This document shows positions 1-64,000 of a stretch of DNA of 64,000 nt, in pieces; the stretch's first letter is position 1, and each line of letters opens with the position of its first letter. Source of the DNA: Synechocystis sp. LKSZ1 (GTDB lineage Bacteria; Cyanobacteriota; Cyanobacteriia; Cyanobacteriales; Microcystaceae). Below the pieces are notes generated by a model, which did not search any database, was not told the DNA's origin, and was given only the letters and a program-made list of their open reading frames with translations. Both the position numbers and the translations under genes were made by a program. The DNA is taken from positions 1,426,001 through 1,490,000 of the forward strand of contig NZ_AP031572.1 in assembly GCF_040436315.1 (NCBI RefSeq), given 5' to 3'.

Positions 1-49
1 GGGTGGGGTCATTTGTGTAGTTAGGTTTCAGAGATTTGGTATCACTCAT
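1..49 (-). CDS. possible partial CDS running off the left edge
   Basis: An ATG at 49-47 on the minus strand opens a frame of about 16 codons beginning MSDTKSLKPNY that reaches the window edge without a stop. It would be transcribed divergently from acnB across a 278-base gap. Too little is visible to assign a family, and I see no clear ribosome binding site. The call rests only on an open frame with a natural-looking start and composition. Confidence 0.3.
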   Translation of the reverse strand, partial: MSDTKSLKPNYTNDPT

Positions 50-327
50 TTTCTAGAACATAACCCTCTCAAGTCTTCAGAACGGTATTCAGGGCGATTC
101 TCGTGGGTGTCAAATGTTCTACAATTAGCGAATCAAGACGAACGTCTTAGGCCCAGCCCAAAGGGGTCAAAACTTAGCCAGAAAAAACAGAAGGCCCCTG
201 GTATGATTGAAAACTTATCCCGTCCCCAAAACCCCTTAGACTGGCTTGACGCGGGTGTTAGTTAGCCGGCCTAATGCCACCCGATAATAGGGATACTTCA
301 TGCTCAGATGATTTAGGAGAGAACGAG

Positions 328-2937
328 ATGCTAGCGGCATACCATCGCCACTGTGAAGAGCGGGCCCAATTGGGCATTCCCCCCCTGCCCCTGACGGCGG
401 CCCAAACCACGGAACTCTGTGAACTATTGCAGAATCCTCCCCAAGGCCTCGATGATGAACTCCTCGCCCTCCTGCGAGACCGCGTTCCCCCTGGCGTTGA
501 TGAAGCGGCCTACGTCAAGGCGGGTTTCCTGACGGCCCTGGCCAAAGGAGACTTGACCTCCCCCCTGATTACGCCTTCAGAGGCGGTAGTTCTGTTAGGG
601 ACAATGATTGGGGGCTATAATGTTCAATCCTTGGTGGCCCTGCTCCAGTCGGCGGATGATACGATTGCGGCCACGGCCGCGGCGGCCTTAACCAAAACCC
701 TCCTTGTTTTTGATGCGTTTAACGAAGTTTTAGAATTATCCCAGCACAACGCCTATGCCAAACAAGTGATTGAGAGTTGGGCCAATGGGGAATGGTTCTT
801 ACAAAAACCAGCAGTGCCTGAGAAAATTACCGTTACTGTCTTTAAGGTTCCCGGTGAAACCAACACCGATGATCTCTCGCCGGCCCCCCATGCCACGACC
901 CGGCCCGATATTCCCCTCCATGCCCTGGCTATGCTGGAGACCAAAATGCCCGAGGGCCTGGCCATCATCGCCGAATTAAAACAGAAGGTCCATCCGGTAG
1001 CCTACGTCGGCGATGTCGTGGGAACGGGGTCTTCCCGTAAGTCCGCGATTAATTCCGTGCTATGGCACATTGGCACCGATATCCCCTTTGTCCCCAATAA
1101 ACGTGCCGGGGGCTACATTCTGGGGGGTAAAATTGCGCCGATTTTCTTTAACACCGCGGAGGATTCTGGGGCCTTACCCATCGAGTGCGATGTCAGCCAG
1201 TTCCAGAACGGTGATGTGATTACCATTTATCCCTACGAGGGCAAGATTACCAACGAAGCCGGGGAAATCCTGACTACCTTTAGCCTCAAACCCGATACGA
1301 TTTTAGATGAAGTCCGGGCCGGGGGCCGTATTCCCCTCCTGATTGGCCGCAGTTTAACGGATAAAACCCGTCAGGCTCTGGGCCTTGAACCCACGACTCT
1401 CTTTGTTCGTCCCCAGGCCCCCATTGATACCGGGCACGGCTATACCCTGGCCCAGAAAATGGTCGGCAAGGCCTGCGGCTTACCGGGAGTACGACCGGGG
1501 ACGTCCTGTGAGCCGGTGATGACCACCGTCGGTTCCCAAGATACCACTGGCCCCATGACCCGAGATGAACTGAAGGAACTAGCCTGCTTGGGCTTTAGTG
1601 CAGATTTAGTCTTGCAAACTTTCTGCCATACAGCGGCCTATCCCAAACCCGTCGATATCAAGACTCACCACGAACTACCCGACTTCTTTGCGACCCGTGG
1701 TGGGGTGGCCCTGCGGCCTGGCGATGGCATTATTCATTCCTGGCTCAATCGGATGCTCCTTCCCGATACTGTGGGCACGGGCGGCGATTCCCATACCCGT
1801 TTTCCCCTGGGCATTTCCTTCCCGGCGGGCTCTGGTCTAGTGGCCTTTGCAGCAGCCTTGGGCGTGACGCCTCTGGATATGCCGGAGTCCGTTCTCGTGA
1901 AATTTACCGGCGATCTGCAACCCGGTGTTACCCTGCGGGATATTGTCAATGCCATTCCTTGGGTCGCTATGCAACAGGGCAAGCTTACCGTGGCCAAGGA
2001 AAACAAAATCAATGTCTTCAATGGCCGCATTATGGAAATGGAGGGCCTACCGGATCTAAAAGTAGAACAGGCCTTTGAGCTCACCGATGCGACCGCAGAA
2101 CGTTCCTGCTCCGGCTCTACCATCAAGCTCAGTGAAGAGACCGTAGCCGAGTATCTGCGCTCGAATATTGCCCTGATGAAAAACATGATCGCTCGGGGTT
2201 ATCAGGATGCCCGCACTCTCCTGCGCCGCATTGCCAAGATGGAACAATGGCTGGCTAATCCAGCTTTGATGCAGGCCGATGCCGATGCCGAGTATGCCGA
2301 TGTCATCGAGGTCAATTTATCGGAAATCAAAGAACCCATTGTGGCGGCCCCCAACGACCCGGATAACGTCAAGCTAATGAGCGAATGTGCTGGGGATGTT
2401 ATCGACGAAGTCTTTATCGGTTCCTGCATGACCAATATTGGTCATTACCGGGCCGCCGCCAAAATTTTGGAAGGGGCCGGTACGGTCAAGGGTCGTCTCT
2501 GGATTTGTCCCCCCACTCGCATGGATGAGCATCAACTCCGAGAGGAAGGAGTCTATGGTATTTTTGCCGCCGCTGGGGCCCGCACCGAAATGCCCGGTTG
2601 TTCCCTTTGTATGGGGAACCAGGCCCGGGTAGAAGACAATGCCACCGTTTTCTCGACCTCAACGCGCAACTTCAATAACCGCATGGGTAAAGGGGCCCGT
2701 GTTTACCTGGGGTCGGCGGAATTAGCGGCTGTTTGTGCCCTTCTGGGTAAAATTCCCACACAGGCAGAATACCAGGCCATTGTGGCGGAGAAAATTACCC
2801 CCTTTGCCGGCGACCTTTATCGCTACCTCAACTTCAACGAAATTGAGGGCTTTGAGGATGAAGGCCGGGTTATTCCCCTAGACCAAATGCCCAAGATTGA
2901 AGACCTGCTCGGAATGCCAATTTCTGCCGGCAAATAG
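328..2937 (+). CDS. acnB: aconitate hydratase B
   Basis: AcnB interconverts citrate and isocitrate through cis-aconitate in the cytosol and may also act on 2-methylisocitrate. The 869-residue product has the AcnB order: N-terminal HEAT-like domain, swivel domain ([16 protein letters not shown]), then the catalytic domains. The [4Fe-4S] ligands appear as a Cys in [11 protein letters not shown] and two in [10 protein letters not shown], with [11 protein letters not shown] also present. The frame is open further upstream (possible start 274), but family proteins begin at MLAAYHRH-like sequence. An AGGAGA at 315-320, seven bases before the ATG at 328, supports this start. The length fits the roughly 865-residue family norm. 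It is monocistronic, followed by a palindromic repeat. Confidence 0.96.
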
Positions 2938-3487
<550 letters not shown>

Positions 3488-3545
3488 AATCCTGGTTTTC
3501 TGCTCGTAATTATTCTGGTTCTATCAAATACCTTTTAAACCATCG

Positions 3546-3580
3546 CAGGGGGGACTGAACTCAGTCCTCCCTGTCTCTTA
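3546..3580 (+). terminator. hairpin terminator after psaC
   Basis: A 12-bp stem, 3546-3557 with 3562-3573, closes over the four-base loop AACT and contains one G-U pair. It is followed by TCTCTT, a weak U-rich tail. Its position 58 bases after the psaC stop suggests termination or 3' end stabilisation of the highly expressed psaC mRNA. Confidence 0.6.
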
Positions 3581-3622
3581 ATAGGCTAGGATAGATCGTT
3601 GCCGACTCTGTGATTCAAATTG

Positions 3623-3850
3623 ATGCAAAAACGTCCTAACCTTGACCCCTCCCAGATCATGTACCGCGCTGAGGAGTTATTGAATGCGGCCTCTAATCGT
3701 TATCATATTACCGTTTTAGTGGCCCAGCGGGCCAAACGCCGCCGCTACGAAGACATGGATAGTATCGACGACCCCATGATGAAACCCACGATTCGGGCCA
3801 TCATAGAAATGTCGGATGAATTGACTCAGCCTGAAATTATTAGCGATTAG
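3623..3850 (+). CDS. rpoZ: RNA polymerase omega subunit
   Basis: Omega assists assembly of beta-prime into RNA polymerase. The 75-residue product starts MQKRPNLD and contains the cyanobacterial omega signature: the IMYRAEELL and NAASNRY region, [17 protein letters not shown] and the [14 protein letters not shown] tail. A TTG one codon upstream (3620) is in frame, but family proteins start at the ATG. It is followed 11 bases later by an unknown membrane-anchored protein and then a DUF1818 gene, and these probably share a transcript. Confidence 0.95.
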
Positions 3851-3861
3851 GATAGGTTGTT

Positions 3862-4470
3862 ATGGGATTATCGGATCGCTGGCGACGTTGGGGATTAGGG
3901 CTATTGGCTGGTTGTTTATTGGTACTACTAGGCCATGGTATGGTGCTCGGCCTCCGGGCCCAAGTCCCATCCTCTCCGCAGGGGAGTTTAACCGTGGAAG
4001 CCATCGCTGCTCAAATCTATACCCAGGTTCCAGCGATTCCCCTAGAAAACCAGTACCTACGGGCAGATAATGGTGCAGTTGATCCTGAGCATACCTTGCT
4101 TAGTCGTCTGATTCGTTACCATCGCGACGTGACCAAGCGACCGACTCGTTACCGCTTCGATTGGAAACTAACCCTAGCCGATTATTTGGGGATTAATGAA
4201 CCCATGAAGCCCGAGACCTATCCTGGCAATTTGACGCTCAAGAGTAACCCCTTCGAAAAAGACATCCAGGCCATCCGTTCTCTCAACCGTAAACAGCGGG
4301 AAGCCCTTGTTGATCTGCTGGTTCAAGCCTTTAAACCCGTTGTCGATCCTGCCCAGAAGGCCCCAGTCGTACCTCAGCCCTCAGCGACCCCCGCTCCAAC
4401 TCCCACCGTTGTTGACCCGACTAAACCCGTACTTTCCAAGCCTGGTGATGCCCAGTTGCTCCTACCCTAG
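3862..4470 (+). CDS. conserved cyanobacterial protein with N-terminal membrane anchor
   Basis: This 202-residue protein has one hydrophobic segment near residues 12-33 (GLGLLAGCLLVLLGHGMVLG), likely a signal peptide or anchor. A soluble domain of about 120 residues follows, with basic and aromatic stretches such as YHRDVTKRPTRYRFDWKL. The Pro/Thr/Val-rich tail (PQPSATPAPTPTVV) looks disordered. I recognise no catalytic motif; it resembles uncharacterised proteins conserved in cyanobacteria. It lies 11 bases after rpoZ and 2 bases before the DUF1818 gene, suggesting co-transcription. Function is unknown. Confidence 0.8.
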   Translation: MGLSDRWRRWGLGLLAGCLLVLLGHGMVLGLRAQVPSSPQGSLTVEAIAAQIYTQVPAIPLENQYLRADNGAVDPEHTLLSRLIRYHRDVTKRPTRYRFDWKLTLADYLGINEPMKPETYPGNLTLKSNPFEKDIQAIRSLNRKQREALVDLLVQAFKPVVDPAQKAPVVPQPSATPAPTPTVVDPTKPVLSKPGDAQLLLP

Positions 4471-4472
4471 CG

Positions 4473-4856
4473 ATGTTCCAGCGTTTGATTCAGGAAGGAG
4501 AGGGATGGCGTTTAGGGTTTGACCCGAGGGCCTCTCTCTACGTTGGCCTGGTGGCCGGTTCGGATTGGGCTATGGAGTTAACTGGGCCAGAATTCACTGA
4601 CCTGCTCCGACTAGTACGGCAATTAGAGGATACCATGCAGTCTATGGCAGCAGAATTAATGGAGGAAGAACGTCTCAGTTGTGAGGCGGATAGTGACCTC
4701 CTCTGGCTAGAAGCAGAGGGCTTTCCTCATTGTTACCGTCTCCGCCTCATTTTGAATCAGGGCCGACGCTGTGAAGGGGCCTGGCCAGAAACCGTTGTCC
4801 CAGAGGTTATCGAAGCGCTCCAATATTTTGCAGAACTGCTGCTAACAGGCTCGTAA
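4473..4856 (+). CDS. DUF1818 family protein
   Basis: The 127-residue protein contains [11 protein letters not shown] near the N-terminus and [12 protein letters not shown], the hallmarks of the cyanobacterial DUF1818 family of about 120 residues with no known biochemical role. No signal peptide or membrane segment is visible. It closes the rpoZ cluster. Its last 50 bases overlap the 3' end of purQ on the opposite strand, so both C-termini are coded by the same DNA. Confidence 0.85.
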
Positions 4857-5520
4857 ATAGTGGAGAGCCATCGGTGTAGGTGAGTTGGGAATCAGCGGCC
4901 CGTTCCGGATGGGGCATCATCCCCAGGACATTTCCTTGCTCATTCACGATGCCCGCAATGGCCTGGAGGGAACCATTGGGATTGGCCTCAGCGGTGACTT
5001 GTCCAGCGGCATTGGTGTAGCGAAAAACAATTTGGCCCTGGTCTTCGAGGGATTTTAAGGTGTCTTCATCAGCATAGTAACGGCCCTCTCCATGGGCAAT
5101 GGGCAGGGTAATCACCTGGCCCGCCGTGTATTGTTTTGTCCAGGCCAGGGCCGCATTTTCTACTCGTAGGGGCACCTGGTCACAGATAAAGTGGAGGTCA
5201 CGGTTCCGAATCAGAGCACCGGGCAGGAGGCCAACTTCAGTCAGAATTTGAAAACCATTACAGATACCCAGGATGTATTTGCCCCGGCGGGCGTGCGCCA
5301 CAATAGCCGACATCACTGGAGAAAAGCGAGCAATGGCCCCACAGCGGAGATAATCCCCATAGCTAAAACCACCGGGAATGACGACTACATCAATGTCGCT
5401 CAGATCCGTTTCCTGGTGCCACAGGTAGCGAGTGGGTTGCTGGAGCAGGCCTTGGGTGACAAGGGCCACATCTCGGTCACAGTTAGACCCCGGGAAGACG
5501 ACAATACCGAATTTCACCAT
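4807..5520 (-). CDS. purQ: phosphoribosylformylglycinamidine synthase, glutaminase subunit PurQ
   Basis: PurQ supplies ammonia from glutamine to PurL in the fourth step of purine synthesis. The 237 residues start [17 protein letters not shown] and show the class I amidotransferase nucleophile in [18 protein letters not shown] and the partner His/Glu in MMPHPERA, so the glutaminase triad appears complete. It is slightly longer than the usual 220-230 residues; the extra C-terminal tail overlaps the convergent DUF1818 gene by 50 bases. purS lies 112 bases upstream on the same strand, matching the usual PurS/PurQ pairing. Confidence 0.97.
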
Positions 5521-5632
5521 GACTAGGACTTAAAACCTATGTGTAATGTTTGCTGCTGTCTCCTCTGTATTCCTAGGAGATTGCTCAAGGCTGACCTGGG
5601 CACGAGGGACAAGGAACTCTACCTCCCCCTAC

Positions 5633-5890
5633 TTAGAGAGGCGCTACCTCAAACCGATAATTTTCGATCACAGTGTTGGCCAGCAATTGGTCACACATTT
5701 GATCCAGTTGTTGTTCGGCGGTTGCGAGGTCAGGGGCCTGAAGCGTTAATTCAATATATTTACCAATTCTGACTTGCTCTATACCGCTATAACCCAGGTG
5801 ATTGAGGCCCGTTTGGACGGCAGTACCAGCAGGATCCAGAACGGAGGGACGGAGGGTGACATAGATACGACACTGATATTTTTGATTCAT
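5633..5890 (-). CDS. purS: phosphoribosylformylglycinamidine synthase subunit PurS
   Basis: PurS bridges PurQ and the small form of PurL in the FGAM synthase complex. From the ATG at 5890 the protein is 85 residues (MNQKYQCRIYVTLRPSVLDPAG), matching the family length and its conserved N-terminal strand. An in-frame upstream start at 5941 would add 17 atypical residues, so it is not used. The domain has the expected GIEQVRIGKYIEL core. purQ follows on the same strand after 112 bases. Confidence 0.93.
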   Translation of the reverse strand: MNQKYQCRIYVTLRPSVLDPAGTAVQTGLNHLGYSGIEQVRIGKYIELTLQAPDLATAEQQLDQMCDQLLANTVIENYRFEVAPL

Positions 5891-5959
5891 CGCAAAGGAG
5901 GCCAGGGACGCTATAGTCCATCCTCTCCCAGAAGGTAGCAAACCGCAAGGAATCCTGCA

Positions 5960-7915
5960 CTACCAGACTTCGATGGGAATTTGGGGGCGAACTTTGACGC
6001 GGATCAAGACCCCGGTTAGATTATCGTGACCATTGTATTCATTGGCAAATTCCATCAACTTGCGCAGGCCGCGTTCTAGATCCTGGCTCGAGCTCAGCAG
6101 GGGAAGAAGATAGGTCTCCCAATAACTTTCTAGGAGATCATTGTCAGAAATGCCATCGGAGCAGAGTAAGAGCAGGCTATCTTCCTCCAATTCCAGTAGT
6201 CGAATATCGGGTTGAACAAAGGCATTATCGTGGGGCCCCAGGGCCTGAGTAAGTTGATAGGCATCGGGTCGGGAGTAGGCGATCACGGGGTCGAGGCCAT
6301 TCTGAATGGCTTGCTGGCCCACTTCATGGTCAATGGTTAACTGTTCCAGGCCACTTTTACGGGTCACGCGATAGATACGGCTATCCCCAACATGGGCAAT
6401 AGCAACGGTATTGTCTTGGATCAGGGCCATGACCATGGTCGTTCCCATCCGACCACTGCCAGAGCTGGCATTAGCCTGATTAATGGTGTAGATGGCCTGA
6501 TTAGCTAGGGCAATGGCCTCACTAATTTGAGTTGTACTGGGAAATTGGTCTTGCCAATGGTGGCGGAAGAATTCCTGGAGGGTTTTTACCGCCAACTCAC
6601 TGGCCACTTCTCCGGCCGCATGGCCCCCCATGCCATCACAAACAATATACACTCCCCTAGCCTTGACGGTCTTGCCATGGTTGTTGCGACACACGTCGAG
6701 CTGAGTACTGACCCCAAAATAGTCTTCATTATGGGCACGCTTCGTTCCCCGATCGGTATAGCCCGCTTCACTAAGACTCATGAGTTGCATCGGTAATACC
6801 GCCGTTGGCAGGTCATCCACCTCTTCGTCTAGGTTGAGATTGGTATCGGGAATAGTGCTAGGAGACTCATTGAAACTGCTTTCTTCTTCCTGGATAGCCT
6901 CGAAATCAGCAAAAATATCAGGAGGATTCGCTGACGTCGGCTCGTCATCCGGCTCGGGTTCTAGGTGGTTGACCAAGACCTCAATGGCCGCTAAGGCCCC
7001 GTCAACATTGTTATCCTCAGCTTCAATCAATTGCTCCAGAATGGCCAAAAAACTAGGGGGCAAAACCTGGGGCGGTTGAGTAAATTGTGTCTTCAATTGC
7101 TGGGCGAAATCTCCTAGGGTCGGGGGAGGAGTGGGATCGGCATAGAGGCGGATCAAGGCTAAATTTTGGTCTTCATCAATGCGGATATTCTCAGACGTCA
7201 ATAGGCTTTGAGCAAAACCCAGCGGGGCCAAAGCCTTCCACAGGAGAAGACCTTGGTTAATCCAAAAAACCAGTTGCAGAATGGGTAACCCTTCGTGTTG
7301 GAGGCATTCCTCCAACAAGGGCCAACGGTGACGGTCTAGCAGGAGGACAAACTCAGAATTCCCTTCACTCCAAGCATCGTAGACCTCCGGCAACTTCGGC
7401 CCTAACTCCCGGAGCTTAAAGTAGGGAAGGGCCGAGACGGGAAGACCGAGATTTTGCCAGAGGGGATCGGCCAAAACCTCCTCTGTGGTCAAATTGGGAA
7501 TGCGCTCTAGGAGGCTAGCGGCCTGGGAAAGCAAAATTTTCAAAATTGAAGGCTGGAGGGGCTGACAATCCACTACTTGGCTGACAAGCTGACGATTAGC
7601 TGGATCTAGGTCTAGACAAGGGATGGTGTCGCTATTTTCGGACATCCGAAAGATGCGGTAGCGCTGGCCAATATCAATATGGCCTTCGTACAGTTCTAAA
7701 CAATCGGGAGTAAATTCCCTCTCAAGGTGGGTTGTGTGAAAGAGAATAGTCAAAATTTTCCCTGTAACGGCCCCACAGTTCCCGCAGAGAGCCTCGCTTA
7801 ACAGCACATTATTGCCACAGTCAGGGCAAGGGTAATGTGTTAAGGATGTACCACACTTTTGACAGAAATGATTGCGATTGGGGTTTTCGGAGTGACACTG
7901 GGGACAAATGAGCAT
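5960..7915 (-). CDS. zinc-ribbon, pseudokinase-like and PP2C phosphatase fusion
   Basis: This 651-residue protein probably dephosphorylates Ser/Thr-phosphoproteins. Residues 4-47 hold two zinc ribbons (Cys 4, 7, 18, 21 and 30, 33, 44, 47). Residues 385-645 form a PP2C domain with the metal-binding motifs RAHNED (393-398), CDGMGGH (426-432), MGTTMV, HVGDSRIY and CSDGISD. The 250-residue middle region weakly resembles a degenerate protein kinase: LLTSENIRIDEDQNLALIRLY sits where a catalytic loop and Mg-binding strand would be, but HRD and DFG are absent. An acidic linker (about 320-370) joins the parts. It is transcribed alone. Substrates are unknown; the nearest kinases are 12-15 kb away. Confidence 0.88.
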   Translation of the reverse strand: MLICPQCHSENPNRNHFCQKCGTSLTHYPCPDCGNNVLLSEALCGNCGAVTGKILTILFHTTHLEREFTPDCLELYEGHIDIGQRYRIFRMSENSDTIPCLDLDPANRQLVSQVVDCQPLQPSILKILLSQAASLLERIPNLTTEEVLADPLWQNLGLPVSALPYFKLRELGPKLPEVYDAWSEGNSEFVLLLDRHRWPLLEECLQHEGLPILQLVFWINQGLLLWKALAPLGFAQSLLTSENIRIDEDQNLALIRLYADPTPPPTLGDFAQQLKTQFTQPPQVLPPSFLAILEQLIEAEDNNVDGALAAIEVLVNHLEPEPDDEPTSANPPDIFADFEAIQEEESSFNESPSTIPDTNLNLDEEVDDLPTAVLPMQLMSLSEAGYTDRGTKRAHNEDYFGVSTQLDVCRNNHGKTVKARGVYIVCDGMGGHAAGEVASELAVKTLQEFFRHHWQDQFPSTTQISEAIALANQAIYTINQANASSGSGRMGTTMVMALIQDNTVAIAHVGDSRIYRVTRKSGLEQLTIDHEVGQQAIQNGLDPVIAYSRPDAYQLTQALGPHDNAFVQPDIRLLELEEDSLLLLCSDGISDNDLLESYWETYLLPLLSSSQDLERGLRKLMEFANEYNGHDNLTGVLIRVKVRPQIPIEVW

Positions 7916-8217
7916 AGGTCAGGCCAGGGACAGGGAATAAGCAAAGTAGCAGACAGCAACCACTGCTGGTTAGTCCTATTCATTGTCGGCGATACTTTCC
8001 AAAATTCCCATTAATTATTATGAACTATTTTTTGAACCAGTTTATCGCTATATTCTGGAAGGGCCACGATGGTCGATGAGCCTAAATCCCGCTTGAGAAA
8101 ACAGGGCTGATATCTAGCCTTTGGGTATTTATCCGTCTGGGCCAGCTTCCCGCAGAATAGTAAGGGAAGGGGAGGCCTCCTCCCGTGGCCGTACATACGA
8201 GGTGAATAACTCAACCG
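7916..8217. other. intergenic region between divergent PP2C and nspC genes
   Basis: These 302 bases must hold both promoters. A GGGGAGGCCTCCTCCC near-palindrome at about 8169-8184 lies 35 bases before nspC. A 67-codon minus-strand frame (8214-8011) has basic, low-complexity composition and no recognisable family, so I do not call it a gene. Confidence 0.5.
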
Positions 8218-9360
8218 ATGCTAACCGAAGCACAATTAAACCAAATCCCGTCGCCCTGCTACGTCATGGAAGCCGCCAAGCTAGCCCATAACCTGAGTAT
8301 TTTCGAGCGTGTCCAGAACGAAGCCCCAGTAGAGGTCATGCTGGCCCTGAAGGGATTTGCTCTGTTCCATAGTTTTCCCTTGATGCGCTCTGTGTTGGCC
8401 GGTGCCTCCGCCAGCTCCCTCTGGGAGGCCCAACTCGCGGCGGAAGAATTCGGCAAGGAAGTTCATGTCTATGCCCCAGCCTATCGGGCCCAGGATTTAC
8501 CGGCCATTGTTCCCCTGGCCACCCACATTACCTTTAATTCCCTTACCCAGTACGAACGCTTTGCGCCGCTCCTCGCCCAGGGCCAAGCCAAGGCCGGCCT
8601 ACGGATTAACCCCGAGTATTCCCCCGTGCAAACCGCGCTCTACAATCCCTGTGTGCCGGGTTCTCGCTTGGGAGTCCGGGCCAAACAACTGGGCGAAAAA
8701 CTGCCGCCGGGGATTACGGGTTTCCTCTCTCATAATCTTTGTGAAAGCGACTCTTTTGCCCTGGAAAAAACCCTCAGCCAGATTGAACAATTATTTGGCC
8801 CATGGTTGGAGCAGATCCATTGGCTGAATCTTGGGGGAGGACACTTAATGACCCGTCAGGACTACCAAGTAGATCATGCAATCCAGGTACTTCAGGCTTT
8901 TAACCAGCGCCATCCCCACCTCCGGCTCATTCTCGAACCCGGTTCGGCCATCGTTTGGGAAACGGGATTTTTAGTCAGCACCGTGGAAGACCTGATCCCG
9001 ACCCCAGATTTTACCCACGTTATGCTCGATGTTTCCTTTACGGCCCACATGCCCGATTGCCTAGAGATGCCCTACCAGCCAAGGATTAGGGGCTCCCATC
9101 TTCCTCAGACGGGCGACCTTTGTTACCGTCTAGGAGGGTCTAGTTGTTTAGCCGGAGACTTCCTGGGAGACTACGCCTTTGCCCAGCCGCTCCAGATTGG
9201 AGACCGGCTTATTTTTGAAGATATGATGCACTATACCCTGGTGAAAACCACGATGTTTAATGGTGTTCCCCACCCTGCCATTGGCCTCTGGCAAATCGAC
9301 AATACCTTTAAGCTCTGGCGAGAATTTACCTACCAAGATTACCGTAGCCGCATGGGCTAA
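8218..9360 (+). CDS. nspC: carboxynorspermidine decarboxylase
   Basis: NspC is a PLP enzyme that decarboxylates carboxynorspermidine or carboxyspermidine to the triamine. The 380 residues start with IPSPCYVMEAAKL. Family features are the PLP lysine context MLALKGFALFHSF, the loop HNLCESDSF, the glycine motif WLNLGGGH, the LILEPGSAI motif, and the C-terminal substrate-side motif GGSSCLAGDFLGDY. Length fits the family. Its usual partner, carboxynorspermidine synthase, is not in this window. The start is the first ATG and agrees with the family N-terminus. Confidence 0.92.
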   Translation: MLTEAQLNQIPSPCYVMEAAKLAHNLSIFERVQNEAPVEVMLALKGFALFHSFPLMRSVLAGASASSLWEAQLAAEEFGKEVHVYAPAYRAQDLPAIVPLATHITFNSLTQYERFAPLLAQGQAKAGLRINPEYSPVQTALYNPCVPGSRLGVRAKQLGEKLPPGITGFLSHNLCESDSFALEKTLSQIEQLFGPWLEQIHWLNLGGGHLMTRQDYQVDHAIQVLQAFNQRHPHLRLILEPGSAIVWETGFLVSTVEDLIPTPDFTHVMLDVSFTAHMPDCLEMPYQPRIRGSHLPQTGDLCYRLGGSSCLAGDFLGDYAFAQPLQIGDRLIFEDMMHYTLVKTTMFNGVPHPAIGLWQIDNTFKLWREFTYQDYRSRMG

Positions 9361-9758
9361 GAAAATACAAAGAAATGTAACAAAATAGGCAAGCATCTTT
9401 CCCTTCTCTGGGGTGAATGTTATCTTAATAACAGGTACAAGGAAGGCGATCAAGAAAGCCAACCCAACCCCCGAGTCTAGAGCCTGTACCTGTTCTGCTC
9501 GACTCCCACAGTATTTTATTCCCTGCATCACCCAAACACGATGGTTGTGTTTTCACCCTCTTCCCTAGGGGAATTAGGTTGATGATGAACCAAGACCATA
9601 CCAGATAATTGAGTTAGTTTGTGATGCTTTGATTTTGATTCAAAGTACTGTGCTACCAGTAAACCTTGTTATTCGTGTTTGCATTCCACCTTGTTGTTTT
9701 TTGGAGCTTAATTCATTTGCCTACTGATTAGCCCGCCTCCCTAGGCGGGTTCACTGTT
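9361..9758. other. 398-base intergenic region with several inverted repeats
   Basis: No protein-coding frame is convincing here. Three structures stand out: a long stem 9430-9442 with 9483-9494 (12 pairs with one bulged A), a small ATGGT/ACCAT-closed element at about 9540-9600 containing TTCCCTAGGGGAA, and a 7-bp GC stem at 9732-9749. Together they could be a non-coding RNA ending at the last hairpin, or the nspC 3' UTR. I could not match it to an RNA family by eye. Confidence 0.4.
9732..9758. terminator. hairpin between convergent transcripts
   Basis: CCCGCCT (9732-9738) pairs with AGGCGGG (9743-9749) over a CCCT loop, and on the plus strand TTCACTGTTTT follows. It lies just past the stop of the minus-strand ABC ATPase, so it could serve as a bidirectional terminator for that gene and for plus-strand transcripts from nspC. 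Confidence 0.5.
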
Positions 9759-10451
9759 TTAAGGCGTTTTAGCTAGTTCCAATTCAATCATTTTTGCCTT
9801 GAGTTTTTGGGGGTCTCCCTGGGCAATCACCCGCCCCTGTTCCAACAAGAAAGCTCCATCACAGTAATCCAGCTCTTCAAGGCGGTGGGTCACCCACAGG
9901 GCCGTGAGGCCGCGATGCTTAACCAAGCGTTGTACTTGGAGGACAAGTTCCTGCTGGGTATCGGCATCCAGGAGTGCGGTCGGTTCATCCAGCAATAAAA
10001 CTTCACAATGGCGAGCAATGGCCCCCGCAATGGCAATGCGTTGTTTTTGTCCGCCACTCAGGGCGTAGATAGGGCGACGCTCTAGATCCAATAAATTGAC
10101 GGCATTCAATGCCTCGGCCACTCGCCCCCGGACTTGTTGGGGGGATAAGTTTTCCGCCACTAAGCCAAAGGCCACATCGGCCCCCACCGTGGGCATGACC
10201 AACTGGTGGTCGGGGTTTTGAAAGACAAAACCCACGGGCTGCTGGAGAAAGACCCGGCCCGCCGTTGGCTTTAATAAACCAGCTAATAAACGGAGAAAGG
10301 TGGATTTCCCACTACCGTTGGTGCCAAGTAACATCCAAAATTGGCCCTGGGGCACCTCCAGGGAGCATCCGTTGAGAATGGGTTGTTCTGGCGTCCAGGC
10401 AAAGGAAAGGTCTTGGGCAGTAATGGCGGCGGGCAAGGGCGGGCTATCCAA
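9759..10451 (-). CDS. ABC transporter ATP-binding protein, energy-coupling-factor type
   Basis: The 230-residue protein is a single nucleotide-binding domain with Walker A GTNGSGKST, a Q-loop of the ECF/cobalt class (FVFQNPDHQLVMPTVGADVAFG), signature ALSGGQKQRIAIA, Walker B VLLLDEPTALLD and switch His in WVTHRLEEL. This Q-loop context is typical of EcfA/CbiO ATPases that drive vitamin or metal uptake. No membrane T or S component is adjacent, as is common for stand-alone cyanobacterial and plastid homologues. The substrate cannot be inferred from the sequence. Confidence 0.88.
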   Translation of the reverse strand: MDSPPLPAAITAQDLSFAWTPEQPILNGCSLEVPQGQFWMLLGTNGSGKSTFLRLLAGLLKPTAGRVFLQQPVGFVFQNPDHQLVMPTVGADVAFGLVAENLSPQQVRGRVAEALNAVNLLDLERRPIYALSGGQKQRIAIAGAIARHCEVLLLDEPTALLDADTQQELVLQVQRLVKHRGLTALWVTHRLEELDYCDGAFLLEQGRVIAQGDPQKLKAKMIELELAKTP

Positions 10452-10536
10452 ACAGGGTCAGCAATTTTTTAATCATAGGGCGATCGGGTATGATTAGCTA
10501 TTGACGAGTCTTTAACCCCGACCTGAGAGTGCTCCT

Positions 10537-11019
10537 GTGTTAGACGAACAAGCCAAAAAAACCCTGCTCCGTAAAATTCCCCATGGACTCTTTATATGTG
10601 GGGTTAAGGATGGTGATGAGTTCAATGGCTTTACCGCCAGTTGGGTGATGCAGGCCTCCTTTGAGCCGCCCCTGGTGGTTAATTGTGTCCGCAAAGACTC
10701 TGGCTCCAACGCCATGATCCAGAATAGTGGTGTCTTTACCCTCAGCTTTCTGGAAGAAGGCCAAAAAGACATTGCCGCCCAATTTTTTAAGCCGAAGCGT
10801 CGAGTCGGCAACAAGTTTGAAGATCTGGCGGCCGATGATGCCCCGGCAACCGGCTGTCCAGTTTTGCAAGATTGCCTCGGTTACGTGGAATGTCGCGTTG
10901 TCGGGCAAGTAGAGCACGGCGACCATACCGTATTTGTGGGAGAAGTGATTGGTGCGAAAGTCCACCGGGATGGCAATCCGTTGCTGTTAGAGAGTACCGG
11001 CTGGCAGTACGGCGGTTAA
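10537..11019 (+). CDS. flavin reductase-like, FMN-binding protein
   Basis: This 160-residue protein matches the flavin reductase-like domain (flavoredoxin type) that also forms the C-terminal module of cyanobacterial flavodiiron proteins. Visible family segments are PHGLFICGVKDGDEFNGFTASWV, EPPLVVNCVRKDS and FTLSFLEEGQ near the middle, then a strand with GDHTVFVGEVIGA. It begins with GTG. It leads a short plus-strand run with a MIF-like tautomerase (58 bases later) and gun4. It probably binds FMN and transfers electrons; the donor is unknown. Confidence 0.85.
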   Translation: MLDEQAKKTLLRKIPHGLFICGVKDGDEFNGFTASWVMQASFEPPLVVNCVRKDSGSNAMIQNSGVFTLSFLEEGQKDIAAQFFKPKRRVGNKFEDLAADDAPATGCPVLQDCLGYVECRVVGQVEHGDHTVFVGEVIGAKVHRDGNPLLLESTGWQYGG

Positions 11020-11077
11020 TGCCGGCGTCCCTAGTCTTGCCTAAAAAGTTATCTCGTCTTTTGTTCTGATTGAAGCA

Positions 11078-11431
11078 ATGCCCTTTCTTAAAATTCAAAC
11101 GGCCCTGCCCCTAGAGGCCATCGCCTCCTCCGTAGAACCCCTACTAGCCGAACTCTCCCAAAAATTGGCCCAGCACCTCGGGAAGCCGGAGGCCTACGTC
11201 ATGACCAGCTTTGAACCCAGCTTCAAAATGACCTTTGCCGGCAGTTTTGCCCCGACCTGTTACCTCGAAGTGAAGAGTGTCGGCACAATGTCACCGGCCC
11301 AAACCCAGGCCATGAGTCGGGATTTTTGCACCATTGTCCAACGTCATCTGGCTATTCCCCCAGACCGCACCTACATTGAATTTAATGATGCCAAAGGATC
11401 AATGTGGGGCTATAACGGGACAACCTTCTAA
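11078..11431 (+). CDS. MIF-like phenylpyruvate tautomerase family protein
   Basis: The 117-residue product belongs to the macrophage migration inhibitory factor superfamily. It starts MPFLKIQTALPL, so Pro2 would be the N-terminal catalytic base after Met removal. Family elements follow: MTSFEPSFKMTFAG, APTCYLEVKSVG and the C-terminal YIEFNDAKGSMWGYNG. Length equals the family norm. Cyanobacterial homologues show tautomerase activity on phenylpyruvate analogues in vitro, but the cellular role is unclear. It lies between the flavin reductase-like gene and gun4, 33 bases from the latter. Confidence 0.93.
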   Translation: MPFLKIQTALPLEAIASSVEPLLAELSQKLAQHLGKPEAYVMTSFEPSFKMTFAGSFAPTCYLEVKSVGTMSPAQTQAMSRDFCTIVQRHLAIPPDRTYIEFNDAKGSMWGYNGTTF

Positions 11432-11464
11432 GCGCTTGCACTGCTAATTTACCGATGATTTTAT

Positions 11465-12193
11465 ATGACCGCCATGTCTTCTCCCCTGCCTGATGCCGCC
11501 TCTGATTTGGCCCAGTTAAGCGATCAACTCAACCAAGGTGCCGAAAAAAGTCAACGACAGGTGATTGCACAACTGGCGGCCCTGGGGGAAGTAGGATGGC
11601 CCCTTTTGCAGGACTTTTTAAAGACCAACTACTCAGACACCCCAAAGTTAGCTATGGCCGAGGCCTATCAGGCCCTGCGTCTAGTTGAGCAAGAAGCCGT
11701 ACAAGAATTCCTGAATACCCAGTTTCCCCTAGGCATTTTTCCCCTCAAGTCCGCCCGCAACATTGATTATCGTCCCTTGCAGATGGCCCTGGCCCAGCAG
11801 GAATTTGAATTGGCCGATAACCTGACCCGTGAGAAGTTGTGTGAGTTAGCCGGCGAAGGAGCCATACAACGCAAATGGCTCTATTTCACTGAAGTTGAAC
11901 GGTTTCCTGGCCTAGACCTGCATACCATTAATGCCCTGTGGTGGTTGCATTCAGGCGGAAAATTTGGTTTCTCGGTACAGCGAAAGCTTTGGCTCTCCGT
12001 TGGCAAGGACTTCACTAAGCTCTGGCCTAAAATCGACTGGAAAAATGGCAATAGTTGGACAAAATACCCCGCTGGTTTTACCTGGGATCTCTCGGCACCG
12101 GCGGGCCATTTGCCCCTACTGAATCAGTTACGAGGGGTGCGGGTCGCGGCCTCTCTCTATGGCCATCCCGTCTGGTCGGAATACCAATGGTAA
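11465..12193 (+). CDS. gun4: GUN4 tetrapyrrole-binding regulator of magnesium chelatase
   Basis: Gun4 binds protoporphyrin IX and Mg-protoporphyrin and stimulates magnesium chelatase at the chlorophyll branch. The 242 residues have an N-terminal helical-repeat domain (about 1-90) and the GUN4 core starting near DYRPLQMALAQQEFELAD. The conserved WLYFTEVERFPGLDL and NALWWLHSGGKFGFSVQ contribute to the porphyrin cleft. The C-terminal SAPAGHLP region is as in cyanobacterial homologues. The start used gives MTAMSSPLPD; a second ATG three codons later (11474) is also possible. chlM, acting two steps on, is 40 kb away in the same window. Confidence 0.95.
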   Translation: MTAMSSPLPDAASDLAQLSDQLNQGAEKSQRQVIAQLAALGEVGWPLLQDFLKTNYSDTPKLAMAEAYQALRLVEQEAVQEFLNTQFPLGIFPLKSARNIDYRPLQMALAQQEFELADNLTREKLCELAGEGAIQRKWLYFTEVERFPGLDLHTINALWWLHSGGKFGFSVQRKLWLSVGKDFTKLWPKIDWKNGNSWTKYPAGFTWDLSAPAGHLPLLNQLRGVRVAASLYGHPVWSEYQW

Positions 12194-12244
12194 TTTTTAT
12201 CGGGATGCGCGAGCAATACTCCTCTGTGCGCGAGGGGAAGAATA

Positions 12245-13045
12245 TCAGAGACTAACGATGCCCGACCATTGGACATTTTTGGCCCCGGTGCGGCGGTAGG
12301 AAAAGAAATGGTCGGGATTTTTGTAGGTGCAGTAGGGAGCAATAGATAATTGTTCTGGTTTGAGACCAAGGTTTGTCAGTTGCAACTGATTAATACAACG
12401 CACATCGAGGCGGTAATGGTCTGGCTTGGTATCGGGTAAAAGAGGTGGCTCAGCTAGAGTCATCAGGCCTGCCAGATAGACATCCTCTGCCAGATCTGCA
12501 TCCCCAGGATCTTGGGTACTTTTCCCCACCGCCAGGGCCACCTGACGATGCACTTGATAAACTTCTCCGCTAATGGCGGGCCCCAGGGCCACTCGTAGAT
12601 CGGCTAACTGACTGCCATTCGTTAAAAATCGCTGAACCGTAACGGGCAGAATCCGTTGGGCCGTTCCTCGCCAACCCGCATGAACCGCCGCCACCTGGCC
12701 GGTGGTGACATCTCCAATTAGGGCCGGGGTACAATCCGCACTGGCCACCCAAACCGCTTGACGGGCTTGGTCACTCAAGACTCCATCAGCTCCGGGTAAT
12801 ATGGCTTCACTGTCTCCCTGGTGCATCTCGTGGGCAATTTCTTGAGGTGTGAGTACTGTATTGCCATGGACTTGCTTGACCCGAAAAACCTTAGCCTGAG
12901 GGTCTAGGGCCATCACCAAGGTTTCCGGCGTCTGGGGTGCAAAGTGCTGGGTAAAAAAACCGTGGGGCCAGGAAGCCAGAAGCTGACAGGTGAGGTAAGG
13001 CTTTTCCTGCCAAGTCTGCCATTGCCAAAGGGAGGAATCAGTCAT
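12245..13045 (-). CDS. YfiH/PgeF family protein (purine nucleoside phosphorylase/peptidoglycan editing factor)
   Basis: Members of this family (formerly DUF152 or multicopper polyphenol oxidase) are zinc enzymes with adenosine/inosine phosphorylase or deaminase activity, or they edit peptidoglycan precursors. Metal-site motifs visible are VKQVHGN, SADCTPALI and AAVHAGWRGTAQRI, and the C-terminus has APYCTYKNPDHFFSYRR. I start at the ATG at 13045 (266 residues) because family proteins begin near the WQWQT segment; an in-frame GTG at 13078 would add 11 residues. It lies about 50 bases behind the SbmA-like ABC gene on the same strand and may share its transcript. Confidence 0.88.
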   Translation of the reverse strand: MTDSSLWQWQTWQEKPYLTCQLLASWPHGFFTQHFAPQTPETLVMALDPQAKVFRVKQVHGNTVLTPQEIAHEMHQGDSEAILPGADGVLSDQARQAVWVASADCTPALIGDVTTGQVAAVHAGWRGTAQRILPVTVQRFLTNGSQLADLRVALGPAISGEVYQVHRQVALAVGKSTQDPGDADLAEDVYLAGLMTLAEPPLLPDTKPDHYRLDVRCINQLQLTNLGLKPEQLSIAPYCTYKNPDHFFSYRRTGAKNVQWSGIVSL

Positions 13046-13096
13046 GGGGCCAGAAATCACAAACGTTTCACCGCCCACTCTAGCAGACTCCCTGAC

Positions 13097-15061
13097 TTAC
13101 CCTGCGTTGAGGGGCTGCAACTGCCAATGGCCCCCCTCTAGAATTTCTAGACACTGACGATGGTAGCGGGTCAGGCTCGTGCGATGGCCAACGCTGACGT
13201 AGGTAGTCCCCAACTGCTCCAGGGCCTGATAAAGACGTTCTTCGTTATGAATATCCAGGGCACTGGTGGCCTCATCCAAGATGGCGTAGCAGGGCCGACT
13301 GACTAAAACGCGGCCCAGGGCCACCCGCTGTTGTTCTCCCAAGGACAGCACATTTTCCCAGTTTTCCTCCGCCGCAAAGCCGCCAAACCGCTGGGCCAGA
13401 TCTGGCAAATTGACCGTTTGCAAGACCCATTGCAGAAAATCCTCATCAGCCTGTTGTTCGGGATTGGGATAGAGGAGTTGTTCCCGCAGACTGCCACGAA
13501 TCATGTAGGGCCGCTGAGGTAAAAAGAGCATTTCGTGCAAGGCCGGCCGTTCGATCAGGCCCTGGCCCGTATTCCAAAGACCCGCAATGGCCCGCAGGAG
13601 AGAACTTTTTCCCGTTCCACTGGCCCCCATGATCAGTAAATGTTGCTGGGGCCCTACGGTTAAGGACAGGTCACGGATCAGACGACGGGAGGAATTAGGT
13701 GGCTGGAGCGTCAGGTTGGTTAACTGGAGAGTCGGCGCAATCTGGGTGAGGATTACCGGCGCAACTTCTGGAGATGTCTCCGGGTCGGGTTCCGCTAGGG
13801 ATTCATAAAATTCCCCTAGACGGTTAATGCTAGCAGCAAATTCCGTAATCCCCTGAATTTGGTTTGTTACTAGAGACAGGGCCGATAACACCTGGCCAAA
13901 GGCGAGACTGGCCTGAGAAATGGCCCCAAAATCCAGTTTGCCCGATAGGTATAATGGGGCCACGATGATGTAGGGAATTAAACTCGTAAAGTAGTTATAG
14001 CCCAGTTGGAAAAGACTAATTAAAGACTGCCAAATAATCAGTAAATCGAAGTTGCGAATGGCCTGGAGGAGACGGGTCAGTACCTGCTCCCGTTCTAAAT
14101 TTTCCCCTTGATAAAAGGCAATGGATTCGGCATTATCCCGCACCCGGACTAGGCTATAACGAAAATTTGCTTCCAGTCGTAATTGTTCATAATTAATCCG
14201 AATCAGGCGCGTCCCAATGGCAATGGCAATGGCCGTTCCGAAGACCGCATAGCCCACCAGGCCCCAGGTCAGGGCCTTGGATAAATTAAACAAAATGGCC
14301 GTGAAAGAAAGCAGAGTCAGGATAGAATCCAGAATATCCAATAAAAAATCGAGGGTAACGCTGGTAAAGGATTTGACATCCTGGGTAATCCGTTGGTCGG
14401 GGTTATCCAATTCGGTATTAACCGCATTGGAATCAAGACGATAATAGGCTCGTTGGTGAAAGTAACGATTCAGAAAATGTTGGGTTAACCATTCCCGCCA
14501 GAGTAGACCCAGCTTTTGCCGCAGGTAGCGATAGGCCACAATAATCGGAATGGCCAGAACAATCACCAAACCATAAGTCCAAAGGAACTGCCAAAAAACA
14601 TCACTTTCTTTCTGGTTCAGGGCTGTATCGATAAACCGAAAGACAAAACTGAGGATGACATTCAGGCCATTAACCACAAACAGCAGGAACAGTAACAGTC
14701 CTAATAGAAGCCATTGCAGCCAGCGTTGACGAAGTTTAGACCGCTGAGAAAAAAAGGCACTGGCGGCCAGGGCCAATAGGCCAAGAAAAATTAAGGGTAG
14801 AGGCGATTTTAAAATTTGTTCAACCTGTGTAACCAGGCCCTGGGCCCCATTGCTAAAAAAAGCAGGAAATAGAGCCTTTCCTGCCAGGGTCAGGCCAATC
14901 GTCAGGAAAAAAGTCAGGCTAATAACAGTAATTAATAAGACAACAATAAGACCCAGAAAAATACGGGTTTGCTGATTGCCAACCGGAAAAAAATAGGGCT
15001 GGGAGCTTTCAATGAAGCGCCACCACAGTTTCTGATTAAATTGAAATTTCGTTTGGGACAT
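13097..15061 (-). CDS. SbmA/BacA-like ABC transporter, fused membrane and ATPase domains
   Basis: The 654-residue half-transporter has about six membrane helices (residues 30-420) with the SbmA/BacA-type sequence WLTQHFLNRYFHQRAYYRLD and NPDQRITQDVK. A C-terminal ATPase domain follows with Walker A MGASGTGKSSLLRA, LSLGEQQRVALGR as signature, Walker B CYAILDEATSALD and SVGHRTS. It is closest to cyanobacterial vitamin B12/peptide-type class D ABC proteins; the actual substrate is unknown. It probably acts as a homodimer in the inner membrane. A YfiH-family gene follows closely. Confidence 0.9.
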   Translation of the reverse strand: MSQTKFQFNQKLWWRFIESSQPYFFPVGNQQTRIFLGLIVVLLITVISLTFFLTIGLTLAGKALFPAFFSNGAQGLVTQVEQILKSPLPLIFLGLLALAASAFFSQRSKLRQRWLQWLLLGLLLFLLFVVNGLNVILSFVFRFIDTALNQKESDVFWQFLWTYGLVIVLAIPIIVAYRYLRQKLGLLWREWLTQHFLNRYFHQRAYYRLDSNAVNTELDNPDQRITQDVKSFTSVTLDFLLDILDSILTLLSFTAILFNLSKALTWGLVGYAVFGTAIAIAIGTRLIRINYEQLRLEANFRYSLVRVRDNAESIAFYQGENLEREQVLTRLLQAIRNFDLLIIWQSLISLFQLGYNYFTSLIPYIIVAPLYLSGKLDFGAISQASLAFGQVLSALSLVTNQIQGITEFAASINRLGEFYESLAEPDPETSPEVAPVILTQIAPTLQLTNLTLQPPNSSRRLIRDLSLTVGPQQHLLIMGASGTGKSSLLRAIAGLWNTGQGLIERPALHEMLFLPQRPYMIRGSLREQLLYPNPEQQADEDFLQWVLQTVNLPDLAQRFGGFAAEENWENVLSLGEQQRVALGRVLVSRPCYAILDEATSALDIHNEERLYQALEQLGTTYVSVGHRTSLTRYHRQCLEILEGGHWQLQPLNAG

Positions 15062-15197
15062 ACTTTAGGATTTGCGAATGACCGGATTGTCTAGTGGGGG
15101 ACTGGAGGCAAGCCCAGCAATGGGAATAGCGGAATTCGATCTACTTTATCCTAAGGGTTATACGCCAATCATCATTAAAACCCATGTCTGACAAGTA

Positions 15198-17570
15198 TTA
15201 AAGAACATCCTTACGTTTTTGTAGCCAAAAGGCGATCACCGAATACAGCAAAGCATGGAGCATCAGCAGTTGCCAGTTTAGGCTGAGGTTATGCCAACTG
15301 GGGTCATAGACCGCTGTGATCTTAAAGGGCGGGGCGATCTCGCGACCGTCGGGGAGTTGGATGGGGGCGGGAACCAGTCGGTTAATATCCACCAAAGCCC
15401 CGTAGGCCCCCACTGACCAGCGACTAATGGTCAACCAGGACAAATATTTACTGATTAATCCCTCGGTTTTGAATAGAACCCCAGAGAAAATAATTTGAGG
15501 CAAAAGCAAGATCGGCAGGGCACTGTTGGCTTGGGTGCTATTTTTTACCAGGCTGGAGATCATTAAGCCCAGGGCCATGGCCGCAAAGAGCGTTAAGAAA
15601 CTGGTAATACTGACCCCCAGTAACCAAGAAACACTCCAGGATTCTGGTGCAGAAAAGCCCCAGGCAATCGCCGCGACCATAAAGACCGTTTGCAGGAGGG
15701 CCAGTCCGGCCAGGATCACGACTTTGGAACAGAGGTAAGCAAGGAGATTGAGATTCACCAAGCGTTCCCGCAGATAAATATCGTTTTCTTTAACAATTTC
15801 CTGCAGAGAACTGGCTAGGCCAACCCAGATGGCCGCACAGGTGAAAACAAAGACTACCGTTTGGGCCAAGGGGGCCAGGGCCGGATTCTCTTCTGTTCCT
15901 AGAACAAAAGGTTCTTTTTGCCGGATGGCCAGGTCAATCAGCAGAATACTGATGGGGGCCGTTACCAAAGTAGTGCCGACGCTAACCGGGTCTCGCACCA
16001 AGAGTTGAAAATAGCGTTGGCAAAGGATCGCCGTTTGCTGAAAAAAGTTGGCTTTGACCTGTTCGGGATGAGCTTGACTAGCCTGGGAGGGGTCAATGGC
16101 GAGGCGTTCATCAATATATTTCTTCTGGTAGGGAGACTGTTGATAGCGGCTGGCGGTGGCCAGGACGGCTCCTGGATTATCCAGTTGGATATAAATATCG
16201 GCAAAATCGCCGCCGTTCAGCGCAAAAAATTGGGCGGCATCGCTAAAATCGCCAAAATAGCAGAGATTGCCTCCCTGACCCAGAAATACCAGGCGATCAC
16301 AGAGATTAATGTTACTGGTGGCATGGGTGACGAGGATAATGGTGCGTCCTTGGTCGGCAAGTTTCCGCAGGAGTTGCATCATCTTTTTGTCCAAGCCGGG
16401 GTCGAGGCCAGAGGTGGGTTCATCCAGGAAGAAGAGTTTCGGGTCAACCAGCAGTTCGACGCCAATGGAGACCCGTTTGAGTTGGCCGCCACTGAGATTT
16501 TTGACCAACACCTCCCGCTGTTCCTGCATTTCAATCTGTTCTAGGGTCTGGTCAATCACCCCATCAATGTCGCTATCAGCCGGGAGACGCAGTTGGGCCG
16601 CATAGCGCAGGACTTCTTCGACCCGCAGTTCCCGATGCACAATGTCTTTTTGAGGGACGTAACCGATCTGGTTGCGGTAGATATTGAAGTTGTTGCGGAG
16701 GTCTTCACCATTGAGATAGACTACGCCCTGAGTGGTGGGTTCAATGCCTAGCAGGGTGCGCATCAAAGTGGATTTACCGGCCCCGCTCCCCCCGACAAGG
16801 GCCACTAACTGCCCCGGCTCGATAGGTAGAGAAATATGGTTAAGTAAGGTAATTTCTTCGTTTTGCTTATTCTTAACCACCCGCAGAATATTTTGGGCAT
16901 CTAGGCGGATATGGTCTCCCCGGTCGGCGATCGCCAGATGATTATTTTGTAGAACCAGCGTGAAGGGGGCAATTTTGATAATGGCACCGTCGTTGAGGTG
17001 AATTTTGCCCTTAACTTTGACATCATTGACGAAAATGCCATTGGTACTATAGTCGTGCAGAAGATAGTGATTGGGTTCTAGGTAATCCAGAACAGCGTGT
17101 TTACGCGAAACGGTGGGGGCCAGCAACTGTAGATTCGCGCCGGGGTCGCGGCCAATGACCGTGGACTTTTGAGCAACGGAAACGGCATTGAGAGCGGAAA
17201 CAGAACGACTGGAGCTACTGCGGGGAGAAGCTAGAAATTTAAGGGTGATCAGAATCTGAAAGTTTTGCCCAATTTTGATCAGGTCGCCATCCTGGAGGCA
17301 ATAGCCTAAGTCGTGAGTGATGAGATGATTGTTGATGAATAAGCGATTACGGCTGGGCTGGCGGCGATCGCCGTCGAAGATGTGGTAGCGACCGTTAATT
17401 TCCAGTAGGGTGGCCTGGCAACGACTAATCACGCCCCAATCCGGGGGGACGAGCAGATCTGCTAGCTGGGGGTCTCGACCAAGAATATGCTGGCGTTGCG
17501 TTAGAACAAAAGGAGAGCAGGTTTGCCCTTGATTATTGAGGATTAAGATAGGTCGATCAATCTGTGGCAT
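15198..17570 (-). CDS. FHA-FHA-ABCG transporter
   Basis: This 790-residue protein joins two forkhead-associated domains to an ABCG half-transporter. FHA1 (about 25-95) has GRDP and ISRCQA. FHA2 (about 135-195) has GRDPGA, SRKHA and STNG and should bind phosphothreonine. The ATPase has Walker A GGSGAGKST (260-268), Q-loop YVPQKD, signature NLSGGQLKRVSIG and Walker B LFFLDEPTSGLDPG. About six helices follow from residue 545 with ABC2-type QIIFSGVLF. The architecture parallels Mycobacterium Rv1747, which is phosphorylated by the neighbouring kinase PknF. Two Ser/Thr kinases lie 2-5 kb upstream here. It is 3 bases downstream of the HEPN gene. The substrate is unknown. Confidence 0.93.
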   Translation of the reverse strand: MPQIDRPILILNNQGQTCSPFVLTQRQHILGRDPQLADLLVPPDWGVISRCQATLLEINGRYHIFDGDRRQPSRNRLFINNHLITHDLGYCLQDGDLIKIGQNFQILITLKFLASPRSSSSRSVSALNAVSVAQKSTVIGRDPGANLQLLAPTVSRKHAVLDYLEPNHYLLHDYSTNGIFVNDVKVKGKIHLNDGAIIKIAPFTLVLQNNHLAIADRGDHIRLDAQNILRVVKNKQNEEITLLNHISLPIEPGQLVALVGGSGAGKSTLMRTLLGIEPTTQGVVYLNGEDLRNNFNIYRNQIGYVPQKDIVHRELRVEEVLRYAAQLRLPADSDIDGVIDQTLEQIEMQEQREVLVKNLSGGQLKRVSIGVELLVDPKLFFLDEPTSGLDPGLDKKMMQLLRKLADQGRTIILVTHATSNINLCDRLVFLGQGGNLCYFGDFSDAAQFFALNGGDFADIYIQLDNPGAVLATASRYQQSPYQKKYIDERLAIDPSQASQAHPEQVKANFFQQTAILCQRYFQLLVRDPVSVGTTLVTAPISILLIDLAIRQKEPFVLGTEENPALAPLAQTVVFVFTCAAIWVGLASSLQEIVKENDIYLRERLVNLNLLAYLCSKVVILAGLALLQTVFMVAAIAWGFSAPESWSVSWLLGVSITSFLTLFAAMALGLMISSLVKNSTQANSALPILLLPQIIFSGVLFKTEGLISKYLSWLTISRWSVGAYGALVDINRLVPAPIQLPDGREIAPPFKITAVYDPSWHNLSLNWQLLMLHALLYSVIAFWLQKRKDVL

Positions 17571-17573
17571 TGG

Positions 17574-17954
17574 TCACACGTTATCAAGATAGTTTCTCGC
17601 AAAATTCAGCATTTCTTCAGCCTGGGCAATAACGGCTTCCGCTTCTTCTAGGGTAATTTCAATGTTGATGCTGTAATCCGTCACAGTTCGGAGCTTCTGG
17701 GCTTCAATCAGGTAGCGGTGATACTGTTGTGGAACCTTACCTGTTTTCGATAAGTACTTGCCGAAAGCGGCAATCACACCAGAATGCTTGGAGAAGCTCA
17801 AATTTTCTCTCTCTAGTAAGGCAGTCGCAACATAAAACATGGCATAGTAAGCCCTAGAGATTGCAAATTCAGGGGTTCCCAACTGGTTGATTTGTTTTGC
17901 AACTTCTAAACTTTTATTGGCTTTTTTAAGAAACTCATGGGGAACAGAGGTCAT
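17574..17954 (-). CDS. HEPN domain protein (UPF0332 type)
   Basis: The 126-residue all-helical protein has the UPF0332 HEPN pattern: AISRAYYAMFYVATALL, a KHSGVIAAF segment and LRTVTDYSI near the third helix, then EEAEAVIAQAEEML. HEPN proteins paired with minimal nucleotidyltransferases are toxin or RNase-like partners. The classical R-x4-6-H RNase motif is not seen; the R-x3-DY version typical of this subfamily is. Its start overlaps the nucleotidyltransferase stop by four bases, so the pair is translationally coupled. GC content is visibly lower than in flanking genes, hinting at acquisition. Confidence 0.9.
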   Translation of the reverse strand: MTSVPHEFLKKANKSLEVAKQINQLGTPEFAISRAYYAMFYVATALLERENLSFSKHSGVIAAFGKYLSKTGKVPQQYHRYLIEAQKLRTVTDYSINIEITLEEAEAVIAQAEEMLNFARNYLDNV

Positions 17955-18286
17955 AAAGAGATTCCCTCTAGATGAACGTTGCGATAAAACGCATTATCTT
18001 CAGTGTTCCATTTTTCTAGGGTTGTAAACACACAAGATATTAGAATTTCATTTTCAATACACAGATCACTAATATAACCACTTATCTTTTTAACTTCTGA
18101 GTAATAAGAAAATTTATCTTTAAGGACAATCAAAATGTCGAAATCAGATTCTGGCCCTGCATTCCCCCTGGCGCGAGAACCAAAAAGAATAACTTTATCC
18201 AATTGTTCTTGATAGAGTCGGCTTAGATAGACTTTGAATTCTTGAAGAATTTTAAGGTCTCGGGAAGACAGTTTTAGGGAATTCAT
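17951..18286 (-). CDS. minimal nucleotidyltransferase (MNT) of a HEPN-MNT pair
   Basis: The 111-residue protein has the pol-beta-fold nucleotidyltransferase motif ILFGSRARGNAGPESDFD, with the GS and D-x-D metal ligands, followed by ILIVLKDKF. In characterised HEPN-MNT modules such enzymes AMPylate the HEPN partner and neutralise it. The four-base overlap with the HEPN gene fits an antitoxin-first operon. It lies 277 bases after the M15 peptidase stop, so it may have its own promoter. AT-rich composition matches its partner. Confidence 0.9.
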   Translation of the reverse strand: MNSLKLSSRDLKILQEFKVYLSRLYQEQLDKVILFGSRARGNAGPESDFDILIVLKDKFSYYSEVKKISGYISDLCIENEILISCVFTTLEKWNTEDNAFYRNVHLEGISL

Positions 18287-18563
18287 TTTTATTTAGAAGT
18301 TAGGCTGATCTCGGAAAGCGCTTTGAAGATGTTTCTGAGTCTCTAAAGTTGTTTGATTATTGCTTAAAATTGTGAAGCATTTTTATTGTTTAAGATACGC
18401 TTTTAGGGCGTTCTCTATCGCTGTTTTAATGGAAGCATCAGGGTTTCAAAGCATGATTTTTTGAACGGGATTTTCGTTTAAATTTAGGATAATTTATATG
18501 GAATATTGAAAATGACTTTGATGATTGGGCGAAAAAATTTTAAGACTCCAAAAGGTGGTGTGA

Positions 18564-19472
18564 TTATCTATTACTTCTAGCAAAGGAAAAAATTTGATTT
18601 GAACGAGGACTGCCAACATAACGCCAATGCCAAGGCTCAAAACTGACTCCCTGGCTATTTCCTGGGGGAAAAGATAGTTCAAAACCGTAATTATGAGAAT
18701 TGCGAGCTAGCCATTGATAGGCTGGAGTTGATTGAAAATCAAACTTAAGATCGGCACTAGGCTGAGTTCCATCACCAATATCTAGAGCATAACCAGTATG
18801 ATGTTCACTATGGCCAGGAGGAGCACTTAAGCGAGCGGCGGCCTGTTTACTTCCTCGTCTTTGGATCTGTCTTTGAAACAGTTTTTCTTGATCCGCAATC
18901 GAACGAAATCCCGAAATAATGGTTAACTGAATACCTTGGGCTTTAGCATCACGTTGCATTTGCCAAAAAGCATTAGCGGCTTCTTGATCTAAAGACTCTG
19001 TTCGATCATAGTATTTGCCTACAGTAACTAGACGCTGACGAGGATTCTCAGCAAAAGTATGATGTCCTAAATAAGTTTTCGCTTGATTAGGCGGCAAATT
19101 ATTATAGGCAACCTGAGGTTGTAGATTTTGCTGAGGAATATTGAGAGATTCAGGTGGCATTTCAGGTAATAAAGGCCTCATATTAGCTTCCGATACTTCA
19201 GGCGGCTTACCAATTGATGTCATTACCGAAGGATTCGTTTTAATGAGAGGAGAGTCTGGGGAAGATTGAGCTTTAGATTTCTCTAGAGTTTTTTTAAACT
19301 GTTCATTGAATGAGGGAGCAACTGATTTATCTACCTCAGATTTTTGATTGGTAGAAGCTAGATCCTTTGAGTTGGGAAGATACCACCAACCAAAGAGAAT
19401 ACCAACAATTAGAGAAGCCAAGAAAAAGTTAAAAACTTGGAAATTATCGGCTACAATCTTGGGGAATTTCAT
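18564..19472 (-). CDS. M15 family D,D-carboxypeptidase (VanY-like), membrane anchored
   Basis: This 302-residue protein should trim D-Ala-D-Ala ends of peptidoglycan stem peptides in the periplasm. A signal anchor lies at about residues 14-32 (FFLASLIVGILFGWWYL). A Ser/Pro/Gln-rich linker (35-130) and an M15B catalytic domain follow. Zinc and catalytic signatures are SGFRSIADQEKLF, SEHHTGYALDIGDG (SxHxxGxAxD) and FEPWHWRYVG. It is 19 bases after the upstream Ser/Thr kinase stop and on the same strand, suggesting an operon in which wall remodelling and kinase signalling are linked. The gene is less GC-rich than the genome core. Confidence 0.92.
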   Translation of the reverse strand: MKFPKIVADNFQVFNFFLASLIVGILFGWWYLPNSKDLASTNQKSEVDKSVAPSFNEQFKKTLEKSKAQSSPDSPLIKTNPSVMTSIGKPPEVSEANMRPLLPEMPPESLNIPQQNLQPQVAYNNLPPNQAKTYLGHHTFAENPRQRLVTVGKYYDRTESLDQEAANAFWQMQRDAKAQGIQLTIISGFRSIADQEKLFQRQIQRRGSKQAAARLSAPPGHSEHHTGYALDIGDGTQPSADLKFDFQSTPAYQWLARNSHNYGFELSFPPGNSQGVSFEPWHWRYVGSPRSNQIFSFARSNR

Positions 19473-19491
19473 ATTACCTCAGTACTAGTAA

Positions 19492-20991
19492 CTAAAAGTT
19501 GACTAATTGACTAGCCATCCACCCTGTCGTTCCAGAATCGGGATGATAGACCCGATACCAAATATATCCCCCAGCATCAATGTCATTTCCCAAAATTTCT
19601 AAAGAATCACCTGTATATCCTTGACCAACAACACTATAATTAGTGCCAGGCCCCGAACGAATATTCTTGCTTCCTGATTGCCCGCCAATGGTTGCAGAAC
19701 TACCACTACTACTATTACTAGGATTGTTAACAATAACTCTTCGGACAATAGTTTTTGGCGTTGCGGCCGCTTTCCTTTCTGCTTCCAGTCGCTTTTGCTC
19801 AGCTGCTAAGCGATTTTCCTCTGCCTTTGCTCTGAGCTTTTCAGCTTCTTCTCTGTCTTTTTTTTCTTCTTCTAATGCCTTTTGAGCTTCTTCTTTCTCT
19901 TTTTCTATCTGAGCCATTTTAAGATCAGCTTCTTTCATTTGATACATGATGAAGAAACCAGCAGATAACCCAACAATAGCAAGAATTGATGTTATAGCAA
20001 CTGTGATTACACTAACACCAACAGAATTACTTTTTTTACTATTACTTTGAAATTGTTCAAAACCACTATTCCCTAAAACAACTGTAGGCGTTGGAGACGC
20101 GACCATCGGAGCTACTGCAATAGTATTGACTGTACTGAGATTATTTGAGGATACTGGAGATGAAGAGTGGAGAGCTAGAAGCATATCTTCTGCAGAAGAA
20201 AAACGACTGGCAATTTCCATTTTTATCGCCTTACTTAAAACAGACTTTAGCCGTTGATCTAAATGAGGAACGTCATATTCCCACTCTAGTTCGCCTGTAA
20301 TTGGACTAGTTGAAAACTCTACGGGTAACTTGCCTGTCAAAGCATAAACCATCGTGAGCCCCAATGCGTAGAGATCTGTACTGAATACTGCACGACCGGC
20401 ACTCTGTTCTGGAGCCATAAAACCCCTGGTACCCACAATTACTGAGCTAACTGTTGAGCCAGAGCCGAGAGTCACCGCCCCCATTGTTTCCTTAACAGCT
20501 CCAAAGTCAATGAGAACTGGTAGGCGATCCGTCTCTCGCAAAATAATATTTTCTGGCTTAATATCTCGATGGATGATTCCTTTCCCGTGAATGTGCTTCA
20601 AGGTATTCAGCAAAGAAGTCAGGATGGCAATCGCTTGTTCTGATCGAATAGGGCCAATTTGAGCAAGATTTTTTCCTTCAATATATTCTTGAACTAAATA
20701 GAACTGCTCATTTTCTATAAAATAGTCATACAAACGCGGAATCTGTGAACAGCCTTTACTCAATTCTTCTAGGGCTGTCGCTTCTTTTTTAAAGAGTTTT
20801 TCGATTAAGTCATAGGAAGAATGATTGCCAGAGTTAACAGGCTTTAGTTGCTTGACAACTACTGATTCATGAAATGGGCTTTTTGTATCTGTTGCCAGGA
20901 AAGTTTCCCCAAACCCACCGGATCCTAAAGCAGTGATAATTGCGTAACGATTAGCAAGTAATGTCGTCATAATTTTTAGGAATAAAGACAA
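19492..20991 (-). CDS. Ser/Thr protein kinase with transmembrane helix and SH3b domain
   Basis: The 499-residue PknB-type receptor kinase has GSGGFGETF, Lys47, HRDIKPEN (Asp143), DFG (Asp162) and GFMAPEQSAG, so it should be active. A membrane helix at about 324-349 and a charged coiled coil (352-408) lead to a C-terminal bacterial SH3 domain (438-499: IRSGPGTNYSVVGQG, GWMASQLVNF). SH3b domains often bind wall peptides, matching the M15 peptidase encoded 19 bases downstream. A second in-frame ATG at codon 8 (20970) gives MTTLLANRY, closer to the paralogue start. It is 35 bases behind its paralogue at 21027, and the two kinase domains look like a tandem duplication. Confidence 0.93.
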   Translation of the reverse strand: MSLFLKIMTTLLANRYAIITALGSGGFGETFLATDTKSPFHESVVVKQLKPVNSGNHSSYDLIEKLFKKEATALEELSKGCSQIPRLYDYFIENEQFYLVQEYIEGKNLAQIGPIRSEQAIAILTSLLNTLKHIHGKGIIHRDIKPENIILRETDRLPVLIDFGAVKETMGAVTLGSGSTVSSVIVGTRGFMAPEQSAGRAVFSTDLYALGLTMVYALTGKLPVEFSTSPITGELEWEYDVPHLDQRLKSVLSKAIKMEIASRFSSAEDMLLALHSSSPVSSNNLSTVNTIAVAPMVASPTPTVVLGNSGFEQFQSNSKKSNSVGVSVITVAITSILAIVGLSAGFFIMYQMKEADLKMAQIEKEKEEAQKALEEEKKDREEAEKLRAKAEENRLAAEQKRLEAERKAAATPKTIVRRVIVNNPSNSSSGSSATIGGQSGSKNIRSGPGTNYSVVGQGYTGDSLEILGNDIDAGGYIWYRVYHPDSGTTGWMASQLVNF

Positions 20992-21026
20992 GTCAATGCA
21001 ATTATAGTGATTAGGCTTTTAGATCT

Positions 21027-22586
21027 TTATCTAGATGACTTTTTATCAATCAGCCATGTCTGCTCTCCATCATTCCAAACTAGATAAACATAGGGCTTTT
21101 CATCCTTGACAACTCTGCCATCATTCATAACATAAGAAAGATTTAACTTAAGCTTTGCTCGTTCAGAATTTTGACTAATTGGAATTATATTTCCTAGCCT
21201 CACTTCAGATACCTTATTCCACCAATCAATATATTGATCATAGGTTAAGGACTGGGAAAAGTTACTGCTCAGTCTTGCCCAGGTTGTCGAGTAGTCGCCA
21301 TTATTTAGATCACTGTAATGGTTATCAATAAAATCCTCTGGGTTAGGACGAGCTACATCGGAGTTACTAGAGAGCAATGATTCGGAACTGGAGCGACCGG
21401 ATGAATTGTTAGATGATGAGATATCACTATTCCGAGTTTCTACTAGCTTTCTTTCTTCTTCAAGCTTAAGTTTTTCCGCTTCTAAGCGAGCTTTTTCGGC
21501 TTCTTCTTTCTCCTTTTCTGCCTGTAACGCCTGCAAATGAGACTGATTCATCTGTTGCATTACTAACAGGCCTCCACCTAGTCCCAAAACGACTAATACC
21601 GCCGCTAGTGCAGTGGACAAAACTCCAGTATTTACCGATGATCCCGTTCTCTTTTCCGAAGTGGGATCACCCGAACGGGGAATTACCCGAGTCGGCTCTA
21701 TCTCCCTTGCAGAAATCGACGGCCGACTATCGGGAATCACTCGCCGAGTTGCCATCTCACTGGGCGAAACCACCGGAACAGAGGGAAGCAAGGCATGGAG
21801 GTCTTGATACATCGCCTCTGCCGTCGGATAACGACGACTGGGTTCCATCTTGATCGCCTTTTCTAAAATGCGGGCCAACTGGGGGTCAAGATTCGGTACC
21901 TCCTCCTGCCAGTCCAGATCCCCCGTCAACTGACTCGTGCCAAACTCAATTGGTAATTTCTGGGTGAGGGCATAGATCATCGTCAGGCCGAGGGCATAGA
22001 GATCCGTACTAAAGACTGGCCGACCGGCACTCTGCTCTGGGGCCATAAAGCCCCTTGTCCCTACAATCACCGAACTAACGATGGAGCCAGAACCTAGGCT
22101 GATGGCCCCCATGGTTTCCTTAACTGCCCCGAAGTCGATCAACACCGGCAAGCCGTCATGGTTACGCAGAATAATATTTTCTGGCTTAATATCCCGGTGA
22201 ATAATTCCTTGGCTATGGATATATTTTAATGTTTTGAGAAGAGAAGACAGCACCAGCTTGGCCTGCTCTGACCCCATCCGGCCGAATTGAGCCAGGTTTT
22301 TCCCCTCGATATATTCCTGTACCAGGAAAAACTCTCCATTATCCATGAAATAGCTATACAACTGGGGAATCTGCGAACAGTTGGCCCCTAATTCCTCTAG
22401 AACTGCCGCTTCCTTCTGAAACAACTTCGTCACGACATCATTAGGGCCTTGGGTTGGTTTGAGACGTTTTACAACGACCATCCGCTGGGAGGGAAGATGA
22501 GTATCCCGGGCCAGGAAAGTTTCACCAAAACCACCGGCCCCCAAAGCCGCCACCATCTCGTAGCGACTGGCAAGCAGAGAAGACAT
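21027..22586 (-). CDS. Ser/Thr protein kinase with transmembrane helix and distinct C-terminal domain
   Basis: This 519-residue paralogue of the next gene has the complete kinase set (GAGGFGETF, Lys40, HRDIKPEN with Asp132, DFG Asp151, GFMAPEQSAG). A membrane helix lies near 325-347, a short coiled coil near 350-390, and a Ser/Asn-rich linker follows. The last 110 residues (DFIDNHYSDLNNGDYSTTWARLS onward) resemble the NTF2-like domains found at the C-terminus of other cyanobacterial Ser/Thr kinases rather than an SH3b domain. It is the first gene of the minus-strand kinase cluster and is more GC-rich than the paralogue. It starts at the first ATG, with MSSLLASRYE close to the paralogue start. 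Confidence 0.92.
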   Translation of the reverse strand: MSSLLASRYEMVAALGAGGFGETFLARDTHLPSQRMVVVKRLKPTQGPNDVVTKLFQKEAAVLEELGANCSQIPQLYSYFMDNGEFFLVQEYIEGKNLAQFGRMGSEQAKLVLSSLLKTLKYIHSQGIIHRDIKPENIILRNHDGLPVLIDFGAVKETMGAISLGSGSIVSSVIVGTRGFMAPEQSAGRPVFSTDLYALGLTMIYALTQKLPIEFGTSQLTGDLDWQEEVPNLDPQLARILEKAIKMEPSRRYPTAEAMYQDLHALLPSVPVVSPSEMATRRVIPDSRPSISAREIEPTRVIPRSGDPTSEKRTGSSVNTGVLSTALAAVLVVLGLGGGLLVMQQMNQSHLQALQAEKEKEEAEKARLEAEKLKLEEERKLVETRNSDISSSNNSSGRSSSESLLSSNSDVARPNPEDFIDNHYSDLNNGDYSTTWARLSSNFSQSLTYDQYIDWWNKVSEVRLGNIIPISQNSERAKLKLNLSYVMNDGRVVKDEKPYVYLVWNDGEQTWLIDKKSSR

Positions 22587-22916
22587 AGAATATTTTCAAT
22601 AGTGGAGAACAAATAGGATTCAAATTAGGGGGCCTTGCTTGGCCTAAGAACAAACTTCGGCCCAGTCAGATAAAAAAGGTTGAGGCAGGTGATGCCCACT
22701 CAGTTGCTATTTAGTTAAGAAAATGAACAAAATAGGGTGTCTCGGCTAGCATTCTCACAATACCATAAGCAGACTACTAGTCAAGGCCTTAACAGCCTCC
22801 ATTGTTTGGAAAGACTTGTTTCCTAATTCAGGGTGTTAATGCTCATGTTAGGAATTGTTAGAGTGCCTGTGATCGACTGAATTATCCCAGAGACAGAACA
22901 AGCATTCGTCTGGCCT
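22587..22916. other. intergenic region between divergent kinase and cofG genes
   Basis: These 330 bases separate divergently transcribed genes and must hold both promoters. I see no small ORF with a ribosome binding site, no tRNA and no strong hairpin. Confidence 0.5.
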
Positions 22917-23888
22917 ATGATACCGATTACCTACAGTCCCGCCTATACCCTGGTTCCAACCTACGAATGTTTTAATCGCTGTGAATATTGCAATTTTCGA
23001 GTTGATCCTGGCCAAGGGGCCTGGTTAACCTTAACGGCGGCCCAGGAAATCCTCCAATCCCTCCAGGGCCAAGGAATTACGGAGATTTTAATCCTCAGCG
23101 GTGAAGTCCATCCCCAGTCCCCCGAGCGGCCGGCCTGGTTTCAGCGCATCTATGACCTCTGCCAACTGTCCCTGGATCTGGGTTTTTTTCCCCACACCAA
23201 TGCGGGCCCTCTGCATCAGCAAGAAATGGCCCAGTTTAAAACCGTCAATGTCTCCCTGGGCTTAATGCTAGAGCAGGTGACACCGACGCTCTTGACTAGT
23301 GTTCATCGCCAGGCCCCGAGTAAAAAACCCGCCCGACGACGCCAGCAATTGCAATGGGCCGGAGAATTACAGATTCCCTTCACCACCGGCCTGTTGTTGG
23401 GCATTGGTGAACAGGAAAGCGATTGGTGGGATAGCCTCCAGGCCATTGCGGAACTTCATCAGCACTATGGTCATATCCAGGAAGTGATTTTGCAACCCCA
23501 CAGTCCTGGCCCTCAGCAAACCTGGCAGGCTTCCCCTTTTCCCCTCGCGGCCCTACCTGACCTAGTAGCCAGGGCCAGACAGATTTTACCGGCTGATATC
23601 ACGATTCAGATTCCACCTAACTTAATCACAGATCTGCCCCTGCTCCTCCAGTGCTTGCAGGCCGGGGCCCGAGACCTCGGTGGCCTGAGTCCTATGGATG
23701 AGGTGAATCCCAGCTATCCCCACCTTCCCTTAGCACAATTAACTCTGTACCTGGCCCAAGCCGGTTGGCAACTACAGCCCCGCCTGCCCCTCTATCCCCA
23801 CCACGATGCTTGGCTTACCCCGAGCCTAAGGCAACGGGTTCAGGCCTGGCGACAGCGAGACGTTTCCAACGGGGGAATGCAACAATAA
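22917..23888 (+). CDS. cofG: FO synthase subunit CofG (7,8-didemethyl-8-hydroxy-5-deazariboflavin synthase)
   Basis: CofG, with CofH, makes the deazaflavin FO, which in cyanobacteria serves as the antenna of class I photolyase. The 323-residue radical SAM protein has the cluster motif CFNRCEYC (Cys 18, 22, 25) and CofG-specific stretches LSGEVHPQS, FPHTNAGPL and LSPMDEVNPSYP. The start MIPITYSPAYTLVPTYEC matches family N-termini. cofH and photolyase are not in this window. An ABC exporter follows 28 bases later, probably by chance of layout. Confidence 0.93.
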   Translation: MIPITYSPAYTLVPTYECFNRCEYCNFRVDPGQGAWLTLTAAQEILQSLQGQGITEILILSGEVHPQSPERPAWFQRIYDLCQLSLDLGFFPHTNAGPLHQQEMAQFKTVNVSLGLMLEQVTPTLLTSVHRQAPSKKPARRRQQLQWAGELQIPFTTGLLLGIGEQESDWWDSLQAIAELHQHYGHIQEVILQPHSPGPQQTWQASPFPLAALPDLVARARQILPADITIQIPPNLITDLPLLLQCLQAGARDLGGLSPMDEVNPSYPHLPLAQLTLYLAQAGWQLQPRLPLYPHHDAWLTPSLRQRVQAWRQRDVSNGGMQQ

Positions 23889-23916
23889 AGGCTGGCCCTG
23901 CTCCTAGAAAAAAACC

Positions 23917-25716
23917 ATGACCGTTGCCGCTCCCCGTAAGTCCGATAGCGATTGGCGTTTACTGCTCAAGTTATTGCCCTACGTTCGTCGCTATCCCCGC
24001 TTACTCCTGCTTTCCATTATTCTCCTCATTCCCGTGGCCTTTGCCGGGGCCATTCAACCCTTAATCATCGGCCAGGCCGTATCCCTTCTGCGCCGTGAGG
24101 CCAGTTGGCCCTTTCTCCAAGCTTTGCCCCTGACCATGGCCCTCCAGCAGTTAGTCTGGATTCTCCTCGCCACGATTATTGTGCGTTTAATTTTTGTGGG
24201 GGCACAGGGCTTTTTAGTACAAAAAATGGGCCAGGAAATTACCGCTGATGTGCGGGAAGATCTGTTTGGCCATGTCATGGCCCTGTCGGTGAATTTCTTT
24301 CAGCGCACCCCCGTCGGTCGTTTGGTGACGCGATTAACCAATGATGTTGAGGCCCTGGGGGATGTGTTTGCCAGCGGGGCCATTGGGGTGATTAATGACC
24401 TAATTTCCATTGTGGCCATTGTGGTTACGATCTTTTGGGTGCAGTGGCAGTTGGCCACCCTTTTGTTGGTGATGCTGGTGCCGGTGACGGTGTTGATTGT
24501 TTATTTCCAGCAACAGTACCGTAAAGCCAACTACCAGGCCCGAGAGGAATTGTCGAAGCTAAATTCCATGCTCCAGGAAAATGTGACAGGAATTAATGTG
24601 GTGCAACTCTTCCGGCGGGAAGCCTATAACGCGGAGCTATTTCGCCGGGTTAATCAACGCTACCGCAAAGAAGTAGACCGGACAATTTTTCATGATTCGG
24701 CCATCTCGGCCACGCTGGAATGGATTAGCTTAGTGGCTATTGCTGGCGTCTTGGCCCTGGGAGGCTTTTTGGTACTCCGGGAAAATTTGACCTTTGGGGT
24801 CTTGGCCGCCTTTATTCTCTACGCCCAACGCTTGTTTAATCCCCTGCGCCAATTTGCCGATAAATTCACCATGTTCCAGGCCGGTTTTACCGCCATTGAA
24901 CGGATCAGCGAACTCATGGGCGAACCCATTGCCATCCAAGACCGGGCCGTGACCACCCCCATTGAGGTTAATCCCAGCCAGGCCCAGGGGGAAATTTGTT
25001 TTGAGAATGTCTGGTTTGCCTACCAAGGCCAGGATTATGTCCTTAAGCATTTAAACTTCACCATCAAACCGGGGGAAAAGGTGGCCTTTGTTGGGCCGAC
25101 GGGGGCCGGTAAAAGCTCGATTATTCGCCTCCTCTGTCGTCTCCATGAACCCAGTCAGGGGCGCATTCTCGTCGATGGCATTGATATTCGGGAGCTTTCC
25201 CAGGTGCAACTGCGGCGCTTTATCGGCGTGATCCTACAGGATAATTTTCTCTTTGCGGGGGACGTTAAACGCAACATTACCCTCGGGGAAGATTACAGCC
25301 TGGCGGATGTCCAAAAAGCGGCCCAGCTAACCAATGTCGCCACCCTAATTGAAGAATTACCCCAGGGCTACCATACGGAGCTACGGGAACGAGGCAGTAA
25401 TCTCTCTAGTGGTCAAAAACAATTGCTGGCCTTCGCCCGCGTCGCCATTCGGGAACCCCATGTTCTAGTGATGGACGAAGCCACCGCTAACTTAGATGTC
25501 CGCACCGAGGCCCAAATCCAAGAGGCCCTGTTGCATTTGCTTCAAGACCGCACCGCTATTATCATTGCCCACCGCCTTTCTACCATTCGCCATGTGGATC
25601 GTATTTTTGCCCTGAAGCAGGGGGAAATTGTCGAAACCGGCAATCATGAACAACTCCTGGCCCAACAGGGCCTCTACGCCAGTCTCTACCAATTACAAAT
25701 GTTAGGCAAAGACTAA
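23917..25716 (+). CDS. MsbA/MDR-type ABC exporter
   Basis: The 599-residue half-exporter has six membrane helices (about 30-330) with the intracellular loop VNFFQRTPVGRLVTRLTNDVEAL. Its ATPase has Walker A VGPTGAGKSS, Q-loop VILQDNFLF, signature NLSSGQKQLLAFAR, Walker B VLVMDEATANLD and IAHRLSTIRHVD. It likely works as a homodimer exporting lipids, drugs or metabolites; the substrate cannot be told. It follows cofG by 28 bases and its stop overlaps the convergent small gene by four bases. Confidence 0.92.
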   Translation: MTVAAPRKSDSDWRLLLKLLPYVRRYPRLLLLSIILLIPVAFAGAIQPLIIGQAVSLLRREASWPFLQALPLTMALQQLVWILLATIIVRLIFVGAQGFLVQKMGQEITADVREDLFGHVMALSVNFFQRTPVGRLVTRLTNDVEALGDVFASGAIGVINDLISIVAIVVTIFWVQWQLATLLLVMLVPVTVLIVYFQQQYRKANYQAREELSKLNSMLQENVTGINVVQLFRREAYNAELFRRVNQRYRKEVDRTIFHDSAISATLEWISLVAIAGVLALGGFLVLRENLTFGVLAAFILYAQRLFNPLRQFADKFTMFQAGFTAIERISELMGEPIAIQDRAVTTPIEVNPSQAQGEICFENVWFAYQGQDYVLKHLNFTIKPGEKVAFVGPTGAGKSSIIRLLCRLHEPSQGRILVDGIDIRELSQVQLRRFIGVILQDNFLFAGDVKRNITLGEDYSLADVQKAAQLTNVATLIEELPQGYHTELRERGSNLSSGQKQLLAFARVAIREPHVLVMDEATANLDVRTEAQIQEALLHLLQDRTAIIIAHRLSTIRHVDRIFALKQGEIVETGNHEQLLAQQGLYASLYQLQMLGKD

Positions 25717-26081
25717 AAATGGGAACGCTGGGCCATTAACCGCTCTTCTAGGGCCGCGATGCGATGGTAGGCCGCTGTTAGTTGGGCCGTTAGGCGATAA
25801 ATTTGCAACTCCGAGGTGGCGGGTTGGGCAATATCGAGGAACCAGAAGGGAGGGGACTCCGGCTCATCAGGCAAAATATCTTTGTGTTGTAGGCTGAGGA
25901 CAGTTTCATCAACTTCCCCAAGACTGGCACCACTGGCAGTATCCTGGCGAGGGCCTTCTAGATGACCAGGGGCCAGGACCTCAGAAAATTGACGGCTGAG
26001 GTGCATCACCATTTGCTGAAGTTGGTCAATTTTATGGCTCAGATCTTGGATTTGTTGTTGAAGTACATACTGTTGATTCAT
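25713..26081 (-). CDS. conserved coiled-coil protein, unknown function
   Basis: From the ATG at 26081 the protein is 122 residues, starting MNQQYVLQQQIQDLSHKIDQL. Heptad-like spacing predicts a coiled coil at both ends, with an acidic Pro-rich middle and the aromatic patch PPFWFLDIAQPA. An in-frame start at 26171 would add 30 residues of unlikely composition. The pattern resembles short coiled-coil proteins conserved in cyanobacteria. No domain is recognised. Its stop overlaps the ABC exporter stop tail to tail by four bases. Confidence 0.7.
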   Translation of the reverse strand: MNQQYVLQQQIQDLSHKIDQLQQMVMHLSRQFSEVLAPGHLEGPRQDTASGASLGEVDETVLSLQHKDILPDEPESPPFWFLDIAQPATSELQIYRLTAQLTAAYHRIAALEERLMAQRSHF

Positions 26082-26318
26082 AAATTCACGAGGCAAAGAA
26101 AAACCGCTAGACAAACGAGGGCGGCTATTTTCCGATTCTAGAGGCCGACACCAAAAAACTGAAAAAGTCAAGGATTAATTTAAGAAATCGCCCTTTCTCC
26201 CCCGACTGACCCCCACCCAGGAACACCATTCCCAGCCCGGCTTGGATACGCTAAGTTAAGACAACGGGCAAATTTCACGCCTAGACTCCCGATTGCCTAC
26301 GACCACGACAACATCTCT

Positions 26319-27659
26319 ATGCTCAATATTCAAGCGTTAACTGATCACGCTCAGCAGGCCGCCCAAACCCTGGGAATCTCTCGATACGATATCTATGGTT
26401 CCTCCGTTGATGAGGCCGGTGTCGAAGTCTCCTTTGGGGAACCCAAGCAAGTCCAGGCCTCCAATCGTTCCAGTGTGATCGTGAGAGTGTGGAATGACCA
26501 GGGCCAAGTCGGCGTCACTAGCACCACAGACCTGGATGCCGATGGTATTCAATTGGCCCTGCAAACAGCGGCCGAAGCCAGTGATTTTGGCGTGACGGAA
26601 AATATTCCTGAATTTAGTCCCGAGGCCCAGGCTCCCATTACCGACATGGAAATCAAGACGGTGCCGGCTTCGCCCATTAACGCCCTAACCACGGCTTTGA
26701 TTGCAGCAGAACAGCAACTGATGGCGGCCCATCCAGCCATTACCGGCGTCCCCTACAATGGTTTGTCCGAAGAAACCATTGAGCATTTTTACCTCAACAG
26801 TGAAGGGGCCCTGCGCCACGAGGCCCGTTCCTATGCCTCCATCTACCTCTACAGCCGGGCCGAGCAGGAAGGCAAGAAACCCCGCAGTGCTGGGGAAATG
26901 AAGATTAGCCATAGCCTTGCCGATTTAGATATTGCCGGTTGCCTAGCCAAGGTAACGGAAAAAACCCTTAGCCACCTGGATTATCACCCCATTGCCTCGG
27001 GCAAGTATCCTGTGGTCTTTTCCCCCACAGCTTTTTTGAGCTTGATCAGTGCCTTTTCTAACCTCTGGAATGCCCAAAGCATTTTAGACAAACAAAGCTT
27101 ATCGAGTCCTGAAAGTCTCGGCCAAACCATCGCCTCGCCCCTACTCTGCCTCTCGGATGATGCCCGTCATCCCGATAACCTGGGGGCCGATAGTTTTGAT
27201 GGAGAAGGAACGCCGACCCGCCGGGTTAGCTTGATTCACAACGGGGTATTAGTGGGCCTGCTCCACAGTGCGGGAACCGCTAAACGCTTTCATACCCAAC
27301 CCACGGGCCATGCCAATATTGGCGCTAAAGTCACCGTCGGGGCCCACTTCTATCATGTCTTTTCAGAGCAAACGCCGGCCCAGACCTATTCCCTGGCTGA
27401 GACAGAAAATGTGGTTTTCATCGACAAGCTCCAGGCCCTTCATGCCGGAGTGAATGCACTCCAGGGGTCTTTTTCCCTACCCTTTGATGGCTGGTTAGTT
27501 AACCGAGGGGAACGGGTCAGCATCGATGCCGCTACGGTGGCGGGAGATTTCCTAGACGTCTTGAAATCCATCGTTTACATCGAACCCGAGGCCGAAGTCA
27601 CCCCCCGAGGGGTTTGTCCAGCAGTTTGGGTCAAGGAGTTGGCGATTACGGGAGAATAA
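26319..27659 (+). CDS. TldD/PmbA family protein, PmbA (TldE) type
   Basis: TldD/TldE heterodimers process small peptides; TldD carries the HExxxH zinc site and TldE/PmbA does not. This 446-residue protein has the N-terminal strand GVEVSFGEPKQVQASNRSS, the core FSPTAFLSLISAFS and SFDGEGTPTRRVSLIHNG, and the end FDGWLVNRGERVSIDAATVAGDF, and no HExxxH. It therefore fits the TldE subunit at the usual length of about 445. A TldD partner is not adjacent. The first ATG (26319) gives a family-like start, MLNIQALTDHAQQAAQTLG. Confidence 0.88.
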   Translation: MLNIQALTDHAQQAAQTLGISRYDIYGSSVDEAGVEVSFGEPKQVQASNRSSVIVRVWNDQGQVGVTSTTDLDADGIQLALQTAAEASDFGVTENIPEFSPEAQAPITDMEIKTVPASPINALTTALIAAEQQLMAAHPAITGVPYNGLSEETIEHFYLNSEGALRHEARSYASIYLYSRAEQEGKKPRSAGEMKISHSLADLDIAGCLAKVTEKTLSHLDYHPIASGKYPVVFSPTAFLSLISAFSNLWNAQSILDKQSLSSPESLGQTIASPLLCLSDDARHPDNLGADSFDGEGTPTRRVSLIHNGVLVGLLHSAGTAKRFHTQPTGHANIGAKVTVGAHFYHVFSEQTPAQTYSLAETENVVFIDKLQALHAGVNALQGSFSLPFDGWLVNRGERVSIDAATVAGDFLDVLKSIVYIEPEAEVTPRGVCPAVWVKELAITGE

Positions 27660-27664
27660 CAACG

Positions 27665-27775
27665 ATGCCCAGATTGGTCATTCCTCAACAGCTTAAAGTC
27701 AGCCTAGAACAATTTGAATTGTTGGCCCAAGCCAATCGAGAGATTGGTATAGTTTGCCTGATCCTTTGCCAATGA
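27665..27775 (+). pseudogene. N-terminal remnant of an Uma2 (DUF820) gene
   Basis: A 36-codon ORF begins with MPRLVIPQQL, continues with VSLEQFELLAQANRE and then diverges before a TGA. This matches the N-terminus of the cyanobacterial Uma2/DUF820 endonuclease-like family (typically IPxxL, then an LEQFEQLAxANR segment), which normally runs to about 180-200 residues. Everything after the first helix, including the PD-(D/E)XK core, is absent. The TGA overlaps the mutL start in an ATGA arrangement, so the fragment may now serve as a coupled leader. It lies 5 bases after pmbA/tldE. Confidence 0.55.
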
Positions 27776-29424
27776 TTTATACCCTGCCCGACGAGTTAGT
27801 GCGCTTAATTGCCGCCGGGGAAGTCATTGATTCGTTAGTAGCAGTGGTGCGGGAACTGGTGGAAAACGCCCTTGATGCCGGGGCCACTCGTTTAACTATC
27901 CACCTCGACCCCGATCATTGGCAGGTACAGGTCATCGATAATGGCCAGGGTTTATCCAAGGAAGACCTCCAGGCCTGTGCTCATCCCCACAGCACCAGTA
28001 AACTGCAAGCCTTGACCGATTTAACCCAGGTTCAGAGTCTTGGCTTTCGGGGCGAGGCCCTACACAGTTTGGCCCAAGTGGCCCAGCTCGAAATTACCAG
28101 TCGTCTGCACCAACCAGGGGCCTTGGGATGGCAAGCCCGTTATGATCACCAGGGCCAAGTCATAAGTCTAGGGCCTACCGCCATGGCTCCGGGCACCGTC
28201 GTCACCGTCAAAGAGTTATTTGCGAATTTACCCCAGCGCCGTCAAGCTGGCCTCAGCCATCAGCCACAACTCAAGGCCCTCCAGCACTACCTGCAAACCC
28301 TGGCCCTGGTTCATCCCCACCTCACCTGGCAGGTCTGGCAGACCTCCCGACTTTTGCTCAGTTTGAGTCCCGGTACCAGTGCGCGACAAATCTTGCCCCA
28401 ATTCCTCAAAAGCGTTAAACCCAGTGATCTCCAGGACAGCCAGCATTGCCTGGAACTCCCCACGGAATCAGCCCAACAGGGCCAAATTTATCTGCTCTTT
28501 GGTTTGCCCGACCGCTGTCATCGCCATCGCCCCGACTGGATTAAAGTGGCCCTCAATGGCCGTCCCATCCATTGCCCAGAGTTAGAGCAGGCTACCCTGG
28601 GGGCCTTTCACCGGACATTACCTCAACATCGTTTTCCCCTCTGTTTTCTCCATTTGCAGGTGCCACCGGCCCACGTGGATTGGAATCGCAACCCTTCTAA
28701 AACCGAGGTTTACCTGCAGGATCTCCGCTTTTGGCAGACGCAGGTTAGCCAGATCCTACAGCAGGATCTTCAACACATACTGACGGGGCCTTGGCCTCAG
28801 CAACGCCTCAATCAACTGCTCAAGGCCCAAGAGGCCCAACCCCGTTATCAGCTCAATCCTTTGGAACAATCCCTCACAACGGCCCTGGCCCCCCTAACGG
28901 TAAAAGCCGTGGCCCAGGTTCACCAGACCTATATCGTGGCGGAACATACCTCAGGTCTGTGGCTAGTGGAACAACACATTGCCCACGAGCGCATTCTCTA
29001 CGAACGACTCCAGGCGGATTGGCAGGCCGTTCCTCTACCGCAACCGATGCTGCTCCAACGATTGCGGGAGGCCCAGGTGGAACAACTCCAGCATCTTGGC
29101 CTGGAAGTAGATCCCTTTGGCGAAGACATCTGGGCGATTCGGAGTATTCCTCAATTGCTCATCCAGGCTCCAGAGGCAATGGAAATCCTCTGGGAAATGA
29201 GTCTGGGGGGAGACCTGGCCACGGCCCAGGCCACCCTTGCCTGTCGAACGGCTCTTAAGAACGGCACCCCCTTAACCCTAGGGGAAATGCAATCTTTACT
29301 GGATCAGTGGTGTGCAACCCGTCATCCCCAAACCTGTCCCCACGGACGACCGATCTATCTAGCCCTGGAGGAATCGAGTCTGGCCCGCTTTTTCCGCCGC
29401 AACTGGTTGATTGACCGTACCTAG
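27772..29424 (+). CDS. mutL: DNA mismatch repair protein MutL
   Basis: MutL is the GHKL ATPase that links mismatch recognition to strand excision. From the ATG at 27772 it has 550 residues. ATPase motifs are visible: VRELVENALDAGATRL (motif I), VIDNGQGLS (motif II), STSKL and GFRGEALHSLAQV (motif III). The C-terminal dimerisation domain follows a Gln-rich linker, contains WLVEQHIAHERILYERL and ends near HPQTCPHGRPIYLALE, which is typical of the C-terminal metal region. A TTG at 27754 is an alternative start but less likely. An Uma2-like fragment overlaps the start. Confidence 0.95.
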   Translation: MIYTLPDELVRLIAAGEVIDSLVAVVRELVENALDAGATRLTIHLDPDHWQVQVIDNGQGLSKEDLQACAHPHSTSKLQALTDLTQVQSLGFRGEALHSLAQVAQLEITSRLHQPGALGWQARYDHQGQVISLGPTAMAPGTVVTVKELFANLPQRRQAGLSHQPQLKALQHYLQTLALVHPHLTWQVWQTSRLLLSLSPGTSARQILPQFLKSVKPSDLQDSQHCLELPTESAQQGQIYLLFGLPDRCHRHRPDWIKVALNGRPIHCPELEQATLGAFHRTLPQHRFPLCFLHLQVPPAHVDWNRNPSKTEVYLQDLRFWQTQVSQILQQDLQHILTGPWPQQRLNQLLKAQEAQPRYQLNPLEQSLTTALAPLTVKAVAQVHQTYIVAEHTSGLWLVEQHIAHERILYERLQADWQAVPLPQPMLLQRLREAQVEQLQHLGLEVDPFGEDIWAIRSIPQLLIQAPEAMEILWEMSLGGDLATAQATLACRTALKNGTPLTLGEMQSLLDQWCATRHPQTCPHGRPIYLALEESSLARFFRRNWLIDRT

Positions 29425-29577
29425 GCCAGGAGGATATGAATAGGGGAAGTATCTTTGCCAAGCCCCGAAACTTAACAAATTGCGGCGAGACTGGTCAATT
29501 GTTTCTGAGAACAGTTAACATAAATTAACAACTGCCGTTGACTAAATGTTATTTTCCCGCCGTTGGAGGCCTATCGC

Positions 29578-31428
29578 GTGAATAAAAATAATAAAAAATG
29601 GCGTAATGCCGGCCTTTATGCCCTACTTCTAATCGTTGTTTTAGCTTTAGCATCTGCCTTTTTAGATAGACAGCCCCAGAGCCGCGAAACCCTGACCTAC
29701 AGCGACTTTGTACATCAGGTCGAAACCAATCAAATTGAGCGCATCAACCTCAGTGCTGACCGTACTCAGGCCCAGGTGCCCAACCCCAACGGCGGCCAGC
29801 CCTACCTGGTCAACTTACCCAACGACCCCGACTTGATCAATATCCTAACGAAACATAATGTAGATATTGCCGTCCAGCCCCAGAGCGATGATAGCTTCTG
29901 GTTCCGGGTCGCTAGTAGCCTTTTCCTCCCCATCCTGCTGTTGGTTGGCCTCTTCTTTCTTCTGCGGCGGGCCCAGAATGGCCCAGGTTCCCAGGCCATG
30001 AACTTCGGTAAATCCAAGGCCCGGGTACAGATGGAACCCCAAACCCAAGTCACCTTCGGTGATGTGGCCGGGATTGAACAAGCCAAATTGGAACTGACGG
30101 AAGTGGTAGACTTCCTCAAAAATGCTGATCGCTTTACTGCCATCGGGGCCAAAATTCCCAAGGGCGTTCTCCTGGTTGGCCCGCCGGGAACGGGTAAAAC
30201 CCTCCTGGCTAAAGCCGTTGCTGGCGAAGCGGGTGTGCCCTTCTTCTCTATCTCCGGTTCTGAATTTGTAGAAATGTTTGTCGGGGTCGGCGCTTCCCGT
30301 GTCCGTGACCTATTTGAACAGGCCAAGGCTAGTGCGCCTTGTATCGTCTTCATTGATGAAATTGATGCCGTCGGTCGTCAGCGGGGAGCCGGTCTAGGCG
30401 GTGGCAACGATGAACGGGAACAGACGTTGAACCAACTCCTGACGGAAATGGATGGCTTTGAAGGTAACACCGGCATCATCATCATTGCCGCTACCAACCG
30501 CCCCGATGTCTTGGATGCGGCTCTCCTGCGCCCCGGTCGCTTTGACCGTCAAGTAGTGGTGGATCGCCCCGACTATGCTGGCCGCAAGGAAATCCTCAAT
30601 GTCCATGCCCGGGGTAAAACCTTGGCCCAGGATGTGGATCTCGATAAAATTGCCCGCCGTACCCCTGGCTTTACTGGGGCCGACCTGTCGAACCTACTTA
30701 ATGAAGCCGCGATTTTGGCCGCTCGTCGTAACCTGACGGAAATTTCCATGGATGAAGTCAACGATGCCATTGACCGCGTCCTGGCCGGGCCAGAGAAAAA
30801 AAATCGCGTCATGAGCGAAAAGCGGAAAACCCTGGTGGCCTACCACGAAGCAGGTCATGCCTTGGTCGGTGCCCTAATGCCCGACTATGATCCAGTACAA
30901 AAAATTAGCATTATTCCTCGGGGCCGGGCCGGGGGCCTCACCTGGTTTACCCCCAGTGAAGACCGCATGGAATCCGGCCTCTATTCCCGCTCCTACCTGC
31001 AAAACCAGATGGCCGTTGCCCTAGGGGGTCGCGTTGCCGAAGAAATTATCTTTGGAGAAGAGGAAGTGACTACCGGGGCCTCCAATGACCTGCAACAGGT
31101 GGCCCGCGTTGCCCGTCAGATGATTACCCGCTTTGGTATGAGTGAACGCCTTGGCCCTGTGGCCCTGGGTCGGCAGGGAGGCGGCGTCTTCCTAGGCCGG
31201 GACATTGCTTCCGACCGCGACTTTTCTGATGAAACGGCAGCTGCCATTGATGAAGAAGTCAGTCAACTGGTGGAACAAGCCTACCAACGAGCCAAATCCG
31301 TTCTCGTGAACAATCGCCAGACCCTAGACCAGATTGCAACCATGCTGGTGGAAAAGGAAACCGTTGATGCCGAAGAACTACAGGCCATTCTGAATCGCAA
31401 TGACGTTCGCATGGCAGCCCTCGCCTAG
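29578..31428 (+). CDS. ftsH: ATP-dependent zinc metalloprotease FtsH (Synechocystis slr1604/FtsH3-like)
   Basis: FtsH is a membrane-bound hexameric AAA+ protease. The protein has 616 residues from a GTG at 29578, preceded by GGAGG at 29565-29569 with eight-base spacing; an upstream TTG at 29563 would swallow this site. The N-terminus [11 protein letters not shown] matches what I recall of slr1604 (FtsH3), the partner subunit shared by plasma-membrane FtsH1/3 and thylakoid FtsH2/3 complexes. Two membrane helices flank a periplasmic domain. The Walker [18 protein letters not shown], second region of homology, and zinc site HEAGH are intact. A terminator follows at 31468. Confidence 0.97.
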
Positions 31429-31467
31429 CGCCATGGGATAAAACTTCAACTTCAAACTAAAGTCTGA

Positions 31468-31499
31468 CCCCTGTTCCTGATGGAATGGGGGATTTTTTT
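31468..31499 (+). terminator. rho-independent terminator after ftsH
   Basis: CCCC plus TTCC pair with GGAA plus GGGG across a TGAT loop, with a small internal bulge. The stem is followed at once by GATTTTTTT. The stem and T-run lie 40 bases after the ftsH stop. Confidence 0.75.
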
Positions 31500-31626
31500 C
31501 TCACAAACCGATAGACATGCTGAAGATTCTCGATGCGGGCCAGGACAATAACGCTACAATGGATTCTGCATGCAAGTGCTCAAAGCCTTGACTTGTCGGC
31601 AATCCTAGACCCGTGACAATATCCCA

Positions 31627-33537
31627 ATGGTAACAACGCCTCCTGCTCCGACCCGCTCTGTTTCTAAAGTAGAAGAGATTAAAGCCAAAAGTAATTACCT
31701 CCGCGAACCCTTAGCCAGCGAATTGGGCAATGACAGTAACTTCTTCACTGACGATGCAGTCCAAATCTTAAAATTCCATGGTTCCTATCAGCAGGACAAT
31801 CGGGACAATCGGGTCAAGGGCCAGGAAAAAGATTATCAATTCATGCTCCGGACGCGCAATCCTGGGGGCTTTATTCCACCGCAACTCTACCTGGCTCTGG
31901 ATGATATTGCTAACCAGTACGGCAACCAAACCCTGCGGGTCACGACGCGACAAGGCCTACAGGTGCATGGCATTCTCAAGCAGAACTTAAAAACGGTAAT
32001 TAGTACCATCGTCAACAATATGGGCTCGACCCTGGGGGCCTGTGGCGATATTAATCGTAATGTGATGGCGCCACCAGCTCCCTTCCGTAACCGACCAGAG
32101 TACGGTTATGCCTGGGACTACGCCAACCGCATTGCCGACTTGCTTAGTCCCCAGAGTGGCGCCTACTACGAAATTTGGCTCGATGGCGAAAAGATGATTA
32201 GTGCCGAGGAAGCGCCTGAAGTAAAAGCGGCCCGTCAGGCGGGAATACCGGGAAGCAAGGTACAGGACGCCCGAGAACCCATCTACGGCCAGCAGTTCAT
32301 GCCCCGTAAGTTCAAAATTAGTGTGACGGTGCCGGGGGACAATTCCATCGACCTCCTGACCCACGATGTCAGCCTGGTGGTGATCACCAATGCCCAGGGG
32401 GAACTGGAGGGCTTTAATGTCTATGCCGGGGGCGGCCTGGGCCGGACGCATCATAAGGAAGAAACCTTTCCCCGGGCCGCTGACTCTATTGGCTACGTCG
32501 AAAAAGCCGATGTTTATGACCTGATCAAGGCCATTGTGGCTACCCAACGGGACTACGGCGACCGCTACAATCGTCGTCACGCCCGTATGAAGTATCTATT
32601 GGCGGATTGGGGCGTCGAAAAATTCCGGGCCCAGGTCGAGACCTTCCTCGGCAAACCCCTGGCCCCCTTCAAACCCCTGCCGGAATGGCGTTACCACGAT
32701 TATCTGGGCTGGCATGAGCAAGGGGATGGCAAGCTTTTCTGTGGCCTATCCGTCGAAAATGGCCGCATTAAAGATGATGGCGTATTCCAACTGAAACAGG
32801 CCCTGCGCCAGATTGTTGAAACCTATCAAATTCCTCTACGGCTGACGGCCAACCACAACATCATCCTCTACGAGATTGACCCTCGCCACCAAGGGAAGAT
32901 CCAGGCCATTCTGACGGAACGTGGAGTTGTCACTGACCCCAACCAAATTGATACTCTGGTGCGCTATTCCATGGCCTGTCCGGCCCTGCCCACCTGTGGT
33001 CTGGCGGTTACTGAATCCGAGCGGGCCCTGCCGGCAATTAATGCTCGCATTCGCCAAGTCCTGAAAAAAGTCGGTCTTGGCCAGGAAAGTATCGTGGTGC
33101 GGATGACGGGCTGTCCCAACGGCTGTGCCCGGCCCTACATGGCGGAGTTGGGCTTTGTCGGCATTACCCCCAATACCTACCAGATTTGGCTGGGAGGAAC
33201 GCCCCACCAGACTCGTCTGGCCCAGGCCTATACGGATAAGCTGGCCATCGACCAACTGGAAAGCTTCCTCGAACCGCTGTTTGTCTACTTCAAGCAGAAC
33301 CGCCAGCCCCAGGAAAGTTTTGGGGAATTTTGTGGGCGGGTCGGCTTTGCGGCCCTACGGCAATTTAGTGCGGCCTATGTTCCGGCCCCTGCGACTCGCC
33401 AACGGACGAAAAATCAGCACCGCGTTAGCGTTCCCGATGAGATGTTTGCCCAGCTAAAACAGGCCTCTCTGGAAGAAAAGCGGCCGATGAATCAGATTAT
33501 TCAAGCGGCCCTCGAAGCCTATTTTCGGCAATCCTAG
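31627..33537 (+). CDS. sir: ferredoxin-sulfite reductase with ribbon-helix-helix-like tail
   Basis: Sir reduces sulfite to sulfide with six electrons from ferredoxin using coupled siroheme and a [4Fe-4S] cluster. The 636 residues carry the two ferrodoxin-nitrite/sulfite reductase repeats ([23 protein letters not shown]) and the cluster ligands [10 protein letters not shown] and [13 protein letters not shown]. The final 40 residues ([16 protein letters not shown] then [18 protein letters not shown]) look like a CopG-type ribbon-helix-helix unit, a possible DNA-binding or dimerisation tail. Plant plastid Sir is known to bind and compact nucleoid DNA. It is monocistronic. Confidence 0.95.
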
Positions 33538-33691
33538 CGGTTTTTAAGCATCTAAACAGGGCCTGGCGAGCTAGTATTGAACGGTTATCGGCCCGACTGA
33601 ATCGAGACGCAAGACAGCGGGTGGATTAAGCTAGAATCCCTATAGCATTTGCCAATCGTTATTGCTGGGTATTTGGCCCGCTCATTGACCC

Positions 33692-34846
33692 TTGCCTATT
33701 TTGTCAACCATCTTTTCCAACTTGTCCCGTTTGACCTTGGGGGGCCTGGTGCTATTGGCCCTCGTGGCCTGCCAACCACCCGATCCACTTGTAAAACCCT
33801 CCCCCAGCAACAGCCCCCAGTTGAAAAGCCAATTGACCCTGACCAATGCGACCCTAGAACAAAGTAACGCTAAAGGTCAGACCCTCTGGAAAATTCAGGT
33901 CAAGGATACGCAATACACCCCAGACCGCAAAAATGCTAAGCTCACGCAATTGAAGGGAGACCTCTACAGCAACGGCAAAGTCGTTCTCAAAGTCAAAGCC
34001 GACCGGGGAGAAATCCTAGAGAATGGTGCGGTTATTTTGCTCAGAGATAATATTGTGGCCGTGGATCCCCGTAACCAAGCGGTGCTCCGCAGTCAAGAAG
34101 TGGAGTGGCAACCCCAAGCCGCCCTCCTCATTGCCCGTCGTGACCTCCAGGGAGAACATCCCCAAGTCCGCTTGACCGCCCAAGAGGGCCGCTATGCGAC
34201 CCAGGGCCAGCAGTTAACCCTCAAGGGCAATATTGTTGCAGTCTCTGACCAGCGTCGTTTGGAACTCAAAACCGAAGAGCTCGTTTGGGAAGTCCCCCAA
34301 AACAAATTGATTGGTGAGCGTCCCTTGAACATAGCCCGCTACGAAGGTAAAACCATTACGGATAAAATTACGGCGGCGAAGGCCGAGGTGCTACTCAAAA
34401 CTAAGCAAGTTTTAGTCAAAGACAATACCGAGTTTCGTTCCCTCAAGCCCCCTCTGCAAATCGCCGTTAAAAGCCTCGTCTGGAACTATGCTGATCGCCT
34501 AGTAGAATCCCAGGAGCCAGTGCAAATTTTAGATTACCAGGCCCAGATGACCGTGACGGGCAACCGTGGCCGCGTCGATTTAGCCCAGGAAATGGCCTGG
34601 TTGACCGACGGGACAAAAGGGACTAGCGAAGAACACCAATCGCAACTCTTTGCTGACCGGTTGACCTGGAATATGCGCGCCCAAACCCTAGAAGCCGTAG
34701 GCAATGTTATTTACGAACAAAATCGGGGAACCAAGTTTAACTTAACGGGGGATAAGGCCCTGGGTTCCCTCAGCAATAATACGGTTGTGGTCACGAGCTA
34801 TAATCCCGACCGCGTCGTGACGGAAATTTATCCCTCTCCTCGCTAA
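33692..34846 (+). CDS. LptC-like periplasmic lipoprotein of LPS export
   Basis: The 384-residue protein starts with a hydrophobic signal and lipobox LVAC (Cys27), then repeats of the OstA/LptC beta-strand pattern: TLEQSNAKGQTLWKIQVKD, a region with KADRGEILENGAVILLRDN, and LTLKGNIVAVSDQRRLELKTEEL. It matches the long cyanobacterial LptC (COG3117) that connects LptBFG to LptA/LptD in lipopolysaccharide transport. Starts are TTG at 33692 or a second TTG at 33701; no ATG is available near the signal peptide. An OmpR-type regulator follows 13 bases later and a DUF192 gene after that, forming a likely three-gene operon. Confidence 0.85.
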   Translation: MPILSTIFSNLSRLTLGGLVLLALVACQPPDPLVKPSPSNSPQLKSQLTLTNATLEQSNAKGQTLWKIQVKDTQYTPDRKNAKLTQLKGDLYSNGKVVLKVKADRGEILENGAVILLRDNIVAVDPRNQAVLRSQEVEWQPQAALLIARRDLQGEHPQVRLTAQEGRYATQGQQLTLKGNIVAVSDQRRLELKTEELVWEVPQNKLIGERPLNIARYEGKTITDKITAAKAEVLLKTKQVLVKDNTEFRSLKPPLQIAVKSLVWNYADRLVESQEPVQILDYQAQMTVTGNRGRVDLAQEMAWLTDGTKGTSEEHQSQLFADRLTWNMRAQTLEAVGNVIYEQNRGTKFNLTGDKALGSLSNNTVVVTSYNPDRVVTEIYPSPR

Positions 34847-34859
34847 CATTCCTATCCCT

Positions 34860-35555
34860 ATGCCCACTGCTCCAGCCCAGCTCCAGCCCTATGTTCTTCT
34901 GGTCAATACGGATGAAGTTCTCACCTACAAGGCCAGCCAAGACCTCCAGGAAGCCGGCTACAAACCGTTATTTGTCAGTGAGGTGGCCCAGGTTTGGACA
35001 GAATTGGAACGTCTCCAACCGGCCCTGATGGTGATCGACCGGCTCCGATGCGGAGCCGAGGGCCTGTTGCTTTGCCGTGAACTCCGCCGCCAAGACTATC
35101 CCATTACCCTGTTGATGGTAGTTGACCAAGAAACCGTTGAAGAGCGGGTCGCCTGTTTAGAGGCGGGGGCCGATGACTATCTGCTGAAGCCTTACCGGGC
35201 TGAATCCTTTCTCCAGCGCATTCGTTTCTATCTCTCTCCTAGTGAAACAGCGCTGGAACAGCTACAGTTTAGTAGCCTAACCCTCGATTTGGCGTCCCGT
35301 CGATTATTTCTGTCGGGCCGTGTGGTTGAATTGACCATGAAAGAATTTGAACTTTTAAAATACCTAATGACCAATGCCAAGGAAGTGGTGACCCGTGAGC
35401 AAATCCTAGAGCATGTTTGGGGATACGACTTTCAGGGTGAATCGAATATCATCGAAGTCTATATTCGCTATCTACGCCTTAAGCTAGAGCAAAATGGCCA
35501 AAAACGCTTTATTCACACTGTGCGGGGGGTCGGCTATGTTCTGCGGGATAATTAA
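34860..35555 (+). CDS. OmpR-family response regulator with atypical receiver
   Basis: The 231-residue protein has a receiver (about 10-125) and a winged-helix domain (about 135-231; MKEFELLKYLM and HTVRGVGYVLRDN). In the receiver the phospho-acceptor Asp is present (VIDR) and so is the Lys (LLKPY). The acidic pair after strand 1 reads NT instead of DD, and the conserved Thr/Ser is Val (LLMVV). Such receivers often work without phosphorylation, as described for NblR of Synechococcus, to which this bears some resemblance; I do not assign the name. It is downstream of the LptC-like gene and upstream of a DUF192 lipoprotein. Confidence 0.88.
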   Translation: MPTAPAQLQPYVLLVNTDEVLTYKASQDLQEAGYKPLFVSEVAQVWTELERLQPALMVIDRLRCGAEGLLLCRELRRQDYPITLLMVVDQETVEERVACLEAGADDYLLKPYRAESFLQRIRFYLSPSETALEQLQFSSLTLDLASRRLFLSGRVVELTMKEFELLKYLMTNAKEVVTREQILEHVWGYDFQGESNIIEVYIRYLRLKLEQNGQKRFIHTVRGVGYVLRDN

Positions 35556-35582
35556 CCCCCTTATTCTCTAGGAGGAAAACCA

Positions 35583-36086
35583 ATGTTGACTGCTTGGTCT
35601 CGGCCCTGGCTATACCTTTTAATTGCCAGTTTTTTACTATCTAGCTGTTGGTCAGTGCTATCGGAGGACAATCCGGCCCTGAGTGGCCAGGGCCAGCAGC
35701 TACCGGTCACGGCTCAACTCCCGGTGGCGGGCCAGGTGATTGACTTGGAGGTGGCCCAGACCCCCGAGCAACAGGCCAAGGGTCTTATGTTTCGAGAACA
35801 GTTGGCCCCTAACCGAGGGATGCTCTTTGCCTTTTCGCCGCCTCGGGTAGCTCGCTTCTGGATGAAAAATACCTTGATTGACCTGGATATGATCTTTGTC
35901 TACCAGGGCCGTATCGTGATGATTCTTGACCGCGTTCCCCCCTGTCGCCAGGACCCCTGCCCCGTGTATGGCCCTTGGGCGGAAGTGGATCAGGTCATTG
36001 AACTAGCCGCTGGACAAGCAGAACACCTAGGGCTAAAGGTGGGAGATTCCCTGACCGTGCGAGCTGTTTCTTCCCCCAAACCTTAA
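35583..36086 (+). CDS. DUF192 family lipoprotein
   Basis: The 167-residue protein has a signal peptide with lipobox LSSC (about residue 22) and a DUF192 domain: GLMFREQLAPNRGMLFAF, RFWMKNTLIDLDMIF and the C-terminal EHLGLKVGD. DUF192 is a small beta-rich domain of unknown function in exported proteins. An AGGAGG at 35570-35575, seven bases before the ATG, marks a strong start. It closes the LptC-like/regulator operon. Confidence 0.9.
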   Translation: MLTAWSRPWLYLLIASFLLSSCWSVLSEDNPALSGQGQQLPVTAQLPVAGQVIDLEVAQTPEQQAKGLMFREQLAPNRGMLFAFSPPRVARFWMKNTLIDLDMIFVYQGRIVMILDRVPPCRQDPCPVYGPWAEVDQVIELAAGQAEHLGLKVGDSLTVRAVSSPKP

Positions 36087-36520
36087 GCTTTACTTTAGAG
36101 TTAAGCCATCATAAAACCGCTAGAGTATGTCTTAAGGTAGATTGTCTGCAATAAGATCTTGAGTTATCTTAATGGGTCTTCCCTAGAATTATTTGATTGT
36201 TCCTGGGCCTGACTCTAAAGGCAATGGTTATGATGCTTCCTTAGCAAGAACTAACCTAATCCATCAATGGTTGAGCTGAGGGGTGTGAGGAATTAATAAT
36301 TCTTGAAAAATATTATCTAAAGACAGTTATTGCTCGGTTTAAGGGGCTAAACTTTGCTCATTACCCCGGCAGACTCTGAGCGTATTGTCTTTAGTTCTTT
36401 GCCAGAAAACTATCCCTTGACATTTTTAAAATTGTCCTAGATACTGCTCCAACAGTGTCTTCGCCCGTTACTATAACTGCAACTCGTTACCCAATCAATT
36501 TACAAAAACTATTTAAGATA
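36087..36520. other. 434-base intergenic region upstream of the DUF2949 gene
   Basis: This AT-rich stretch holds one promoter-like pair at 36417-36445. The rest contains no convincing ORF, tRNA or strong terminator. An in-frame upstream start (36455) for the next gene is judged unlikely. Confidence 0.5.
36417..36445 (+). promoter_or_regulatory. candidate sigma-70 type promoter of the DUF2949 gene
   Basis: TTGACA at 36417-36422 is followed after 17 bases by GATACT at 36440-36445, a perfect -35 hexamer with a four-of-six -10. It lies 75 bases before the proposed ATG at 36521. Confidence 0.5.
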
Positions 36521-36715
36521 ATGACTCTCTCTTACGCCTCCAATCCCCTCTTAAAATTTTTAAAGCAAGAATTGGCCCTCTCGGATGCATCCTTGGCGGT
36601 GGCGAAACGCACGGCTCAAGATAATTACAATGCCCTCCCCATTGTCCTATGGCAGTATGGCCTAATTACCCTGGATGAACTAGACCGTATTTACGACTGG
36701 CTAGACCAGGGTTAA
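36521..36715 (+). CDS. DUF2949 family small protein
   Basis: From the ATG at 36521 this is a 64-residue protein, MTLSYASNPLLKFLKQEL onward, with ALPIVLWQYGLITLDELDRIYDWL. It matches the short cyanobacterial DUF2949 family in length and content. An in-frame start at 36455 would fall only ten bases after the candidate promoter and add 22 atypical residues. The function is unknown. It is convergent with rplI across 13 bases. Confidence 0.85.
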   Translation: MTLSYASNPLLKFLKQELALSDASLAVAKRTAQDNYNALPIVLWQYGLITLDELDRIYDWLDQG

Positions 36716-36728
36716 TCTTGACCCGTCC

Positions 36729-37187
36729 CTAGAGGGGCGCAACTTGAATTTCGATTTCAGCAAAAACTTCGGGATGGAGCTTAATTTGAGCTTTATAAAA
36801 ACCAAGCTTGCTGATTTCGGGCAAACTCACGCCCCGGCGGTCTACCTCTTGATTCGTGGCCGCTTTGATAGCATCTACCACATCTTGGGTCGTAACCGTT
36901 CCAAAAATAGACTCCCCTTCACCGGCCTGTTTCGAGACCACAAAACGACCAATGGTTTGCAGGGCCACTTTGCGGGCCTCGGCTCCAGCTTTTTCCGCGG
37001 CTAAACGGGCCTGCTCCTTGGCGCGGCGCTGTTCCACTTGGCGTAAAATTCCCGGCGTTGCCAGAACCCCAATACCTCGGGGAATGAGATAGTTGCGGGC
37101 GTAACCAGGGGCCACCTCCACCAGGTCACCGTTGTAACCTAATTTATTAACCGATTGATTTAAAACGACTTGTACGCGCTTAGGCAT
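36729..37187 (-). CDS. rplI: 50S ribosomal protein L9
   Basis: L9 sits at the base of the L1 stalk and has two RNA-binding domains joined by a long helix. The product is 152 residues from the ATG at 37187 ([23 protein letters not shown]), with the family signature [13 protein letters not shown] and a charged connecting helix. The frame extends 61 codons further upstream (to 37370), but that part overlaps nothing conserved and is not used. phoH lies 185 bases upstream on the same strand. Synthesis level is probably set by its own promoter. Confidence 0.97.
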
Positions 37188-37372
37188 GGGCTTTGATTTC
37201 CAACACGAATGATTTACAGCATTGCGACGATCTACTATCATACCTAAAAGTCTCCCCAATGGGGATTTGTCAGATTTCACCTCGATCAAAACCAGGACAC
37301 TCTGCAGAAGGGCTACGGGGTCAAGGCTCCCCTGGGGAAAACCAGACGCTAACCCCCCATGGGCAACCATCC

Positions 37373-38350
37373 CTAGGCCGAGCCCGCTGGACTGGGCTGT
37401 TCAGCTCTTTCGTAGGCCTCAACAATGCGCTGTACCAGGGGATGACGCACCACATCCGCTTGGCCGAGATAACAAAAACTAACGCCTTCCACCGCTTTGA
37501 GAATCTGCTGGGCAACCTGGAGGCCCGAGGCCTGATGACTGGGCAGATCGGTTTGGGTGATGTCCCCAGTTACAACCATTTTGGAGCCAAAGCCTAGACG
37601 AGTGAGCACCATTTTGAGTTGGGCTGGGGTCGTATTCTGGGCCTCATCCACGATCACAAAGGCATTACTGAGGGTGCGGCCCCGCATATAGGCCAGGGGG
37701 GCCACTTCAATTTTGCCCCGCTCCATCAAGTCTGGAATTTTTTCAGCATCAATAAATTCATAGAGAGCATCGTAGAGAGGCCGCAAAAAAGGATCTACTT
37801 TCTGTTGGAGATCACCGGGGAGAAAGCCCAATTTTTCCCCCGCTTCCACGGCAGGACGAGTGAGGATCAGACGTTCACAGTCATTATTGAGCAGGGCCTG
37901 AACCGCGAGTACTGCGGCCAAAAAGGTTTTTCCCGTCCCCGCAGGGCCAATACAGAAGGTAATATCGTGGGTCTGAATCGCTTTAATGTACTGCCGTTGC
38001 CGGAAGGTCTTGGCCCGAACCACTTCTCCCCGACGGGTCTTGGCTAGAATTGTTTGCTGGAGGGCCTGGTATTCTTCACCCCGGCCGGTATCCAGGGCTT
38101 GAAAGGCCGTGAGAATATCGGGGCGGGCAATGGCCTTAGCGTTTTGCCAGTAGGAGGCCAGAGAGTTCAGGACGTTTAGGGTTCGTTCAACGGCTTTCGC
38201 TTCCCCTAGAATATGGAGTTCTTGCCCACGGAGAATCAGTTTGGTGCCGGTATGCCTAGCCAGGTAGATTAAATTATCTTCTCCCACCCCCACTAGGGCC
38301 ATCGCGCTTTCGGGACTCGGGAGATGCAAAATTTCTAAGGTTTCGGCCAT
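37373..38350 (-). CDS. phoH: PhoH-family ATPase
   Basis: PhoH-like ATPases (YbeZ type) are associated with RNA metabolism and ribosome maturation. The 325 residues hold an N-terminal KH-like region, then Walker [28 protein letters not shown], the ATPase stretch [19 protein letters not shown] (Walker B DEAQ) and [12 protein letters not shown]. Length is in the family range. It is 18 bases downstream of a conserved membrane protein and precedes rplI on the same strand, so the three genes may be partly co-transcribed. Confidence 0.93.
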
Positions 38351-38368
38351 AAACCGGAGTAAATAAAA

Positions 38369-39673
38369 CTATGTGCCTGATTCTAGACGTTTTTGCCAAT
38401 CGTGATCAATTTGCGCCGAGCGTTCTACTTCCTGTTCTAGGAGGTCTTGCTCTGTGGAATAGGCAATGTCGTCTCCGTCAATCACCTTGGTTTGCACCAG
38501 GGCCTTGGCGTAGTCTAGCTTATGGCGTAGGTCTGGCCCCGGTTGTAATAGCGGTTCGACGCGGCCCTGGCGTTCTAGATTGCGTCCCTCCAGGCGTTGG
38601 TTAAGCCACTGTAGGCTAAAGTAGCGTCCCAGGGGAATGGCCAAAAAGCCAACACCGTAGGCCAGTAGGATGTAGTAAATACTTTGTACAAAACCCACAA
38701 AGCCAATCTCCGCCACTTCAGCCCCATAACTCCGGAAAAGGCCCCCCAGCACGAGAGCCAGGACGATATTAACCGAGCCTAGAGCAACGGCTCCGAGAAT
38801 TTGCCCGCTACTGGCCTTACTGAAGCGCCAGGGTTTTTCCTTGAGGTAGGCTCCTAGGGAACTTAGCTTGCGCTGTTTGGCCGAGACCTGTAATTCCGGA
38901 AAGGTGTAAACCAGGCCCCCCTGCTCCGTTACTTGGGGGAAACCATTAAAGCGGGCCAGAACGGGAAGAATATAATCCTCGTTTTCCTGGTTATAGATTG
39001 TGACGTTGTCGAGGTAGGGAGCGGCCTGCTCTGCCGTGATCACCCCCCCAGCATTGCGGATTAAGGTACCGATATCCCGCCAGCGTCGTTCCTCTAGGTC
39101 TTGATTGGGGTTGCCGTCCCCAAAGAGAAAGGAGAAAACCGCTTCTAGAAAATTGAGGTCTTGGTCTTCGGTTTTGCCTTTAGCGCGCTGTCCTGCTTGG
39201 CCCTGACTAACACCGGGGTCAAAGATCCAAAAAATATCCGTGGGGAAAAAGAAAAAACTCGGGCCGTTATTTCCCCTGGAATCGTTATCTCCATCCTTAG
39301 AATTCAGTGCGATCAGAATGGCCGCAATGGCCACAAACATCAAAATAATAGAAAGGATCAGGATAATGCCAAAGGAAATACGAATCAGGTAAAATAGAAA
39401 ACCCCAAATTTTTTGGGCCAGGGCCTGGAGACGCAGGCGCCAATACTTGTTCTGGAGGGCCGAACGGAAATTGCGCGGAAACTGAAAGACAATATCACCG
39501 GACTCTGCCACCTGGAGATGACCACCAGCCTCTGATGCGAGGGTCAATAGGCCCTGTTGAACAATATTCAGTTCGAGTCCCGCTTGACTGGCCACATCAC
39601 CGACCGTCACCACATAGTCTAATTGTTCGACGGATTTCATGATTTGCGGATTGAGTACGGGCAAGCTATTCAT
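38369..39673 (-). CDS. conserved membrane protein shared by cyanobacteria and plastids
   Basis: This 434-residue protein has an N-terminal winged-helix-like module repeated at about 200-265 (VTVGDVASQAGLELN and RNAGGVITAEQAAPYLDNV). There are two hydrophobic regions: about 88-122 (GFLFYLIRISFGIILILSIILM) and about 290-350. Architecture and wording match a family in cyanobacteria and plant plastids annotated only as membrane protein or iron-sulfur biogenesis-like. No catalytic site is visible. A second ATG at 39640 gives MKSVEQLDYVVTV and may be the true start. It is 18 bases upstream of phoH. Confidence 0.8.
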   Translation of the reverse strand: MNSLPVLNPQIMKSVEQLDYVVTVGDVASQAGLELNIVQQGLLTLASEAGGHLQVAESGDIVFQFPRNFRSALQNKYWRLRLQALAQKIWGFLFYLIRISFGIILILSIILMFVAIAAILIALNSKDGDNDSRGNNGPSFFFFPTDIFWIFDPGVSQGQAGQRAKGKTEDQDLNFLEAVFSFLFGDGNPNQDLEERRWRDIGTLIRNAGGVITAEQAAPYLDNVTIYNQENEDYILPVLARFNGFPQVTEQGGLVYTFPELQVSAKQRKLSSLGAYLKEKPWRFSKASSGQILGAVALGSVNIVLALVLGGLFRSYGAEVAEIGFVGFVQSIYYILLAYGVGFLAIPLGRYFSLQWLNQRLEGRNLERQGRVEPLLQPGPDLRHKLDYAKALVQTKVIDGDDIAYSTEQDLLEQEVERSAQIDHDWQKRLESGT

Positions 39674-39759
39674 GGTTCACAGTCCGATGGGGAGACAGGA
39701 TTCTGTTTTTACTGTAGCAAAGGCTTTTCTCGCGTTGTCTCTCTGTCTTTGACGGTTAA

Positions 39760-39789
39760 TTGCCAATTGGCCTGGAGTAAGGCTATGAT
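39760..39789 (+). promoter_or_regulatory. candidate promoter of tmRNA
   Basis: TTGCCA at 39760-39765 and TATGAT at 39784-39789 are separated by 18 bases, 16 bases before the mature tmRNA 5' end. This fits a standard sigma-70 type promoter with short 5' processing. Confidence 0.45.
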
Positions 39790-39805
39790 ATAGATGCATA
39801 AGCAA

Positions 39806-40186
39806 GGGGCCGCAACGGTTTCGACAGGTTGGCGAAAGCTCCCCCGTGATGCAGGTCGAGAGCGAGTCTCCTCTCGTTAATCCAAGGCTCAAAAAAAAAG
39901 TAACTGCGAATAACATCGTCAGCTTCAAACGCGTAGCCATCGCTGCTTAAAATCTCGTCAGAGAGCGTTTACTTCTAGTTCGACTCCGTTAAGAGTTAGA
40001 GGTTAACCCCAACGGATGCACTGCTCGGCTTTTCTCTTACTAGCCCTGCAGTAAAGACTCAGTAAGAGCATCCCACCATCGGGGATAAGTGATGGTTCTC
40101 GCCCTGAGGATTAGAAGGGATAAACCTGTGAATGAGCGGACAGTGAATACCCAGTTTGGACAGCAGTTCGACTCTGCTCGGCTCCA
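39806..40186 (+). ncRNA. ssrA: transfer-messenger RNA
   Basis: tmRNA rescues stalled ribosomes by adding a degradation tag. The 5' end GGGGCCG pairs with CGGCTCC at 40179-40185 to form the acceptor stem, with one G-U pair. The D-loop-like GCAACGGTTTCGACAGG and the T-arm CAGCAGTTCGACTCTGCT are present. The tag reading frame 39906-39950 encodes ANNIVSFKRVAIAA and a stop; I recall the same tag from Synechocystis. The molecule is the one-piece, non-permuted form of about 381 bases. The CCA end is not encoded. It lies between the membrane-protein gene and the DUF2442 gene. Confidence 0.97.
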
Positions 40187-40200
40187 TTATTTTGACTAAT

Positions 40201-40497
40201 TTATTCGGTGTCGTCGTCATTGTTTTGGCGGTGGTTGAGCCACCGTTGAAATGATTTTTGACTTTCCCCAGAGGGTTGGCCAAGAATCAAATTTTTAGAG
40301 CTAATATCCTCATCTAGTTGATTCCAGTGGATGCCACTGCCGCCAGCAATTAAGCGATAGTCATTGCGCTCTTCAATGGAAGCATGGAGCAGTCGGGGAT
40401 ACCAGGCCAGAGGCACAGATATAGTACGACCATCGGACAAATCGACACTGAGGGTATCATCTGTAATCGTTAATTGTTGAATAGCCAACGTTTCCAA
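40201..40497 (-). CDS. DUF2442 family protein
   Basis: The 98-residue protein has the DUF2442 signature: TDDTLSVDLSDGRTISVPLAWYPRLLHA, then EERNDYRL and GIHWNQLDEDISSKNLILG. Such proteins are often paired with a DUF4160 partner in toxin-antitoxin-like loci, but no DUF4160 gene is adjacent. The only start in reach is TTG (40497). The frame stays open upstream through the bacterioferritin stop region without an ATG, so the real N-terminus is uncertain. It is 86 bases downstream of the bacterioferritin gene. Confidence 0.75.
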   Translation of the reverse strand: METLAIQQLTITDDTLSVDLSDGRTISVPLAWYPRLLHASIEERNDYRLIAGGSGIHWNQLDEDISSKNLILGQPSGESQKSFQRWLNHRQNNDDDTE

Positions 40498-40583
40498 GAG
40501 TTCAAGAGTGTATGCATTTAGAAGCGGATAGGTCGGCTTGGGATATTCGGCACTATCCCAAAACCCTAAACTAATGAGCTTGT

Positions 40584-41054
40584 CTAGCCCATCTGGGATT
40601 GGAGATAATTCTGGAGGCCAATTTTTTCAATCAGACCCAATTGCTTTTCTAGCCAGTAGGCGTGGTCTTCCTCGGTATCCGCCAACATTTGCCGTAAAAG
40701 TTCGCGGGTCTGGTAGTCTTGCTCCGTTTCGCAGACAGCGATGGCTTCCTTGAGGTCTTCAATTACTTTGTACTCAAGATCTAGGTCACTTTGGAGCATT
40801 TCCGGAACCGTTTTGCCAATTTTGAGGCCATCCTGCTGGGAGAGGTCGGGAATCCCTTCTAGAAAGAGAATGCGTTGAATCAGGGCATCGGCGTGCAGGG
40901 TTTCATCCTGCATTTCATGATCGATGCGTTCATAGAGTTTTTGCAGGCCCCAGTCTTGGTACATGCGAGAGTGGGTGAAGTATTGGTCTCTGGCGGCTAA
41001 TTCGCCACGGAGGAGTTTGTAGAGTTGCTGGAGGACGGCATCTTTTCCTTTCAT
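40584..41054 (-). CDS. bfr: bacterioferritin, ferroxidase-type subunit
   Basis: The 156-residue bacterioferritin has the complete diiron ferroxidase site by alignment with E. coli Bfr: Glu in RGELAARD, Glu/His in DETLHAD, Glu in SDLDLE, and Glu/His in EEDHAYW. The haem-ligand Met (E. coli Met52) is Thr here. It would oxidise Fe(II) but not bind haem. The neighbouring bfr gene, 63 bases upstream, has the opposite set, so the two likely form a hetero-oligomer, as proposed for the two Synechocystis Bfr proteins. A DUF2442 gene follows. Confidence 0.93.
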
Positions 41055-41117
41055 AGTATTGTCTTTATATTCGGGAGGGATAGTTAGAAATGAAGTTGAA
41101 GTTAAGGCAGTCGCGGT

Positions 41118-41582
41118 CTAGATCATCGATTGTAGGTAGTTTTCCAAACCCGAGTTCTGGATGAGCCACTGCTGAGATTCCAGCCAATCAATTTGCGCTT
41201 CGGTTTTTTCGAGCAGTTCCGTCAGCAGATCGCGGCTAACATAGTCCTGTTGGCCCTCGCAGAAGTGGATACTGGCGATCAAGCCTTGGCGAATTTCTAG
41301 ACAGATGGTGAGGTCGTTCTGGAGCAGTTCGGGAACATTTTCTCCGATCAGAAGCTTGCCCAGATTCTGGAGGTTGGGCAGGCCGTCTAAAAACAATACC
41401 CGCTCAATCAGGACATCGGCCTGTTTCATGGCCTTAATCGAGTATTTATACTCTAGATCGTTTAATTGATTTAGCCCCCAATTTTTGCAGATGCGGGCAT
41501 GGAGAAAGAACTGGTTAATGGCCGTCAGTTGGGCTTTTAGCGCTTCGTTAAGGTGGCGCTTGACCTCTGCATTTCCTTCCAT
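41118..41582 (-). CDS. bfr: bacterioferritin, haem-binding-type subunit lacking ferroxidase site
   Basis: This 154-residue bacterioferritin (start MEGNAEVKRHLNEAL at 41582; an ATG at 41594 is the alternative) keeps the haem Met in SIKAMKQAD. The six ferroxidase ligands are replaced: Gln for Glu18 (KAQLTAIN), Ala and Gln for Glu51/His54, Cys at the Glu94 position, and Thr and Gln for Glu127/His130 (TEAQ). It should bind haem at the dimer interface but not oxidise iron alone. The ferroxidase-type bfr follows on the same strand after 63 bases, and divergent bfd starts 170 bases upstream. Confidence 0.92.
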   Translation of the reverse strand: MEGNAEVKRHLNEALKAQLTAINQFFLHARICKNWGLNQLNDLEYKYSIKAMKQADVLIERVLFLDGLPNLQNLGKLLIGENVPELLQNDLTICLEIRQGLIASIHFCEGQQDYVSRDLLTELLEKTEAQIDWLESQQWLIQNSGLENYLQSMI

Positions 41583-41693
41583 GGTATTTCTCATAACTTA
41601 TTGGGCAAGCTTCTTTGCCTAATTATCTCTGAACTCGACCCCAAACACCAACGATTAGGGCCTTGACCTAGAGGAACCCCTGAGCCATAATGA

Positions 41694-41703
41694 CAATTAA
41701 TTG
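41694..41703. promoter_or_regulatory. candidate Fur-type operator between bfr and bfd
   Basis: The perfect 10-base palindrome CAATTAATTG sits in the AT-rich divergent promoter region within AATGACAATTAATTGCAAT. It has some similarity to a Fur box and lies where an iron regulator of both genes would act. Similarity to the Fur consensus is only partial. Confidence 0.35.
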
Positions 41704-41752
41704 CAATAAATTTGCTAAGAGCTTTCATTAGTCTCCAGAGCAGGATAAGTGC

Positions 41753-41956
41753 GTGTATATTTGTATTTGTCGAGGCATCACTGAGCGAGACATCGCCCAA
41801 GCAGTTCAGCAGGGAGTCTCTTCCCCCGAACAGCTCGCAGAAACTATGGGGGTAGGGGCCGATTGTGGCTGTTGTCTTAACCATGCCTGCCAGGCCCTGG
41901 CCCAGAACTTAGGACGAGAACCCAGCGATTACTGTACTGCTGTTTGTCCTTCCTAG
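41753..41956 (+). CDS. bfd: bacterioferritin-associated ferredoxin (Bfd-like [2Fe-2S])
   Basis: Bfd reduces haem in bacterioferritin to mobilise stored iron. The 67-residue protein has the [2Fe-2S] pattern C-I-C-R-G-I-T near residue 4 and C-G-C-C near 38, with the helix ending ACQALAQNL. It starts with GTG, with AGGA eight bases upstream. Divergent orientation from the bfr pair fits coordinated iron regulation. The gene ends one base before the serS stop on the opposite strand. Confidence 0.9.
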   Translation: MYICICRGITERDIAQAVQQGVSSPEQLAETMGVGADCGCCLNHACQALAQNLGREPSDYCTAVCPS

Positions 41957-41957
41957 A

Positions 41958-43235
41958 CTAGAGAAATTCCCGCTTAAGGTAGGGTTGGAGCACCTCAGGC
42001 ACCCGGACACTGCCGTTAGGTTGCTGGTAATTTTCAACGATGGCGGCCATGGTGCGGCCGATGGCGAGCCCGGAACCATTGAGGGTATGGACGAATTGGG
42101 TCCCTTTTTTGCCCTTTTCCTTAAAGCGGATACTGGCCCGCCGGGCCTGGAAGTCATGGAAATTGGAGCAACTGGAAATTTCTCGATAAGTCCCTGCGGC
42201 AGGGAGCCAAACCTCTAGGTCGTAGCATTTAGCGGCCCCGAAGCCCAGATCCCCCGTGCAAAGTTCTACCACGCGGTAGGGGAGTTGCAGGGCCTGAAGA
42301 ATAGCCTCGGCATCTTGGACTAGGCGTTGATGTTCCGCCTCAGACTGGTCGGGGTGGACAATTTTCACCAGTTCCACCTTATTAAATTGGTGTAGGCGAA
42401 TTAATCCCTTGGTATCCCGGCCGTAACTCCCGGCCTCCCGACGAAAACAAGGGGTATAGGCGCAGTGCTTAATCGGCAGGCTCTCAGCCTCCAACACTTC
42501 ATCGCGATAAAAATTGGTCACGGGCACCTCGGCGGTCGGAATTAACCAGAGGTCATCGTCCTTGCACTGAAAGCTTTCTTCCGCAAATTTAGGCAGTTGA
42601 CCTGTTCCCAACAGAGAATCACTGTTGACTAAAATGGGCGGTAAAATTTCCACATAACCGGCTCTAGTTTGTTGGTCGAGCATAAAGCTCACCAGGGCCC
42701 GCTCCAGGGCCGCACCAAGGCCGATGAGACTAATAAACCGGCTTTGGGCCACTTTGACAGAGCGTTCAGTATCTAGAATGCCTAGTTTTTCTGCCATTTC
42801 CCAGTGGGGCAGGACGGCATGGGAGATCTTGTACTCATCTCCCCAGCGACGGACTTCTATATTTTCCGTTTCATCTTTGCCAATTGGTGTCGTGGCGCTC
42901 GGCAAGTTAGGCAATTGCAGGAGCCGAGCCCGGATCTCGGCTTTGATTTCTTTTTCCTGAGGTTCTAGAGCACTGAGTTGACTTTTCAGTTGATTGCCTT
43001 CGGCTTTCAGGGCCGCAATTTCCTCTGGGTCGGCCCCCTGCTTACTTTTTTGCCCCACCAGTTTGCCAATTTCATTACTGCGGGCCTGGAGTTGGGTGCG
43101 CTGGGCCTCGAGTTCCCGTTGTTGTTGATCTAGCCCCAGAATGTCTTGTAGGGTGGGAGTATAGTCGGCATTACGGCGATTGAGACCTGCGGCGATCTCA
43201 GCCAGGTTATCACGGATTTGTTTGAGGTCTAGCAC
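41958..43235 (-). CDS. serS: seryl-tRNA synthetase
   Basis: SerS charges tRNA-Ser. The 425 residues show the N-terminal coiled-coil arm (about 30-105), class II motif 2 [21 protein letters not shown] and motif 3 [19 protein letters not shown]. Length equals the bacterial norm. It follows murJ by 19 bases on the same strand, so murJ-serS look co-transcribed, and it converges tightly with bfd. Confidence 0.97.
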
Positions 43236-43254
43236 AGAATTAAAGATCTCCTTC

Positions 43255-44856
43255 TCAAGATTTTTTTAGTTTGCGGGCCAAGCGTTCAACTAACAGATCA
43301 ACCTCTGGCAATTTCAACTGTACCGCCAGGATGCCAAAGATCAGTAACGCAATAACGGTGCCTCCCCCCAGTTGTAGGAGATCGAGGCTAAAGTTGCTAA
43401 CGCCAAAATAATTTTCCCATTGCTGACTAGCTAAGCGACTGCCTCCGGCGGCTAAGGTGGTAATACCCATTAGGGCCAAGAGGGCCAGGCTCCATTCTCC
43501 TAAGGGCAGGCCCCCCAACCGACGATGAAGCACCCCCAGAAAAATGACCATAGAGATAATATTGACCCCGATGGTGGCAAAGACCAGGCCCGATGCACCA
43601 AAGGGTTTGTAAAACAAGAAATCCAGAAAAGCGTTCAGCAAAATATTTAAAATACTGACCTTGAAGGGTAGAGTCCCATCCCCCAAAGCATAGAAAACCC
43701 GCACCAAAACATCCCGTGCCAGGTAGAAAAATAGGCCTGACCCGTAGGCCACCAGGACAGGAGCAACATCCTCTGCCGCACTGGCATTAAAGGCTCCTCG
43801 TTGGTAGATCACCCGCACGATTGGCCCAGAAATGGCCGCAAAAATAGCGGTTAAGGGCAACATGGTTAAAGCCGTGAGCAATAGGCCCTGGCGAATGCGA
43901 ACCTTCAGCTCTGGCCAATGGTCGGGAATGGCCAAGCGGGAAAAGACCGGCATAAAGGGCACCAAAATCATATTGGAAATAATGCCCAGGGGAGTGAGGG
44001 CGATAAAGTTGGCGTAGCGCAGGGAAGCCGCTGCATTCTCGATAAAGGAGGCAAAGAAAAGATCGGTGGAAACATTGATGTAGAGCATCCCTGAAGAGAA
44101 CGTGGCCGGGATCATTACTGCCAAGACTTGGCTCACACCGGGGAGCCGCCAATCAAAGCGGAGACGAATCCGACCCAAATTGGCTTTGGCCTGGGCGACC
44201 ACCTGGGCTAACCATTGCAGGACGCAACCTGCCGTCGTTCCCCCTGCCAGTAAAACCGAGCCAAGTAGGGCGTACTGAGGCGTATTCAGTTGGGAGCCGT
44301 AGAGGGCCAGGGCCAGTCCCAGGGGAATAATCACCGTCAAACTGGAGAGTAGAGGACTGATACTGGGGAGCCAATACTGATCCGCTGCATTCAAGACCCC
44401 AAAGCCAATACCAATCAAACCGGCAAAAAAAGCCAGGGGGGCCATGATCTGTAACTGCTGAACCGCAATGGCCTTGACAGAACTTTCCAGGCCGGGTGCC
44501 AACAGGTCAATTAAGTCGGAAGCAAAGACCATGAGTAGTACCGTCATCCCCAACAAGACCAAGCTAACCAGGGTAGTCACCGTTTCCACCAAGGGGGCCA
44601 CTTCTTCTTTTTCCCGTTTGGCCAACACACTAATCAAGGCACTGTGGAAAGGGCCGTTAATCCCCCCTAACAAAATCAGCAAAAAGCCGGGGATGACATA
44701 GGCGTAGGCGTAGGCATTGACTACTGGGCCAACCCCGAAAGCCGCGGCGACGATTTGTTCTCGAACCAGGCCAAATATTTTACTGATCAGGGTCGCAAAG
44801 GCCACGATGCCCGCGATGCCCGCTAGGGAACGAGATACTTTATTAGAACCAGACAC
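43255..44856 (-). CDS. murJ: lipid II flippase MurJ
   Basis: MurJ moves lipid II across the inner membrane for peptidoglycan synthesis. The 533-residue protein has about 14 hydrophobic helices and the family features [34 protein letters not shown] and the loop [17 protein letters not shown]. Charged residues typical of the MurJ cavity remain in helices 1 and 8. It is the first gene of a murJ-serS pair. No MurJ-associated kinase is present. Confidence 0.95.
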
Positions 44857-44930
44857 TGGCTTTGCTCCGAAGGAAACGGCACTTATTATCTGGGATTTGG
44901 GCGGCCCTGCGATAGTCTGACCGAAAAAGG

Positions 44931-46775
44931 CTAGTCTAGTTCAAACTCCTGTTGCCATTGATTATCCTGAGGCCGCTGGGGTTGCTCGGTTTTAGCTAGT
45001 AGATAATTTTCCAACACTAAATAATCCATCTCCGTTCGCATAAAACAGCGGTAGGCATCCGCAGGAGTACAGACAATGGGTTCTCCCCGCACATTAAAGG
45101 AGGTATTAACCAGAACCCCACAGCCGGTTAGGGCCTCGAATTGCTGAAGGAGTTGGTAGTAACGCGGGTTGGTCTCGGCATGGACAGTTTGGATCCGCGC
45201 GGAATAATCAACGTGGGTAATGGCCGGCAGGCTAGAGCGGGGAACCTTTAATTTATCGATACCAAATAAGCCGGCCTGTTGTTGTTGACTATCGGCCAAA
45301 CACAGCTCGGGCCGTACAGAAGCCACCATCAGCATGTAGGGACTCGGGCCCTGCCAGTCAAAGTAATCTCCTACCCGTTCCGCCAATACTGAGGGGGCAA
45401 AGGGACGAAAGGATTCTCGGTACTTGATTTTGAGGTTCATCACCGATTGCATCTGGGGATTGCGGGGATCGCCGATGATCGAGCGCCCCCCCAAGGCCCT
45501 CGGGCCAAATTCCATCCGGCCCTGGAACCAACCGATCACCTTCCCCTCCGCCAGTAATTGGGCCAAACGGGGGAAGAGGTCAGCATCGGGAAAATAGTGA
45601 TAGACGGCCTGCCATTCATCCAGCACCGCTTGGATCTCAGCGTTGCTAAACTGGGGCCCCAGATAGGCCCCCTGCATTTGGTCTTGGCCGGTAGCCGGAC
45701 GCGGTTGGTCAAGGTATTGATGCCAAACCGCCAGGGCCGCCCCAATGGCCCCCCCCGCATCCCCTGCTGCTGGCTGTACCCAAATGTTTTTAAACTTACT
45801 TTCCCGCGCTAGGCGGCCATTGGCCACACAGTTGAGGGCCACACCCCCCGCTAAACAGAGGTTATCTCGGTCCAGATCTTGGTAGGCGCTCTTGGCCAAC
45901 CGTAAAACAATTTCCTCTGTGACCACCTGTACCGATGCCGCCAGATCCATTTCCCGCTGACTCAGGGGACTTTCTGGGCGACGGGGCGGGCCCCCAAAAA
46001 GCCGATCGAAATTGCCATTGGTCATGGTTAAGCCAATAGCATAGTTGAAGTAGGCCATGTTCAAGCGAAAGGTGCCGTCATCCTTTAAATCCACCAGATG
46101 CTCGAGAATGACATCGACGTATTTCGGTTCACCGTAGGGGGCCAGACCCATTAGCTTGTACTCACCGGAATTGACTTTAAAGCCTGTGTAGTAGGTAAAA
46201 GCAGAGTACAGTAGCCCCAGGGAATGGGGAAAGTCAATTTCCCAGACCGGCGTTAGACGCGATCCATCTCCCTGCCAAAGGGATGTCGTGGCCCATTCGC
46301 CCACCCCATCCATACAGAGAACCGCCGCTTGCTCAAAGGGACTGGGAAAGAAGGCCGATGCGGCATGGGATTGATGGTGCTCATTAAATAACAGGGGGGG
46401 CAAGGCCCGAAGCGAACAGCCTGCTAATTTGGCTAATTCCTTTTTAAGCACCGTTTTGAGGTAAAGCTTTTCCTTGAGCCAAACCGACATGGCGGAAATA
46501 AACGAGGTCAGGCCCTGGGGGGCATAGGCCAGGTAGGTTTCTAGCAGACGTTCAAAGGTGAGGAGGGGTTTTTCGTAAAAAACGATGTAGTCCAAGTCCT
46601 GGAGTAGTAGGCCCTGGGATTGGAGGCAGGAGGTAATGGCCTGGGCCGGAAAACAGGCATCATGTTTCTTGCGGCTAAAGCGTTCCTCTTGGGCCGCGGC
46701 TCGGATTTGGCCATCCTGTACTAGGGCCGCCGCACTGTCATGGTAGTAAGCCGAAATTCCTAGGATATTCGTCAC
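44931..46775 (-). CDS. NodU/CmcH-type carbamoyltransferase
   Basis: This enzyme transfers carbamoyl groups from carbamoyl phosphate, by an ATP-dependent adenylate route, to hydroxyls of sugars or natural products. From the GTG at 46775 the protein has 614 residues, with the start VTNILGISAYYHDSAAALV as in family members; an ATG at 46823 is possible. Motifs include EERFSRKKHDACFP, the YrdC/Kae1-like HHQSHAASAF and CMDGVGEWATTS, LAGGVALNCVANG, and the C-terminal FGPRALGGRSI with SFNVRGEP. No glycan or secondary-metabolite genes lie next to it, so its acceptor is unknown. Confidence 0.88.
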   Translation of the reverse strand: MTNILGISAYYHDSAAALVQDGQIRAAAQEERFSRKKHDACFPAQAITSCLQSQGLLLQDLDYIVFYEKPLLTFERLLETYLAYAPQGLTSFISAMSVWLKEKLYLKTVLKKELAKLAGCSLRALPPLLFNEHHQSHAASAFFPSPFEQAAVLCMDGVGEWATTSLWQGDGSRLTPVWEIDFPHSLGLLYSAFTYYTGFKVNSGEYKLMGLAPYGEPKYVDVILEHLVDLKDDGTFRLNMAYFNYAIGLTMTNGNFDRLFGGPPRRPESPLSQREMDLAASVQVVTEEIVLRLAKSAYQDLDRDNLCLAGGVALNCVANGRLARESKFKNIWVQPAAGDAGGAIGAALAVWHQYLDQPRPATGQDQMQGAYLGPQFSNAEIQAVLDEWQAVYHYFPDADLFPRLAQLLAEGKVIGWFQGRMEFGPRALGGRSIIGDPRNPQMQSVMNLKIKYRESFRPFAPSVLAERVGDYFDWQGPSPYMLMVASVRPELCLADSQQQQAGLFGIDKLKVPRSSLPAITHVDYSARIQTVHAETNPRYYQLLQQFEALTGCGVLVNTSFNVRGEPIVCTPADAYRCFMRTEMDYLVLENYLLAKTEQPQRPQDNQWQQEFELD

Positions 46776-46918
46776 GGTCTGCCCGTCTCTCCCTGCGGTA
46801 ACGAAATATTGCCAGAATAGCACAGCCCAATTTCCCTTTCCGGTTCCCCAGGGGCTTAGAATACGAAAATGTGACCACTGTCCTTATTAAAGCTTTTGTT
46901 CTATATTTTAAAATTTCT

Positions 46919-47449
46919 ATGACTGATACTTTGCCCGTCCTTTATCTCTCCGGTTTACTGGTTATTCTGGTGGGTCTGGGGGTCTTTGTCTTGAGTCAGG
47001 TGCTCAAGGCCCGGCGTTTAGAAAATAGCTTCGCCAAACTCCAGGAAAAACTGAAAAAAGAAAAGGGATCTGCCCAGGATTACTATCAACTCGGCAGTAT
47101 TTACCTCGATAAAAAACTCTACGTCCAATCGATCAATTTATTTCAAAAGGCCCTGAAGGTGGGAGACGACGTGGAGCCGGAAAACATCGCTCTGATCTAC
47201 AATGCCCTCGGTTTTGCCTACTTTGCTCAGGAACAGTACGATTTGGCCATTCGCAACTACAAAGAGGCCCTGAAACGCTATCCCGACTATGTCATTGCCC
47301 TCAATAATTTGGGGAATGTTTACGAAAAGAAACAATTGATTAGCCAGGCTGTTGAAGTTTATGGCCAAACCCTGGCCCTCGATCCTGACAATAAGACCGC
47401 CAAGCGTCGCTTTAACTCCCTACAAAAGCGCCTGGTGGAAACCCCCTAG
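46919..47449 (+). CDS. ycf37: Ycf37-like photosystem I assembly protein
   Basis: Ycf37 is a TPR membrane protein that promotes assembly or stability of photosystem I. From the ATG at 46919 the protein has 176 residues: a membrane segment at about residues 8-28 (LYLSGLLVILVGLGVFVL), a charged coiled coil, then three TPR units (QDYYQLGSIYLDKKLYVQSI; ALIYNALGFAYFAQEQYDLAI; VIALNNLGNVYEKKQLI). The upstream in-frame start at 46871 is not used because Ycf37 proteins begin just before the membrane helix. It is divergent from the carbamoyltransferase and precedes the CHAT gene by about 70 bases. Confidence 0.9.
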   Translation: MTDTLPVLYLSGLLVILVGLGVFVLSQVLKARRLENSFAKLQEKLKKEKGSAQDYYQLGSIYLDKKLYVQSINLFQKALKVGDDVEPENIALIYNALGFAYFAQEQYDLAIRNYKEALKRYPDYVIALNNLGNVYEKKQLISQAVEVYGQTLALDPDNKTAKRRFNSLQKRLVETP

Positions 47450-47520
47450 AGCGCCATCACTTGATGATCCTGACTCACCATCCATTTCCGAGCCTTGTCC
47501 CAAGGGAGTGTCCTTGATCC

Positions 47521-50500
47521 ATGTCCAAGCGGCGATTAAATCCGACTTTACCTAGTCTTTCCAGCCAGAGAGCCATGGGATGGCGGGTTTTGGGAATGCT
47601 TCTGTTGAGCCTCGGATCATTTTGGGTGGCACCGGTTCAAGCAAGGCCGGTTCCATCCTTATCCCCCCTAACCCAAGCTCCAGGGGAGAAAACCGCAGAA
47701 GCCTTATTAGACCAAGCCTGGCAATTGTTCATCCAAGGAACAGCGGCATCCCGTCAACAGGCCCTGGAAATTTTGCAACAGGTCATAGAGCGCTACCAGC
47801 AACAGGGCCAAACCCAAGCCCAGGCTAAGACCTTACAGATGCTGGGTCTTGTCCGCTATGCTCTCTCCCAGTATTCGGAATCAGCCCAGGCCTATCAACA
47901 AGCGTTGCAGTTATTTCAGCAGTTAGGCCTCCGTAGCGAAACTGCCTATCTCCAGGTCAGTTTGGCCATGACCTATCTCAACCTCAGCGATTATCCCCAG
48001 GCCCTCTCACTACTCCAGCAAGCCCAGGCCACGTTCCGGGAACTCCAGGATAACCAAGGCCTGGCCAATGCCTTGAGTCAGACCGGGCAAGTCTATTACA
48101 AACAGGGACAAACGCCAGCAGCCATTGCGGCTTTAAATCAGGCCCTTACCCTACAACAGCAACTGGGAGAGAAGGATGCCCAGGTGGCAACCCTGCAAAG
48201 TTTAGCCATCTTTTACATCAACCTGGGTCAACTCCAGGAAGCGGAAAAAGTGCTGAACCAAGCCCAGGCCCTCGACCCCACCAACCAAACCCTGGTGGAT
48301 CAGATCGCGACCATTCTCCGTTCCCGTGCTTTGCCAGGAGATATTATGACCCTCGAAGATCTCGAAGGGCTTCTGGCACAATTCAAGGCCGCTGGCGATC
48401 GCCATAATACTGCCACCACGTTAATGTCCATGGGCACCATCCACAGTAGTCGGGGGCGTCACCGCCAAGCCCTGGCCACCTACCAAGAGGCCTTGGCCCT
48501 CTACCAAGCCGTGGGCCTCCAAGATGGGGTCGCCTCTGCCCTCAAAAATATTGGCCAAGAAAACCAAGCCTTGGGACAATATCAAGCCAGTTTAGAGGCC
48601 TTTACCCAGGCCCTGACCTTAGCCCAACGCAGTCAAAACCAGTCAGAGCAAACGGGGATTACCCTGAGCCTAGCGGACATCTATGCAACCCTGGGCAGTT
48701 ACGAAACCAGTCTGGACTATTACCAACAGGGTTTAACCCTGGCCCAACAATCCCAAAGTCGTTTTCAAGAAGCCATGGCCCTGATGGGATTGACCTATCT
48801 CTATCGGCTAAAAGGAAACTATACGCCAGCCCTCGCCCTAGCCCAAAAGGCCGTGGTGATCTGGGAGCAGGAAAAACAACCCCTCTCCGAAGCGGCCGCC
48901 CTCTCTAGTTTGGTGCGTCTTTACGAAGCGATGGGGAATTATCCCCAGGCCCTGGCGGAGAATCAACGCATTCAACAAATCGCGACTCAGATTAAGGACC
49001 CCTGGATTGGGGCCTTGGCCAATGGCTTCTACGGGCGTATTTATCTGGCCATGGGCCAGCCGGAATTGGGTCTGAAACCAGCCCAGGCAGCAGTCGCTAG
49101 TCTGCAACAGTCCCAACAAAATGTGGCCCTGGCCCCCAACTTGGTCAACTTGGCTAAAATTTATGTCAGTCTCCAGCAAGTTCCCCAGGCCCTACAAACC
49201 TACCAACAGGCCCTGACCCTCTGGCAACAACTTGGTGACCGCCTAGGGGAAGTCAGTACCCGTTACGAAATCAGTCGTCTCTACCGGGCTCAGGGCCAAT
49301 TACCGGAAGCCCGCCGGGAGATCGAACAGGCCTTAGCAATTACCGAAGACCTCCGCAATACCGTTAAATCTCAGGATCTCCGCCAAAGCTACTTTTCTAC
49401 CGTTCAGGACTACTACGAGTTTTACATTGACTTGTTGATGGAACTGCACCAGCGTCAACCGGATCAAGGGCTCAATCGGCTGGCCCTGGAGACGAGCGAA
49501 CGAGCCAGGGCCCGTAGCTTATTGGAATTACTCACCGAAGCCAATACCGACATTCGTCGTGGCCTTGATCCCAAGCTCCATCAACAGGCGCAACAACTAC
49601 AAATCCAACTCCAACAATTAGAAGCCGGTCGTCAGCAAGTCCTGGCCAAGGGAGAAACGGGAGAGGCGTTAACGGATCTGGATCAGCAACTACGTCAAAC
49701 CCGCCAGGCCTACCAAAGCCTATTGGAAACAATTCGTCGCCAAAACCCTGACTATGCGGCCTTGACCCAACCTCGTCCCTTAACCCTCCAGGAAATCCAA
49801 GGCCAATTGGATGACCAGACCCTGCTCCTGGAGTATTACCTCGGCACGGACAGGAGCTATCTCTGGCTAGTGAGTGCCCAGGGGATGAGCAGTTATATCT
49901 TGCCGCCCAGGGCCGAACTGGAAAAGGCCGTGCGCCAATTTCGTCAGTTTCTCCAACATCCAGGCAAAGTAACCACCGTCGGCTATCCCCCTGCTTCGGC
50001 AGTGCAATTGGGCCAGGCCCTCCTCGGGCCGGTTCAGTCCCAATTTACTCAAAAACGATTCGTAATCGTGGCCGATGGCGCGTTACAGTATTTTCCCTTT
50101 GCCGCCCTCCCTCTACCCGGTCAAAAGCAACCCCTGATGGTCGAGCACGAAGTGAGCTATCTTCCCTCCGCTTCTACCCTGGCTATCCTCCGCCAACAGG
50201 CCCGCCAACGGCCAATGGCCCCTAAGACCCTGACATTATTTGCCGATCCGGTCTTTAACGCCCAGGATGAACGATTCAGGGCCATCCACAAACCCCAGAC
50301 TTCGCCCACCGTCGTCGCCGCTGGTTTATCCGTGGCCCGGGCTGCCCAGGCCTTGGGGATTGAGTGGAATCGGTTACCCGGTACCCAGGCCGAAGCGCAG
50401 GCCATCGCCGCCTTAGTTCCCGCAGCTCAACGACAGACAGCCCTCGGTTTCCAAGCCAGTCAGGCCGAGGTTTTGCAACCGGAGTTGAGTCAATACCGCT

Positions 50501-50943
50501 TCATTCACTTTGCCACCCATGGTTTGGCCAATACGGAAAAACCCGAGTTATCCGCCATTATTATGTCCCTACTGGATGAACAGGGCAACGCCATCAATGG
50601 CTTCTTACGCTTGCAAGACGTCTACAATCTCAATCTCGGTGCAGACTTGGTGGTGCTAAGTGCCTGTCAAACGGGCTTGGGTCAAGTGATTCGGGGTGAA
50701 GGTCTGATCGGTCTGACGCGGGGTTTTATGTATGCCGGGGCCCCGCGGGTCGTTACCAGCCTCTGGAATGTGGATGATGCCGGGACGGCTGTCCTCATGA
50801 CTCATTTCTATGAAGGGATGCTGCGGGATAATCTCCCCCCCAGTGCGGCCCTGCGTCAGGCCCAGCTCAAACTTTGGCAAACACCCCAATGGCAATCCCC
50901 CTACTATTGGGCAGCGTTTACGCTCCAGGGAGAATGGCGTTAG
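47521..50943 (+). CDS. TPR-repeat CHAT-domain caspase-like protein, exported
   Basis: The 1140-residue protein has a signal peptide (about 20-42; GWRVLGMLLLSLGSFW), then about 14 TPR-type repeats to residue 640, a helical region, and a C-terminal CHAT domain (about 840-1140). The caspase-like dyad is intact: His1000 in FATHG and Cys1049 in LSACQTG. CHAT proteases (including cyanobacterial HetF-like and CRISPR-associated members) cleave protein partners, but the substrate here is unknown. The signal peptide suggests periplasmic or lumenal location. It is monocistronic and has no CRISPR nearby. Confidence 0.92.
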   Translation: MSKRRLNPTLPSLSSQRAMGWRVLGMLLLSLGSFWVAPVQARPVPSLSPLTQAPGEKTAEALLDQAWQLFIQGTAASRQQALEILQQVIERYQQQGQTQAQAKTLQMLGLVRYALSQYSESAQAYQQALQLFQQLGLRSETAYLQVSLAMTYLNLSDYPQALSLLQQAQATFRELQDNQGLANALSQTGQVYYKQGQTPAAIAALNQALTLQQQLGEKDAQVATLQSLAIFYINLGQLQEAEKVLNQAQALDPTNQTLVDQIATILRSRALPGDIMTLEDLEGLLAQFKAAGDRHNTATTLMSMGTIHSSRGRHRQALATYQEALALYQAVGLQDGVASALKNIGQENQALGQYQASLEAFTQALTLAQRSQNQSEQTGITLSLADIYATLGSYETSLDYYQQGLTLAQQSQSRFQEAMALMGLTYLYRLKGNYTPALALAQKAVVIWEQEKQPLSEAAALSSLVRLYEAMGNYPQALAENQRIQQIATQIKDPWIGALANGFYGRIYLAMGQPELGLKPAQAAVASLQQSQQNVALAPNLVNLAKIYVSLQQVPQALQTYQQALTLWQQLGDRLGEVSTRYEISRLYRAQGQLPEARREIEQALAITEDLRNTVKSQDLRQSYFSTVQDYYEFYIDLLMELHQRQPDQGLNRLALETSERARARSLLELLTEANTDIRRGLDPKLHQQAQQLQIQLQQLEAGRQQVLAKGETGEALTDLDQQLRQTRQAYQSLLETIRRQNPDYAALTQPRPLTLQEIQGQLDDQTLLLEYYLGTDRSYLWLVSAQGMSSYILPPRAELEKAVRQFRQFLQHPGKVTTVGYPPASAVQLGQALLGPVQSQFTQKRFVIVADGALQYFPFAALPLPGQKQPLMVEHEVSYLPSASTLAILRQQARQRPMAPKTLTLFADPVFNAQDERFRAIHKPQTSPTVVAAGLSVARAAQALGIEWNRLPGTQAEAQAIAALVPAAQRQTALGFQASQAEVLQPELSQYRFIHFATHGLANTEKPELSAIIMSLLDEQGNAINGFLRLQDVYNLNLGADLVVLSACQTGLGQVIRGEGLIGLTRGFMYAGAPRVVTSLWNVDDAGTAVLMTHFYEGMLRDNLPPSAALRQAQLKLWQTPQWQSPYYWAAFTLQGEWR

Positions 50944-51017
50944 AGCGACCGCTCAGGGTCTTGTCCTGAGGCGGAAGCGGAGAGGCCCTGAACCGGATAA
51001 GAGGAGGTGAGTTTTCC

Positions 51018-51050
51018 ATGGATCACCGGCTCAAAATCCGATACATTTAA
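51018..51050 (+). CDS. possible 10-residue leader peptide with perfect Shine-Dalgarno
   Basis: An ATG at 51018 codes for MDHRLKIRYI before a TAA at 51048. It is preceded at 51002-51010 by AGGAGGTGA, complementary to the 16S rRNA 3' end over nine bases and seven bases upstream. The peptide is not a known attenuator type. It lies 52 bases before the Hpt gene and may couple to it or be a chance match. Confidence 0.35.
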   Translation: MDHRLKIRYI

Positions 51051-51102
51051 GGGAAGTATGCTCCTACTTTCCTCCGGGCAGGCAGGGGTCTAGTCGCTCT
51101 TT

Positions 51103-52023
51103 ATGGAGGACATCAGTTTGGATCAGCAGAAAATCCTCGGCTACTTCATTGAAGAGGCCAAAGAACACCTTGAAACTCTAGAGCGTGGCATCCTAGAGCT
51201 CACCACCGTCATTGATGATCAGGAGCGACTGAACGAGATGTTCCGGGCGGCTCACTCCGTTAAAGGAGGAGCAGCAATGTTGGGTTACACCAGCATTCAA
51301 AAAACAGCCCACCGTCTAGAAGATGCCTTTAAAATTCTGCGGGAGCACCGCGTTTCCGTTGACCAAAAGCTAGAGTCCCTCTTTCTCAAGGGCTACGATA
51401 TTCTCCAGGATCTGGTAGAAAAGCTCCAGAGTCCCCAGGGCCTCCAGGCCGATGAAGCCGACTCCATTGTTGAAGGTGCTCATCAGCAATTTGAAGACCT
51501 GCAAAACTACCTCAACTATCTCCTCACCCAGGGCGAGACCAGTGCTCCTAAAGCTGAAGTAGCCCCGTCGCCACCGACTCCCGCTCCGGCTCCCACGACT
51601 AACGCACCCCAGGAAATTAAATCGGTGCTACGGAAAATGCTCCAGGGCTTTAAACAGGAGGTCAGTCCAACGGGCCGTCAAGCCCTCCAGGAACTCTGTG
51701 CCAGCTTAGCTCCGTTGGCCCCCCGACAAAACCGCTGGCAAGACCTGGTGCAACTTGCCGGTAAGGCCATTGCCAATCCGCGCCACTCCTACCGTACCCT
51801 CGCTCCTGTTGTGCTGAAGGATCTCAAGCAAGGCTGTGACTATATTGAATTAGAACAGACCGATAAAATTGCCCCCAGTCCCGGTCTAAAACAACTAGCA
51901 GAGGCGTCTTTGCCCCAAGTCCTAGTGCCGGCTGATCCCCAGGGAGCCGCCAGGATTCTGCTCCAGGTGTTTAATCCTCAACAGGTCAACCAATTAGTGC
52001 AGTTGCTAGCCCAAAGCCACTAG
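51103..52023 (+). CDS. Hpt domain (CheA-like N-terminal) phosphotransfer protein
   Basis: The 306-residue protein begins with a histidine phosphotransfer domain (about 10-115): MFRAAHSVKGGAAMLG, where His is the phospho-acceptor, with flanking helices as in CheA P1. A Pro-rich linker (about 150-175, APAPTT) leads to a second helical domain of unknown function (175-306). No kinase or receiver is adjacent, so its partner must be encoded elsewhere, for example the hybrid kinase at 61.9-64 kb or chemotaxis-like systems controlling pili. The start is the ATG at 51103. Confidence 0.85.
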   Translation: MEDISLDQQKILGYFIEEAKEHLETLERGILELTTVIDDQERLNEMFRAAHSVKGGAAMLGYTSIQKTAHRLEDAFKILREHRVSVDQKLESLFLKGYDILQDLVEKLQSPQGLQADEADSIVEGAHQQFEDLQNYLNYLLTQGETSAPKAEVAPSPPTPAPAPTTNAPQEIKSVLRKMLQGFKQEVSPTGRQALQELCASLAPLAPRQNRWQDLVQLAGKAIANPRHSYRTLAPVVLKDLKQGCDYIELEQTDKIAPSPGLKQLAEASLPQVLVPADPQGAARILLQVFNPQQVNQLVQLLAQSH

Positions 52024-52089
52024 ATAGGAGCAAATCTTGGTAGAGTAGGTAATTGTTTTGCAAAACGTTACCCCCCAACGTCCAAGGTT

Positions 52090-52779
52090 ATGACCAACGC
52101 AGTGGATGATAAAACCATCGTTAAGGATTATTTCAATGCTACGGGTTTTGACCGGTGGCGGCGCATCTACGGCAATGGAGAAGTCAATAAAGTCCAGAAA
52201 GATATTCGCATTGGCCATCAACGTACCATCGATACGGTTCTGGATTGGCTCCGGGCCGACGGCAACTTGGCGGGGCTTCTGGTCTGTGATGCAGGTTGTG
52301 GGGTCGGCAGTCTGAGTATTCCCCTGGCCCAGAGTGGGGCCTTGGTCTATGCCAGTGACATTTCGGAAAAAATGGTCGGGGAAGCCCAACAAAAGGCTCG
52401 GGAAATTTTGGGCTATGGGAATTGTCCAACGTTTATGGCCCAAGACCTGGCCCAGTTGAGCGGCAAGTACCACACGGTTATTTGCTTGGATGTGTTAATC
52501 CATTACCCCACCACCGAAGCCGCCCAAATGATTGCCCACTTAGCTTCTTTGGCAGAACATCGTTTAATCTTGAGCTTTGCCCCCAAAACCCTCGGCCTCA
52601 CCCTACTTAAGAAAATTGGTGAGCTTTTCCCTGGCCCTAGCAAAACCACTCGGGCCTACCAGCATCAGGAAGCGGACATTGTCCAAATCTTAAAAGAGAA
52701 TGGTTTTACCCTACGACGCAATGGCATGACCAGCACTCGTTTTTACTTCTCCCGCATCCTCGAAGCGGTGCGGGCCTAA
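52090..52779 (+). CDS. chlM: magnesium-protoporphyrin O-methyltransferase
   Basis: ChlM methylates Mg-protoporphyrin IX with S-adenosylmethionine on the way to chlorophyll. The 229 residues start DDKTIVKDYFNATGFDRWRRIYG, a family hallmark, and have the SAM motif VCDAGCGVGSLSIPLA, ICLDVLIHYP and the C-terminal GMTSTRFYFSRILEAV. Length is normal. panB follows after six bases, so the two share a transcript. Gun4, which stimulates the preceding step, is elsewhere in the window. Confidence 0.97.
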   Translation: MTNAVDDKTIVKDYFNATGFDRWRRIYGNGEVNKVQKDIRIGHQRTIDTVLDWLRADGNLAGLLVCDAGCGVGSLSIPLAQSGALVYASDISEKMVGEAQQKAREILGYGNCPTFMAQDLAQLSGKYHTVICLDVLIHYPTTEAAQMIAHLASLAEHRLILSFAPKTLGLTLLKKIGELFPGPSKTTRAYQHQEADIVQILKENGFTLRRNGMTSTRFYFSRILEAVRA

Positions 52780-52785
52780 ACTCCT

Positions 52786-53574
52786 ATGCCCATTACTCCC
52801 CTCACCCTCCAGGACCGGAAACAGGCCCAGCGTCCCATTGTCGCCTTAACCGCCTGGGATTGGAGCCTTGCTACCCTCCTCGACCAAGTGGGGGTCGATG
52901 TCATTTTGGTGGGGGATTCCCTAGCAATGGTGGCCCTGGGCTACGAAAATACCCTGCCCATTACCCTTGACCAGATGATTCACCATGCGGCCGCAGTGAA
53001 GCGGGGGGTGAAACAGGCCCTAGTGGTCTGTGATTTGCCCTTTCTCAGTTATCAAGAAAGTCTGGCCCAGGCTATTCATTCCGCCGGTCGTCTACTCAAG
53101 GAAGCCGGGGTTCAGGCCGTCAAACTAGAAGGGGGCCATCCTCGTCTGCTGGAAACCGTGACTCATCTCGTCGAAGTAGGCATTCCGGTCATGGGCCATG
53201 TGGGCCTAACGCCCCAATCCGTTCACCAATTGGGCTATCGCCAACAGGGCCAGTCGGCTCTCGCCGCCGAACGAATTTTTAACCAGGCCATTGCCCTAGC
53301 CGAAGCAGGGGTATTTGCTTTGGTACTAGAACACATTCCGGCTCCCTTGGCCCAAAAAATTACCGCCATGGTGGCCATTCCGACTATTGGTATTGGGGCT
53401 GGCCCCCACTGCGATGGCCAAGTGCTGGTAACGGCGGATCTCCTGGGTCTAACAGCAAAAGCCCCCCCCTTTGCCAAGGTTTATCTGGCCCTGCAACCGC
53501 TGATTACCCAAGCCATCCAAGACTATAGTCTCGACGTCCGAGAAAGGCGTTTTCCTGGGGAGGCAAAAACTTAA
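52786..53574 (+). CDS. panB: 3-methyl-2-oxobutanoate hydroxymethyltransferase
   Basis: PanB adds a hydroxymethyl group from 5,10-methylene-tetrahydrofolate to alpha-ketoisovalerate, the first committed step to pantothenate and coenzyme A. The 262 residues contain [36 protein letters not shown] (Mg-binding Asp), [23 protein letters not shown] and [15 protein letters not shown]. Length fits. The pathway partner panC is not in the window. Confidence 0.96.
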
Positions 53575-53639
53575 GGTTTCTGGGTAAAAACCTCCGCTAT
53601 AATCACGCCGTCCCCCTCTTCCCCCGTTGTGTGATTCCC

Positions 53640-54659
53640 ATGGCCCAGGTGTCTTGTTTACCGGATAATCAAACCGTGCCGATTAACTCAGGAGAAACAA
53701 TCCTGGAGGCCCTCACCACTGCCGAGATTCCCATTACTCACGTTTGCGGCGGTCAGGCCTACTGCTCTACCTGTCGGATTATGCTCCTAGAAGGTATTGA
53801 AAATTGTACTCAACCCACCCAGGCTGAAGTCGCCCTAGCTAAGAGTCTGGATTTTCCCTTTCATGTGCGGCTGGCCTGTCAAACCAAGGTGACGGAGGGT
53901 AATGTTTCGGTGCGACGCCTCATCCTCGACCAAGAGGATATCAGCATTGTTGACCATCAATTTGTGAGTAAGCTGTCGGGAAATCGCAAGTTAGTGGCCC
54001 TGTTAGTGGCCAGAATCCGAGGCATCCATGATTTTGATGAAGTGAACTTTCCCTACGATGTCTTTTATGTGATGAGCCGTTATTTTCAGTCGGCTAATCA
54101 GATTATTAGCAAGTACGGGGGGAGCACGAATAACTACTTGGGAACAACCCTGGTGGCGACCTTTGGCCTAGAAGACGATGCTAATCCCCAGGAATTTACC
54201 GAGCGGGCTGTCTGGGCCGGCTTAGAAATGTTGAAGGCGGTTAAAGGCCTGAATGAATTTCTCACTCAATTGTCCTATTCCCCCATTAGTCTCAGCCTGG
54301 GCATCCACACTGGCCCAGTGGTCTTGGTGGCCGTGGATACGCAAAATCAGCAATTGGTGACGCCCATTGGCAAGGCAGTTAACTTGGCTAGCTTGATCGA
54401 ATCGGCCAATAAAGAAGGCAATACGCAACTGTTAGTGTCGGAGTCGGTGTATCGCCAAATTCAAGCAAAAGCAGTCAGCGAGCGGACGGGCCGCCTAACG
54501 ACTTCCGACGGTGAGCTTAAAATCTTTGCCATCAGTACCCTGGAGGGGGAAGCGCCTCCCTTTACTGCCAAAAATACTGGGCTAGCTGAATCCTCCCTAC
54601 TCAAGCGGGTCGCTGGTTTTATGGAGCGCTTTGCGGGCCGCAAGAGCAAACAACGTTAG
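53640..54659 (+). CDS. [2Fe-2S] ferredoxin fused to a degenerate class III cyclase domain
   Basis: From the ATG at 53640 (an in-frame GTG at 53631 adds three residues) the protein has 339 residues. Residues 1-95 form an adrenodoxin-like [2Fe-2S] ferredoxin with Cys 36, 42, 45 and 80 (HVCGGQAYCSTCR; RLACQT). Residues about 110-285 follow the class III adenylate/guanylate cyclase fold (GGSTNNYLGTTLVATFGL; SLGIHTGPVVL; GKAVNLASLIESA). The two metal-binding Asp are replaced: Arg in VARIRG and Thr in LGTT. The transition-state Arg is Leu (NLASL), so cyclase activity is unlikely. It may be a redox-responsive binding domain. It follows panB by 65 bases. Confidence 0.85.
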   Translation: MAQVSCLPDNQTVPINSGETILEALTTAEIPITHVCGGQAYCSTCRIMLLEGIENCTQPTQAEVALAKSLDFPFHVRLACQTKVTEGNVSVRRLILDQEDISIVDHQFVSKLSGNRKLVALLVARIRGIHDFDEVNFPYDVFYVMSRYFQSANQIISKYGGSTNNYLGTTLVATFGLEDDANPQEFTERAVWAGLEMLKAVKGLNEFLTQLSYSPISLSLGIHTGPVVLVAVDTQNQQLVTPIGKAVNLASLIESANKEGNTQLLVSESVYRQIQAKAVSERTGRLTTSDGELKIFAISTLEGEAPPFTAKNTGLAESSLLKRVAGFMERFAGRKSKQR

Positions 54660-54686
54660 TCCTCCGCCTGTTGGCCCCCAAGGAAA

Positions 54687-54709
54687 AGGGCACCGCTAAC
54701 CGATGCCCT
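54687..54709 (-). terminator. hairpin terminator after atpD-atpC
   Basis: On the minus strand AGGGCA (54709-54704) pairs with TGCCCT (54692-54687) across an 11-base loop and is followed by TTTTCC. It lies 32 bases past the atpC stop and would end the ATP synthase transcript. Confidence 0.5.
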
Positions 54710-54740
54710 CAGTACTTTGATTCAGTTGCTTAACAAAAGT

Positions 54741-55154
54741 CTAGTTGACCGTGCCACCGGCGGCCTGTAGACGCGCCCGCGCTTTTTTCAAGGCTTGGTT
54801 GGCTTTGATTTGCTTGGGTTTTTCACCGGTGCGATTGGCCTCATTTAAGACTTCTTGGGCCTTGCTGTAGTCTTGGCGAGCGGTTTCTTTATCAATGGCG
54901 CTCCCCATTTCAGCGGCATTCACGAGAACTTTGATCTCGTTATTTTCCACCTCGGCAAAGCCCCCCATCACCGCAATATTTTGCCAATCCTTGCCGGGAC
55001 GGACACGCATAACGCCGATGTCTAGGGCCGTTAGCAGAGGGGCGTGGTTACTGAGAATACCCAGTTGGCCCGTTGTACTGGGGAGGATGACTTCCTGTAC
55101 TGCATCATCCCAAACCACCTTATCGGGGGTAATAACTCGTACTGTTAATGTCAT
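54741..55154 (-). CDS. atpC: ATP synthase epsilon subunit
   Basis: Epsilon couples and regulates F1 in the thylakoid ATP synthase. The 137-residue product has the N-terminal beta sandwich ([34 protein letters not shown] and [12 protein letters not shown]) and the C-terminal two-helix hairpin. Cyanobacteria encode beta and epsilon in a separate operon from the other subunits, and that is the arrangement here. The gap to atpD is 111 bases. Confidence 0.97.
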
Positions 55155-55265
55155 TTTTCTATGAAGTTCCGTTTTAGAGAATACACCGGGCTAGTACCAG
55201 CGAAGGACTGCTCCGGCCAGGAGCGGGCCCCAAGCAAGAACAATCCTTTTGATGGTGCTGAAGGA

Positions 55266-56723
<1,458 letters not shown>

Positions 56724-56841
56724 CTAGGGATTTGTTTATAGTTAGACTACAGGACAAGTATTGAGCTTTAGTCAAATTTTCCACTCTATACATTACCACC
56801 TCAGGGGATCGGCCAACAGGGAAGCCCGGAGCAAATCAGCC

Positions 56842-57822
56842 CTACTTTTGGGCAGAGCGGGGAGTAAGGGGAAAACTCAAATAGGTCATACGTTTGATCT
56901 CCCGACGACCTCGGGCCACGGAATCCAAAATCAGGCCACAGGTAAAACTGATAAAACCGAGGGAGAGAATAGAAGCTGCTACGATCAGTGTCGGAAAGCG
57001 AGGTACCTGTCCCGTTTCCAGATAAGTCTTGAAAATGGGAATTGACAAAATCAAGGTCAAGCAGGACAGCAAGAGAAAAATCAGGCCAAAGAAGAGCAGA
57101 GGTCGCACTTCTTTAAAGAGTAGAATTGCCGTTCCTAGTACCCGCCAACCATCCGTAAAGGTTTTGAGCTTGCTTTCAGAGCCGGGGGGCCGAGAACCGT
57201 AGAGGATGGGGTCTTCGGCAAAGGGAATCTTGAGTTCTAGGGTATGAACCGTTAACTCGGTTTCAATCTCAAAGCCATTGGACAGGGCCGGGAAGGACTT
57301 AACAAAGCGTCGTGAAAAAATCCGATAGCCCGATAGCATGTCATCTAACTGGGCATTGAAGAGGAACTTCACCACCCCTGTCAAGAATAAATTGCCGCCT
57401 CGATGGCCCAGGCGATAGGCCGTTTTATCCCGCTGATCCGACCGTCGGGCCCCCACCACCATATCGAGATTATCTTGAATCAGGCGTTGAATCAGACGAG
57501 GGGCCGCCTCCACCTCATAGGTATTATCGCCATCCACCAGAACATAAATATCAGCCTCAATGTCCGCAAACATGCGGCGCACCACATTACCCTTACCCTG
57601 CATCGGCTCATAGCAGACAATGGCTCCAGCCTGGCGGGCCAAGGCCGCCGTCGCATCGGTGGAACGATTGTCATAGACATAGACCTGGGCCTGGGGTAGT
57701 ACCTGTTGAAAGCCCTGTACCACCGGGACAATGGTGAGTTCCTCGTTGTAGCAGGGAACAATCACCGCAATGCGATAGGTTTCGAGGGTGGGCATAGGGG
57801 ACAGGGACAAGGACTCAAGCAT
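56842..57822 (-). CDS. GT2 family glycosyltransferase with C-terminal membrane helices
   Basis: The 326-residue enzyme resembles dolichyl-phosphate mannose/glucose synthases. The catalytic domain has VIVPCYNEELTIVPVV, the DxD-type motif LVDGDNTYE, GARR and the acceptor-side region DDMLSGYRIFSRRFVKSFPAL. Two membrane helices at about 241-265 and 278-302 anchor it with the active site in the cytosol. It probably moves a sugar from a nucleotide donor to a polyprenyl-phosphate or glycolipid; the precise substrate is not evident. A second ATG at 57795 gives MPTLETYRIAVIVPCYN, a plausible shorter start. Confidence 0.85.
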   Translation of the reverse strand: MLESLSLSPMPTLETYRIAVIVPCYNEELTIVPVVQGFQQVLPQAQVYVYDNRSTDATAALARQAGAIVCYEPMQGKGNVVRRMFADIEADIYVLVDGDNTYEVEAAPRLIQRLIQDNLDMVVGARRSDQRDKTAYRLGHRGGNLFLTGVVKFLFNAQLDDMLSGYRIFSRRFVKSFPALSNGFEIETELTVHTLELKIPFAEDPILYGSRPPGSESKLKTFTDGWRVLGTAILLFKEVRPLLFFGLIFLLLSCLTLILSIPIFKTYLETGQVPRFPTLIVAASILSLGFISFTCGLILDSVARGRREIKRMTYLSFPLTPRSAQK

Positions 57823-57979
57823 GGGTCTGGGGCCGGCCAGGGCCGCCGGGGAGGGACAGGAATGGAACCAATTTTAACCGCAAGGGGCCGTTGCCCATGC
57901 TGGGGGAAGCAATCCCGTCGATTCGCTATAGTGGAATCAATGATTATTTTTTGCTCAGTACACTTTCTAGGCAAACACC

Positions 57980-58645
57980 ATGGGACTTTTCGGATTCGGT
58001 AAAAAAGCGGCCATGCCCGCTCCCACAGACGCTCTACCGGGTCGGGCAACCCCCATGCCGGTACCGGCTCAGCATTTTGTCAATGGCCACCCCATTCAGG
58101 GCCCCTTTCCCGCTGGTCTGGAAATGGCCCTATTTGGGCTGGGTTGTTTTTGGGGCGCCGAGCGTAAGTTTTGGCAGTTACCCGGCGTGTATTCCACCGC
58201 TGTCGGCTATGCTGCGGGTTATACGCCCAACCCCACCTACCACGAAGTCTGTACGGGGATGACGGGCCATAATGAAGTGGTTTTAGTGGTTTTCGATCCC
58301 CAGCAGATTAGCTACAGCCAACTCCTAAAAGTATTTTGGGAAAGCCACGACCCCACCCAAGGTATGCGCCAGGGGAATGATGCCGGCACCCAGTACCGTT
58401 CGGGGATTTACACCTACTCCGAGGCCCAAGGTCAGCAGGCCGAGACCTCCAAGGCCCAGTATCAACAGGCCCTGGCCCAAGCGGGTTATGGCCCTATCAC
58501 TACGGAAATTTTACCTGCGCCGGCTTTCTACTACGCCGAGGATTATCACCAACAGTACTTAGCCAAAAACCCCAATGGTTACTGTGGTCTGGGAGGAACT
58601 AATGTGGCCTGTCCCCTGCCACTGAATGTTCCAGTTCAGGCCTAA
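57980..58645 (+). CDS. msrA: peptide methionine sulfoxide reductase MsrA
   Basis: MsrA repairs methionine S-sulfoxide. The 221 residues include [18 protein letters not shown] with the catalytic Cys, [10 protein letters not shown], and the C-terminal [20 protein letters not shown] carrying the resolving Cys. The N-terminal 45 residues ([15 protein letters not shown]) are longer than the minimal family core, as often in cyanobacteria and plastids. It is transcribed alone and followed by a terminator at 58663-58695. Confidence 0.96.
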
Positions 58646-58662
58646 ACTTACCTTCTGTTTGT

Positions 58663-58695
58663 CCCCCGGTGCTGGCTCGTATCGGGGGATTTTTA
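58663..58695 (+). terminator. rho-independent terminator after msrA
   Basis: CCCCCG (58663-58668) pairs with CGGGGG (58683-58688) over a 14-base loop, followed by ATTTTTAT. It ends the msrA transcript just before the convergent NACHT gene. Confidence 0.75.
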
Positions 58696-58710
58696 TCGGT
58701 TCTGACACCG

Positions 58711-60975
58711 CTATCGCAGTAATTCGGTCAAAAGTTGCGCTTGCAGGGCCGGGCTTAGTTGTCCTTGGCTCTGGAGACAATAGACGAGAAATTGATTAAC
58801 TTGATAGTACTGATCGAAGACCTGCTGTGCCGGTGGGGTCAAGGGCGGGAGCGTAAACCAGGCTCGCTGTTGTTGGAGAAGTTGTTGTAGTTGAGTTAAC
58901 CAATCACCGCCTTGGCTTTGCCACCAGTTCTCCAAAGCCTGGGGGTCTTGAGTCGGAGTGGGGAGGCTATTTTTAAGGATTTGCCAGGCCCTTTGACAGT
59001 CTGGGTTAAGGGAAAAACGACCTTCAAGATCCAGGGCAAAGTAAAGGTTCAGGGCCTGCTCTAGATCGAATTGGGTCGTCAGTTTCTGGGTTAAGCAACC
59101 CAGGCGATGGAAGCTAAAATCGAGGCCGAGTTCCCTGGGTAACTGTCCTGCTAGGGCCGGCTCAAGGGCAATGGCCAAACTAAAATCCTGGTTATACCAG
59201 AGGCTAAAATAAAAGGCCCGTAGGGCCGCTGGCGGATAGGATTGCCTCAAGGCCTGGACTTTTTGATCCAGGTGGTGCAGAAAAGCAGTTAACAAGGGTT
59301 GGCCTTGGCTAAAACGCTGGATACTGCCCTGGAGATGCTGAAATAGACTGTCGGCATTGGTCAATAAATTAGCCACCAATACGATCACTTCCTGCCAGGC
59401 CGGGTCGAGCATTCGATTCGTCAGCCATTGCCAATCCTGGCCAAGGTTCCCCTGACGGGCCTGGGCCACAATCTTGCGGGCGCTGAGGTAGGACTGAAAG
59501 GTTTGGTGAGAAAAGGCATAAATATTTTTGGCCCGCTCCACCAACAGACCGTGGTGAGCTTCCATCTCTTGGAGAATCGCCTCACTCTGAAGCCAAAGGC
59601 CCTCTCCCCCAGGGGGGGCTCCAGGCAGACGCACTAAGTAATCAGAAATCAGGCCTAATACCGTCTGCTTCTCAAAAAAAACCTGTCCCTGTTCCAAGGT
59701 CACTAGGGCCAGATCTCCCAGTAAGGTTAACTTATCCGCCAGACTGAAGCTTGGGTTCTGGGGTTGGCGTTGAATGCCCCGGTTGCGGTCCCATTGTTCT
59801 AGCAAAATTTCTAGGGCGGCCTGATACAGGGGAGCCCGCTGGGGAGGGAGGTCGCCCCGGTCTTGAAAGACCGTACAGATCAAATTAAGCAGGAGGGGCG
59901 TTTGGGCCAGGAGGCGCAGGGCCTGGTGTTGCCGTTGGTTAAGCACTTCGATTAATTGCTCTGCCCGGGCCGGACTAGAATCCGCAAACCAGTGGCGAAT
60001 AAAACCCTCAATTTGCGTTGGCTGAAAACGCTCCATCTCCACCGCCATGAATCCCGGTAATGGATAGACTGAGTAACCCAGTCGCCCGGTCATCACCACG
60101 GGAGTTTGCGGGTAGAGGGTCAGAAAATACTGGAGTTGTTGATAACGTTCCCCTTGGTCAAAGTCGGGAATTTCGTCCAGGCCATCGAGCAACAACAAGA
60201 TCTGACCCGTTTGCAGGAGGCCCTGAAGCTGACTGGCACTGAGGGAATAGCCTTGCCAGAGATGCCCTAGATAATCCTCTAGGCCATTGAAAGCGGGATG
60301 ACGAGCCGCGATGGCCCAAGCTTGCAGAGATACCAACCCAGGTAGATGATCTGCTGGCCCCTTTCCCTGGGCGTAGAGGAGAGCGAGGTGTTGCAGTAGC
60401 GTGGTTTTTCCCGCACCTGGATGACCCAAGACCAAGATCCGATTCTGGCCCACGAGCAGGTCAACCAGGGATTGGGCAGGAGTGCTCGCGGGACGAAGGG
60501 CCTGGAGATCCTGGATGCCTAGCCATTGCTGATGGCTCAATCGGGTCTGGACTTTGACCTCTACATAGCTATGGTTCAAAGAACGGGCGGGAGGCCCTCC
60601 CAACCAGGGGTTACGTTGGCCAGGCTGTTTTTGGAGATCCGTGACGAGGAGGGGACGTAGCCGAGAAATGAGGCTTTCCGGTGTTAATTCCGGCGGCGAT
60701 GCTGGTGAAGTAGGCCCTTTCGGTTCATCGGGTTCCTCTAGCTCATTGAATTGGGGCAAATCGGCAATATCTTCCCAATCGAGGTCTAACTGGAAACAGA
60801 TCTCCATAAAAATTTTGCGGTCAATGGCCCGGCCACTCAGGAGCTTCCAGACTGAATTCCGGGTGGAGAGGCCAGCTTGTTCCGCTAGATAGTCCTGAGT
60901 CCAGCCCTTCCGTAGTAGACATTGTTTCAGGCGAGCAATTCCCTGCTCGGAGGCGCAGAGGGAGCGCTTAACCAT
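58711..60975 (-). CDS. HTH-NACHT STAND NTPase
   Basis: The 754-residue protein starts with a helix-turn-helix-like region (about 12-70; GWTQDYLAEQAGLSTRN and VWKLLSG), then a linker and a NACHT ATPase (about 175-480). The NACHT has Walker A GHPGAGKTT (184-192), Walker B LLLLDGLDEIP (259-270) and VVMTGRLGYSV. A C-terminal helical-repeat region (about 480-754; FSHQTFQSYLSARKIV) likely senses a ligand. NACHT STAND proteins act in signalling and, in bacteria, in antiphage defence. Its ATG overlaps the stop of the preceding response regulator by eight bases, so both are translated together with the hybrid kinase operon. Confidence 0.9.
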   Translation of the reverse strand: MVKRSLCASEQGIARLKQCLLRKGWTQDYLAEQAGLSTRNSVWKLLSGRAIDRKIFMEICFQLDLDWEDIADLPQFNELEEPDEPKGPTSPASPPELTPESLISRLRPLLVTDLQKQPGQRNPWLGGPPARSLNHSYVEVKVQTRLSHQQWLGIQDLQALRPASTPAQSLVDLLVGQNRILVLGHPGAGKTTLLQHLALLYAQGKGPADHLPGLVSLQAWAIAARHPAFNGLEDYLGHLWQGYSLSASQLQGLLQTGQILLLLDGLDEIPDFDQGERYQQLQYFLTLYPQTPVVMTGRLGYSVYPLPGFMAVEMERFQPTQIEGFIRHWFADSSPARAEQLIEVLNQRQHQALRLLAQTPLLLNLICTVFQDRGDLPPQRAPLYQAALEILLEQWDRNRGIQRQPQNPSFSLADKLTLLGDLALVTLEQGQVFFEKQTVLGLISDYLVRLPGAPPGGEGLWLQSEAILQEMEAHHGLLVERAKNIYAFSHQTFQSYLSARKIVAQARQGNLGQDWQWLTNRMLDPAWQEVIVLVANLLTNADSLFQHLQGSIQRFSQGQPLLTAFLHHLDQKVQALRQSYPPAALRAFYFSLWYNQDFSLAIALEPALAGQLPRELGLDFSFHRLGCLTQKLTTQFDLEQALNLYFALDLEGRFSLNPDCQRAWQILKNSLPTPTQDPQALENWWQSQGGDWLTQLQQLLQQQRAWFTLPPLTPPAQQVFDQYYQVNQFLVYCLQSQGQLSPALQAQLLTELLR

Positions 60976-61828
60976 GGTGACTGATGAGGTAAAGCAGACG
61001 GGCCGTATCCATGAGGCGTTCTTGTTCCCAAGCCGTCCAGGGCCTGGCCTGGCGGTAGTGGAGTTGGAGAAAACCCTGAGCCGGTAGGGGTAAGATTAGG
61101 CCCTGGGGAGTTTGGAGGGCAGGGGCGAAGCTAGCCGTAGACATCGGTGTCGGCGTTGAGGGCATCGTCGCGACCAGTTGAGAAGCGTTTAGCCCGAGCT
61201 TAGCCAGGGTTGGATAGTTAGGGGCGACGGCTTCTAGGTCGGGTTCCGTGGGGCCAAGGCTGAAGACCAGTCGTTCCACCTGCCAAAAAGCCCGCAGTTG
61301 CTCTAGTAGGTTGGTTAATTGCTGAGTCCGATCTCCGCCTTGTACACCCTGGGCCAGCAAAGTTTGCATTAGGGTAATCCAAGTTTGTTGCGGCTGGATT
61401 TCGGCCCTCGGGGTTTCCTGAGCCAGGAGTCGTTTCACCCGTTGCCGTAGCACAGACCAGTGAATGGGCTTGGTGATGTAGTCCGTCGCGCCGGCTTGGA
61501 AAGCCTGGTCAATGGAATCCCGGTCATCAAGAAACGTAATCATTAGAATTGGCACCTCTGACCCTCCCGCACCTTGCCGCACCTGCTGACAACAACTAAA
61601 GCCGTCCATTTCCGGCATCATGGCATCCAGTAGCAACAGATTCGGTTGGAGTCGGCCATACTTCGCCAGGCAGTCTATCCCGTTGACCGCTTCTTCGACC
61701 CGATAGCCATCCTGTTTCAGGGCCATCACCAACAGCGCCCGAATGGTATTGTCATCATCGGTCACGAGGATCAGGGGCGCGTCTCCCGTCTCATCACTGC
61801 TAGGGGAAGAGGAGTTAGGGTTGATCAT
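60968..61828 (-). CDS. response regulator with receiver and degenerate GAF-like domain
   Basis: The 286-residue protein has a receiver (about 18-130) with the acidic TDDD, phospho-acceptor Asp68 in LLLDAMMPEMDGF, MIT and Lys120 in YITKP. The remaining 150 residues have no HTH; LILPLPAQGFLQLHYRQARPWTAWEQERLM resembles the end of a GAF domain. It therefore looks like a non-transcriptional adaptor. It sits between a hybrid kinase (50 bases upstream) and the NACHT gene, whose start overlaps its stop, so it is the likely link between them. Confidence 0.88.
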   Translation of the reverse strand: MINPNSSSPSSDETGDAPLILVTDDDNTIRALLVMALKQDGYRVEEAVNGIDCLAKYGRLQPNLLLLDAMMPEMDGFSCCQQVRQGAGGSEVPILMITFLDDRDSIDQAFQAGATDYITKPIHWSVLRQRVKRLLAQETPRAEIQPQQTWITLMQTLLAQGVQGGDRTQQLTNLLEQLRAFWQVERLVFSLGPTEPDLEAVAPNYPTLAKLGLNASQLVATMPSTPTPMSTASFAPALQTPQGLILPLPAQGFLQLHYRQARPWTAWEQERLMDTARLLYLISHHG

Positions 61829-61878
61829 TGGCTAGAAATGAGCAAGGCAAAAATGTCCGTCAAAACAGGCCCAGTCCC

Positions 61879-64000
61879 CTACAGTAAATTGAGGTAGGCC
61901 ACCAACGCTTCTCTTACTTTCGCATACTCTACTCGTAATGATTGGGCGAGTTCTGTGGCCCCTGCGAGGTTTCCCCCTCGACCCAAATTTTCCAGTTGTT
62001 TACAGCTCTGAGCAAAGGCCAGGGCCCCGAGGTTGGCACTACTAGAACCTAAGCTGTGGGCCAGTTGGCGGACTTGCAGGGGATTATCGTCGGCGATGGC
62101 CGTTTGCAATTGGTCGAGGGCAATGGGGGTCGTTTCAAGATAGTTGGGGATGATCGCTTGCAGAATCTCAGCGCCTCCCATGGCCCGAATGCCTTCAAGA
62201 ATGGGCTCATCCAAGCAGGGGGCGGCGGGTTTCGAGGCCGGATGTTCTGGGAACGTCGGGAGCGCGGTGGCGGAGGATGGCTTTGGGCTGGCGTGGGGTT
62301 TCACCCGTTGCAGGGCCGCAATTAATTCGGGTTCTCGGATTGGTTTACTGATATAGTCATCCATACCAGCCTGGAGACAGTTTTCTCGGTCTCCCTGCAT
62401 TGCGTAGGCCGTTACGGCAATAATCCAAGGCTGTTCCCAGGGAAGGGCCGTGGCTCGTAAACGACGGGTTGCGGTCATGCCATCCATTTCCGGCATTTCC
62501 ACATCCATGAGCACCACATCGTAGGGAACTTGCTGGAGCGCTGGAATCACTTCTGCTCCGTTACTAACCACATCGGCCCGATAGCCCAGTTTTTGTAATA
62601 GTAGCAAAGCAACCTGTTGATTAATACTGTTATCCTCAGCCAGCAGAATCCGTAGAGGACTCAGGGTTTTGAGCAGGGCATCCCTTTCAGGGTGGGAGAA
62701 GGGAGAACGTGTGATTTCAGGAAAGGTTTTTTTCCAGTTTGGTAGACCATCGATGACCGTTAGGGGGGGGCGACAGACCACATCGAGCAACAGATTATAG
62801 AGCTGGGATGGTTTTAAAGGGGCCTGGAGCCAACCGGCAAATTCCACTTCGGTGCGTTTTTGTAGTTCTGCGGGAGAGAGTAGAAAGGGGGCCTGGAGAA
62901 TGATGGGCAGGGCCTGACCGGCTGGGCGACGACGAATGGCTTCGGCGAGTTCAATGCCATCCAACTCCGGCATCCGTAAATCCAAGAGGGCCAAGTCAAA
63001 GGCGGGTTCCTGATTGAGCCAGAGCAGGGCCTCCCACACCGACCCCGTGGTCAGGGTTTCCATCCCCCAGGCGCGGGTCAACTGACTCAACCACTGGCGA
63101 TTAATGGCATTGTCATCCACGACCAGCAGGCGTTTTCCCCGTAATTCTGGATGCTCTGAGGGGATTAGGGAACAGGTCGTTACCCCCTGGACCGGCACCG
63201 TGAAATAAAAGCGAGTTCCCCGTTCTGCAGCGGTAGCGGGTTGACTCGGCCAAGTTGCGGGCGGCCAACCGGCCATGGCCCCTTGGCTTTCCATCCAGAT
63301 TGTTCCTCCCATGAGATCCACCAATCGCTTACAGATGGCTAACCCCAGGCCTGTTCCTCCGTACTGGCGCGTCACGGCCCCGTGGGCCTGGCTAAAGGAT
63401 TGGAACAGTCGGGATTGTTGTTCTGGGGGGATACCGATGCCCGTATCTTCGACCATGACCTGGATTTCGTAGCGCTGTTGCGTAGCCTCTAATGCCTTTG
63501 CTTCCAGTACGACCGTGAGGGCCCCCTGTTCGGTAAATTTCACCGCATTACTCAGTAAATTCACTAAAACCTGACGCAAACGCGTTAAATCGCCGAGAAC
63601 CGTCGCTGGCACCGCAGGGCCAATGCGATAGACCAAGTCTAGACCTTTGGTAAAGGCCTGACCGGCAATCAAGTCCAGGGATTCCTCTACCCAACGTTGG
63701 ATCTCCAACGGATGACGTTCCAGGGTCAGCTTACCGGACTCAATTTTAGAAAAATCCAAAATATCGTTGATCAGGGTCAACAAAGTTTCACCACTACTAC
63801 GAATGGTTTCTGCAAACTGTTGTTGTTGGGGGTTGAGGGACGTATCGAGGAGCAGGCCAGTCATGCCGATGATGGCATTCATGGGCGTGCGGATCTCGTG
63901 GCTCATGGTGGCCAGGAAGTCACTTTTGGCCCGATTGGCCATCTCTGCCACATTTTGGGCTGCTAATAATTCTTCATTCTGCTGGGTGAGACGTTCGCGG
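61879..64000 (-). CDS. hybrid sensor histidine kinase with two receivers and Hpt, 5' truncated by window edge
   Basis: The frame is open to the right edge, so the sensor N-terminus is missing. An ATG at 63951 is in frame but is preceded by a continuous coiled-coil-like codon run ([14 protein letters not shown]), so it is not the start. Counting from that ATG: His[12 protein letters not shown] (His18), HATPase NLLSNAVKF (131-139) and TGLGLAI, receiver 1 (Asp324 in LLDLRMPE), receiver 2 (Asp483 in [11 protein letters not shown]), and a C-terminal Hpt (His632 in [13 protein letters not shown]). It is a complete phosphorelay in one chain. The response regulator 50 bases downstream is its probable output partner. 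Confidence 0.93.

Follow-up and report, generated by a model that had tools for sequence, protein, structure and literature searches.

The operon at the right edge of the window (the whole 64,000-base stretch analysed here, G000:C1:1426001-1490000, from a complete genome of 3.67 Mb) is most probably the XssS-XssR-XssQ control module of a sulfated exopolysaccharide (EPS) cluster, a reading to which we assign a probability of about 0.88. The evidence consists of best matches to the Xss proteins (in both directions for XssQ), linkage that is conserved among relatives, and sites at the expected promoters. The kinase, the regulator and the NACHT protein would thus adjoin because together they make up one control module. 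This module is conserved and has been described before in Synechocystis, and the operon is a further example of the published system. An odd-looking operon is thereby placed in a described pathway, and two promoters are predicted to be under its control.

The Xss system was reported by Maeda et al. in 2021 for the synechan cluster that Synechocystis sp. PCC 6803 carries on its plasmid pSYSM, with XssS as the kinase, XssR as the regulator and XssQ as an HTH-STAND protein that binds DNA and activates the sulfated exopolysaccharide (synechan) genes (PMC8205485). According to the sections of that paper used here, loss of XssS leads to more EPS, loss of either XssR or XssQ abolishes it, and overexpression of XssQ bypasses XssR; in a foreign host, XssQ and XssR are enough, as stated in the sections used of a second report (PMC13125312). 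Together, the two sources show for 6803 that the kinase opposes EPS production, that the regulator and the NACHT protein activate it, and that DNA is bound. The first-pass annotation had stated that no described system couples a phosphorelay to a NACHT protein, and the 2021 publication contradicts this. Its idea was right in outline, in that the coupling is real and conserved, but it was already in print. It is important to note that the pSYSM record carries no xss names, which were assigned here by gene order and description.

The operon and its proteins

The ORF listing and Pfam give a minus-strand operon that encodes a hybrid histidine kinase, a receiver (REC) protein without a DNA-binding domain and an HTH-NACHT-NCH2 STAND protein, the arrangement and domains that the first-pass annotation had described. 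The eight-base overlap that it had noted between the regulator and NACHT genes is likewise present in the ORF coordinates (60968-60975, minus strand), with the regulator stop at 60968-60970 and the NACHT start at 60973-60975. In the family alignment, the position of the NACHT start codon agrees with the starts of relatives. Residues with known roles in phosphotransfer and NTP binding are in place in the operon proteins.

The XssQ-type protein (754 aa; 58711-60975, minus strand; Pfam NACHT 6.5e-14, NCH2 1.1e-16) begins with a Cro/C1-type helix-turn-helix (HTH) at aa 1-74 (60754-60975, minus strand), which includes GLSTRNSVWK at aa 35-44 and is strongly conserved across the family alignment, despite HTH_26/HTH_3 scores below the Pfam cut-off (E 0.02-0.03). 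The NACHT NTPase domain follows at aa 179-332 (59980-60441, minus strand; Pfam and alignment), with GHPGAGKTT as Walker A and LLLLDGLDE as Walker B, and the NCH2 C-terminal helical domain at aa 662-753 (58717-58992, minus strand; Pfam) is matched by 17 of 17 rows of alignment A1. The best match among plasmid records (a set without the 6803 chromosome) was the pSYSM NACHT gene, at 38.7% identity over 99%; in the reverse search, XssQ found the window NACHT gene in this genome at 472 bits and the next place at 24 bits. The protein is of HTH-STAND type and the counterpart of XssQ in both directions, the forward search being one of plasmid records, while XssR and XssS were matched in one direction each, in a whole-collection or whole-genome search. 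In NACHT trees, the window protein is a long branch and its placement beside XssQ is weakly supported. A NACHT family profile searched against solved structures reached only NLRC4 and NLRP3 chains, which is uninformative on function, and AlphaFold models from single sequences (mean pLDDT 41 for the regulator and 40 for the NACHT protein) were not used.

NACHT proteins include defence proteins, and phage-triggered activation had been suggested for this operon: the kinase would sense infection or stress, and the regulator would trigger the NACHT protein as a defence STAND in an anti-phage or abortive-infection response. The NACHT protein does give weak partial matches to EruA (E 3e-9, 35 bits vs a cut-off of 1000) and to PADLOC models (best E 8e-4). 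Against these stand its N-terminal HTH, the absence of a Pfam effector domain and the matching 6803 protein, a proven activator of EPS genes in the parts of the paper used (PMC8205485). The regulator, the kinase and nearby genes match PADLOC models through generic domains (receiver, methyltransferase and nucleotide cyclase), in scans that included a set of 10 proteins made up of the kinase and nine of its neighbours. Searches with Pfam, PADLOC and NCBIfam gave no above-threshold match to a defence family of NACHT proteins, no effector domain and no defence genes around the operon; the neighbours are polysaccharide and metabolic genes. We therefore rejected a defence role, which we regard as very improbable.

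The XssR-type regulator (286 aa; 60968-61828, minus strand) is recognised by Pfam as Response_reg only, and Pfam found no DNA-binding domain in it. Its receiver domain, at aa 20-132 (61433-61771, minus strand; Pfam and alignment), has D24-26, D68, T98 and K120 in place, and its C-terminal part aligns with the GAF domain of relatives; Pfam recognises GAF in 15 of the 17 rows of alignment A2, the window regulator not among them. Its best plasmid match is the response regulator next to the NACHT gene on pSYSM (about 46.4-47% identity over 97%), and it is an XssR homologue without a recognised DNA-binding domain, matched in a one-way search from the window protein. Elsewhere, a REC-GAF-GGDEF relative of the regulator adjoins XssS-like kinases (L216), which suggests that XssR may be a protein of this kind that lacks the cyclase and has the NACHT protein for an output.

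The XssS-type kinase occupies 61879-64000 in the window (open frame 61879-63999, minus strand), where Pfam finds HisKA, HATPase_c, two Response_reg domains and Hpt. Extension past the right edge, as the first-pass annotation had advised for the sensor domain, gave a protein of 1364 aa (window-equivalent 61879-65973, to G000 1491973) and recovered a third, N-terminal receiver as well as PAS and GAF domains. It shares 53.6% identity over 922 aa with the third pSYSM gene (XssS), and XssS found this adjacent kinase in the present genome at 976 bits and the next gene at 371 bits; the kinase is thus an XssS homologue of PAS/GAF-HisKA-HATPase-REC-REC-Hpt architecture.

The neighbouring polysaccharide cluster and its predicted XssQ sites

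As expected of an Xss module, the operon adjoins a Wzx-type polysaccharide cluster that includes a sulfotransferase. Transcribed divergently from the kinase are a GT2 glycosyltransferase (G000 1492129-1493157), followed by Alg14-like and Alg13-like genes, a STAS-sugar transferase (1494616-1495563) with the same fused architecture as the pSYSM gene, the sulfotransferase (1495876-1496841), a GT4 gene, a Wzx-type flippase and a Poly_export gene. The co-polymerase and polymerase candidates (1500132-1501565 and 1501501-1502922) were named from position and from home-made profiles seeded with them; Pfam found nothing in their products.

The published XssQ consensus, AAGTTNNAC, is described as single or tandem in the sections used (PMC8205485), and predicted sites of this kind lie upstream of the glycosyl/sugar-transferase gene groups. 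In locus L009, AAGTTAGAC occurs at 10051, 78 bp ahead of the GT2 gene, and is repeated with one mismatch 11 bp further on; the pair AAGTTAGAC and AAGTTAAAC occurs at 12484 and 12506, 132 and 110 bp ahead of the STAS-sugar-transferase gene. Three sites in two upstream gaps of 380 bp have a P of about 5e-5 with both strands considered. As a simple count, AAGTTNNAC is not unusual in this 18 kb locus (4 vs a mean of 1.8; 17 of 200 shuffles as high), and the 64,000-base window holds 7 vs 6.9 expected, the relevant sites being just beyond its edge. On pSYSM, a 30 kb stretch has 10 such sites vs 4.2 expected, with 0 of 100 shuffles holding as many.

A strict tandem AAGTTARAC pattern occurs at one place in this genome, in the EPS cluster, and a looser one has a second, unrelated place. 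In 58 whole genomes, the strict pattern was found at 9 places in 7 genomes (2 places for the reversed-pattern control). Of the 9, 6 are ahead of EPS genes (STAS-sugar transferase 3, GT2 2, and 1 Alg14-like gene identified by eye), two fall within ORFs of 622 and 139 aa, and the last is elsewhere. Three of the six (L234, L237 and L238) also overlap ORFs of 118-149 aa that were judged spurious.

The same module could instead control another or wider gene set than the adjacent cluster; motility genes, c-di-GMP genes or the module's own operon are examples. This would agree with a single site beside the kinase, which falls in a stretch that also contains the kinase promoter, and with a sister sub-clade in which the triad is mostly found among other gene kinds. 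Weighing against it, the sole strict tandem site of this genome is that of the EPS cluster, and two genomes of the same genus (G003 and G004) have sites ahead of the same two gene kinds, GT2 and STAS-sugar transferase. We consider this alternative unlikely and retain the adjacent EPS cluster as the predicted target.

Across loci, the looser tandem pattern gave 19 rows in 724,927 bases for the 20 linked loci and their extensions, 3 in 100,612 bases for six unlinked XssQ-clade loci and 2 in 288,253 bases for 18 control loci; in these rows, both members of a pair are counted, one mismatch is allowed in the partner, and one site is doubled by overlapping loci. Exact tandem pairs occur in just 4 of the 20 linked loci (L009, L056, L058 and L130), 1 of the 6 unlinked (L059) and 0 of the 18 controls, and the tandem site is therefore not general. 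Single intergenic sites show no clear excess (42 in 725 kb of linked loci, 9 in unlinked loci and 13 in 288 kb of controls).

Conservation of the linkage

The first-pass annotation had held that the coupling would be local and probably accidental if NACHT homologues were rarely beside kinase or regulator genes. The linkage proved to be conserved, mainly in one clade. Stretches were fetched round 40 high-scoring NACHT matches in 58 relatives (50 with any match), taken by score with some places skipped. In a midpoint-rooted tree of 44 NACHT proteins, one of which (L110) had been fetched because of linkage, an XssS/XssR-type gene lies within 6 kb in 17 of 23 XssQ-clade rows vs 3 of 21 outside the clade, which leaves 6 of the 23 without such a partner.

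In a larger tree of 57, 28 proteins are encoded directly next to a two-component gene (within 2 kb). These are 17 of the 26 proteins on the XssQ side, 3 of the 17 that form a widespread paralogous family and 8 of the remaining 14. When loci picked by linkage and the queries were dropped, the XssQ side kept 12 of 21 vs 1 of 15 in the paralogous family (Fisher p 0.004). Two-component genes make up 19 of the 75 ORFs within 2 kb of the NACHT gene in these 21 loci vs 11 of 241 beyond 5 kb in all 57 loci (p 1e-6).

Among 291 sampled genomes from the phylum, strict thresholds left 47 with NACHT and 56 with regulator matches; no more than 3 NACHT and 7 regulator candidates were scored per genome among the matches listed. 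Where both genes are present, 11 of 36 genomes have them within 10 kb vs 0.29 expected under random placement, and 6 of 31 vs 0.26 after removal of five genomes that supply or closely resemble profile rows; the pairs were read by hand from two match tables. Unlinked copies are common, and in one genome of the same genus (G001) three different contigs carry the regulator, the operator and, near a contig end, the NACHT gene.

Because the NACHT-regulator linkage exceeds random placement across genomes, the coupling is not accidental. These genomes do contain many receiver genes (43 matches in the present one), so a NACHT gene might simply come after an unrelated two-component pair, but these linkage tests contradict that reading: the adjacency survives co-directional, divergent and convergent arrangements of kinase, regulator and NACHT genes among relatives. 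Mutant epistasis in 6803, in the sections used (PMC8205485), also opposes it, and we consider chance neighbourhood extremely improbable.

XssQ-like proteins beside other two-component genes

Eight new loci chosen by NACHT score alone (L219, L220 and L222-L227) have a two-component gene as immediate neighbour in five cases (L219, L220, L222, L223 and L226), and none of these neighbours scores as high as 110 bits against XssS or XssR. Two of the loci, L219 and L222, are from a single genus. A further XssQ-like gene beside a two-component gene of another type was seen at L047/L229.

In the sister sub-clade, the kinases seem by eye to begin within the membrane, and the HTH has RQ in place of the RN of 6803-like rows (12/12 and 5/5 rows of alignment A1, respectively). 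Strict AAGTTARAC tandems by EPS genes were found on the 6803-like side only; the divergent intergenic regions of the sister sub-clade show by eye no operator in common, apart from CRP-like sites that five of them carry.

In the main-text literature searched, we found no published account of XssQ-like proteins paired with other two-component genes, and this pairing would go slightly beyond print. Tentatively, and at somewhat less than even odds, XssQ-like HTH-NACHT-NCH2 proteins may be a general output stage of phosphorelays in cyanobacteria, with kinase and receiver partners that vary by lineage; phosphorylation-driven STAND switches would then be recurrent, with regulons well past sulfated EPS and differing operator specificity. 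If confirmed, the wider pairing raises a testable question, namely how a phosphorylated receiver switches a STAND ATPase.

Proposed mechanism

The XssS-type kinase would set the phosphorylation of the XssR-type receiver protein, which, having no DNA-binding domain, would act on the XssQ-type NACHT protein, probably by direct contact that turns on the STAND ATPase and its multimerisation. The HTH of XssQ would then bind tandem AAGTTARAC-like sites and activate the next-door glycosyltransferase, sugar-transferase and sulfotransferase genes. The REC-NACHT contact and the ATP-driven switching and multimerisation are proposed by analogy with the STAND family, and the kinase presumably acts with the same sign as in 6803. 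The suggestions that the regulator is a natural adaptor and that the phosphorelay controls the HTH-bearing NACHT protein both agree with the genetic results for the matching Xss system, as far as the sections used go (PMC8205485, PMC13125312).

Comparison with known systems

Bacterial NACHT defence proteins (EruA in NCBIfam; bNACHT) share the NACHT domain with the window protein, which differs in having no effector domain, 35 bits to EruA, and a phosphorelay and EPS genes as partners. STAND transcriptional activators of the MalT, AfsR and GutR type similarly join an NTPase switch to a DNA-binding domain; unlike them, the present protein combines NACHT-NCH2 with an N-terminal Cro/C1 HTH and is apparently switched by a response regulator, not a small ligand.

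The closest system is XssS/XssR/XssQ of Synechocystis sp. PCC 6803, from which the present module departs in several respects. It is chromosomal and not plasmid-borne, and all three genes are on the same strand with a regulator-NACHT overlap, whereas on pSYSM the NACHT gene converges on the regulator and kinase genes. The kinase begins with an extra receiver relative to XssS, the GAF domain of the regulator is not recognised by Pfam, and one sulfotransferase was detected (58 kb, G000 1462001-1520000, home-made profile) vs two in pSYSM. In common with 6803, all three proteins match and their domain cores are the same, the module lies beside Wzx-type EPS genes with a sulfotransferase and a STAS-sugar transferase, and the same operator sequence stands ahead of the corresponding genes.

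Putative cAMP control of the triad

In five loci, the CRP-like palindrome GTGAN6TCAC lies in the gap separating the divergent NACHT and kinase genes, namely L044 (position 10870 of the locus), L050 (10509), L052 (11035), L054 (10955) and L055 (9590). These five, out of the 14 upstream regions examined, coincide exactly with one five-member sub-clade; the fetched long loci contain 23 sites of this kind in 1.81 Mb. The palindromes suggest that the triad (hybrid kinase, response regulator and HTH-NACHT-NCH2 protein) is under cAMP control in this sub-clade. The gap upstream of the window's kinase, also among the 14 regions, lacks the motif.

A ferredoxin-cyclase fusion in the window

A separate gene of the window (53631-54659, plus strand) encodes a fusion protein with two domains, one a 2Fe-2S ferredoxin and the other an adenylate/guanylate cyclase.

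Related genes in other contexts

GGDEF-extended XssR-like regulators adjoin XssS-like kinases in L216 (8008-9489; REC-GAF-GGDEF, a Pfam assignment that covers this locus only) and, as similar proteins, in L217 and L218; no NACHT gene was found within the stretches around them. Two-component genes of other types directly adjoin XssQ-like NACHT genes in L219, L220, L222, L223, L226 and L229. Another HTH-NACHT-NCH2 family is widely conserved, mostly without two-component neighbours, which occur at 3 of its 17 loci (L063-L068, L070-L072, L074, L076, L078, L213, L214, L224, L225 and L227).
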